From an uncultured Geobacteraceae bacterium (GTDB taxonomy: Bacteria; Desulfobacterota; Desulfuromonadia; Geobacterales; Pseudopelobacteraceae): a DNA stretch of 41,747 bases. The notes below the pieces were generated by a model. The model saw only the letters and a program-made list of their open reading frames with translations, searched no databases and had not been told where the DNA came from. The DNA is taken from NCBI GenBank assembly GCA_903845365.1, contig CAIMXI010000102.1, positions 1 to 41,747 of the forward strand, written 5' to 3'. Positions 1 to 41,747 of this stretch are shown in pieces. The translations under genes were made by a program, and so were the position numbers. Position 1 is the stretch's first letter, and every line of letters begins with the position of its first letter.

Positions 1-3000
1 CGCACTCCAGTTAACCATGCCGTTATTGATGAGTGAGAGCGTGCCCAACGCCTTGTTGCCAGCTCCATTCAGCGTCAACGTGGCGCCACTGTTCACCGTC
101 AGCGTGCCTGTACCCGTCAATGTGCCACCGCTCCAGGTACCCGTACCCGCCAGCGTAACGTTGCCACTACCCTGTAAAGTGCCGCCCGAAAGAGTGAAGG
201 TGGAAGCAGAAGGGACATACATCCCTCCGCTACCAATATTCAGCGTTCCGCCGCTTACTAAAAGATTATCACTTCCCCCTGTCGTCCCAAACAGCACACC
301 ACTCGGTGATTGCGTTCCGTTCCTGACATTCACCGTCTTGACATCAGCACTATCAATAACAGCCAACTCCCCTGCCACTGGTACACGATTAAGCGACCAG
401 TTCCCCACAGTATCCCAATAGCCATCAACCGACCATGTCCAGTAATCCTGTACCCATCCCGCCCCCGTGGCTGTAAGCACATAAGGCGAGCCGCCGCTAC
501 CCGAATACGTTCCACCAGTGCTGGATGTAAAGGATGAAGGAGTACCGGTTATGGTTCCACCGGAAGAGGTAATAATGTTGTAACTGTGCCCAACAGCCGT
601 TGTGTAATGGGCAAGATCATTGGCTTTAATTGTACCATCGAGCGAGACGTAGCCGGTTGCGGTAATAACATCATAATAGCCAGGTGTGTTGCCAAACAGT
701 TCAAATTCCAGAAGTCCAGTTGAGGTGTTGGTTAGGTTGCCGGTGATACTCAAGGTCCCGACGGTGTTTGCACCGCCCGGTCGAATGGTTCCAGCATTTG
801 TGAGTGTATTGCCTGCGCCAACATCAACTGTACCGCTGCCGCTGATTACTCCAGTATTTGTAAATCCACCGGTTTTCTGGAGTGTCGCTCCGGAAGCGAC
901 GTTGATGGTGCCGGATTGGGTGAAGGTGGCTGGGTTGACGGCCATCGTCCCTGACGCGACATTCAGCGAACTATTGTTGGTTAAAGCGCCGCTGCCGTTC
1001 AGGGTCGAGTTGCCGGTGGTAGTCAGGCCGACTGTTGAGTTTACCGTGCCGATAGACCAGTTGGCTGCATTGTTGGTGAGATTGATTTTGTCGGTATTGC
1101 CTGCAATGGTGGTGATTATGTTGTTGGTACTGCCCAGTGTATAGTTTGCTCCTGTGCCTAGAAGTTCAAGAGCAGTAGTTGTGATCGAGCCGCCAGTCTG
1201 AGTAATTGTCCCACCGCCAACGGTGTTCAGTGTAGTCTTACCAGTGGTGTCGATTGCAGCTCCAGTCAAACTAATGCCAGTCCCATTAAGACTTTGAATC
1301 AGGATATTGCCCGAGGTGCCATTGCCGATTTTGTTGGCGACGACCGGATTAGCGACCACTACACCCGTTCCAACACCATTAACGGCGCCGCCAAATATGT
1401 TGATTGCACCTGATGAGGAATAAACTGATGAATCGCCGCCCCATCCGTTAATATGCACTCCGTAGGTAAACGTAGTAGACCCCAAAGCGGTAGTTGTACT
1501 AACTCCGTTCAATGTTAAGGCGCCGCTGTTCGTATGCACCACGCCAGCATTCTCGATAACTACTCCGCGAGGGCCATTACCGTTTAATGCTGTAATACTA
1601 TTGCCTGCGGTGCCGTTAATAGTGACACTGCCCGTTCCAGTGGACTGTACTATTGAACTGTTGATTACATTTGCACCAATTGAATTATTGGCATTGCCAG
1701 ATGTACCGTTAATCAGTATGTTTCCATCAACACTTGATACATTTACAGAGCCGTTAATGCCTATCCCCCAGGCATGTACAGTCGCTGAACCGGCATTCAA
1801 GGCTTTTCCAGTCATGGTAATAGTGCCGTTGCCTGTGGTACTTACTGTGTTGCTATTAAGCGCAACCCCTTGTGGATTATTCAAACCATTAGTCACCGCG
1901 TCGGCATTGCCGTTGATAACGATATTGCCACCCGCCGCCGCTAGACTGCCAAGCACGATAACCCCAATTCCGTTATTAAACGCACCATAACCCTGTGCAA
2001 ACCCGACACCCCCGCTGATAGTGCCGCTGCCGCCACCAAGGGTGATGTTGCCGCCGTTGCTGGAGATCGATGAACCGCTGTTCAACAGAATTGCGCCGTT
2101 GCCTGATGCGTCTGAATCGGAATTGAGTGTTACATGGAGTTTGCCAGTGTTGGAGGAGATACCAACACCACTGTCAATAACAATGTTGTTATGTGCTTTC
2201 AGTAGCAGGGTAGCATCTGTACCGGTAGTCTTGGCTATGCTGGCGCTGACGGTTATGTCACCATTGCCAAAGCCATCACCATTTGTACCGTTAGTTTGCA
2301 GCGTCACACTGGTGCCAAGATTCAACTGATTCTGGATATCAGTATTCAAAATATTCGTAGCACCAGATCCCGAGCTGAAATCGTACGGCGGTCCGACTGC
2401 AGTTGTTGCTGTGGTTGTTGAACCGGTGATAGTAAGATCGTACGGGTCAAGCAGCCACTCTCCCCCTTTGCCTGAAGGTGAAGAGGCATTTACTTTGAGA
2501 CCGGAAACATCCAGCCAATGCCCGGAAGTCTCAACAAAACCGCCGTTACCGCCCCTTGCTCCACCTTTGGCGTTTATACTTCCGTAGACTCGTGTAGAAC
2601 CGTCCGACCAGAGAATCACCTTGCCGCCACTGCCATTGTCAATAGCGTCTGCGTTGATACTGGTATTCTTGCCCATATAGGTTGCATGGGCATTCTGAAG
2701 GTCTGCGTTCTTACCCTGGTAGTCTCCGCCCACCAGTACGGTGCCGCCGCCGGTTGCGCCGGATACGTCTACGCTGCCCTGTTCAATAAGGCCAACCTGT
2801 TGACCAAGCAGTTGCACCGTACCGCCGACCTCAACACTCGCTTTAGCCTCAACTGTCCCTGAAACCAGCGCTGCGCCTTCAGTTGCCTGAACGGTTATGC
2901 TGCCGCCTTTTGCACCGTTGGCAGTAGTTGTACTCCCGGCCTCAATAGTGGCTTCTTTAGTCGCCTTCAGGAAGATTTTGCCTCCTTCCATTACGGCGCT

Positions 3001-3810
3001 ATCCGCACTGATCCACCCACTCTGCCGCACAATCCCGCCATAAACCCCAATCCTGCCAGCATCAGCCACAAGCGTACCCAAATTAATCGCCTGATGCTCC
3101 GGCGCGCTGACAACTATGGCGATTTCTGGTGAACTGCTGTCTACAAGAAGCACCTCTTTACCTGCCGCAAGCATGATATCGCCGTTGGGTGCGGTGATGA
3201 CACCGCTGTTGGTGACATCCGTGGCGATCAGATAGACGAGGCCACCACCAGGTGTTGTAATCGTTCCCTGATTTTCAATCTTTCCGGCGACTGAGCCAGT
3301 ACTGAATTTCATCCGTCCGGCGAGAAAATCCTGATTAGTTATGTCGAGGGTGGAGGCGATAAGGCCGTTGACTTCAATGCGGGAGTTGGGACCAAACAGG
3401 ATGCCGTTCTGATTTATCAGCAGAACTTTGCCATTGGATTGCAGTGCGCCGAGGATTTTGGAAGGGTCGCCGCCGGTTACGCGGTTGAGTACCGCGCTCA
3501 GGGTTGATGGTTGGATAAAGCGGGTGCTCTCGTTCTGTCCGATGGAGAACCCCTGCCAGTTGATGATGGCGTTGGCGGAGTTGTTGATGGTCATCGCGCT
3601 GCCGCTGGTATTTATATTTGCCGTGCCGTTGATAACCTGTGGTGCTGTCGGGAGGGCATGGGTGGGAGCCGGCGCCAGCAGAAGAGAAACTGCGGAAGCA
3701 AGAGCAGCAATGGTCAGCGGAGGATGGCCGCCTTTCCCCTTGACGGTTTCGGCTGCGACGATCCACACTTCCTTTGCTCTGCTCCAGATCAGACGGTAGG
3801 CTTTATTCAA
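1..3810 (-). CDS. Filamentous haemagglutinin-like two-partner secretion exoprotein (TpsA/FhaB type), partial
   Basis: One uninterrupted minus-strand frame of 1270 codons runs from a TTG at 3810 off the left edge, so the C-terminus is missing. The N-terminus reads (M)LNKAYRLIWSRAKEVWIVAA, an extended signal peptide region typical of type V secreted proteins. A hydrophobic core and an A-P-T-H-A-L-P cleavage region follow. A TPS haemagglutination domain comes next (about residues 55-300), with the family motif NQNGILFG at 133-140. EWLLDPYDLTI (about 451-461) is common in these proteins. The rest is Gly/Thr/Ser/Asn-rich beta-helix repeat (for example SGGTL, GSGTV, NTGVI). Families of this kind are exported to the surface by a TpsB transporter, which is not in the window. 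TTG is chosen because the in-frame stop TAA at 3838-3840 leaves no better start and ESPR begins exactly there. No good ribosome binding site is visible. Adhesin function is inferred from the family. Confidence 0.88.
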   Translation of the reverse strand, partial: MNKAYRLIWSRAKEVWIVAAETVKGKGGHPPLTIAALASAVSLLLAPAPTHALPTAPQVINGTANINTSGSAMTINNSANAIINWQGFSIGQNESTRFIQPSTLSAVLNRVTGGDPSKILGALQSNGKVLLINQNGILFGPNSRIEVNGLIASTLDITNQDFLAGRMKFSTGSVAGKIENQGTITTPGGGLVYLIATDVTNSGVITAPNGDIMLAAGKEVLLVDSSSPEIAIVVSAPEHQAINLGTLVADAGRIGVYGGIVRQSGWISADSAVMEGGKIFLKATKEATIEAGSTTTANGAKGGSITVQATEGAALVSGTVEAKASVEVGGTVQLLGQQVGLIEQGSVDVSGATGGGTVLVGGDYQGKNADLQNAHATYMGKNTSINADAIDNGSGGKVILWSDGSTRVYGSINAKGGARGGNGGFVETSGHWLDVSGLKVNASSPSGKGGEWLLDPYDLTITGSTTTATTAVGPPYDFSSGSGATNILNTDIQNQLNLGTSVTLQTNGTNGDGFGNGDITVSASIAKTTGTDATLLLKAHNNIVIDSGVGISSNTGKLHVTLNSDSDASGNGAILLNSGSSISSNGGNITLGGGSGTISGGVGFAQGYGAFNNGIGVIVLGSLAAAGGNIVINGNADAVTNGLNNPQGVALNSNTVSTTGNGTITMTGKALNAGSATVHAWGIGINGSVNVSSVDGNILINGTSGNANNSIGANVINSSIVQSTGTGSVTINGTAGNSITALNGNGPRGVVIENAGVVHTNSGALTLNGVSTTTALGSTTFTYGVHINGWGGDSSVYSSSGAINIFGGAVNGVGTGVVVANPVVANKIGNGTSGNILIQSLNGTGISLTGAAIDTTGKTTLNTVGGGTITQTGGSITTTALELLGTGANYTLGSTNNIITTIAGNTDKINLTNNAANWSIGTVNSTVGLTTTGNSTLNGSGALTNNSSLNVASGTMAVNPATFTQSGTINVASGATLQKTGGFTNTGVISGSGTVDVGAGNTLTNAGTIRPGGANTVGTLSITGNLTNTSTGLLEFELFGNTPGYYDVITATGYVSLDGTIKANDLAHYTTAVGHSYNIITSSGGTITGTPSSFTSSTGGTYSGSGGSPYVLTATGAGWVQDYWTWSVDGYWDTVGNWSLNRVPVAGELAVIDSADVKTVNVRNGTQSPSGVLFGTTGGSDNLLVSGGTLNIGSGGMYVPSASTFTLSGGTLQGSGNVTLAGTGTWSGGTLTGTGTLTVNSGATLTLNGAGNKALGTLSLINNGMVNWSA

Positions 3811-3874
3811 GACAGTACACCCATATATATCCGGATATTATCGGTTTTGATGCGAAATTGATGTTGTGCAGGAG

Positions 3875-3903
3875 ATTATATTTTATGATAATACGCAGAT
3901 AAA
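3875..3903 (-). promoter_or_regulatory. Possible sigma-70 promoter of the haemagglutinin-like gene
   Basis: Read on the minus strand there is a perfect TATAAT (-10, 3875-3880) preceded at 17 bp by TTTATC (weak -35, 3898-3903). It sits about 65 bp upstream of the TTG start. The -35 matches consensus only in part, so this is tentative. A second candidate -35 (TTGACA, 3953-3958) lies further upstream but lacks a good -10. Confidence 0.3.
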
Positions 3904-4028
3904 ACACAAAATGTTGTATAGGATAGAAGGATTAACCACAACATGTATGTGGTGTCAACAGATATATTTCAAATATATTTCAAAATGTCACAAGCAGACA
4001 TTTAGAAGGCTAAGAAGGTGAATCAAGG

Positions 4029-4057
4029 TTGACCCGTCGACACAAATTGACTACTAT
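4029..4057 (+). promoter_or_regulatory. Candidate sigma-70 promoter of the ParA-like gene
   Basis: TTGACC (4029-4034) and TACTAT (4052-4057) are separated by exactly 17 bp, 57 bp before the ATG at 4114. The -35 matches five of six consensus bases and the -10 four of six. This is a prediction from sequence only. Confidence 0.4.
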
Positions 4058-4113
4058 CAGCCTCGGCTCAAATCAATTGCTCTCTACTATTCCATTACGG
4101 CGGTGCTTTCTTC

Positions 4114-5514
4114 ATGCGTTCATATCCCTATACAATAACAATATCTTCTGAAAAAGGTGGCGTCGGCAAGACAACGCTAGCTACCAATCTAGCAATATAT
4201 CTGAAAGCCATGCGCGAAGATCTGCCTGTGACCCTCTTCTCCTTTGACAACCATTTCACCATCGACAAAATGTTCGAACTGCAAAAACGTGGAGAAAATG
4301 TTCCGGATGTACATGAGCTTTTGATGGGGGCGAAAGGGAGTGAAGTTGTGCAGACAGGTCAGTATGGAGTCGGATTTATCCGATCTTCCACCGAACTCTC
4401 AGATATCCATGAACGTTTCAAAGGACCTATGACGCTGACTCGAATGTTGGCTGAATCCGGCATTTCAGGCATTATCATTATTGATACACGCCCGGATCTT
4501 AATATTTTGACACAAAATGCCCTGTATGCCGCCGACCGGGTACTGATCCCGGTAAAAGATCTCCCCAGTCTTGAAAACTGTAAAAACATCTTTGCACAGT
4601 TCGACCAGCGGGGCATCGACAAAAAATCACTCGCACTGATCCCTTGCCTGATCGACTCACGCATTAAATTCGAAGGCATTTTCAAAGACCAGAAGACGCT
4701 CCTGCGTGCTATCGCAGTCAACCGTGGCTACAGATGCATGGATACCCATATTTCAAAAAGCCCTAAAGTCGAAAGTCTGAATACCAACCCGGACGGCAAA
4801 ATTTATCCTATCCTGACTCACGCCCGTGGCACCGAAGTTTACAGTCAGTTCATGGAAATATCACGTGATATCCTGAGAAGTTTCGACGCAACCAGAGAAA
4901 GCAGAGCATGCCTGTATCACACTTGGCTCCTTGAAAAAGAAGCCCACAAGAAGGAGTCGTATCTTGCCCGGCTCGAAGGGCTGACGGAGCGCTGTCTTAT
5001 CTGCGGTGCGCTACTGGCGGAACATTCCGATGATCGAAGTTTCTATTTTGAAACATCAGATCGTTCAGCGCGAGGCTTTCTGCATGGGTATTGTGTCAAT
5101 AAAATGCTCTGTTCTGCGCTATACGGGCTAAAGGAAAGCGACCCGACTTTTGACGCTGCCACAGCACTTGTTGCCGAGAAAGTCACTAAATCCGTATCAC
5201 TTCTGCTGCCACGAATAAACTCAGAAGGGAGTCGCCTTGATTATCGCCTGTTCAGCATGAAGGGGGAGCAACTGCTCCAGAAGAGTGTCGGCATGCCCGG
5301 CTTTGAGGCTGGTGAATTCAATGGCGTCAACGACCGGTTGTATCTGCTTCTGAATGAGGCTCTGGCGGGGTTTGAAGGTGCCTTACGGGAAAAAAGCTGG
5401 TTGTCTGTCTACCCTGTGGATCCGATAAAGCCGGAGGCGGTGCTGCACGAAGATTCATACAAGTCTGTCCACCGGCTGCAGAGGCAGTTGTCGGAAGCGA
5501 TCCAGGCTCTTTAG
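4114..5514 (+). CDS. ParA/MinD-family ATPase with long cysteine-containing C-terminal extension
   Basis: 466 aa. Residues 1-260 form a ParA/MinD-type P-loop ATPase: a deviant Walker A, EKGGVGKTT (13-21), and IIIIDTRPD (121-128), the Walker A-prime/switch region. Members of this family dimerise on ATP and position chromosomes, division sites or polar machines. Residues 265-466 do not match anything I recognise. They include CLIC (C294, C297) and a second pair (C327, C333) that could make a small metal site. No ParB partner, parS-like site or CheY/Flh neighbour is visible, and the gene appears to stand alone between a haemagglutinin-like gene and the converging secretion/division cluster. Its last base is 9 bp from the stop of the convergent deacetylase gene. 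A role in placing the secretion machine is only a guess from position. Confidence 0.8.
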   Translation: MRSYPYTITISSEKGGVGKTTLATNLAIYLKAMREDLPVTLFSFDNHFTIDKMFELQKRGENVPDVHELLMGAKGSEVVQTGQYGVGFIRSSTELSDIHERFKGPMTLTRMLAESGISGIIIIDTRPDLNILTQNALYAADRVLIPVKDLPSLENCKNIFAQFDQRGIDKKSLALIPCLIDSRIKFEGIFKDQKTLLRAIAVNRGYRCMDTHISKSPKVESLNTNPDGKIYPILTHARGTEVYSQFMEISRDILRSFDATRESRACLYHTWLLEKEAHKKESYLARLEGLTERCLICGALLAEHSDDRSFYFETSDRSARGFLHGYCVNKMLCSALYGLKESDPTFDAATALVAEKVTKSVSLLLPRINSEGSRLDYRLFSMKGEQLLQKSVGMPGFEAGEFNGVNDRLYLLLNEALAGFEGALREKSWLSVYPVDPIKPEAVLHEDSYKSVHRLQRQLSEAIQAL

Positions 5515-5523
5515 TATTCGATA

Positions 5524-6504
5524 TTATTTTACCAACTGAGAGGCGGAAACAAGAGTTATACCTTGACCGGCAAGTCCAGGCAGCGCCACAACAAGGGCTG
5601 CAATCGTTGCCGGGTGCGGATGGCAGATAGCAATAGCTGAACCGTTTTTTTTTGCCAACCGTACGGCCTGATTAAGCTGACCGTTGATGTAGCTGCGATT
5701 CTGTTCATTATCAAGAAACACGTTCCGCCGCGCTGTCCTGATCCCTAACCGCTGTGCAACCTTCCCCCCAACGCTCCCTGCTGAAGTAATGCTGTCAATA
5801 AAAAACAGGTTATGCCTTTTCAGCGATTGCAGCGCATCAGTCATTTTTTCTTCATGCTCCGTAAATTCTGAGCCCATGTGATTATTTGCGCCGACCGCTT
5901 TGGGAAATTTTCTAACATAACCTGACATCCGCTCTTGAATCTGCCCTCTATCCATTGCCACCAGCAGACCATTTACTTCCAGACGCTGAGTGGGCCATCC
6001 TTTTGGCTGCATCGGGAGATGGATCATTGTTTCAATGCCATTCACGGCAGCAAAAGCAGCAACTTCAGTATCAACCCGCAGGCCCGGAATTATCGCAAAG
6101 GTAAGTGGAACCTTGATTGCGGCCAGCGAGCGTGCCTCAGACATGCTGCTCCCCATATCGTCGATAATAATAGCCAAGCGCCCTGAACCACTCTTATTGA
6201 CCCTGGACTTATCGACATCTGGAAGAACGGGACTCTTAGGGTAATCGCTTTTTTTTCTTTGTGGTGAAGGGGGTGGAGGAGGTGGAGTTACAACAGGCGG
6301 TACCGGGACGACTCTCTGGGGAACTTTGTAAGTGGGAACGATCTCTGTTTCACGGACAACTTCCGGTTTTTGAGGAGGTACAGCAGTTTTCCGAAACAGG
6401 AAATAGCCGGAAATCGCTGATATGACGAGCGCCAGAATTATCAGGGCGGCTATGCGGGAGCCCGATGACTTTTTTGAAAATCTATTTCTATTTGAAACTG
6501 CCAT
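5524..6504 (-). CDS. Divergent polysaccharide deacetylase family protein (YibQ/DUF610)
   Basis: 326 aa. A basic N-terminus and one membrane segment (about residues 17-34) anchor a periplasmic protein. A Pro-rich stretch (about 58-85) leads to a NodB-like barrel with the family motifs IIDDMG, MIHLPMQP, NNHMGSEFT, FFIDS and AICHPHP. These are characteristic of the divergent polysaccharide deacetylase family, whose substrate is not established. In many proteobacteria this gene sits next to envC and ctpA, as here, which suggests a role in cell-wall maturation. It is the last gene of the minus-strand block, 123 bp after ctpA, with an intercistronic hairpin in the gap. The ATG at 6504 has no clear Shine-Dalgarno sequence. 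Confidence 0.85.
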   Translation of the reverse strand: MAVSNRNRFSKKSSGSRIAALIILALVISAISGYFLFRKTAVPPQKPEVVRETEIVPTYKVPQRVVPVPPVVTPPPPPPSPQRKKSDYPKSPVLPDVDKSRVNKSGSGRLAIIIDDMGSSMSEARSLAAIKVPLTFAIIPGLRVDTEVAAFAAVNGIETMIHLPMQPKGWPTQRLEVNGLLVAMDRGQIQERMSGYVRKFPKAVGANNHMGSEFTEHEEKMTDALQSLKRHNLFFIDSITSAGSVGGKVAQRLGIRTARRNVFLDNEQNRSYINGQLNQAVRLAKKNGSAIAICHPHPATIAALVVALPGLAGQGITLVSASQLVK

Positions 6505-6520
6505 TTATTGCCGACAATGG

Positions 6521-6559
6521 TTGGTTGCCGTCCCTTGAGGATTCGGAGACGGCAACCAA
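6521..6559 (-). repeat. Intercistronic hairpin between ctpA and the deacetylase gene
   Basis: Perfect 12-bp inverted repeat, TTGGTTGCCGTC (6521-6532) and GACGGCAACCAA (6548-6559), with a 15-nt loop. No run of U follows it in the minus-strand transcript, so it is more likely an RNA-processing or stability element than a strong terminator. It could lower expression of the final gene relative to ctpA. Confidence 0.6.
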
Positions 6560-6627
6560 TCCAGGCAGTAGACTTGAAACAATAAAGCGCATTATAAACA
6601 TGGTGCAGTTCCAGGCTTCCACGAAGT

Positions 6628-8001
6628 CTACTTTTCGCCGCCCATAGACTTGATCAACCCCCACCCTTTCAGCAGATCAAGTGCTCTCAGTACCTGGTAA
6701 TCATTTTGCAGATTCTCTTCCAGTCTGGTCGGAACTTTTTCAGTTTTATCATCCTTTTTCTCACTCTTTTTATCTTCTTTTTTAGTCTCGCCGGTTCCTG
6801 ACTTATTCTCGGTTTCAAAATGATTCTCAAGATCTTTTTCGCGCAGATGCAGTGAATCTTTTTTGCCGGTTGCTTTGGGGAGTTCTACCGCTTCAACAAC
6901 AATATCAGGCGTTATACCCTTAGCTTGAATAGAACGACCCTTGGGGGTGTAATAGCGGGCGGTGGTCAGACGGATCCCGGAATCGTCCGACATCGGGATT
7001 ATGGTCTGAACAGAGCCTTTACCAAAGCTCTGAGTTCCCAGAATAATGGCTCGTTTGTGATCCTGCAATGCTCCAGCGACAATTTCTGAAGCGCTGGCGC
7101 TGCCACCATTAATTAATACGACAATCGGGTAGTTCGCCTCTTTACCACCTTTTTTTGCAGTAAACTGCATTTTGGAATCTTTTTCCCGCCCTTCGGTATA
7201 GACAATCATCCCACCTTCGGGGACAAAATGATCGGAAACCCTCACCGCCTGATCAAGCAGACCACCCGGATCATTACGCATATCAAGTACCAACCCCTTA
7301 AGCTCGCCCTTGAACTCTTCCTTCATGCTTTTAAGCGCTTTGGTCAAATCTTCATCGGTCTTTTCCTGGAACTGGGCAATACGTATGTAGCCATAGCCAC
7401 CGTCATTCAGGTGGAACTTGACGCTCTTGACTTGAATTACATCACGGATAAGCGGGAACTCTTTTGGCTTATCGAAGCCTTCACGCATAATGGTCAGAAT
7501 AACCTTTGTTCCCTTTACTCCGCGCATACGTTTGACCGCATCATTGATATTTAAATCCTTGGTAAATTTATCGTCAATCTTGAGAATCATGTCACCAGCC
7601 TTGATTCCAGCTTTGAACGCCGGGGTATCCTCAATTGGCGATATTACGGTTAAAACTCCATCTTTTATGGAGATTTCAATGCCTAGACCGCCAAATGCGC
7701 CTTTGGTATCGATTTTCATCTCTTTATAGGTATCAGGCGGCATGAACGAGCTGTGTGGATCAAGAGAAGAGAGCATGCCGTTAATTGCACCATACACCAG
7801 TTTTTTTGTGTCAACCTCTTCAACATAGCTCTTCTTGATAATGGACATGACGTCTGTGAAGAGTTCAATTGATTCATAATCACTCCTTTTCCCTTCTGCC
7901 GAACTGTGGCGCTGGGAGCTGACTATAAAAAAGGTCAAAAAAGCTACAATTACAACGAAACCTGCGACGACTTTTGTTTTTTTGCTTCCTGGTACACTCA
8001 T
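6628..8001 (-). CDS. ctpA: C-terminal processing peptidase, S41 family (CtpA/Prc-like)
   Basis: 457 aa from the ATG at 8001, which is preceded by GGAGGAAG with good spacing; an in-frame start 57 bp further up would overlap envC. One membrane anchor or signal segment (about residues 11-28) is followed by a PDZ domain (about 95-180) and an S41 catalytic domain. The catalytic pair is Ser303 in GGSASASEI and Lys328 in FGKGSVQ, 25 residues apart as in Prc/CtpA. The C-terminus is a highly charged Lys/Glu tail (about 385-430) followed by a short conserved end. These periplasmic Ser/Lys proteases trim peptidoglycan hydrolases and other envelope proteins. It directly follows envC, so substrates in cell-wall cleavage are plausible but unproven. 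Confidence 0.92.
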   Translation of the reverse strand: MSVPGSKKTKVVAGFVVIVAFLTFFIVSSQRHSSAEGKRSDYESIELFTDVMSIIKKSYVEEVDTKKLVYGAINGMLSSLDPHSSFMPPDTYKEMKIDTKGAFGGLGIEISIKDGVLTVISPIEDTPAFKAGIKAGDMILKIDDKFTKDLNINDAVKRMRGVKGTKVILTIMREGFDKPKEFPLIRDVIQVKSVKFHLNDGGYGYIRIAQFQEKTDEDLTKALKSMKEEFKGELKGLVLDMRNDPGGLLDQAVRVSDHFVPEGGMIVYTEGREKDSKMQFTAKKGGKEANYPIVVLINGGSASASEIVAGALQDHKRAIILGTQSFGKGSVQTIIPMSDDSGIRLTTARYYTPKGRSIQAKGITPDIVVEAVELPKATGKKDSLHLREKDLENHFETENKSGTGETKKEDKKSEKKDDKTEKVPTRLEENLQNDYQVLRALDLLKGWGLIKSMGGEK

Positions 8002-8045
8002 TTTCTTCCTCCAAATATATTTGATGCTTCCCGTATTATCTGTAA

Positions 8046-9236
8046 TTAACGTACCCATTCGGCGGGGTCAACCGGCCTACCCTGATGCCGTATTTCAAAA
8101 TACAGCATGCTCCCCTTGCTTGAATCAACATCACCAACTGCCCCTATTGATTCATGACGTGCCACCTCGGAACCAACTCTTTTTGACAATCGCGATGCAT
8201 GGGCGTAGAGGCTGAAATAACCTCCGCCATGATCAATGACCATCATATTGCCAAAACCTTTAAAGTAATCGGAAAAAATAACCGTACCTTCATACACCGC
8301 TTTTATTTCTGTTCCGGAGGAAGCAGAAATCGACAACCCCTTACTGAATGTATATGAATTGAACTCAGGATGTTTATGCTTCCCAAATGATTCAATAATA
8401 TTACCACGAACCGGAAAGCTCATCCGACCTTTCTGCGAAGCAAAACCTCGATCAGCAACCGGTGGCAACTCTGCAAGTGGTTTTTGCTTCGATCCCGGTT
8501 TTTCATGGCGCGAGGAGAGCTTGCGTCTGCTGAGTGCCTCAAGCTTGGTAATCATCGCCTGCAGCCTGGAGGCGTTTGCCTGCAACTCTTTCAAGGAACT
8601 TTCATAGCTCTTGCGATCTTGGCGAACCTTGCCAAGATAGTCAGCCTTCTTGCTTTTTTCAGCTTCAATCTCACGTTTTTTACGCTCGATACTAGTCATG
8701 ATGCGCTCTTTTTTTAACGCATCTCGCTCCAGATCGGATTTAAGGCTTTTTAGCTGGTCTATTTTCAGGTTGTATTCAACAAAAATGCGTTTGTCATTTT
8801 CAAGTACGGATTTCATGTAACGAATGTTTTCCGCAAGTTGCGGAAATGACTCGGCTGAAAAAAACATCCTCAATGTGCCAAACTCTCCCGCCCTGTACAA
8901 AGAAGACAGACGACGCTCCATCTCCACCCTTTTTCGATTCGCCTCTTCTGAAACCCTCGTAATTTCGTGCCCAGTCTGATCCAGACTCATTTCGACACCA
9001 CGGAGGTCGCGCCCCAGCTTGGCAAGATCAGACTGTTTCTTTTCAAGTGCAAGCAGAATCTCTTTGAGTTCAGTTGAGATGGCCGCTTCAACTTTTTTTG
9101 TCTTGGTAATAAGCTGCTTTTTAACCTTGATTTCCTGCTTAACACCGCTGAGTTCTTCCTTCGTGTTTTGCGCAGCAAAAGCTGCGGATGCGACTACGGT
9201 CAGCAGCAAAGCTATAATGCAATACATCCGTTTCAT
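8046..9236 (-). CDS. envC: Murein hydrolase activator EnvC-like, degenerate LytM/M23 domain
   Basis: 396 aa with a cleavable signal peptide (AAFA-A, about residue 22). Residues 25-245 are a long charged coiled coil, rich in Lys/Glu with heptad-like spacing. Residues about 280-396 form a LytM fold (SYTFSKGLSISA, VYEGTVIFSDYFKGFG, VIDHGGGYFSLYAHAS, MLYFEIRHQGRPVDPAEWV). The Zn ligands of active M23 enzymes are lost: the HxxxD position reads SKGLS, and the final HxH position reads MLYF. This is the state expected of EnvC, which binds FtsX through its coiled coil and activates amidases rather than cutting murein itself. It sits 3 bp after ftsX and ends 45 bp before ctpA, in the classic ftsE-ftsX-envC order. 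Confidence 0.92.
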   Translation of the reverse strand: MKRMYCIIALLLTVVASAAFAAQNTKEELSGVKQEIKVKKQLITKTKKVEAAISTELKEILLALEKKQSDLAKLGRDLRGVEMSLDQTGHEITRVSEEANRKRVEMERRLSSLYRAGEFGTLRMFFSAESFPQLAENIRYMKSVLENDKRIFVEYNLKIDQLKSLKSDLERDALKKERIMTSIERKKREIEAEKSKKADYLGKVRQDRKSYESSLKELQANASRLQAMITKLEALSRRKLSSRHEKPGSKQKPLAELPPVADRGFASQKGRMSFPVRGNIIESFGKHKHPEFNSYTFSKGLSISASSGTEIKAVYEGTVIFSDYFKGFGNMMVIDHGGGYFSLYAHASRLSKRVGSEVARHESIGAVGDVDSSKGSMLYFEIRHQGRPVDPAEWVR

Positions 9237-9239
9237 CTG

Positions 9240-10208
9240 TTACACATTGATAAAACGCTTGAGAGAGGTAAGACTGCCGACGAAGCCGAGAAGAACACCA
9301 GACAGCAGTAATCCGGAGATATACTCAACAGGAAGAAAACTCAAGCCGGAAGCAGCAGGATCAAAGGTAATAAAACTCCCGGCATTCTGAAGAAACGCTT
9401 CATAGATACCATACAACAGGGCGAGCGAGAGTAAGGAGCCGGCTAAACCCTGTATCAGGCCTTCGAGCAGGAATGGAGCTGAAATAAAAAAACGGGTCGC
9501 GCCAACAAGAGACATTACCTCCAATTCGTCTCGACGGGAATAAATCGTAAGCTTGATTGTATTTGAGACGATGAAGATGACGGCAATCACCAGAAAACCA
9601 CCCAAGAGGGCGCCAAGAAGCCTCATGAAATTCAGGAAAGAGTTGAAACGACGCACCCACTCTTCGCCATACTGTACTTCTGTAATTCCTTGAATCTGTT
9701 TGAGTTTAGTGACGATGTTTTCAACGGAGTCCGTTTCACGGTGCGTACTATTCAAAGCAATTTCAAATGAAGTGGGCAATATTTCAGAACGCACTCCTTC
9801 AAGAAGTGTTTCCTGGCCGCGTAATCTCACCTTGAAGCGTTTAAGAGCCTCATCGCGCGTTACATAATTGACACGTAAGACGCCGGAAAGCGCTGATATT
9901 TTTTCACGAAACGAGGACTGCTCCTGCCCGGTCAGCTCTTTGTCAAAATAAACGGTTACCTGAACCCGCTCGCTCCAGTTTTCTACTGCACTTTCAAGGT
10001 TCACAAAAATAAGCAGAAAGAGGGAGACTATCAACAGCGCCAGAGTGATGGTTCCAATCGTAACAGCATTTACAAAAACATTCTGGCGAATATTAGATAT
10101 AGCCCGGGTCAGGAAGAAGCCGACTCTGCCGCCAAAAACATCACTTTCAAGCGTGGGACGCCTATATATCCTGGCAGTCCCGGAAGTTTTCTTTTTCCAC
10201 TTGCTCAA
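9240..10208 (-). CDS. ftsX: Cell division ABC-type permease FtsX
   Basis: 322 aa, starting with TTG at 10208 behind an AAAGGGGAAA ribosome binding site that lies inside the end of ftsE (47-bp overlap). No downstream in-frame start precedes the first membrane segment. Four hydrophobic segments are visible: TM1 at about residues 48-72, then three in the C-terminal half (about 190-322) within the FtsX/MacB permease domain. Between TM1 and TM2 is the periplasmic domain (about 75-185) that recruits EnvC in known systems. FtsEX uses ATP hydrolysis to switch on peptidoglycan amidases at the septum. Confidence 0.93.
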   Translation of the reverse strand: MSKWKKKTSGTARIYRRPTLESDVFGGRVGFFLTRAISNIRQNVFVNAVTIGTITLALLIVSLFLLIFVNLESAVENWSERVQVTVYFDKELTGQEQSSFREKISALSGVLRVNYVTRDEALKRFKVRLRGQETLLEGVRSEILPTSFEIALNSTHRETDSVENIVTKLKQIQGITEVQYGEEWVRRFNSFLNFMRLLGALLGGFLVIAVIFIVSNTIKLTIYSRRDELEVMSLVGATRFFISAPFLLEGLIQGLAGSLLSLALLYGIYEAFLQNAGSFITFDPAASGLSFLPVEYISGLLLSGVLLGFVGSLTSLKRFINV

Positions 10209-10854
10209 CGATTTCCCCTTTGTTCAAAGTAATGAGGCGCATATGGCTCTGTTCGATCAGACGACGGTCGTGCGTTGCAACGACAACGGTCGTACCACGA
10301 ATATTTGCCTCTTTAAAAATATTAAGAATCTGATTTTTGTTAGCGTCATCAAGATTTCCTGTCGGTTCGTCAGCAAGAAGTATTTTCGGGTCATTGACCA
10401 GCGCCCGAGCCAGAGCAACACGCTGTTGTTCGCCGCCGGAAAGTCGCTCCGTTATAAGATCGTATTTGGAATCAATTTCCATCTGTTTGAGGATGTGCAT
10501 GGTCTTCTTACCGATATCCCTCCTGCCCCACCCCAAAACTTCCAGTGTTATTGCAACATTTTCAAAGACGGTACGGCTATGCAGCAGCTTGAAGTCCTGA
10601 AAAACCACTCCGATTGAGCGGCGCAGCAACGGTATCTGAGACCGTTTCAGGCTGGTAATGTTCTGGCCATCAACCAGAACCTCCCCACTATTCGGGGTTA
10701 GCGCCCCGTAGAGAAGACGGAGAAGCGTTGTTTTCCCGGCGCCGGAAGTACCGGTCAGAAAGACAAACTCACCCTTACCAATTTTAAGGTTGATATTATG
10801 CAACGCAGCAGCTTCCTGCTGGTAGGCAAGCGTCACATCGTGTAGTTGGATCAT
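10162..10854 (-). CDS. ftsE: Cell division ATP-binding protein FtsE
   Basis: 230 aa, the normal length for FtsE. Walker A is GTSGAGKTT (35-43), the Q-loop is in VVFQDFKLL, the ABC signature is LSGGEQQR, Walker B is ILLADEPTG, and the switch His is in VVATHD. It is the cytoplasmic ATPase of the FtsEX complex. The ATG at 10854 lies 4 bp after the stop of the GspG-like pseudopilin gene, so it appears to be co-transcribed with the secretion genes. That is an uncommon partner for ftsE outside Geobacter-like genomes. Confidence 0.95.
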   Translation of the reverse strand: MIQLHDVTLAYQQEAAALHNINLKIGKGEFVFLTGTSGAGKTTLLRLLYGALTPNSGEVLVDGQNITSLKRSQIPLLRRSIGVVFQDFKLLHSRTVFENVAITLEVLGWGRRDIGKKTMHILKQMEIDSKYDLITERLSGGEQQRVALARALVNDPKILLADEPTGNLDDANKNQILNIFKEANIRGTTVVVATHDRRLIEQSHMRLITLNKGEIVEQVEKENFRDCQDI

Positions 10855-10858
10855 AGTG

Positions 10859-11293
10859 CTACCACTCTTTATATGGCGTGTTGGTCGAAGGGCTTATCTT
10901 GTCTGAACCACTCTTAACATCGTATACTTTGCCAGGATCATTTGTGCTGCCAGTTGAACCGGTGCCACCTGGACTATCAGATTTATCCGATGTCGGCGGG
11001 GCAACAGGCTCCCATGTGTCATTTTTACTGGTAATAGGGTCTTTAGGAATTTCACGCATATAACCTTTTGACTTCAACTCTTCTATCGTATCGGGATATT
11101 TACCCTGATCGGCATAAAACTGATCAATGGTATTTCTAAAATTATATAGGGTTTCCCGCAACACCGCCTCTCGCGCTTTTATGATTCCCCACTGGTAATT
11201 TGGCACGGCAACAGCGGCCAGAATACCGATAATCGAAACAACAATCAACAGCTCAATCAGGGTAAAGCCACGGCAATCACGTGTACGACGCAT
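10859..11293 (-). CDS. gspG: GspG/type IV-like pseudopilin
   Basis: 144 aa from the ATG at 11293. The prepilin leader is MRRTRDCRG, cut before FTLIELLIVVSIIGILAAVAV, with Glu at +5 of the mature protein. The GspG-like N-terminal helix continues into YNFRNTIDQFYADQGKYPDTIEELKSKGY, a typical major pseudopilin pattern, then a Gly/Ser/Thr-rich loop and a VYDVKSG ending. The ORF stays open upstream to 11482, but that would overlap the previous gene and give an implausibly long leader. A GTG at 11338 is possible but less likely. Geobacter sulfurreducens has a comparable pseudopilin, OxpG, needed for metal-oxide reduction; equivalence is not shown here. Confidence 0.85.
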   Translation of the reverse strand: MRRTRDCRGFTLIELLIVVSIIGILAAVAVPNYQWGIIKAREAVLRETLYNFRNTIDQFYADQGKYPDTIEELKSKGYMREIPKDPITSKNDTWEPVAPPTSDKSDSPGGTGSTGSTNDPGKVYDVKSGSDKISPSTNTPYKEW

Positions 11294-11342
11294 TTCTGCA
11301 CAATTGGAAGAGGAATTTTGTTTGTCGGGAAAGTTCACATTA

Positions 11343-11831
11343 TTACCATTGATTGTATTTAGTCCCATCCATCGCCGTATCAGTTTGTGGGGCATAAACA
11401 TCATAGACATCATCGCCACACCAGCTTGAAGAATCTGGCTCATCCTTATAGCAGCGCAGCTCCCAGCCCCACTGTTTCTCATCTGTCGAGCTTTTCGGAT
11501 CCATAGGATTCAGAACCGGACGCCTCAGAAATTTAACCTTACCAACTTTTACATCACCGAAATCATGACCGTCAACCAGCTCCTGAAGCTCTTTCGGATA
11601 GCCACTGCCAGTTTTCAAGGGGCCCGCAGGGATCTTATCAAAGGTTTTCCGGTAATCTTCGAGAGCAATACGTATGATGCGAAGATTCCTCTTTAGTTCA
11701 ATTTCTTTTGATCTGACTGCTGTATTGCGGATTAGCGGCATCACGCCGGCAGCAAGAATACCGAGAATGGTGATTGTCACAATCAATTCAATAAGTGATA
11801 TCCCGGTGTCTGTTTTCAAATAACGCAACAT
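11343..11831 (-). CDS. Type II secretion/type IV pilus-like pseudopilin (second)
   Basis: 162 aa from the ATG at 11831, nine bases past the previous stop. Leader MLRYLKTDTG, then ISLIELIVTITILGILAAGVM: Glu is at +5, but the mature N-terminus is Ile rather than the usual Phe/Met. The helix continues RNTAVRSKEIELKRNLRIIRIALEDYRKTFDKIP, as in GspG-like pilins, followed by a C-terminal region with two Cys that could form a disulphide (CYKDE and WCGDD). It ends ALMDGTKYNQW-like with an aromatic C-terminus, as do its two neighbours. It presumably packs in the same pseudopilus. A TTG at 11846 overlapping the upstream gene is an alternative start. Confidence 0.82.
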   Translation of the reverse strand: MLRYLKTDTGISLIELIVTITILGILAAGVMPLIRNTAVRSKEIELKRNLRIIRIALEDYRKTFDKIPAGPLKTGSGYPKELQELVDGHDFGDVKVGKVKFLRRPVLNPMDPKSSTDEKQWGWELRCYKDEPDSSSWCGDDVYDVYAPQTDTAMDGTKYNQW

Positions 11832-11839
11832 TATATGGC

Positions 11840-12499
11840 CTACCAACTTTCGTGATACGCTCTATAAATTTTAGAGTGATCATTATTGGAGTCAGCAATA
11901 AATCGCCATTTGCTGTACCTGGCTGACGTCATGTTTTGAAAACCCGCAGATGTGGAATTCTGAAAAACTTCAAGTGCGGTGTCCTTAAAATATATCTTTA
12001 ATGGGTGCCCTTCACTTTTACTGGCAACCCCGATTATGGCGCCACTTTGACTCCCAGGATTCTCTGAAAATTTATTTGTAGTATTATTTTTAATTCCCCT
12101 GATAATTGTCCATTCTTTGCCGGTCATGGGATCCTGATAGATTTTAAGTTTTGCACAGTCAGGAGCGCACATAGGATTCTTGTCATCAACTTCCACTGCA
12201 TAGTGCTGAGGTAAAAAACGCATCTTTGTAAGTGAGGATGGAGCCAGTAACAAATCTTTTAAGTCTGTGATCTGGGGACGCAGCTTCGGTGGTACACCCG
12301 GTATGGTATAATTTGGGTTATACCAGTTTTCAATCGCCTCTTTAATCTGACTCCCTCTGAACAACAGCTCTTTCTCCAGTTCCCGCTGCCTGATAGTTTT
12401 CCACGACTGCCCCACCATACCAAGCATGATTCCCATAATCATCACAATAGTCAGAGCCAAAATGTAGGTAAAACCATTTTGATTCGTGAGGTATTTCAT
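11840..12499 (-). CDS. Pseudopilin lacking the +5 glutamate (minor/tip-type)
   Basis: 219 aa from the ATG at 12499, which overlaps the secretin stop as TGATG. Leader MKYLTNQNG, then FTYILALTIVMIMGIMLGMVG: a proper prepilin peptidase site, but position +5 is Leu, not Glu. Lack of Glu5 is known for GspK-type tip pseudopilins, although this one is shorter than typical GspK. The C-terminal part contains a Cys pair (PMCAPDCAK) and shows no family I can name. The third gene in a run of three pseudopilins, it could be the initiating or tip subunit; this is inference from the missing Glu5. Confidence 0.8.
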   Translation of the reverse strand: MKYLTNQNGFTYILALTIVMIMGIMLGMVGQSWKTIRQRELEKELLFRGSQIKEAIENWYNPNYTIPGVPPKLRPQITDLKDLLLAPSSLTKMRFLPQHYAVEVDDKNPMCAPDCAKLKIYQDPMTGKEWTIIRGIKNNTTNKFSENPGSQSGAIIGVASKSEGHPLKIYFKDTALEVFQNSTSAGFQNMTSARYSKWRFIADSNNDHSKIYRAYHESW

Positions 12500-14925
12500 C
12501 AACGGATATCCACCGCCGTGCTGAAGGGAAGGATGTTCAAGGCCGCTCCATTTGATGCGGTGAACATGCTGCTTTTGAAGGCAAAACTTGCAGGCCCCTT
12601 ATTTTTTGCCTTGAATACCACCGTTGCGAGCGTACCGCCGCCAGAGACGCCGCTGCCTCCCGAAGATCGAACCACTGTAACATTCACCGTCCCGGCAGCA
12701 GCATCGGCCCTACCGCTGAAAGACGCAGATTTGCCGTCACTCTTTAGCAAAGCACCCTCGCTTATTGATACAAATTCGACAAAAGCCGGGTCGTAGGTAA
12801 GTACAAACGGGGCATTGGCAAGATCTTTCACATCACTGATTTTAATATCAAGGCTGAACTGTTGTCCTGCAGGTACGAACGAAGGCGCTGCAATCTGCAG
12901 GAGACTTCGCTGAATTACAGCAGGAACAGGTATGGAGGGTGCGGGCGGTGCGGAAGATGGCGGAAGAATCGCCGCCGGAGCAGGCGCAGCAGGCTTTTTG
13001 GTAGTAGTCACAGAAGGAGTTTTATTCTCATCCCCTTTTGTGACGGCGCCCTCAAATTCCGGTTCCAGATCAAATGATGAGAGCGCCCTGACAAGTGACG
13101 GATGATCTTCTTTGCCGGAGACAAACGAGGCGAGACCCGGAAGCGGAACCGGGACTCCTCTCACCAGTCGTGGGGTAATAGCCAGCATCAATTCAGTTTT
13201 GTCTTTTGATGAATTTGTATTCGTAAATAGCGACCCTAAGAGAGGCAGGTCACTCAACAGAAATACCTTGCTCTTGTCGTTGTTTGCCGAGCGTTGAATA
13301 AGTCCGCCGATAACACTCGTTTCGCCATCCTTGAGACTGAGGACTGTATCCAGGTTCCGAGTGCCGATAGTGACAACAGTTGTTGCACTATCTTTCCCAC
13401 CAACTGTCTCTTTCGTAATTATAGAACTTACCTCAAGAGAGAGCTTGATCGATATTTCGTTGTTAAGCTGAATATTCGGCTCAGCATTGACCTTTACACC
13501 GACATCTACATAAGAGACGTTAACCTGAGACTGAGTACCGGCCAAGGTTGTTGTTGTCGTTATCGGCACCCTGGTGCCGACGTTGAATTTGGCTTTTTCC
13601 TTGTTTTTGACTCTGATTTTGGGGTTTGACAGCACTTCTCCATTAGCAAGCGTTTTGCCGAAATTAAATGTCATGTTCGGCACAGTTACGTAGCCGCCAT
13701 AGCCGTTTACAGAGAATGCCTTAACAAGATTTGTAATATCTCCAGGGACGGTGGTAGTTACAGAACCGGTTGCTGTTGTAACAGTTGCACCAGCAAGGCT
13801 AGTTGACAATAATTTATTATTGGGTGTCGGTGAAAACATGCCGAGCTGAACGTTGTAATTACTCAATAATAATCCTAAGTTCTCCGCATTTTTATCACTT
13901 ATTTCAACTATTTCAACATCAAGCACAACCTCTGCTTCAGGCATATCATTGGCATCAAGAATTTTTTCTACAACTGCGACAACGTCTTCCGTGTCCCTCA
14001 CCACTAATGAATTCGAATCTTCGTTCACATAAACCTTACGTACCTGAATCATGGTACGAATAAGGTTGATTGCTTTTTTTGCCTCCATGTAATTGAGGTG
14101 AAACGTACGGAGCACCAAATCCTCGTACTGTTTGCTCTTATCCGGTGAATTCATGTATACGAGCATGGTTGTTTCATTGAGGTTTTTTGTGCTCAGCTTG
14201 TTCATATCGCAAAGCAGATCAAGCGCCTGCTGGAACGAAGCGTTTTCAAGCAGGACAGTAATGGGCAAATCTTTAACCCCGTCGTCGAAAACAAAATTAA
14301 CTCCGGAAAGCTGCGACAGGATTTTAAACACATCCTTCATTTTGGCATCTTTAAACTTCAGGGTAATCGGCTTGTTCGATACAAGTCGTAATTCAAAACC
14401 ATCAAGCTTACTCTTGCGCAATTTGGCAATACGTTCAACTGCAGCCTTAAACTCGGCGTTTTCCGGGAAAAGTTCGGCTGCCCTCAAAAATTGTCGATGG
14501 GCATCTTTCAACTTGTTCCCTTTTTCAAAATCGCGCCCCTCTGTGTAAGCCAGTTGTGCGTTCTTGTATCTTGTGTAAGTCTCAATCTGCTGCGCAAAAC
14601 GAGCCTGAGTCGGATCAATCCCCTGAGCAGCCTGTAGTTCTACCAAAGCATCAACATAGTTCCCCTTTGCGACAAGATTCATCCCCTGCTGATACCGCTG
14701 TTCCGCAGCCTTCACACGGTTATGGAAAAAACGGATCCGTGATTCGCCTACCGTTGGATCGATTTTAAATGAATCGGCATAACGATACATCGCCTCTTCA
14801 AATCTCCCCTCCGACTCCAGCTTTTCTGCCGCCTGAAAGGAGCGTGTCGCTGGTGAGGCACATGCCGCAAGCAGGCCGATAACGATGAAAAAGAGACCAT
14901 GTGAAACAAGATTCAAGTAGCGCAT
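12499..14925 (-). CDS. gspD: Secretin lipoprotein (GspD/PilQ-like) with TPR repeats and C-terminal cohesin-like domain
   Basis: 808 aa. A lipobox LAAC (Cys22) marks an outer-membrane lipoprotein. TPR-like helices (about 30-170) precede an N0/STN domain (about 178-260), a secretin N1-type domain (about 270-335, with NSLVVRDT) and the secretin core (about 330-590, with VLSNPKIRVKNKEKA, VPITTTTT and LPLLGSLF). It forms the outer-membrane channel of a T2SS/T4P-like machine. A Thr/Pro/Ala-rich linker (about 630-670) then leads to a 130-residue beta-rich module (about 675-808: LDIKISDVKDLANAPFVLTYDP, AAGTVNVT, LATVVFKAKNKG) that reads as a cohesin fold. The ATG at 14925 follows GAGGAG. The cohesin-like tail is unusual for a secretin and would face the periplasm or the pore exit. 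Confidence 0.88.
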   Translation of the reverse strand: MRYLNLVSHGLFFIVIGLLAACASPATRSFQAAEKLESEGRFEEAMYRYADSFKIDPTVGESRIRFFHNRVKAAEQRYQQGMNLVAKGNYVDALVELQAAQGIDPTQARFAQQIETYTRYKNAQLAYTEGRDFEKGNKLKDAHRQFLRAAELFPENAEFKAAVERIAKLRKSKLDGFELRLVSNKPITLKFKDAKMKDVFKILSQLSGVNFVFDDGVKDLPITVLLENASFQQALDLLCDMNKLSTKNLNETTMLVYMNSPDKSKQYEDLVLRTFHLNYMEAKKAINLIRTMIQVRKVYVNEDSNSLVVRDTEDVVAVVEKILDANDMPEAEVVLDVEIVEISDKNAENLGLLLSNYNVQLGMFSPTPNNKLLSTSLAGATVTTATGSVTTTVPGDITNLVKAFSVNGYGGYVTVPNMTFNFGKTLANGEVLSNPKIRVKNKEKAKFNVGTRVPITTTTTLAGTQSQVNVSYVDVGVKVNAEPNIQLNNEISIKLSLEVSSIITKETVGGKDSATTVVTIGTRNLDTVLSLKDGETSVIGGLIQRSANNDKSKVFLLSDLPLLGSLFTNTNSSKDKTELMLAITPRLVRGVPVPLPGLASFVSGKEDHPSLVRALSSFDLEPEFEGAVTKGDENKTPSVTTTKKPAAPAPAAILPPSSAPPAPSIPVPAVIQRSLLQIAAPSFVPAGQQFSLDIKISDVKDLANAPFVLTYDPAFVEFVSISEGALLKSDGKSASFSGRADAAAGTVNVTVVRSSGGSGVSGGGTLATVVFKAKNKGPASFAFKSSMFTASNGAALNILPFSTAVDIR

Positions 14926-15133
14926 TTAGTGCGTCTCCTCGTAATTAAAAGACTTAATCCTAGAAAAAGCATTTGAAACACGGAGAAACGGAGAACACGG
15001 AGTAAAATCTGAGAGTTATAGACTTAAACACTGCTTTTAAGATTCACCCTAAAGGAATAGGTTTTTGTTGTCTTAAACCTTTGATTTCTCTGTGTTCTCC
15101 GTTTCTCCGTGTTATTTAACAGCCGTTTTTTGG
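14926..15133. other. 208-bp gap inside the secretion cluster, dominated by an inverted repeat
   Basis: This gap separates the PilP/GspC-like gene from the secretin gene and is the only sizeable break in an otherwise tightly packed block. It contains the long inverted repeat described separately and no ORF. It may split the cluster into two transcription units. I see no clear -35/-10 pair for the secretin gene. Confidence 0.6.
14977..15113. repeat. Long inverted repeat with CACGGAG-type arms
   Basis: Left arm 14977-15002 and right arm 15088-15113 are reverse complements over 26 bp with one mismatch, separated by 85 nt. Within each arm the octamer ACACGGAG occurs twice, around AAACGGAGA. Similar CGGAGAA-type intergenic repeats are scattered in many bacterial genomes, so this is likely one copy of a dispersed family. 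In RNA it would form a long stem. Confidence 0.85.
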
Positions 15134-15736
15134 TTAATTAGTCGTAGAAAGCGATCGGTTCTCTAGGAGTGGAATAACAATTTCATCTCCGGTATCGGTC
15201 ACCGTTAACGTTAAAGCCTGATCAGAAATTTCGGTCGCCTGATAGCGACCGGCAATTTTATCCCCTTTTTTAACCAGCAGGATATCTTGATCTTTACTGA
15301 GAAAAATTGTTCTAACTGCTCCTTTTTTCAAAAACCCCAAAAAAGTGAAGCGCGCAAGAGGAGCCGCTTCAGGCTGAACAATCGCCGGCTGTACCGGAGG
15401 CAAAGCTGGCACGATTTTAGGCGGTGGTATAAGCGCCACCGCTTTTTGTTTCTTCACTTTCAGTTCATCAACGAAAATCGGCCTGAAAATATTACGGCGA
15501 TACCCTTTGAAAGTTTCAGTTTCCACGTCAAGCAGCTCTATATGCAGCTTTGTGCCGTCATCCACGACTCGACCAGTTTTTTCTTTAGCTGTAACAACCG
15601 GTTTTCGTGCCGCAGGCGATGGTTTATTGGGCGGCGTACTGACTGTTTTCAGTCGTGGTATTGCACTATAGCTCCAGAGCGAAGCAACCGCGAACAGTAT
15701 CACCAGGACGAACAGTATCAGGCGTTGGCGGTTCAT
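15134..15736 (-). CDS. PilP/GspC-like inner-membrane protein of the secretion system
   Basis: 200 aa. One N-terminal membrane segment (about residues 5-25), a Pro-rich linker (about 35-50), and a periplasmic region. A second Pro-rich stretch (about 100-125) precedes a small C-terminal beta domain (FTFLGFLKKGAVRTIFLSKDQDILLVKKGDKIAGRYQATEIS) that resembles the homology-region fold of GspC/PilP. In known systems this part contacts the secretin N0 domain. The ATG overlaps the stop of the PilO-like gene (ATGA), and it is the last gene before the 208-bp gap and the secretin. Sequence identity to a specific family is weak, so the call rests largely on position and domain plan. Confidence 0.65.
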   Translation of the reverse strand: MNRQRLILFVLVILFAVASLWSYSAIPRLKTVSTPPNKPSPAARKPVVTAKEKTGRVVDDGTKLHIELLDVETETFKGYRRNIFRPIFVDELKVKKQKAVALIPPPKIVPALPPVQPAIVQPEAAPLARFTFLGFLKKGAVRTIFLSKDQDILLVKKGDKIAGRYQATEISDQALTLTVTDTGDEIVIPLLENRSLSTTN

Positions 15737-16278
15737 GCCCCACCCCTGAGGTACAGAGTCAGGTGTACATTCATGACAACATTTTCCACATACAGGTCAC
15801 TGTTTGAAAAAGAAACTGTGTCAACAAGAACCAGCTCCTTACTCTGTTGAAGGTCTGAGAGATAACTTTTTACGCCGGCGTAGCTACCACTGACGGAGAG
15901 GGTCATCTGATAGGAGAGCAACGGTTCTTCCTTAAGCTGCTCCGGCTTGTAACTTATTGCGCCAACAGCAACATTGCAGGCGTCCGCAGCTTCAAGTAAC
16001 TCACTAAGAATTCTTGCAAATTCGCGTTTCTCCGGTATGGCAGCTTTCAATTTTTCAAGGTCGGCGGCACCCTGCTTATACAGAGCGTCAGCATCCATCT
16101 TACCGGAACGGGCTTGCTTCTGGCGCAAGCTACTCCACTTTGTCTGCAGCGAAATAATTGAAGGAAGCTGATAGACCGATATCACTACAGTAAGGGCGAC
16201 GTTAAGCAGCAACATGGCTGCAATTATGCTCAACAGTCGCCATTTTTGCCGGACTATTTCAATAGCGAGCTGTTGCAT
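15733..16278 (-). CDS. PilO/GspM-like inner-membrane protein
   Basis: 181 aa. A short cytoplasmic start, one membrane helix (about residues 17-38), a coiled-coil stretch (about 43-75) and a C-terminal ferredoxin-like domain (SYQMTLSVSGSYAGVKSYLSDLQQSKELVLVDTVSFS), the pattern of PilO and GspM. These proteins form the inner-membrane alignment platform together with PilN/GspL. The ATG at 16278 overlaps the stop of the PilN-like gene (TGATG); a GTG one codon earlier is an alternative. Synteny with PilM- and PilN-like genes strongly supports the call. Confidence 0.78.
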   Translation of the reverse strand: MQQLAIEIVRQKWRLLSIIAAMLLLNVALTVVISVYQLPSIISLQTKWSSLRQKQARSGKMDADALYKQGAADLEKLKAAIPEKREFARILSELLEAADACNVAVGAISYKPEQLKEEPLLSYQMTLSVSGSYAGVKSYLSDLQQSKELVLVDTVSFSNSDLYVENVVMNVHLTLYLRGGA

Positions 16279-16814
16279 CACTCGACTACCTTGCAGGAAA
16301 TCGTAAACTGAACGCCGTGCGTTTTATCGTCAACAGCAATATTCTGATGTGAGAGGAGCAGAACATTCGAAAAGTTTTTCGACGCTTCCAGCCTTTCAAC
16401 ATACTGCTGCAGTTTCTTAAAGGAGAGTGCGCGGCCATCAAGTTTCCACGCCTCATCTTTTTTATCCGGAGTGAGCGATGACAGCGAGATCCCTTCAGGT
16501 GTGGAATTTTCAAACTGCTCCAGTTTCTTCAGCCAGTTTGAACTTTTACGATCAATGATATCATTATAAAACCGGATTCGAGCTTTTTGACGAGTGAATT
16601 CCGTTTCGGAAATGCCGCCCGGTTTCATGACAAATTTACTTTCAAGAGCAGCGATTTCAGATATTAATCGACTCTGCTCACCCATATTGGAAGATATGCC
16701 CATAACATTCCAGGCAGTGAGGAGTAGCAGAAGAGCAATAACAGCGAAAGCAACCCTGTTGATCAAGCGGTTGTCAAGATAGGTGCGCGTTGCCAGATTT
16801 ATAGTATAGCGCAT
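16278..16814 (-). CDS. PilN/GspL C-terminal-like inner-membrane protein
   Basis: 178 aa from the ATG at 16814, which overlaps the PilM-like stop. The N-terminus RYTINLATRTYLDNR is the typical PilN cytoplasmic segment (INLxxR), which binds PilM in type IV pilus systems. One membrane helix (about residues 21-42), a coiled coil (about 48-90) and a periplasmic ferredoxin-like domain (ISLSSLTPDKKDEAWKLDGRA, FSNVLLLSHQN) follow. It is expected to pair with the PilO-like protein encoded downstream. The start TTG at 16820 is possible but less likely. Confidence 0.78.
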   Translation of the reverse strand: MRYTINLATRTYLDNRLINRVAFAVIALLLLLTAWNVMGISSNMGEQSRLISEIAALESKFVMKPGGISETEFTRQKARIRFYNDIIDRKSSNWLKKLEQFENSTPEGISLSSLTPDKKDEAWKLDGRALSFKKLQQYVERLEASKNFSNVLLLSHQNIAVDDKTHGVQFTISCKVVE

Positions 16815-17740
16815 CAGCAACTCCCGAGAGCAGCACCGATGGCGGCGGTGCAGGGAAATAGCCGTACCTGGTCGCCCGGCGCAAAATTACCAGGCTGAAC
16901 TACGCCCTTTGTCTCCAGTAGGGTAGGCACCGATCCGGCCAAGTCGGATACCATTGCCAGAAAAGTTTGAGCCACCTCAGGTGCTGCAACAGAGAAAATT
17001 GACTGCAGCGGTTGATCAGGGTGCCGCTCTTTATACACCAGCAATGAGCTGCTGATTTCCATATATACTCTGCTGTCAGTGGCCGCTATCCCTGGGAGAT
17101 CTTTGCTGCGGATAAATTCAGGTACCCCTGCGACAAAGGCCACCACCGACAGGGTCGATCCATAAAATGAGATCAAAATACAATCACTCCGAAGCGACAG
17201 CCGACTATCAAAAAGGCGACAAATGTTTAATGTATTACAGGCAATTCCGGCAGGTGAGAGTCCGGCTTTTGTAATCAGCTCTTCATATTGCGAAATGACT
17301 GTCCGTGAAGCTACTGCCACCAAAAGGGCAAGGTCACCATTCTCACGAACGGCCAACTGCTGATAATCGAGATGGGTATCGGCGCTGTCAAACGGAATAC
17401 TTTTCTTGAGCTTCCAGCGAATCAGATCTTTTGCTTCCTGGCGGCTCTTGAAGCGCCCTTCATAATCCAGAAGCATAATCCTGCAGACGCCGTCAGGCAA
17501 AGAGACCGCAACCCGTGTTGATTTGGAGAGTAGTTGACTGTGAGCCGACTTCAGTCCGGATACGAATGAATCCGGATCAACAATATTCTGCTCTCTAAGT
17601 GACATCTGCAATGTGTGCGGTGGAAAAATGGCGCTGGAAACACGCTCAACCCTGGGTGATGTCGCTGAACCACCGGTCAAGGCGCAGATCACGCCCCCAT
17701 TGTTAATTTCGACACCGATTAGATTACTGGCAAACAACAT
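16814..17740 (-). CDS. PilM/GspL-cytoplasmic-like actin-fold assembly protein
   Basis: 308 aa, no membrane segment. The start LIGVEINNGGVICAL and the later LPDGVCRIMLLDYE, DLIRWKLKKSIPFD and GLSPAGIACNTLNICRLF are the landmarks of PilM and the cytoplasmic half of GspL, actin-like proteins that link the ATPase to the inner-membrane platform. The conserved PilM element linking W-x-x-x-K-x-I-P-F is intact. The ATG at 17740 follows AGGATGAG. It lies 17 bp after gspE and overlaps the PilN-like gene, giving the order gspF-gspE-pilM-pilN-pilO-pilP, so the system mixes T2SS-like ATPase and pilus-like platform genes. Confidence 0.8.
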   Translation of the reverse strand: MLFASNLIGVEINNGGVICALTGGSATSPRVERVSSAIFPPHTLQMSLREQNIVDPDSFVSGLKSAHSQLLSKSTRVAVSLPDGVCRIMLLDYEGRFKSRQEAKDLIRWKLKKSIPFDSADTHLDYQQLAVRENGDLALLVAVASRTVISQYEELITKAGLSPAGIACNTLNICRLFDSRLSLRSDCILISFYGSTLSVVAFVAGVPEFIRSKDLPGIAATDSRVYMEISSSLLVYKERHPDQPLQSIFSVAAPEVAQTFLAMVSDLAGSVPTLLETKGVVQPGNFAPGDQVRLFPCTAAIGAALGSC

Positions 17741-17757
17741 GACTCATCCTGTTCCGG

Positions 17758-19476
17758 TCACTCTACAAACGTAACACGGTTTATCTCCTTAAGCGTTGTT
17801 ATTCCAGCAGCAAATTTTTCCTCGGCTGAATCACGCAGAAACATGACCCCCGCCTCTCTAGCGGCTTTTTTCAGGCGCGTTGCAGGAACTTTGGCGATAA
17901 TCAGGTCACGAATCTGGTCGTCCAGCTCCAGAAGCTCGACAATGGCAACACGCCCCTTATAGCCGGTACCGTGGCATTTATCGCATCCGTGCGCTTCATA
18001 CAGGGTCATGCCACGGAAACGTTCCGGGTTCACTCCACCTTCTATTAATTCTTCATCACTGTAAAAAACAGGCTGACGACACGCGGTGCAGACTTTTCGC
18101 ACCAGCCTTTGAGCCAGAACACAATTCAGGCAGGAGACAAAATTATACGGGTCAATACCCATGTGGATGAAACGCCCGATAACATCAAAAACGTTATTGG
18201 CATGAACCGTAGTAAAGACAAGGTGACCGGTCAGTGCAGACTGGACGGCAATCTGTGCTGTTTCAGGATCACGTATTTCGCCGACCATGATCTTGTCCGG
18301 GTCATGGCGAAGAATTGAACGCAACCCCTTCGCAAATGTAAGCCCTTTTTTTTCGTTAACCGGGATTTGCAATACTCCACGAAGCATGTATTCAACCGGA
18401 TCCTCAATCGTGATAATTTTATCTTCACCGGTATGGATCTCCGTCAGAGCGGCATAAAGCGTGGTTGTTTTGCCGGAGCCGGTCGGACCTGTAACCAGTA
18501 CCATGCCATATGGCTCACGAATTTTCTTTCTGAGCCGCTTGATTTCCCGTTCACAGATACCCAGATTTTCAAGCGTCAACCCCTTAAGGTCACTGGCGAT
18601 ACTCTCCTTGTCGAGAATACGGATGACGGCGTCCTCACCCAGAGAGCTAGGCATTATTGAAACACGGAAATCGATCGACTTTTCTCCAAAACGGATTTTA
18701 AAGCGCCCATCCTGGGGAACTCGCCGCTCTGAAATATCCAGCTCACTCATAACTTTCAAGCGCGAAATAATCGGAGCCTGGAAATGCTGGTCGATCGTAT
18801 CATTGGCTTTATACAGTACACCATCAATACGGTATTTAATGTCAACACCGTCAAGTCCGGTTTCAATATGAATATCACTGGCCCTGCGGTTCAGCGCATC
18901 CAGGATTGTGGTGTTGATAAGTTTGATAATCGGACTGGTATCATCAGACAATGTTTCAACCGATAAGACCTCTTCGCCCCGGTCGGTCTCCCTGACCAAC
19001 TGGAGCATAAAATCTTCCGAAACTTCTCGCAAAACCCGCCGCGTCCCTTCGCCTGCCTTGGTAACGGCATGAATTGCTGAATCTGAAGCAATGCGGATTT
19101 TAACCTGTCTGCCAAGCAGCAGTTCCAGTTCGTCAAGTTTTACAACGGCGGTCGGATCAGCCACGGCAACAACTATGACATCCGGCCAAATTTCGAGCGG
19201 TACAAAATTAAAGCGATAAATTGCATCGGGCGGCAACTGGTTGAGCAACTCTGAGTCCATCTTGAAATGGCGCAGATCAATGTATTCAAGACCGTACAAC
19301 TCCGCCAGAGCTCGTGCCAGATCCTCATCCGTGACAAAGCCTTCGTGAACCGCAATCTCAGCAAAACGTCGCCGTGACTCCACCTGTCTATCGATTAGAA
19401 CTGATAACTGCTCCGGTGTGAGGCATCCCCTCTCCACCAGAATAGTCCCGATATTTTTTCCTCTGAAAGATTGCAT
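17758..19476 (-). CDS. gspE: Type II secretion/pilus assembly ATPase GspE (PilB-like)
   Basis: 572 aa. An N-terminal MshEN-type helical domain (about residues 1-145) carries two repeats (GTILVERGCLTPEQLSVLID, RFAEIAVHEGFVTDEDLARA). The hexameric ATPase core has Walker A GPTGSGKTT (330-338), an Asp box ITIEDP (355-360), Walker B KIMVGEIRD (395-403) and a His box HLVFTTVHAN (418-427). A tetracysteine zinc site is formed by C463xxC466 and C498xxC501. All motifs needed for ATP hydrolysis are present, so it should power pseudopilus assembly. The ATG at 19476 is preceded by AGGGGA. MshEN domains can bind c-di-GMP; the first motif here lacks the usual leading Arg, so binding is uncertain. Confidence 0.95.
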   Translation of the reverse strand: MQSFRGKNIGTILVERGCLTPEQLSVLIDRQVESRRRFAEIAVHEGFVTDEDLARALAELYGLEYIDLRHFKMDSELLNQLPPDAIYRFNFVPLEIWPDVIVVAVADPTAVVKLDELELLLGRQVKIRIASDSAIHAVTKAGEGTRRVLREVSEDFMLQLVRETDRGEEVLSVETLSDDTSPIIKLINTTILDALNRRASDIHIETGLDGVDIKYRIDGVLYKANDTIDQHFQAPIISRLKVMSELDISERRVPQDGRFKIRFGEKSIDFRVSIMPSSLGEDAVIRILDKESIASDLKGLTLENLGICEREIKRLRKKIREPYGMVLVTGPTGSGKTTTLYAALTEIHTGEDKIITIEDPVEYMLRGVLQIPVNEKKGLTFAKGLRSILRHDPDKIMVGEIRDPETAQIAVQSALTGHLVFTTVHANNVFDVIGRFIHMGIDPYNFVSCLNCVLAQRLVRKVCTACRQPVFYSDEELIEGGVNPERFRGMTLYEAHGCDKCHGTGYKGRVAIVELLELDDQIRDLIIAKVPATRLKKAAREAGVMFLRDSAEEKFAAGITTLKEINRVTFVE

Positions 19477-19483
19477 CGATCCC

Positions 19484-20692
19484 CTACCCTACCGTACTGG
19501 CAATCTTGAAAATCGGAAGATACATTGCAATAATAATTACCCCGATAATGACCCCCATAACCAACATTATGGCAGGTTCTATGGCAGTTGTAAGGAGATG
19601 CATACGTTCCTCAAGCTCATCTTCCAGGTAATTTGAAATATCTATCAGCATATCTTCAAGAGCTCCGGTTGTCTCTCCAACTCCCAGCATACGGAGAGCC
19701 AGCGGCGGCATGAGATGAATTCGCTCGAGAGCGACGGATAGGCGCCCCCCCTCTTCAATAAAACGGACGGCCTCGAAGAGTTTCTTTTCCATAAAAACAT
19801 TATCCAACGTGCCGATTGACATGCGTAGAGATTCGATGATCGGAATACCGCTGCCGAGAACCGTTGCCAGGGTTCTAGTGAAGCCGGCAACTGAATACTT
19901 GGAAAACACATCTCCTGCTAAAGGGATTGTCAGTTTAAAGCGATCAAAAGCATAGCGACCGGCCTCACTGTTTTTCCATGACCTGAAAACGGCAAACAGA
20001 GCAATACAGATAATAATTCCAAATATAAAATAACGTCTGATCAGCGAAGTAAATGTAATCAATAATTGCGTCAGAGCGGGGAGCTGGGATCCGGAATCGG
20101 CGTACACCTGACTGAATGTAGGGACAACGTACAGTAACAGAAGTGTAATCGCCAGAGTGGCAAAAACGACAAGAATTGCCGGGTAAAATATGGCGGCAAC
20201 AATTTTTTTCCGCAGCAACCCGACTCTTTTTAAATATTCGATATAGCGCCGAATGGTTTGCGGCAGGTCGCCGGTTCTTTCTCCGGCACGAATAGAAGCA
20301 ACATAAAGATACGGAAAAGCTCGGCCATGCTTCTCCATTGCAACAGATAAGGCGGCACCCGCCTTCACATCTTCACGTACCTGCAGCAGAACATCGTATA
20401 AAGCACCCGATTCATGCCGTTCCAGAATAGCATCAAGCACCTGCATAATCGGCATGCCAGACTTAAACAGCACAAGCATTTCCTGATTAAACGTCAGTAG
20501 AGACCTGTTATCAACCTTTTTACGCTTAATTCCCTTCTCAAACAGAAATTGTAACCGCTTCTTTTTAACATCAAAGACAAAGAAACCTTGATCTTCAAGA
20601 TTTTTGCGCAAAAGACCACCGTCTGCAGCTTCAAAATCTCTGACAAGAATTTTACCGTCCGATGCACCAAGTTTGCAGGAATAAAGCGCCAT
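19484..20692 (-). CDS. gspF: Type II secretion inner-membrane protein GspF (PilC-like)
   Basis: 402 aa, the normal size for the family. Two repeated T2SSF domains (about 65-190 and 265-390) each hold a conserved Gly/Glu-rich helix: SGMPIMQVLDAI...GERTGDLP and GSGIPIIESLRMS...GETTGALEDML. Membrane helices are at about 165-190, 213-238 and 370-396. It is the membrane core that binds GspE and assembles pseudopilins. It is the first gene of the minus-strand block, and its start codon faces eno across 174 bp. There is no obvious Shine-Dalgarno sequence before the ATG. Confidence 0.95.
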   Translation of the reverse strand: MALYSCKLGASDGKILVRDFEAADGGLLRKNLEDQGFFVFDVKKKRLQFLFEKGIKRKKVDNRSLLTFNQEMLVLFKSGMPIMQVLDAILERHESGALYDVLLQVREDVKAGAALSVAMEKHGRAFPYLYVASIRAGERTGDLPQTIRRYIEYLKRVGLLRKKIVAAIFYPAILVVFATLAITLLLLYVVPTFSQVYADSGSQLPALTQLLITFTSLIRRYFIFGIIICIALFAVFRSWKNSEAGRYAFDRFKLTIPLAGDVFSKYSVAGFTRTLATVLGSGIPIIESLRMSIGTLDNVFMEKKLFEAVRFIEEGGRLSVALERIHLMPPLALRMLGVGETTGALEDMLIDISNYLEDELEERMHLLTTAIEPAIMLVMGVIIGVIIIAMYLPIFKIASTVG

Positions 20693-20800
20693 AACCGTAA
20701 GCTTTTACCACAGACTCGATAATAATAAAATACAAAACCACACCGTTATAACCAACCACCAGTTTTTGTTTGAAAGGCTGTTATTTTGTAGATTTTATGA

Positions 20801-22156
<1,356 letters not shown>

Positions 22157-22175
22157 TTCAAAACAATACTTGAGC

Positions 22176-22203
22176 CAAAAGGCGGAGCGTGCTCCGCCTT
22201 TTG
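22176..22203 (+). terminator. Rho-independent terminator after eno
   Basis: A perfect 13-base inverted repeat CAAAAGGCGGAGC / GCTCCGCCTTTTG with only GT between forms a 12-bp GC-rich stem with a 4-nt loop, ending in a T-run (CCTTTTGTG). It starts 20 bp after the eno stop codon. Confidence 0.88.
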
Positions 22204-22233
22204 TGTATCTGAGATTCGTACAGGAGGATACAG

Positions 22234-23826
22234 ATGGAAAACATAACCACCCTTTGGAACCGCTATCAGAAGTATCTCTGCAATTTCCCTGAGATCGGAT
22301 TATCACTCGATATCAGCCGCATGAAATTTGCTGACAGTTTTTTTGAGCGAATGGAGCCTGCCATGCAGAACGCCTTCGCAGAAATGGCTGAATTGGAGGG
22401 TGGCTCCATTGCCAACCGCGATGAAGGTCGCATGGTCGGCCATTACTGGCTGCGCAACCCGTCGTTGGCTCCCTCCGGAGAGCTTACGAGTGAGATTGAG
22501 GCGGCATTGTCACAGATTCAACTCTTCAGCTCAAAAATCCACCGTGGAGAGATCTCCGCTCAAAATGGCGCCCCTTTTACCAACATTCTTATCATCGGCA
22601 TCGGGGGGTCTGCATTAGGGCCGCAGTTTGTGGCTGACGCACTGGCATCCCCTTCTGACCGGATGAAGGCGTATTTTCTTGACAACACCGACCCGGACGG
22701 CATTGACAAGGTTTTTGCCGAACTTGGGGCAACTGTCGCGCAGACGCTGGCAATCGTCATATCTAAAAGCGGCTCTACCAAGGAGACCCGCAACGGCATG
22801 CTTGAAGCCAAAACCGCGTACCAGCGTGCCGGACTCGATTTTTCGCGGCACGCCGTAGCGATAACCGGCTATGAAAGCGAGCTGGACCGTCTGGCAACTG
22901 CTGAAGGGTGGCTGGAGCGCTTTCCAATGTGGGACTGGGTCGGTGGACGAACCTCTGTCACCTCTGCTGTCGGCCTCCTCCCTGCGGCACTCCAGGGGAT
23001 CGATGTTAAGGAACTGCTGCGCGGCGCGCAATCCTGCGATACGGTGACCCGCAAGCCCGACACTAAGCATAATCCGGCAGCGCTTATGGCATTGATGTGG
23101 TACTACGCCACTGACGGCCGCGGCACGAAGGATCTGGTCATGCTCCCCTACAAGGATCGCCTCATCCTCTTCTCCCGCTACCTGCAGCAGTTAATCATGG
23201 AATCTATCGGAAAGGAGTTTGACCGTAACGGAGCGCGGGTTAATCAGGGCTTGACAGTGTACGGCAACAAAGGTTCAACCGATCAGCACGCATATGTGCA
23301 GCAACTGCGGGAAGGGGTGGCAAACTTTTTTGTCACATTTATCGAGGTATTACGAGATCGTGACGGAGGATCGCTGCTCGTTGAGGAAAATTTTACCAGC
23401 GGAGATTTCCTGTTCGGCTTTTTTCAGGGGACGCGCACGGCACTCTATGAAAATGGCCGGGAGTCGATGACCCTCACCATCAATCAAGTTGACGCATATA
23501 CGGTCGGCCTTCTGATTGCGCTGTTTGAAAGGGCTGTCGGACTCTACGCCAGCCTGATCAATATCAATGCCTACCACCAACCCGGTGTCGAAGCCGGTAA
23601 AAAAGCAGCCGGCGCAGTGATTGAACTCCAGAAATCAGTGGTGGAACTCCTGCGGAAGGAGAAACAGAGTCTGACCTCTGGTGCGATTGCGGAACTGTTG
23701 GGGAAACCGGAGCAAACGGAGATGATTTTTGCCATCCTGCGGCATCTTGCGGCCAACCATGAGAGAGGAATTGTTCAGTGCGACGCTGATCAGTTGGCTA
23801 AGACGACGTTCTGCATTGGGAATTAA
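22234..23826 (+). CDS. pgi: Glucose-6-phosphate isomerase
   Basis: 530 aa. It interconverts glucose-6-phosphate and fructose-6-phosphate. Motifs: [12 protein letters not shown] (glycine-rich sugar-phosphate loop), [27 protein letters not shown] and [17 protein letters not shown] near the catalytic Glu/His. The ATG at 22234 has an ideal AGGAGGAT ribosome binding site. The N-terminal 60 residues differ from the E. coli-type enzyme, as is common in delta-proteobacteria. It follows the eno terminator by 30 bp, so it may depend on read-through or an unseen promoter. Its TAA stop overlaps the convergent GGDEF-EAL gene's stop in a shared TTAA. Confidence 0.96.
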
Positions 23827-25883
23827 AGCGTGGTGATCTTCAAGATTCCATGTTGAAGGAGTTTTCCGAACTGATCGGCGGGTAGAGGTTTGCTGAAATA
23901 GTAACCCTGTATCTCGAAACATCCGCTGGAGTTAAGGAAATTCAGATGGTCGATAGTTTCGACACCTTCTGCAATTACTCTCAGCTTCAAACTCTTGGCC
24001 ATTCCGATAATGGCACCTACAATGGCGGCGTCGTCCTGGTTAGTGGTAATATCTCGAACAAATGACTGGTCTATTTTTAACTTATCGAGTGGAAACGTTT
24101 TCAGGTAACTGAGGCTTGAGTAACCGGTGCCGAAGTCATCGATGGAAAGCTTCAGCCCCATCAGTTTCAACGAATGGAGAGTTTGGACGGCGGCATCAGC
24201 ATTCTGCATGATGCCGCTTTCCGTAATTTCCAGCTCCAGCCAGCGAGATTCAAGTCCGCTCTGCAAAAGCGCATCGGCGACCAATTCCGTTAAATTCTTC
24301 TGACGGAATTGAACCGCCGAGAGATTGACCGCAACAGGAATTGGAGGAAAACCCTCCTCCTGCCACTCTTTATTCTGTCGGCAAGCCTCCCGCACCACCC
24401 ATTCCCCGATCGAAACGATTAAACCGCTTTCTTCGGCGATCGGAATGAACATTCCAGGCGAGACGAGACCAATCTCCTGCTGCCGCCAGCGAACCAGGGC
24501 CTCGGCACCGATAATCTGGCCGGTATCAGAATTTACCTGTGGCTGGTAATGGAGTACGAACTCGTTCCTCTCCAGCGCTCTTCGCATTTTATTTTCCATG
24601 GTCAAGCGTTCGTAGGATCTGTCGTTCATAGCCTGTGCGAAAAACTGATAGTTGTTCCTCCCGATTTCCTTGGCACGATACATTGCAACGTCGGCATTTG
24701 AGATAAGCTCTTCATTGGCCATCCCGTCATCAGGGAAAATGCTGATTCCGATGCTTGCAGTCGTATGTAACTCCAGATCCCTGATAACAAAGCGGTCAGA
24801 GAGCGAATCAATAATTTTTTGCGCGGCTACTCCGGCATGAGCAGTTTCGGCCAAATCATGGAGAATGACTATGAATTCGTCTCCCCCAAGTCGCGACACG
24901 GTGTCACTGATCCGCACGCATGCTGTCAAACGCTCCGCTACCGACTGAAGTAACAGGTCACCAAAACTGTGCCCCAGCGTATCGTTTATATTCTTGAACC
25001 TGTCCAGATCGAGGAAAAGTACCGCCACCTTTTTTTTGTGACGTGGCGCACCGATAATAGCCTGTAGTAGCCGATCATGCAGCAGCACCCTGTTCGGAAG
25101 AGCTGTAAGCTCATCGTAGTGAGCCATGAAGTTAATGCGCTCGTCGGCAGCTTTACGCTCGGAAATATCTGAAAAAACAGCAATATAATTTTGAATGCGC
25201 TCCTGGGCATCCTTGACGGCAACAATGCTGAGCCATTTCGGATATTCATCGCCGTTTTTGCGACGATCCCAAAGCTCCCCCTGCCAGTAGCCACTTGTAG
25301 TTAGCGTTTCCCAAAACCGCTCGTAAAATGCGTCGTCGTGCCGCCCTGAAGACATGAACCTCGGGTTCTTGCCAATCACTTCCTCCGGGGGATATCCGGT
25401 GATCTTTGTAAAAGCCGGGTTGATCGAGATATAATTATTGTCTGCATCAGTGACCCCGATCGCCTCCCCCATGTTCTCGAACACCTTGGAGGCCAGACTC
25501 AACTCCTTTTCAGACCTGTGACGTTCCGTAATATCACGGATGATTCCGATAAACAGGCTGACTCCAGCAACTTCCAGTTCGCTGACCGACAGATCCATAT
25601 AGCATAAACCACCATCTTTACGTCGCCCTATCAGATCCTGAACTATGTGGCTGGAATTTGAGATATCGGATGAAATCAGGCTGGAAACAGAGATGCAGGC
25701 TTCAGGTTCATTTTTCTTTGAAAACAGGATAGTTATGTCGTTATTTACCAAATCAGCAGCAGAATAGCCGAATATTTCGGTGGCTACCCGGTTAAACAGA
25801 ATAATCTTTCCCTGCCGATCGAAACAGACCACTCCGTCAGACAGGTTATGCAAAACCGTTTCAGCTCGTTCGTTCCGGATCAT
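23823..25883 (-). CDS. PAS-PAS-GGDEF-EAL c-di-GMP signalling protein
   Basis: 686 aa, no membrane segment, so cytoplasmic. Two PAS domains (about residues 5-120 and 130-245) precede a GGDEF domain with an intact GGDEF (333-337) and an I-site RISD (325-328) five residues upstream. An EAL domain follows with EAL (461-463), [33 protein letters not shown] and EGVET, all conserved. Both diguanylate cyclase and phosphodiesterase sites therefore look intact, and which dominates cannot be told. An in-frame TAG just upstream fixes the ATG at 25883; the ribosome binding site is weak. The gene faces two HD-GYP phosphodiesterase genes across a shared regulatory gap. Confidence 0.93.
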
Positions 25884-26214
25884 GGCGACATTACCCGGTC
25901 TCTATTGGTCTTGAATATATTTTCAGCATTCTTGAGCAAGATCATTACGACGTAATACCTTTCCTGGAAACATCCAACTGGGCTGTTCGCAAATATATGT
26001 CAATAAAAATAAATTACAACAGAAATCTGCAACACTTGAATAGGCATTGGTATCTATTTATCTATCTATTTATTTATTGACACTTGACCCATATTTGAAT
26101 CAGGATGCCAAGGTAAATCACTCTTTCACTCTTCTGACCATCTGATCAACTATCGACTCGGCTTGATCATCGACTGGTCAATACTTGATATGGTTTGCGA
26201 TAAGGAGCCTTAAT
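25884..26214. other. 331-bp divergent regulatory gap between c-di-GMP genes
   Basis: Holds a TATY tetranucleotide tract (26051-26078) directly followed by TTGACA, and a cluster of four TGAYCA boxes (starting 26135, 26143, 26164, 26175). Two of these form an imperfect inverted repeat TTGATCA-N5-TGGTCAA (26163-26181) about 35 bp before the first HD-GYP start. I see no -10 at correct spacing from TTGACA. No ORF, GEMM c-di-GMP riboswitch or other RNA was recognised. Confidence 0.5.
26051..26078. repeat. TATC/TATT tetranucleotide tract
   Basis: Seven consecutive TATY units (TATC, TATT, TATC, TATC, TATT, TATT, TATT). Tracts of this sort can change length by strand slippage. It ends one base into a TTGACA hexamer, about 130 bp before the HD-GYP start. 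Confidence 0.8.
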
Positions 26215-27891
26215 ATGAGAGTCAATACAGAATCAGATAAAACATTGCCGGATGGGGTCTTACACGAAGAATACCGGATACATGGTATTTTGGCCCGGAT
26301 TGAAAAACTAAATCAGATCGGAATCGCGCTCTCTGCGGAGAAAGATACCTCCCGACTCCTGGAGAACATTTTACTCGGTGCCAAGGAGTTGACCAACGCG
26401 GATGCGGGAACGATCTATACACGGACCGAAGAGAATACCCTCCGATTTGAAATCATTCGAACCGACTCTCTCAAAATTGCTATGGGAGGAACCACCGGGA
26501 TCAAAATCAACTTTCCCGAACTGCCCCTCTATAAGGATGGCAAGCCCAACATTCAGATGATCGCGGCCTACGTTGCCCTGGAGGAAAAATCGATCAATAT
26601 TCCTGATGCATATGAGGCGCAGGGGTTTGATTTTACAGGGACAAAAGCCTTTGATAAAAATACCGGTTATCGTTCAAAATCTTTTTTAACAATTCCTCTT
26701 AAAAATCATGAAAATGAAGTTATCGGAGTTCTTCAGTTAATCAACGCAAAAGATCCGGTAACAGGCCAAATCAAAGAATTTAATCAGGAAGATCAGCAGT
26801 TGTCGGAATCCCTGGCCTCACAGGCGGCCATCGCTATGACCAATCAAAAGTTGATTGCTGACCTTAAAGCCCTGTTTGAGTCCTTTATCCAGGCAATTGC
26901 CGGAGCAGTCGACGACAAGTCCGCCTATACTGGTGGTCACTGTGAACGAGTGCCGGTTCTTGCTAACATGCTGGCAGAAGCGGCAAAAAGATCGACTATT
27001 GGCGACCTTAAAGATTTTAACCCCACAGAGGAAAACCTTTACGAAATTCGGATCGCTGCGTGGTTGCATGATTGCGGAAAGGTGGTGACACCGGAATATG
27101 TAGTCGATAAATCTACAAAGCTGGAGACAATCTATGATCGCATACACACCGTTGCTACGCGCTTTGAAGTTTTAAAGCGGAACTTTGAGATTGAATTCCT
27201 CAAAAAGAAAATTGCCCTGTTTGAAGCTGGTCAGTTGGATGAGATCCCCGGGTTGGAGGCAGAGCTGGAGGAAAAAGTAAGACAGATTGATGAGGATCGG
27301 ATCTTTATTGAGACATCCAATGTCGGCGGTGAGTTTATGTCTCCAGAGCGTCAGACACGGGTTAAAAGCATTGCCGGTTATCAGTGGAAATCGCCGGGTG
27401 GTAACTATGAACCGCTCCTGTCAGAAAACGAGATATACAACCTTAATATCGCCAAAGGAACCCTCACCGCAGAGGAGCGGAATATTATCAATCATCATGT
27501 TGTAGCCACCAAAAAAATGTTGAGTACCATTCATTTCCCCAAAAATCTGAAGAATGTTGCCGAGATGGCTGGCGCTCACCACGAGACCATGAATGGAACC
27601 GGCTATCCTGACAAATTGACTCGGGATCAAATGTCCATTCCGGCTCGGATCATGGCCATTGCCGATGTCTTTGAAGCGTTAACCGCTGCAGACAGACCAT
27701 ATAAAGAGCCTAAGAGCCTTTCCGATTCGTTGAAAATTCTCGGTTTCATGAAAAAAGATCAGCATATTGATCCCGATCTGTTTCAAGTATTCATTAAAGA
27801 GAAAGTCTACCTGGAATATGCCCAGAAGCACCTGAAACCGGGACAGATTGATGAGGTGATTGAAGCGAAAATTCCTGGATATGACGGATAG
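26215..27891 (+). CDS. GAF-HD-GYP c-di-GMP phosphodiesterase with a domain insertion
   Basis: 558 aa from the ATG at 26215, preceded by AAGGAG (26202-26207); the 30 bases further up have no ribosome binding site. A GAF domain (about 45-210) contains the GVLQLINAKD signature. The HD-GYP domain has HDCGK (285-289) and HHETMNGTGYP (455-465), then DVFEALTAADRPYK. Between the HD motif and the GYP half lies an extra segment of about 110 residues (300-410), rich in charged helix (IYDRIHTVATRFEVLKRNFEIEF) and ending in IAGYQWKSPGGNYEP. HD-GYP enzymes degrade c-di-GMP at a metal centre. Metal-ligand residues seem conserved. It is the first of a tandem pair. Confidence 0.9.
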   Translation: MRVNTESDKTLPDGVLHEEYRIHGILARIEKLNQIGIALSAEKDTSRLLENILLGAKELTNADAGTIYTRTEENTLRFEIIRTDSLKIAMGGTTGIKINFPELPLYKDGKPNIQMIAAYVALEEKSINIPDAYEAQGFDFTGTKAFDKNTGYRSKSFLTIPLKNHENEVIGVLQLINAKDPVTGQIKEFNQEDQQLSESLASQAAIAMTNQKLIADLKALFESFIQAIAGAVDDKSAYTGGHCERVPVLANMLAEAAKRSTIGDLKDFNPTEENLYEIRIAAWLHDCGKVVTPEYVVDKSTKLETIYDRIHTVATRFEVLKRNFEIEFLKKKIALFEAGQLDEIPGLEAELEEKVRQIDEDRIFIETSNVGGEFMSPERQTRVKSIAGYQWKSPGGNYEPLLSENEIYNLNIAKGTLTAEERNIINHHVVATKKMLSTIHFPKNLKNVAEMAGAHHETMNGTGYPDKLTRDQMSIPARIMAIADVFEALTAADRPYKEPKSLSDSLKILGFMKKDQHIDPDLFQVFIKEKVYLEYAQKHLKPGQIDEVIEAKIPGYDG

Positions 27892-27942
27892 AATTTGCTT
27901 TTTAAATGGAAGTAACGCACGCAAGGATGAGGGTCATTTTAT

Positions 27943-29181
27943 ATGAGTAATCAGGAAGAAAAACTTCATAAAATAATTGAACTTGGCTGTGAAATTTCCC
28001 AGATCAAGGATATTGATCTCCTTCTTGAGAAAATATTGCTCGAAGCACGAAAATTTACAAACTGTGATGCCGGTTCTATTTATGTCCGCGAAGAGGATAG
28101 ACTCGTTTTTCGACATACCCAGAATGACACCCTCCAACTGAAGCTTCCTCCGGGTAAAAAGCTCCCATTTGCAACGTTCAGCGTGCCAATCAGCAACGAA
28201 TCAATTGCCGGTTATGTTGCTGTTAATGGTTCCATTTTAAATATTGCTGACGTATACGAAGTGGGAACATTTTATCCATTTTCCTTTAACCGCTCATACG
28301 ACGACATCACAGGATACCGCACCTGTTCAATGCTTACTATCCCCCTTAAAAATTTTCGCGGCAACGTCATCGGTGTACTCCAACTGATCAACGCGACTGA
28401 TCAGCAGGGTGAAACCATTCCTTTTGCAGATGATGACGAAGAGATCATACCTTATTTCGCTATTAATGCCGCAAATGCCATCGAACGAGCAAAGATGACC
28501 CGTGAAATGATTCTGCGCATGAATAAGATGGCCGAAATGCGCGACCCGAAAGAGACTGGCCCACATGTCAACAGAGTTGCCGCATATTCAGTTACGCTGT
28601 ATGAAGCCTGGGCAATTAAACACAAGATTCCCCAAACGGAAATTGATAAAAACAGGGACGTCCTGCGCATGGCAGCCATGCTCCATGACGTAGGCAAAGT
28701 AGCTATTTCAGACAATATTCTGAAAAAACCTGGTTCATTTACCCCCGAAGAGTACCAGATCATGAAACTGCATACTCTTTACGGTGCTAATCTGTTTTCT
28801 GATGTCAGTTCCGATTTTGATGAATCGGCCGGAATTGTAGCGATCAGTCACCATGAGCGCTGGGACGGTAATGGTTACCCGGGACATATTGACAGAGTTA
28901 CACAGAAAGCGTTGCCAGGATTTGAAAAAGAAGATGACTTGGCGATCGGAAAGCGTGGCGAAGAAATTCCATTTTGGGGAAGAGTTGTTGCGTTGGCTGA
29001 TGTTTATGACGCACTCTCCTGTAGACGGGTCTACAAAGAGGCTTGGGATGAAAAAGATGTAATAGATAAAATCTGCAAAGAATCTGGCAAGCAGTTTGAT
29101 CCTGAACTTGTTGAAATATTTATGGAGTGCCTCGATACCCTCCGCCAGATTGGCAAGCTCTATTCGGATCATGCCGAATGA
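27943..29181 (+). CDS. GAF-HD-GYP c-di-GMP phosphodiesterase (second copy)
   Basis: 412 aa. GAF domain (about 10-185) with GVLQLINATD, and a canonical HD-GYP domain with HDVGK (248-252), HHERWDGNGYP (303-313) and DVYDALSCRRVYK. It lacks the 110-residue insertion of its upstream neighbour but has a smaller insert just after GYP (about 314-335). The GAF halves of the two proteins are plainly alike (LLEKILLEARKFTNCDAGSIY versus LLENILLGAKELTNADAGTIY). The intergenic stretches after each gene also resemble each other, so the pair probably arose by tandem duplication and diverged. The ATG follows GAGGG by about 10 bp. Confidence 0.92.
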   Translation: MSNQEEKLHKIIELGCEISQIKDIDLLLEKILLEARKFTNCDAGSIYVREEDRLVFRHTQNDTLQLKLPPGKKLPFATFSVPISNESIAGYVAVNGSILNIADVYEVGTFYPFSFNRSYDDITGYRTCSMLTIPLKNFRGNVIGVLQLINATDQQGETIPFADDDEEIIPYFAINAANAIERAKMTREMILRMNKMAEMRDPKETGPHVNRVAAYSVTLYEAWAIKHKIPQTEIDKNRDVLRMAAMLHDVGKVAISDNILKKPGSFTPEEYQIMKLHTLYGANLFSDVSSDFDESAGIVAISHHERWDGNGYPGHIDRVTQKALPGFEKEDDLAIGKRGEEIPFWGRVVALADVYDALSCRRVYKEAWDEKDVIDKICKESGKQFDPELVEIFMECLDTLRQIGKLYSDHAE

Positions 29182-29214
29182 CGGTTGAGTTGAATTTGCT
29201 CTTTAAAGGTACGC

Positions 29215-30594
29215 ATGAAACCAACCATACTTGTCATTGATGATGATGCGTCGCTACGGCGCGTTTTAGAATACAACCTCCAGGATGCCGGCTATCAGGT
29301 GTTCACTGCCGCAGGCGGTGAAGAGGGGTTGGCTCTCTTCGCCGAAGAGGCTCCGGTGCTGGTGATATCCGATATGAAGATGCCCGGAATGGACGGCATG
29401 CAACTTCTGAAAGCCATTAAGGAACGCTCGCCGGAAACGCTGGTAATCATGGTAACCGCCTTTGGCACGATAGATGTTGCTGTGGATGCAATGAAGGCCG
29501 GGGCATATGACTACATCACAAAGCCCTTCAATCGTGACGAACTGCGCCTGACCGTTGCCAAGGCACTCAAGTTCTGTAGACTGACCGTTGAAAACAGGCG
29601 TCTGAAAGATGAGTTGGCAGATAAAACAGATTACCAAACTATTGTCGGGTCATCTAAAGCCATGGGACGGGTTTTTGAAATTGTTCGCAAGGTGGCGGAT
29701 ACGGAGGCATCGGTTCTGCTCACGGGGGAATCGGGAACAGGCAAAGAGCTGGTAGCCCGTTCGATTCATCAGCAGAGCGGTCGCCGCCACGCCCCATTTA
29801 TCGCAATAAACTGCGCGGCAATCCCGCGTGATCTCCTGGAAAGCGAACTATTCGGTCATGTCAAAGGGGCGTTTACCGGGGCTATCAAGGACAAAACCGG
29901 CAAGTTTCAGCTTGCAGATGGCGGCACTCTCTTTCTGGACGAGGTAGGAGAGCTGCCGCTCGAACTCCAGCCAAAGCTGTTGCGGGCTTTGCAGGAAAAG
30001 GTGATTGAGCCGGTTGGCGGGACAAAAGAACATCGGCTCGACGTACGGATAGTGGCCGCCACCAATCTGGATATGGATAAAGCACTTATTGAAGCAACGT
30101 TCCGCGAGGATCTTTACTATCGCCTGGCGGTCATCCCGATTCACCTGCCTTCGCTGCGGGAACGCCCAGAGGATATAACCCTGTTGTTGCGCTATTTCTG
30201 TAAAAAACATCAAGCCGACGCGGTTGTCTTTGACGCCGGCGCCACTGCTGCTCTCAATACTTACGGGTGGCCAGGGAATGTCCGTGAGCTTGAGAATCTT
30301 GTTGAACGCCTTATGATCATGCGGAGTGGTAACGTCATAACCGTTAATGATCTGCCGGATAAAATTTTAAGTGGCAGCGTGACGTCAGACGCTTCATCCA
30401 TCTCCGGGAAGGTCGTGAATCTGCCTATCGGCGGCTACTCCCTCGAGCAACTGGAGCGGGAAGTCGTGACTGAGGCTCTGGAACATAACAGATGGAATCA
30501 GACCGCTGCAGCCAAATTTTTGCGTATTCCGAGACACACACTTATCTACCGGATGGAAAAGTATGGAATCACACCATCAGCGAAAACCGAATGA
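29215..30594 (+). CDS. NtrC-family sigma-54-dependent response regulator
   Basis: 459 aa. Receiver domain (1-120, phosphoacceptor Asp53 in [12 protein letters not shown], Lys103 in TKPF), an AAA+ domain with Walker A GESGTGKE (171-178), the sigma-54-contacting GAFTGA (218-223) and Walker [10 protein letters not shown] (236-244), and a Fis-type helix-turn-helix at the C-terminus ([23 protein letters not shown]). It should activate promoters of the -24/-12 type. The gene lies 33 bp after the second HD-GYP gene and slightly before a hybrid kinase, its likely signalling partner. Targets are unknown; a sigma-54 site lies before 40188 in this window. Confidence 0.95.
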
Positions 30595-30595
30595 T

Positions 30596-33500
30596 ATGAT
30601 CCGAAGAGAACTGCAGGTTAGGGATCGTACCGCCGATTTACCGGATAGTGAAGCTGGTCTGCGTTTTTTTGCCGATGGGGTGGCGGATTACAGGTATACG
30701 GTAAGTATTGAAAACGGTAGCGCCGTGAAAACTATCCAAAGCCCAGCCTGTCAGACCGTCACTGGGTATACACCCCAAGAATTTGCGGATAATCCTTATC
30801 TCTGGATTCAGATGGTTGTACCTGAGGAGGTCGATCAGGTACTGAACTGGGTGCATCAGCTCCTGGATGGTGTGGTGATACCTGCCATTGAACACAGAAT
30901 CATGCGTAAAGGCGGTGAGGTACGCTGGGTGCGCGACACGGCCATTCAGTTCAAGGATGCTTCCGGGACCCTCTTGTCTTACGACGGTATCGTACAGGAC
31001 ATCACTGAACAGAAGCGGGCAGAGGAGATGCTTCAAAAAGCAAATGCCTATAACCGCAGTTTGATTGAAGCCAGCCTGGACCCTCTGGTAACTATCGGAA
31101 AAGACGGTACGATCACTGACGTGAATCAGGCCACTGAACTGGTGACCGGATTATCACGGGAAGAGCTTATCGGCAGTGATTTTTCGAGCTATTTCACCGA
31201 ACCGGAGACCGCCAACAACGGGTATCGGCGCGTATTTCATGAGGGTACAGTTCGGGACTATCCTCTTGAGATCAAGCACAGGGATGGGCATCTTACGCCG
31301 GTACTTTACAATGCCTCGGTATATCGAGATCCAGATGGAGAAGTCATCGGCGTCTTTGCTGCGGCCCGAGACATTAGTAAACAGAAGCGAACCGACTCTA
31401 TCCAGCAGGCTCGCCTCAGACTCAGTGAATTCGCCTTTTCCCATTCCCTAGATGAGTTATTGACTAAAACATTAGATGAAGCAGAAGCCCTGACCGGCAG
31501 CGTGATCGGTTTTTTCCATTTTCTTGATGCCGATCAGAAAACCCTGCTGCTGCAGACCTGGTCTTCAAATACCCTGTCCAGCATGTGCTCCGCTGACGGG
31601 AAGGGGGAACATTACCAGATTGATATGGCTGGGGTGTGGGTAGATTGTATTCGCCAGCGCCGGCCGGTAATCCACAACGATTATGCGACGCTGGAGCATA
31701 AGAGGGGGTTGCCGGAAGGACACGCGCCCTTGATGCGTGAACTGGTTGTGCCGATCTTCCGCAGCGGCAAGATCGTAGGAATTATCGGAATTGGCAATAA
31801 ACCGGTTGACTATGTTGATGACGATATTGATGCGGTAGTTCAACTGGCGAACCTGGCCTGGGATATTGTGGTTGGCAAGCGGGCCGAAGAGGCTTTGATG
31901 GAGAGTCAGACAAAGCTACTTGAACAAAACAATGAGTTGCAGGCGACTGAAGAGATGTTGCGTGTGCAGATTAATGAATACGAGACTATTCAGGCGCTCC
32001 TGCGGGAGGCCAAGGCCGCAGCAGAATCTTCCAACCAGGCAAAAAGCCAGTTTCTGGCCAACATGAGTCATGAGATCCGCACCCCTGTTAACGGCGTGAT
32101 CGGCCTGATAGAATTGCTGCTGGGCACGGAGCTTACCGATAAACAGCGCAATTACGCCGAGATGGCGAAGCAGTCGACCAGAAATCTCGTGCAACTGATC
32201 AGCGACATCCTCGACCTCTCAAAAATAGAGGCACACAGGATCGAACTGGAAGCACGTGACTTTGATCTGGATGCCGAAATAACCGGTACCATCAACCTCC
32301 TTTCCCTGCATGCACAGGAAAAAAATCTGGCGCTCACATCATTGATCGACCCGGATGTGTCGCTCCGCCTGAGAGGTGATGCTGGACGACTGCGGCAGAT
32401 CCTTACCAACCTGGTGGGTAATGCAATCAAATTCACTGCCGAGGGGTCAGTTTCACTTCATATACGAACAGATCTGGAGGATGAAGAACACGTGACCCTC
32501 CGATTCACGGTCTGTGACAGCGGCATCGGCATTTCAGCGGACAAACTGGAAGATATATTCGATCCTTTTATCCAGGCAGACGGCTCCACTTCCCGTAAAT
32601 TCGGCGGTACCGGATTGGGACTCACCATTTCGCGGCAGTTGGCTGAATTGATGGGGGGCACTGTCCGGGTGGAGAGTACCGAGGGGATGGGGGCTACGTT
32701 TTGGTTTACTGCGGTGTTTGAAAAGCAGAAAGCCACCCCCAGGCTCCCACCTCTCCTTCTTGGGGAAGATCCGGGACTTGATGTGCTGGACGGCACTATT
32801 TCATCACGTTGCAATGACAAGCCCCATCCCGCTCCTGATATTCACCTGAGAGCAGTTGAGGGGGAAACAACTGCCACCATCAGACTGCTTCTGGCCGAGG
32901 ATGACGCTACAGGTCAGTTCGTAACACAATCCATTCTTGCAAACAATGGCTATCGGGTGGACGTGGCCAGCGATGGTGGCGAGGCTCTGAAATTGCTGGA
33001 GAACCACGACTACGATGCGGTTCTTATGGACTGTATGATGCCCGAAATCAACGGCTATGACGTTACCGCTGTTATTCGGGATCGAGCTTCAAAAGTCAGA
33101 AACCACGATGTACCGGTAATTGCACTTACTGCCAATGTTTTTGCTGAAGACCGTAAAAAATGCCTCGCGGCCGGCATGGATGATTACCTGGCAAAACCTA
33201 TCGAAGTTGAAAAATTGCTTGCGATGCTTGAGAAATGGGCGGCTCCCGGCTCAACTCCGGTTACTCCGGTTACTCCGGTTACTCCGGTTACTCCGGTTAC
33301 TCCGGTTACTCCGGTTACTCCCGTCGATTCCGATTGCAGACCCACAGCTCAGATAAGCGCGACTGGCAACCCGGCACTCCGTTTTACTTGCAAAGCAGAT
33401 GTATTTGAGATAGACGCGTTCGTCGCGCGAAATCAAGGTGATATGAAGCTCTGCTGTGATGCGGCCACCATATTTATCAACAGTGCGCCAGAATATGGTG

Positions 33501-33754
33501 GCTCGATCCGAGCGGCGCTGGCAGCCCGGGATGCTGTAGCCCTCCGCCACTCGGCACACAAGCTGAAGGGAGCCGCAGCAAATTTTTTCATGCCGTTACT
33601 TTCCGAAAGTGCCAGTTCGCTGGAATCTCTCGCCAAAACCGGTGATCTCAATGCAGCAGCAGGACTGGTGCCTGTTCTCGAACAGATGCTTGAACAAGCG
33701 CTTGAGGCGCTGAAGGAACAACTCATCGCACCGCAAAGAAAGGATAACCAATGA
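30596..33754 (+). CDS. Large hybrid sensor histidine kinase (PAS-PAS-GAF-HisKA-HATPase-REC-HPt)
   Basis: 1052 aa from the ATG at 30596, two bases after the NtrC-type stop. An in-frame ATG at 30563 behind GGAAAAGT is a real alternative. No membrane segment. Two PAS domains (about 25-265) end in [12 protein letters not shown] and [14 protein letters not shown] domain (about 280-425) comes next, then HisKA with the H-box MSHEIRTP (His492) and an HATPase domain ([25 protein letters not shown]). A receiver domain follows (Asp812 in [11 protein letters not shown]). A Thr-Pro-Val linker (887-910) and an HPt domain with [13 protein letters not shown] (His988) finish the protein. The full phosphorelay H-D-H is in one polypeptide; the following receiver gene is the probable final acceptor. 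Confidence 0.93.
33254..33325 (+). repeat. 9-bp tandem repeat encoding (Thr-Pro-Val)8
   Basis: Seven identical ACTCCGGTT units (33254-33316) followed by a diverged eighth, ACTCCCGTC. Perfect identity at the DNA level indicates recent expansion. The encoded rod-like linker separates the receiver and HPt domains of the hybrid kinase. Gain or loss of units keeps the frame. Confidence 0.95.
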
Positions 33755-34197
33755 AGATTTTAGTTGCCGAAGACGATGCCCCTTCCAGCTTTATTCTGCA
33801 GTCTCTTCTGACATCGTGGGGCTATACCGTCATAACTGCAGCCGACGGAAATGAGGCATGGTCGATTCTTAGCGAACCTGACCACCCGAAGCTGCTGCTG
33901 CTCGACTGGATGATGCCCGGTATCGAAGGGCCTGAGATTGTACGACGACTGCGGAAAAGGGGGACTGAACGGCCGTACTATTCAATAATCATTACTTCTC
34001 GCAGTGATACCGGTTCTGCCGCGAGTGCGCTTAACGCAGGCGCTGACGATTTCATCAGCAAGCCTTTTGATAACAATGAACTGCGGGCACGGGTATCGGT
34101 GGGATATCGCACAAGTTGCCTGCAGATTGCGCTTTCAGAGCATATACGGGATCTGAGCCAGGCCATGGCGAGGTTGAAACAATTGGAGGGGGATTAG
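33751..34197 (+). CDS. Single-domain response regulator (receiver)
   Basis: 148 aa. One receiver domain with the acidic pair EDD (8-10), phosphoacceptor Asp52 in [13 protein letters not shown], Thr/Ser in IITSRSD and Lys in [14 protein letters not shown]. The last 25 residues are a helical tail with no DNA-binding or output domain. Its ATG overlaps the kinase stop (ATGA), so the two are translationally coupled, and it is probably the acceptor of the HPt phosphoryl group. The output could be protein-protein contact, as in CheY-like proteins. Confidence 0.93.
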
Positions 34198-34258
34198 CCC
34201 GATCTGCATGTAATGCAAAAAAGTCAGCGATAGTACTCATAGAATATGCCGGCGGAAG

Positions 34259-34792
34259 TCAGTTCCAGAGGTCATACCCCAGGGTCCACATGAACCCGGA
34301 TGTCCCAAGGATGACTAACTGGGTACTCGCGCGCTGATATTTGTAGCCAACCGCCGGGATGATACCAAGGCCTAACCCGTTGGCGTTCACAGGAATTTTT
34401 TTGTCGTTGGGCTTCACATATCCTATGAGTGCTCCTCCGGTCACTTTGAAAAAAATGTGTTCGTCCGGTGAACCAACTATCCAGCGTTTGCCGCCGTAGA
34501 GATAGCCGCTGGGCTGAGAGAATGAATTCCTGAACAGGGCACCTCCCATCTCCCAACGCGAAGCCGATTCCCATTCAATGCCGGTAAACCAGGGGAAGGG
34601 GTTGTGTTCCGGGTTGTGGCTATAATGGTACGTGATAGGGCCAAAGATAATCGAAACTCGGTCGTCCTCGGCTAATAAATCGGCATGGGCTACATTCGCC
34701 TGGATGAAAAGCGAAAGAACAACGATGATTAACAGGGCGAAGCACCTGCCTACAGTGGTTGGTGAACGGAAATTTCCTGGAATTCTGGTCAT
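34259..34792 (-). CDS. Small exported protein, probable outer-membrane beta-barrel
   Basis: 177 aa from the ATG at 34792, the first start that gives a normal signal peptide (hydrophobic core at about 17-33, cleavage near NVAHA). The mature part is rich in alternating hydrophobic and aromatic residues: RVSIIFGPITYHYS, MGGALFRNSFSQPSGYLYGGKRW, FFKVTGGALIGY, LGLGIIPAVGYKYQ, STQLVILGTS. It ends in Leu-Trp-Asn. Short strands, aromatic girdle and a near-aromatic end suit an 8-stranded outer-membrane barrel. The order of elements recalls PagP-type lipid A palmitoyltransferases, but I cannot confirm the catalytic residues. Transcribed alone, opposite to its neighbours. Confidence 0.65.
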   Translation of the reverse strand: MTRIPGNFRSPTTVGRCFALLIIVVLSLFIQANVAHADLLAEDDRVSIIFGPITYHYSHNPEHNPFPWFTGIEWESASRWEMGGALFRNSFSQPSGYLYGGKRWIVGSPDEHIFFKVTGGALIGYVKPNDKKIPVNANGLGLGIIPAVGYKYQRASTQLVILGTSGFMWTLGYDLWN

Positions 34793-35037
34793 GGTGATTT
34801 TCTCATCTGGCGAATTGACTTCTTCATTCCAGACCTTTTTGGATTGTTGTTGTTTCTTACAGAACAGCAATTCTTGGTTTGCTGGATATATTTGAGCGGG
34901 GTGGACAATACCACCTGAAATGAACCACCGTCAATTTGATTATTGTTCACTCCTGTACAAAATCCCTTCCGTTAGCTCGCCTTATTATGGTATACACAAA
35001 CCGTTTTAAAAAACACTTATCACATAAGGGGGAACAG

Positions 35038-36282
35038 ATGAGAAGAGCGCTGATCATGACACTGTTGTTGGGTATGGTAGTTACACAGGCATTTGCTGCG
35101 GATGTAATCAAGATTGCGATTACCGGCCCGTTTACCGGTGGATCGGCTCCAATGGGTGCCTCCATGCGTGACGGAGCCAAGCTGGCCATTGCTGAAATCA
35201 ATGCAGCGGGTGGAATTAAAGTCGGCGCCAAGATGATGAAATTCGAGGTGACTGAACGTGACGATGAAGCCAAAAACGAGAGGGGGGCTCTTATCGCCCA
35301 GGAGCTTGCCTCCATGACAGATCTGTCCGGAATTATCGGTTCGGTTAACACGGGTGTCGTTCTTGCCGGCGACAAACATTTACAGGAAAAGGGGATCACC
35401 AAAATCATCACCCCTGCCGCCGGTTCCGCCTCTCTGACCCAGTGGAGCAAGGCTGGAGTCAAGGATCTGTCGATCTTTCGTTTTGCCGCTCACGACGGCA
35501 TTCAGGCCGCAATGGTGGTAGAAGAGGCGGTCAAACGAAATCTTTTGAAGGTGGCTCTGTTCCATGATTCGACCAATTATGGCGTCTCCGGCCGGGATGA
35601 TATGCTGGATCAGATAAAGAAACAGGGTAACAAGCTTGAGATAGTTGCCACCGAAAAGTTCAATATTGGTGATAAGGACATGACCGCTCAACTTCTTCGG
35701 GCTAAGAACGCCGGCGCACAGGCGATCCTGATATGGGGGATCGGGCCTGAACTGGCCGCGATTGCCAACGGCATGGCGAAGATAGGCATCAAGGCCCCGC
35801 TTATCGGCGGCTGGCCTCTCTCCATGTCCAACTTCCTTGACAACGCCGGGAAGAACGGCAACGGCACCATGATGCCCCAGACTTTCATCGAGGAACCGAT
35901 CACTCCCAAGGCGAAAGCATTCATTGATGGTTATCACAAGACATACAAGGTTACCCGGATTCCATCGCCGGTTTCAGCAGCACAGGGGTATGATGCAGTC
36001 TACATCTTTGCCGCAGCAGTAAAACAGGCGCAAAGCACAGATACCCACAAGATCAAGGAAGCGCTGGAGGATCTGAAGGAGCCGGTTAAAGGTGTTATTG
36101 CTACCTGGCAGAAGCCTTACAGTAAATGGGATCCGGCCAATTTTGACACCCACGAAGCTTTCCGCCGTGACCAAGCCGTTATGGGGATGGTTAAGGACGG
36201 GCATGTTGTCTTTGCCAATGATGCCGACCGGCAGCGTCTGATCAAGAGCGCTACCGCTGTCAAGGGGAAGAAAGCCAAATGA
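35038..36282 (+). CDS. livJ: Branched-chain amino acid-type ABC transporter substrate-binding protein
   Basis: 414 aa from the ATG at 35038, which has an AAGGGGGA ribosome binding site; the frame is open further upstream but without one. Cleavable signal peptide (TQAFA-AD). The mature start DVIKIAITGPFTGGSAPMG, the EINAAGGIKVG segment and IIGSVNTGVVLAGDKHLQEKGI are typical of the LivJ/LivK periplasmic-binding fold type I. Substrates in this family include branched-chain amino acids, other amino acids, urea and aromatic acids. The liv membrane and ATPase genes follow directly, so it delivers substrate to that transporter; the exact ligand is unknown. Confidence 0.9.
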   Translation: MRRALIMTLLLGMVVTQAFAADVIKIAITGPFTGGSAPMGASMRDGAKLAIAEINAAGGIKVGAKMMKFEVTERDDEAKNERGALIAQELASMTDLSGIIGSVNTGVVLAGDKHLQEKGITKIITPAAGSASLTQWSKAGVKDLSIFRFAAHDGIQAAMVVEEAVKRNLLKVALFHDSTNYGVSGRDDMLDQIKKQGNKLEIVATEKFNIGDKDMTAQLLRAKNAGAQAILIWGIGPELAAIANGMAKIGIKAPLIGGWPLSMSNFLDNAGKNGNGTMMPQTFIEEPITPKAKAFIDGYHKTYKVTRIPSPVSAAQGYDAVYIFAAAVKQAQSTDTHKIKEALEDLKEPVKGVIATWQKPYSKWDPANFDTHEAFRRDQAVMGMVKDGHVVFANDADRQRLIKSATAVKGKKAK

Positions 36283-36313
36283 TGACGAGCGCAGATTATT
36301 TGCGAACTGAACC

Positions 36314-37192
36314 ATGAACGACTCCGTTGTCGCCCAGATGGTGGTGAGCGGGGCGTTGATGGGGCTGGTGTACGCTCTCATTGCATATGGCTTCCAGCTC
36401 ACATATGCCACCAGCAAAAGCATTAACTTCGGGCAGGGCGAACTGGTCATGGTCTCAGCCTTTATCTGCCTCAGCCTCACTAATCTGGGGCTTCCATACC
36501 CGGTTATGGTGCCGCTCGGTCTCTTCTGCGGTTCTCTCCTCGGGCTTTTCGTTGAGCGTTCCGGCGTACGTCTTGCCCTGGAGCAGAAAAGCGAAGGGTG
36601 GATACTTCTCACCATCATTATCGGACTGCTCTTTTTTTCAGTTTCTGAAAACATCTGGGGAAGGGACGACCGCCCCTTCCCCACGCCTATCCCATCTGAC
36701 GCCATTCAGCTATTCGGCATCAGCGTGACGCCGGTTGAAATATCTGTTGCCGTCGGTGTCTTCATGATCATGGGAATTATTGAACTGTTCAAACGAAAAA
36801 CCCTGCTCGGCAAGGCTTTTGAAGCGGTATCGGCAGATCGCGATGCCGCCGAATTGATGGGGATCTCCGCCACAAAAACCATAATGCTCTCCTACTCCCT
36901 CTCCGGAATGGTAGCGGCTCTGGCCGGAATTCTGGTAGCACCGATCACCACGGTCGGCCCGACCATGGCGTCTGCCCTTGTGCTAAAAGCCTTTTCGGTC
37001 GCTGTGGTTGCCGGGCTCGATTCCGGATTTGGAGTTGTTGTGATCGGCCTGTTTCTCGGGGCTCTGGAAAGCCTGACCAGCTACTATGTTGGCAGCGGTT
37101 GGCGGGAGGCCCCCGGTCTGGTTCTGCTCATTCTAGCCCTTGCCATTCGCCCCACCGGGGTTTTCGGTGCAGCGGTTATTAGGAAGGTATAA
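36314..37192 (+). CDS. livH: Branched-chain amino acid-type ABC transporter permease LivH
   Basis: 292 aa, highly hydrophobic, with about eight membrane helices. LivH landmarks: GLVYALIAYGFQLTYATSKSINFGQGELVM near the N-terminus and the EAA-like coupling segment AFEAVSADRDAAELMGISATKT about residue 175. It makes the transport channel with LivM. It starts 31 bp after livJ with a weak ribosome binding site, so translation may depend on livJ read-through. It ends 80 bp before livM-livG, the gap holding an inverted repeat. Confidence 0.92.
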   Translation: MNDSVVAQMVVSGALMGLVYALIAYGFQLTYATSKSINFGQGELVMVSAFICLSLTNLGLPYPVMVPLGLFCGSLLGLFVERSGVRLALEQKSEGWILLTIIIGLLFFSVSENIWGRDDRPFPTPIPSDAIQLFGISVTPVEISVAVGVFMIMGIIELFKRKTLLGKAFEAVSADRDAAELMGISATKTIMLSYSLSGMVAALAGILVAPITTVGPTMASALVLKAFSVAVVAGLDSGFGVVVIGLFLGALESLTSYYVGSGWREAPGLVLLILALAIRPTGVFGAAVIRKV

Positions 37193-37203
37193 AAGCAGGC
37201 TGA

Positions 37204-37253
37204 AGGTTGAAGGTTGAAGGTAACTTGGAACCACCCGCTTCAACCTTCAACCT
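37204..37253. repeat. 16-bp inverted repeat between livH and livM-livG
   Basis: AGGTTGAAGGTTGAAG (37204-37219) and CTTCAACCTTCAACCT (37238-37253) pair perfectly with an 18-nt loop; each arm is itself two repeats of GAAGGTT. A run of A, not T, follows on the plus strand, so it is not a typical terminator for the operon. It ends 19 bp before the livM-livG start and could affect its expression. Confidence 0.85.
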
Positions 37254-37272
37254 AAAAAAAGGACTTGAAAAG

Positions 37273-39246
37273 ATGCTGAAGCGACTGTTTCTCATCCTCG
37301 GTGTAGAGGCTCTCCTGCTGGTGGTGCTGGCCGTTATCCCATTGACCGTGAACAATTCCTTTGTCCTTGGGCTCCTGACCCTGCTGGCGATCTACGGGAT
37401 ACTTCTGATCGGTCTGGATATAACCGTTGGCTACCTTGGTCAGGTCAATCTCGCCCAGGCGGCCTTTCTTGGCCTGGGTGCTTATACAGCCGCCCTTACC
37501 GTCACCCGTTTCGGCTTCGGCATGCCCGCAGCGCTGATAGCTGCCGCAGCAGTGGGATGCCTGTTCGGCGGGGCACTCTCATTTCCGGCGCTTCGGCTGG
37601 AGGGGCCGCAATTCGCTCTTTCGACTCTCAGCTTCATGGCGCTTACAACCACCGCTCTCAACGAGTGGGAATCCCTGACCGGTGGCGCTCAAGGTCTGCA
37701 GGTACCTCGCCCTCCCCTGTTCGGCGTTATGCTGGGGCCAAAAGGTTTCTACTGGCTCTGTCTCATCCTATTGGTATTCGTCTGGATAGCTATGAGAAAC
37801 CTGCTCTCTTCCCAGTGGGGAAGGGCTTTCGAGGCGCTGCGTGACAGTCCCATCGCCACCGATGCCATGGGAATCGGCACCCTGCGCAACAAGGCGGCCG
37901 CTTTTACTTTAGGCTCGGGGCTTGGTGGTCTGGCAGGAGGTCTCTACGCCTTCAACTTCCAGTATCTCCAACCCCAGGTGTTCGTCTATGATCTCATGGT
38001 TATTCTTCTCTTAGGTGTCGTCCTCGGGGGACGGAAAAGCCTTTGGGGGGCATTTGTTGGAGCTACGATAGTCGTTCTGCTCCCCAATCTTCTCTCCAGC
38101 CGCATCCTGTTTCAGGCCTTTTCGGGGCTTGGCTTTTTGCTGGCATTGACAGCTGGAATCCGCGGGTTTGTTACTAAAACCACCAGACCGTTTCAGGCGG
38201 TAGCGCCGGTCGTCGCGATGGGGATGCTCGTTGTCGGTGGAATTTTTACCTCCAACACCGAAGACTGGCGCAAGGCAATCTTTGCACTGATGCTGTTCGC
38301 TGTCATGGTCGGACTTCCTGAGGGGTTGATGGGGTTCGCTGCCAGCTTCCTGACGCGGCTTTTCCGCATCCCCCCCCCGGAGCTGCCTGAGCCGGTACCA
38401 CTGGATGAAGTGCTTGTAAAAAAAGTAACCGATGGTGGGCCGCTGCTCGAGCTGCTGGATCTGAAACACTATTTCGGTGGAGTCAGAGCTGTCGACGGAG
38501 TAACGCTAACGATCAGTTCCGGCGCAATTCATGGCCTTATCGGACCAAACGGTTCCGGCAAAAGTACCCTGGTAAATGTTATTTCAGGTCTTTACGCTCC
38601 TACATCAGGAGGAATCCTGCTGCATGGTAAACCTCTGGCGAAAGGGAGCCTGTTCAAAGTTGCCCAGAGAGGGCTTTCGCGAACCTTTCAGAACCTGCAG
38701 CTATTCAGCGAATTGTCTGCTCTGGATAATGTCATGGTGGCTATGAAGGGAATCTACCGAAGTCCCTTGCCACTGGTACTGCTTGGCCTCACTCGGAAAA
38801 ACGAAAGACGCGCCCAGATAGATGCCCTTACCCTGCTCAAAATGGTGGGGTTAATGGATGACTGCCGGGTTCCCGCCAAAGACCTCCCGTACGGAGCACA
38901 ACGTTTTCTCGAGATCGCCCGGGCTTTGGCTCGACGTCCAGACCTGCTGATTCTTGATGAACCGGCAGCCGGACTTGCCCAGCCTGACATTACCAGACTG
39001 CTGCAGATTATCCGGCGGATACATGATCGGGGCATTACCATCATCCTCATCGAACACCATATGGATGTAGTGAGTGAACTCTGCAATATTGTTACGGTAC
39101 TTGACCATGGCAAAATCATTGCCGAAGGTGAACCGGGCGAAGTCAAGCGCCATCCGAAGGTTATAGAGGCATATCTGGGCGGAACAGTTGAACCGGCAGG
39201 CCAACAATATATTGAACAGGGAAACATCGTGCCGGTTCCGGCTTGA
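37273..39246 (+). CDS. LivM-LivG fusion: ABC permease joined to ATPase
   Basis: 657 aa from the ATG at 37273 (AGGACTTGAAAAG before it); an in-frame TTG at 37207 falls inside the inverted repeat. Residues about 1-375 form LivM: many membrane helices, VGYLGQVNLAQAAFLGLGAY, and the coupling segment AFEALRDSPIATDAMGI. After a short linker (about 376-388, PPPELPEPVPLDE), residues 390-657 are the LivG ATPase: Walker A GPNGSGKST (424-432), Q-loop SRTFQNLQLF, a modified signature LPYGAQRFLEIARALARRP, Walker B LLILDEPAAGL and switch His LIEHHM. Usually these are separate genes. The signature reads L-P-Y-G-A-Q rather than LSGGQ, as is normal for LivG. Confidence 0.93.
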   Translation: MLKRLFLILGVEALLLVVLAVIPLTVNNSFVLGLLTLLAIYGILLIGLDITVGYLGQVNLAQAAFLGLGAYTAALTVTRFGFGMPAALIAAAAVGCLFGGALSFPALRLEGPQFALSTLSFMALTTTALNEWESLTGGAQGLQVPRPPLFGVMLGPKGFYWLCLILLVFVWIAMRNLLSSQWGRAFEALRDSPIATDAMGIGTLRNKAAAFTLGSGLGGLAGGLYAFNFQYLQPQVFVYDLMVILLLGVVLGGRKSLWGAFVGATIVVLLPNLLSSRILFQAFSGLGFLLALTAGIRGFVTKTTRPFQAVAPVVAMGMLVVGGIFTSNTEDWRKAIFALMLFAVMVGLPEGLMGFAASFLTRLFRIPPPELPEPVPLDEVLVKKVTDGGPLLELLDLKHYFGGVRAVDGVTLTISSGAIHGLIGPNGSGKSTLVNVISGLYAPTSGGILLHGKPLAKGSLFKVAQRGLSRTFQNLQLFSELSALDNVMVAMKGIYRSPLPLVLLGLTRKNERRAQIDALTLLKMVGLMDDCRVPAKDLPYGAQRFLEIARALARRPDLLILDEPAAGLAQPDITRLLQIIRRIHDRGITIILIEHHMDVVSELCNIVTVLDHGKIIAEGEPGEVKRHPKVIEAYLGGTVEPAGQQYIEQGNIVPVPA

Positions 39247-39268
39247 TGAGGCAAAATAATAATCATAT

Positions 39269-40003
39269 ATGCTGACAGTTGACAATCTACATGCGGGATA
39301 CGGAGCAAGTGAAGTGCTCCTAGGCGTCTCCCTGACGGTAACGCAGGGCACTGTGGTCGCTCTTATCGGCCCGAACGGCGCTGGGAAAACCACCACTATG
39401 CGCGCCATCTCCGGTCTGCTGAAACCGACCGGGGGAGAAATCAGCATCGACGGCAGGCAGGTACAGGGGATGGACGCCTCACGGATTGCCAAACTCGGCC
39501 TGGCTCATGCACCTGAGGGGCGCAAAGTGTTTGGTCCCCTCTCCGTCGAGGACAACCTGCTCCTTGGCGCATACTGTCGTTTGCCGAAGTTCTTCGGCTT
39601 TCTCGGTAAAGCGGCGCACGACCTTGAAAGGGTCTATGAGCTGTTTCCGCGACTTCTGGAGCGACGCACTCAGTCGGCGGGAACTCTTTCCGGTGGCGAA
39701 CAGCAGATGCTTGCTATTGGCAGGGCTCTTATGGCCAATCCCAAGGTTATGTTGATGGATGAGCCTTCCATGGGGCTTGCGCCAGTGATAGTCGAGGAGG
39801 TATTCGCGATCATAAACCGGCTGAAAGAAACAGGAATTACGCTGTTGCTGGTAGAGCAGATGGCCAAGAGAGCGCTTGAAGTGGCAGACTATGCGTATGT
39901 CATGGAACGTGGGAGAATCGTAGTCGAAGGCAAACCCGCTGAGTTGCAGAAGGACGAGAGGGTGCTGTCGGCGTATCTAGGCAGCGTTGCCACGGCAGAG
40001 TGA
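39269..40003 (+). CDS. livF: Branched-chain amino acid-type ABC transporter ATPase LivF
   Basis: 244 aa. Walker A GPNGAGKTT (35-43), Q-loop and the LivF element LAHAPEGRKVFGPLSVEDNLLLGAY, signature LSGGEQQMLAIGRALM, Walker B LMDEPSMGLAP and switch region LLLVEQM. It would pair with the LivG part of the fusion protein. It starts 22 bp after the fusion gene with a weak ribosome binding site and closes the liv operon. No terminator is obvious in the 184 bp after it. Confidence 0.95.
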   Translation: MLTVDNLHAGYGASEVLLGVSLTVTQGTVVALIGPNGAGKTTTMRAISGLLKPTGGEISIDGRQVQGMDASRIAKLGLAHAPEGRKVFGPLSVEDNLLLGAYCRLPKFFGFLGKAAHDLERVYELFPRLLERRTQSAGTLSGGEQQMLAIGRALMANPKVMLMDEPSMGLAPVIVEEVFAIINRLKETGITLLLVEQMAKRALEVADYAYVMERGRIVVEGKPAELQKDERVLSAYLGSVATAE

Positions 40004-40124
40004 CGTCGTAGCCATCCGGATCCCCATGAAGAATATCCCGCCATTCCTGTAGAATATTGTACAATCCTCCCACAACCCACCCCTTGTGCCAATAATTATC
40101 TGAATACTATCGAATAATTACAAC

Positions 40125-40140
40125 TTGGCACGACATCTGC
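40125..40140 (+). promoter_or_regulatory. Sigma-54 (-24/-12) promoter before the HMA gene
   Basis: TTGGCACG-ACAT-CTGC matches the sigma-54 consensus TGGCACG-N4-TTGC with a single mismatch. The invariant GG (40127-40128) and GC (40139-40140) are 10 nt apart. The predicted start of transcription is near 40151, leaving a leader of about 36 nt. The left half of the site is also part of an inverted repeat, GTGCCAA (40086-40092) / TTGGCAC (40125-40131). Confidence 0.75.
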
Positions 40141-40187
40141 TCTATTAGATAAGCAAGCAATTATCAGCCAGAGGAAATACTTCCCAA

Positions 40188-40613
40188 ATGAAAACCAGAG
40201 CAGTAATCATATCCATAATTCTTGGTGCGGTTGTTCTTCTCTCCGTGCTCGCGTTATACGTCAGGGTTGGGGCTACCGCCGATTCGGTGGCGGTCCTAAA
40301 AACGAGAGGTATGACCTGTAGCAGTTGCTCAGGCAAGATCAGTAATGCGCTTGAAAAGCTGAAAGGAGTGGCAGTTACTGAAGTTGACGTTGAAGGTGGC
40401 TGGGTAGTTGTAGGTTATGAAACAAAAACTATTAAACCGGAGAACCTGGCAGAGACGGTTAATGGCACCGGTTTCGCCAGCACTGTTAACCAGATACTGA
40501 CGCCCGCGCAATTTGAACAGATAACCGGCAGGGTAATTGGAAAAAGCTCTGCCTCTTCTTCAGGATGTTGTAGTGGTAAGGGTGGTGGCTGTGGCAGTAA
40601 TAAATCAAAATAA
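40188..40613 (+). CDS. Membrane-anchored heavy-metal-associated (HMA) domain protein
   Basis: 141 aa. One N-terminal membrane segment (about residues 7-26) or uncleaved signal, then an HMA ferredoxin-like domain with the metal-binding loop GMTCSSC (C44, C47) and the pattern ISNALEKLKGVAVTEVDVEGGWVVVGYE. A C-terminal tail is rich in Cys, Gly and Ser (SGCCSGKGGGCG), which could bind additional metal. Such proteins pass soft metals such as Cu(I), Zn or Hg; placement on the periplasmic side is inferred. It follows a strong sigma-54 promoter and is followed after 14 bp by a DUF2318 gene, suggesting a metal-handling operon. Confidence 0.85.
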   Translation: MKTRAVIISIILGAVVLLSVLALYVRVGATADSVAVLKTRGMTCSSCSGKISNALEKLKGVAVTEVDVEGGWVVVGYETKTIKPENLAETVNGTGFASTVNQILTPAQFEQITGRVIGKSSASSSGCCSGKGGGCGSNKSK

Positions 40614-40627
40614 CAAAGGAGATTTAG

Positions 40628-41092
40628 ATGTCAACAATTCGCATGAAACAGGTTATACGGACTGGTATCGTTACAGTAGCGCTATTTATTTGCGCAGCAA
40701 CAGTATTTGCTTTCTCGTTCGGCAAATATGAAAAGGTGAAGGTGATTAACGGAGCTGCAATAATATCAGTTGATAAACTGGCTGATGGCAAAGCTCACTT
40801 CTATAAATTCGAAGACGGCGGGAAAGAGATTGTTTTTTTTGCGGCCAAAGCGGCTGATGGAACTGTAAAGGCAGCTTTTGACGCCTGTGATTCCTGCTAT
40901 AAATCCAAAAAGGGGTACGAACAGCAGGGGGACAAGATGAATTGTAAAAACTGCAACCAGAAATTTGCCATCGACCGTCTGGGCCCTAATGCCACCGGCG
41001 GCTGCAACCCCGGTTATCTGCCGCATCAATTGAACGGCAATACTATTTCCATTTCAGTAAATGATCTTAAAAGCGGAGCGAGATACTTCTGA
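40628..41092 (+). CDS. DUF2318 cysteine-rich exported protein
   Basis: 154 aa with an N-terminal signal or anchor (about residues 11-29) and a strong AAAGGAG ribosome binding site. After a beta-rich half comes CDSC (C87, C90), then CKNC (C106, C109) and a final C126 in TGGCNPGYLP: a five-cysteine arrangement that marks the DUF2318 family and suggests a metal or redox centre. In Campylobacter the P19 iron-uptake locus encodes a DUF2318 protein next to MacB-type permeases, and the same neighbour appears here. Function is not established for this protein. Its stop overlaps the start of the permease gene. Confidence 0.85.
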   Translation: MSTIRMKQVIRTGIVTVALFICAATVFAFSFGKYEKVKVINGAAIISVDKLADGKAHFYKFEDGGKEIVFFAAKAADGTVKAAFDACDSCYKSKKGYEQQGDKMNCKNCNQKFAIDRLGPNATGGCNPGYLPHQLNGNTISISVNDLKSGARYF

Positions 41093-41747
41093 TGAAACTG
41101 CATACCATTTCCATCAATAACCTGAAGCGCCGCAAAGCCAAAATGGCTTTTCTGACCATCGGCCTGATGGTCGGCATCGCTACCATCGTCACTCTGGTAA
41201 CTCTGACCCGGTCGATGTCTGGCGATATCGAGCGGAAGATGGATGAATTCGGCGCAAATATCCTCGTCACTCCCCAGAGCAACGGGCTGTCCATGAACTA
41301 CGGCGGCATTGCTCTTGGTGGAGTAACCTTTGATCAACGAGAGATACGGGAAGAGGATCTGGCAAAAATCAAAACCATAACAAACCACAAAAACATCTCG
41401 GCTATCAGCCCAAAAGTTCTTGGCGGCATCAAAATCAATAATCATGATGTGTTGCTTGTCGGTGTCAACTTCGAGAGCGAATTGAAGATGAAACAGTGGT
41501 GGAAGGTTTTTGGCAATGAACCTAAATCTGAGCAGGATCTTTTGCTCGGTACCGATGCATCCAAAGTGCTCAATGTCTCTCCCGGCGACATCCTGACCAT
41601 CAAGGGAGAAACCTTCAAAGTCGCAGGGGTGCTCGATCAGACCGGTTCGCAGGATGACGCGTTGCTGTTTGTCTCTCTGAAAAAAGCCCAGAAGCTTTTG
41701 GGCAAGGAGGGCAAAATCAGCATGGCTGAGATAGCGGCGTTATGCTC
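41092..41747 (+). CDS. MacB/FtsX-type ABC transporter permease, partial (runs off right edge)
   Basis: At least 218 aa. It begins with ATG overlapping the DUF2318 stop (TGATG) and stays open to the window end. The cytoplasmic start HTISINNLKRRKAKMAFLTIGLMVGIATIVTLVTL is the first membrane helix of a MacB/FtsX permease. The large periplasmic MacB-PCD domain follows (ANILVTPQSN, ISAISPKVLGGIKIN, LLGTDASKVLNVSPGDILTI, VAGVLDQTGSQDDALLF). The remaining membrane helices should lie beyond the edge. Together with the HMA and DUF2318 genes it looks like part of a metal-import locus, probably followed by a partner permease and an ATPase. Confidence 0.9.
   Translation, partial: MKLHTISINNLKRRKAKMAFLTIGLMVGIATIVTLVTLTRSMSGDIERKMDEFGANILVTPQSNGLSMNYGGIALGGVTFDQREIREEDLAKIKTITNHKNISAISPKVLGGIKINNHDVLLVGVNFESELKMKQWWKVFGNEPKSEQDLLLGTDASKVLNVSPGDILTIKGETFKVAGVLDQTGSQDDALLFVSLKKAQKLLGKEGKISMAEIAALC

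Follow-up and report, generated by a model that had tools for sequence, protein, structure and literature searches.

What is encoded by three adjoining genes that stand at the very end of a contig behind a candidate sigma-54 promoter, and which metal do they serve? The window (the whole stretch of 41,747 nucleotides analysed here) is contig C102 of a draft genome of 5.5 Mb with 99.6% completeness and 3.1% contamination, and its last gene, a permease gene, is cut by the window end, which is also the contig end. An earlier note on this DNA had described a -24/-12 promoter ahead of genes for an HMA protein, a DUF2318 protein and a MacB-type permease, had linked these genes to metal handling, and had proposed a variant importer or exporter for a soft metal. 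We consider it quite probable that the locus forms the promoter-proximal end of an operon for Cu(I)/Ag(I) detoxification, which would be controlled by a kinase, an NtrC-type regulator and sigma-54, and in which a periplasmic cysteine module would serve the pump CusCBA. Within this mechanism, the efflux and control parts are likely.

Gene order and its conservation in relatives

The motif scan and the Pfam search confirmed the promoter and the three gene types behind it (Table 1). Contig C282 (L003) begins with the last 141 bases of the window, the permease frame runs on there, and the joined permease aligns with its relatives over its whole length. Beyond the permease, Pfam matches identified an ABC ATPase, an OEP channel, CusB with an HMBD and CusA; after these come an AAA_5 protein and a protein of 658 aa that matched no Pfam family. 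The operon, presumably transcribed as one unit, would thus run in the order HMA chaperone, DUF2318, type VII ABC permease, ABC ATPase, CusC-like channel, CusB and CusA, and this downstream CusCBA supports at the sequence level the proposed link to metal handling. The earlier note had suggested a search to the right for a second permease, an ATPase, a thioredoxin-like protein and an Ftr1/P19 gene. Among eight proteins of the next contig examined with Pfam, the ATPase was found, but there was only one permease, and neither a thioredoxin-like protein nor Ftr1 was seen.

Table 1. Positions of the operon genes, the control sites and the candidate regulator
Feature	Position	Strand	Remarks
NtrC-family response regulator	29215..30594	+	Pfam Response_reg, Sigma54_activat (E 3.7e-72), HTH_8
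Enhancer half 1, TGAAGAATATCCCGCC	40027..40042	+	predicted site; imperfect copy of TGtaGAATATTCtaCA
Enhancer half 2, TGTAGAATATTGTACA	40048..40063	+	predicted site; 21 bp after half 1
-24/-12 promoter, TGGCACGACATCTGCT	40126..40141	+	one mismatch to TGGCACGN4TTGCW
HMA protein, membrane-anchored, Cys-rich tail	40188..40613	+	PF00403, E 2.5e-11
Short DUF2318 (FtrD-like) protein	40628..41092	+	PF10080, E 3.3e-32
FtsX/MacB-type permease, 5' part	41092..41747	+	MacB_PCD, E 5.7e-15
Permease remainder	L003:142-646		386 aa when window and C282 are joined
ABC ATPase, LolD/MacB type	L003:751-1428		outside window
OMF (TolC-type, CusC-like channel)	L003:1455-2762		outside window; OEP
CusB	L003:2929-4311		outside window; HlyD_D23, HMBD
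CusA	L003:4430-7567		outside window; TIGR00914

Repeats were observed at several places. Similar palindromic interspersed repeats (CCCCCTTGATAAAGGGGG...) lie on L003 in the gap between permease and ATPase (about 650-745) and in that between cusB and cusA (about 4320-4410), and a run of PVTPVTP repeats lies at about 33230-33310 of the window, inside a hybrid histidine kinase gene (30563-33754).

By sequence comparison, a gene cluster conserved among Geobacter-like bacteria begins in the window. A DUF2318 search matched 49 of 58 genomes, the source genome included, and gave 55 places with a short DUF2318 gene (54 fetched from relatives and our own one); 33 weaker matches (30-45% identity, mostly the long form) were kept apart, and six of them were fetched. 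Directly after the short DUF2318 gene, the permease and the ATPase were found in 48 and 45 of the 55 places, respectively, and before it stood an HMA protein in 38, a His/Met-rich protein in 16 and either of the two in 49. Of the 44 places with at least 7.5 kb downstream, 35 have CusA or CusB there. The permease was not directly after DUF2318 in 7/55 places (in one it stood 7.7 kb further on), and neither CusA nor CusB was within reach in 9/44; these missing neighbours indicate that the modules are separable.

A permease-anchored search was made to lessen the bias of the DUF2318 anchor. In this search, 48 of 52 places adjoin DUF2318, one (G042) has the two genes parted by an insertion, and three, all of one genus (g9), carry permease, ATPase, OMF, CusB and CusA without DUF2318, each with the same kind of promoter. 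In a sample of the phylum, the DUF2318 profile matched 90/395 genomes, and among the 20 loci fetched (two from the own family and six from the own class), 17 had a CxxC permease and 9 had CusA or CusB in reach. The HMA protein is approximately 290-320 aa long in at least seven of these 20 loci, with a SurA-like part in one of two tested.

Two further observations concern the relatives. A His/Met-rich exported protein of approximately 150 aa (MDHSGH...) heads or follows many cassettes (L046:14460-14915, minus strand, and 15 other loci); the one tested (L042:13545-14006) had no Pfam match, and none was seen in the operon stretch studied here. A contig of a 'Rhodoferax' MAG (L155) carries a DUF2318 piece 92% identical to ours and is probably a mis-binned Geobacteraceae contig.

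Predicted promoter, enhancer pair and regulator

The promoter has its GG at 40127-40128 and its GC at 40139-40140 with a spacing of 10 bp, and transcription would be expected to start near 40152. One-mismatch sites of this kind are expected 0.52 times by chance in the window and were present in 41 of 100 shuffles; taken alone, the 16-mer is weak and could be chance. An identical 16-mer stands in three other loci (L044, L046 and L066). The match gains weight because it is conserved together with a double upstream site in relatives. Here and ahead of the cassettes of many relatives, the upstream region carries two palindromes (TGtaGAATATTCtaCA) with a spacing of 20-21 bp, and the pattern GAATAT-N15-GAATA occurs once in the window against 0.02 expected. 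TGtaGAATATTCtaCA is the consensus of 78 half-sites from 39 promoter-enhancer pairs, and several of its letters stand outside the search pattern, for example a C in 73/78 and a G in 64/78 half-sites. The distance between the second half-site and the -24 element in the 39 pairs was 63-64 (9 pairs), 73-75 (3), 82 (1), 86-89 (14) or 95-99 (12); as a post hoc remark, these values lie close to full turns of the helix within each promoter class.

A pair was counted where a double upstream site preceded a -24/-12 site by 60-140 bp; the promoter counts leave aside L050 and L061 (2/55 places, with less than 1 kb upstream) and 4/34 new named loci. With the first, stricter patterns, the sigma-54 site was found in 33/53 upstream regions, the double site in 15/53 and both in order in 12/53, against 7/416 and 12/416 control slices for the single elements, and the patterns were loosened afterwards. 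With the patterns tuned on the same data, promoter and double site occurred together in 30/53 regions against 4/416 control slices, and the single elements in 36 and 37 of 53 regions against 24 and 20 of 416 controls. With the patterns then fixed, the pair was found in 9/30 new named-locus regions against 1/273 controls, and the single elements were present in 16/30 and 13/30 regions (controls 3/273 and 10/273). The full pair was missing in 23/53 regions, 10 of which had neither element, and in 21/30 new regions. A promoter with double site also stands on the copy of plasmid pPRO1.

A search of whole genomes without any anchor found perfect double sites at 33 places in 24 of the 58 genomes, and the control pattern gave 0. 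Cassette parts or remnants follow 27 of the 33: a cassette HMA, His/Met protein, DUF2318 or permease gene in 19, OMF-CusB-CusA in 5, a degenerate cassette with kinase and regulator in 2, and a lone His/Met gene in 1. The remaining 6 lie elsewhere; one of them is followed by a gene for an M23 peptidase, of a kind also present in some cassettes. The halves in the window are imperfect and not among the 33, and the whole-genome pattern search found no perfect double site in the source genome; in a loose scan of this genome for double sites, 10 places matched, compared with 3 when the control pattern was used.

That the -24/-12 match is fortuitous and another promoter drives the operon would fit the chance expectation and the regions without a full pair given above. 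However, the conserved position, the enhancer pair, the orthologous regulator described below and the 33 perfect double sites against none in the control make this very improbable. The chance promoter was rejected on two grounds, the conservation of the pair in relatives and the positive outcome of the unanchored search.

Two side observations were made on these elements. The -12 element lacks its C in 28/39 pairs (TTGA in 24, TTGG in 3 and CTGA in 1; the remainder has CTGC), and such loci (L037, L042, L043 and others) keep an intact -24 element and the enhancer, which is unusual for sigma-54. In addition, a sigma-54 site and a perfect double enhancer lie ahead of the gene for an exported protein with a CYCSC motif (L276:360-932, minus strand), which is a possible extra member of the regulon.

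The source genome has one rpoN gene; in G. sulfurreducens, rpoN is reported to be essential (PMC2725144). The protein encoded at 29215-30594 has a receiver, a sigma-54 activator AAA+ domain and a Fis-type HTH, and it is 66-82% identical to 26 full-length regulators that the fetched loci carry no more than 10 kb from DUF2318; the next-best proteins of these loci reach 44-45%. Its next best match in the source genome is only 46%, and it is therefore the only ortholog found of the cassette regulator. The kinase ortholog stands alone on contig C281 (73% identity, next 40%), and kinase and regulator genes are thus apart in the source genome; both lie within the fetched stretch at 25 of the 55 short-DUF2318 places. 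Judged from orthology, this regulator probably activates the promoter at 40126-40141. We infer the kinase-regulator pairing and the DNA binding: the histidine kinase would sense stress and activate the regulator, which would bind the two palindromes at 40027-40063 and open the sigma-54 promoter. Promoter, enhancer pair and orthologous NtrC-type regulator together lend sequence support to the sigma-54 control that the earlier note had claimed, and the operon is probably switched by sigma-54.

The pump, its metal and the cysteine-rich module

By sequence, the operon has several features of a Cus-type system, with CusA over its cut-off, a three-Met site, a CusB adaptor and an OEP channel. CusA scores 1187.8 bits with TIGR00914 (cut-off 701.45), a model that covers CusA and CzcA alike, and its best solved relative is E. 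coli CusA with 1056 bits, followed by 632 bits for the zinc pump ZneA. In E. coli CusA, the Cu(I)/Ag(I) site has three methionines (M573, M623 and M672); all three align to Met here, and the site is kept in 28/28 aligned cassette CusAs. CusB has an HMBD and three Cys that are present in 34/34 aligned proteins. Export is well supported by sequence, and the operon probably exports copper or silver, with CusCBA pumping Cu(I)/Ag(I), as the presumed substrate, from the periplasm out of the cell.

The operon could also export another soft or transition metal (Hg, Cd, Zn or Co). The HMA protein scores, below cut-off, with MerP and mercury models as well, and cobalt induces an RND system of the CusA/CzcA family in G. 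sulfurreducens (PMC7726332, in the part consulted), which means that family names do not settle the metal. The three-Met site speaks against this reading, as do the P1B ATPases in or beside several cassettes: a Cu-type one inside the cassette of L065 (TIGR01511, 629 bits, cut-off 397), a CPC-type one inside that of L060, and CPC-type ones before all 3 permease loci without DUF2318. We consider another metal improbable. On Pelobacter propionicus plasmid pPRO1 (L248), the only PLSDB record matched and typed there as non-mobilizable, the cassette adjoins a Cu-type P-type ATPase (622 bits) and a RicR/CsoR-like gene whose score falls short of the RicR cut-off. The words 'efflux', 'copper' and 'heavy metal' do not occur in the portion consulted of PMC2669807, which names pPRO1, or in the main text of PMC2725144 on the G. 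sulfurreducens RpoN regulon, nor does 'copper' in the portion consulted of PMC12316311.

Between promoter and pump lies the cysteine-rich module. The Cys alignments took in only proteins that were long enough (48 permeases, 37 HMA proteins, 34 CusB and 28 CusA). The HMA protein has a CxxC (Cys 44 and 47) and, as the earlier note had seen, a Cys-rich tail (127, 128 and 135); residues 44, 47 and 127 are kept in 37/37 aligned proteins, 135 in 36/37 and 128 in 33/37. It is a probable periplasmic metallochaperone. The DUF2318 protein has 154 aa and one N-terminal helix; the 8-TM part is absent, and the domain search gave no YHS match. The five cysteines expected from the earlier reading are those of the soluble domain (87, 90, 106, 109 and 126), invariant in 29/29 aligned proteins within the motifs CxxC-x15-CxxC and GGCNP, and a further one (22) lies in the N-terminal helix.

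The predicted model of the DUF2318 protein (pLDDT 83, pTM 0.74) resembled Rieske ferredoxins such as T4moC (1vm9), with Z 10.5 and rmsd 2.6 over 101 aligned residues; Foldseek gave E 2.7e-4, TM 0.39/0.55 and rmsd 5.7, and a PDB sequence search with the DUF2318 alignment found nothing up to E 1. The ligand motif of the Rieske cluster is CxH-x16-CxxH. The predicted fold of DUF2318 is close to that of these ferredoxins, but its candidate ligands differ and are all-Cys: CxxC-x15-CxxC, and not the CxH...CxxH set, was found in 29/29 aligned proteins. We predict a Rieske fold with cysteines in place of the histidine ligands. The resemblance of the two spacings makes a four-Cys iron-sulfur or other metal site plausible.

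By its domains, the permease is of MacB type, as claimed earlier. It shows the features of type VII ABC proteins (MacB_PCD and FtsX domains, 4 TM and a separate ATPase), with predicted TM stretches at 15-41, 258-285, 301-330 and 348-374 and a domain at 41-258 between the first two. Its only two Cys form C218xxC221, predicted to be periplasmic and kept in 48/48 aligned homologues. The low-confidence model (pLDDT 64, pTM 0.47) matches LolE, MacB and HrtB (Foldseek E 3e-15 to LolE), and the closest folds are LolCDE, MacB and HrtBA. The permease has these domains and the separate ATPase in common with MacB, LolCDE and HrtBA and differs from them in its invariant CxxC, predicted to be periplasmic. 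With the HMA tail, DUF2318, the permease and the CusB HMBD, four cassette proteins carry conserved cysteines that are predicted to face the periplasm.

In this study, we speculated that the ABC/DUF2318 module serves either metal handover or the supply of reducing power, the latter as proposed for FetABCD (PMC10783030, in part). For the preferred operon, a thiol relay is conceivable in which the HMA protein, the all-Cys Rieske-like DUF2318 and the CxxC domain of the permease would collect, reduce or hand over metal in the periplasm, and the energy of ATP would be spent on conformational changes, as in MacB/LolCDE, and not on inner-membrane transport. A stronger form is that the HMA protein, DUF2318 and the ABC transporter make up an ATP-powered periplasmic handover machine that reduces or extracts copper and loads CusCBA; we put it forward tentatively. 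If true, it would be a new coupling of ATP hydrolysis to a proton-driven efflux pump, distributed across the phylum and sharing its core with the Fet iron system.

Alternatively, the ABC pair may leave the metal untouched and export a low-molecular thiol or feed reducing power into the periplasm, keeping the Cys of HMA, DUF2318 and CusB reduced and copper as Cu(I). CydDC is a precedent for such export of thiol and reducing power. The CxxC pairs in HMA, DUF2318 and permease and the conserved Cys in CusB would fit this, and the authors of PMC10783030, in the part consulted, predict for C. jejuni a relay of reducing power that starts at FetBCD and passes through FetA, a DUF2318 protein whose biochemical function they call unknown. 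However, the permease Cys lie in a predicted periplasmic domain, and the closest folds (of a low-confidence model) are LolCDE, MacB and HrtBA. We regard this alternative as rather unlikely.

Comparison with known systems

A variant ferrous iron importer of the P19/FetMP kind was also weighed. In its favour, FetABCD combines DUF2318 with permeases and an ATPase (PMC10783030, in part). With Campylobacter jejuni FetMP-FetABCDEF (the P19 system; same source, in part), the cassette has DUF2318, ABC permease and ATPase genes in common, and the likeness is confined to this part. It differs in its short DUF2318 without the 8-TM part and YHS, in having one permease and one ATPase in place of two permeases and an ATPase, in the absence of a visible thioredoxin in the cluster, and in the efflux pump into which the operon runs on. 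A search of the source genome (99.6% complete) gave no match to FTR1 or to P19 at E <= 0.001, which extends the earlier remark on their absence from the locus to the whole draft. A separate Fet-like cluster, with two FtsX-type permeases, an ATPase and a 448-aa multi-TM DUF2318 protein, lies on contig C497 (L091). The iron importer was rejected on the downstream CusCBA and the lack of FTR1 and P19, and we give it hardly any probability; of the two options for a soft metal, the exporter thus stood and the importer fell.

The component families are known, and in the open-access literature searched we found no description of the cassette combination of a known copper pump type with a Cys-rich ABC module, of its enhancer or of the predicted DUF2318 fold. 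The partnership of a predicted Rieske-like fold, a CxxC ABC permease and a copper-type pump makes the role of DUF2318 testable, and for what is probably a copper response of Geobacter-like bacteria, the cassette supplies a defined set of enhancer, promoter and regulator.

The operon shares homologues of CusA, CusB and CusC and the three-Met site with E. coli CusCFBA, which is regulated by CusRS. In contrast to E. coli, no CusF is recognised in the operon, which has an HMA protein in its stead; genes for DUF2318 and the ABC pair are added, and the regulator is of NtrC/sigma-54 type. G. sulfurreducens has been said to lack CusF (PMC7726332, in part). Similarly, the copper operon curA of Myxococcus xanthus (PMC3707914, in part) has a kinase and a sigma-54-dependent response regulator of its own, CorSR, as well as putative sigma-54 promoters, and its copper induction and CorSR dependence have been shown. 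It holds a multicopper oxidase and CopA, and the part of its gene table considered here lists no DUF2318/ABC module, which is present in the cassette of Geobacter-like bacteria.
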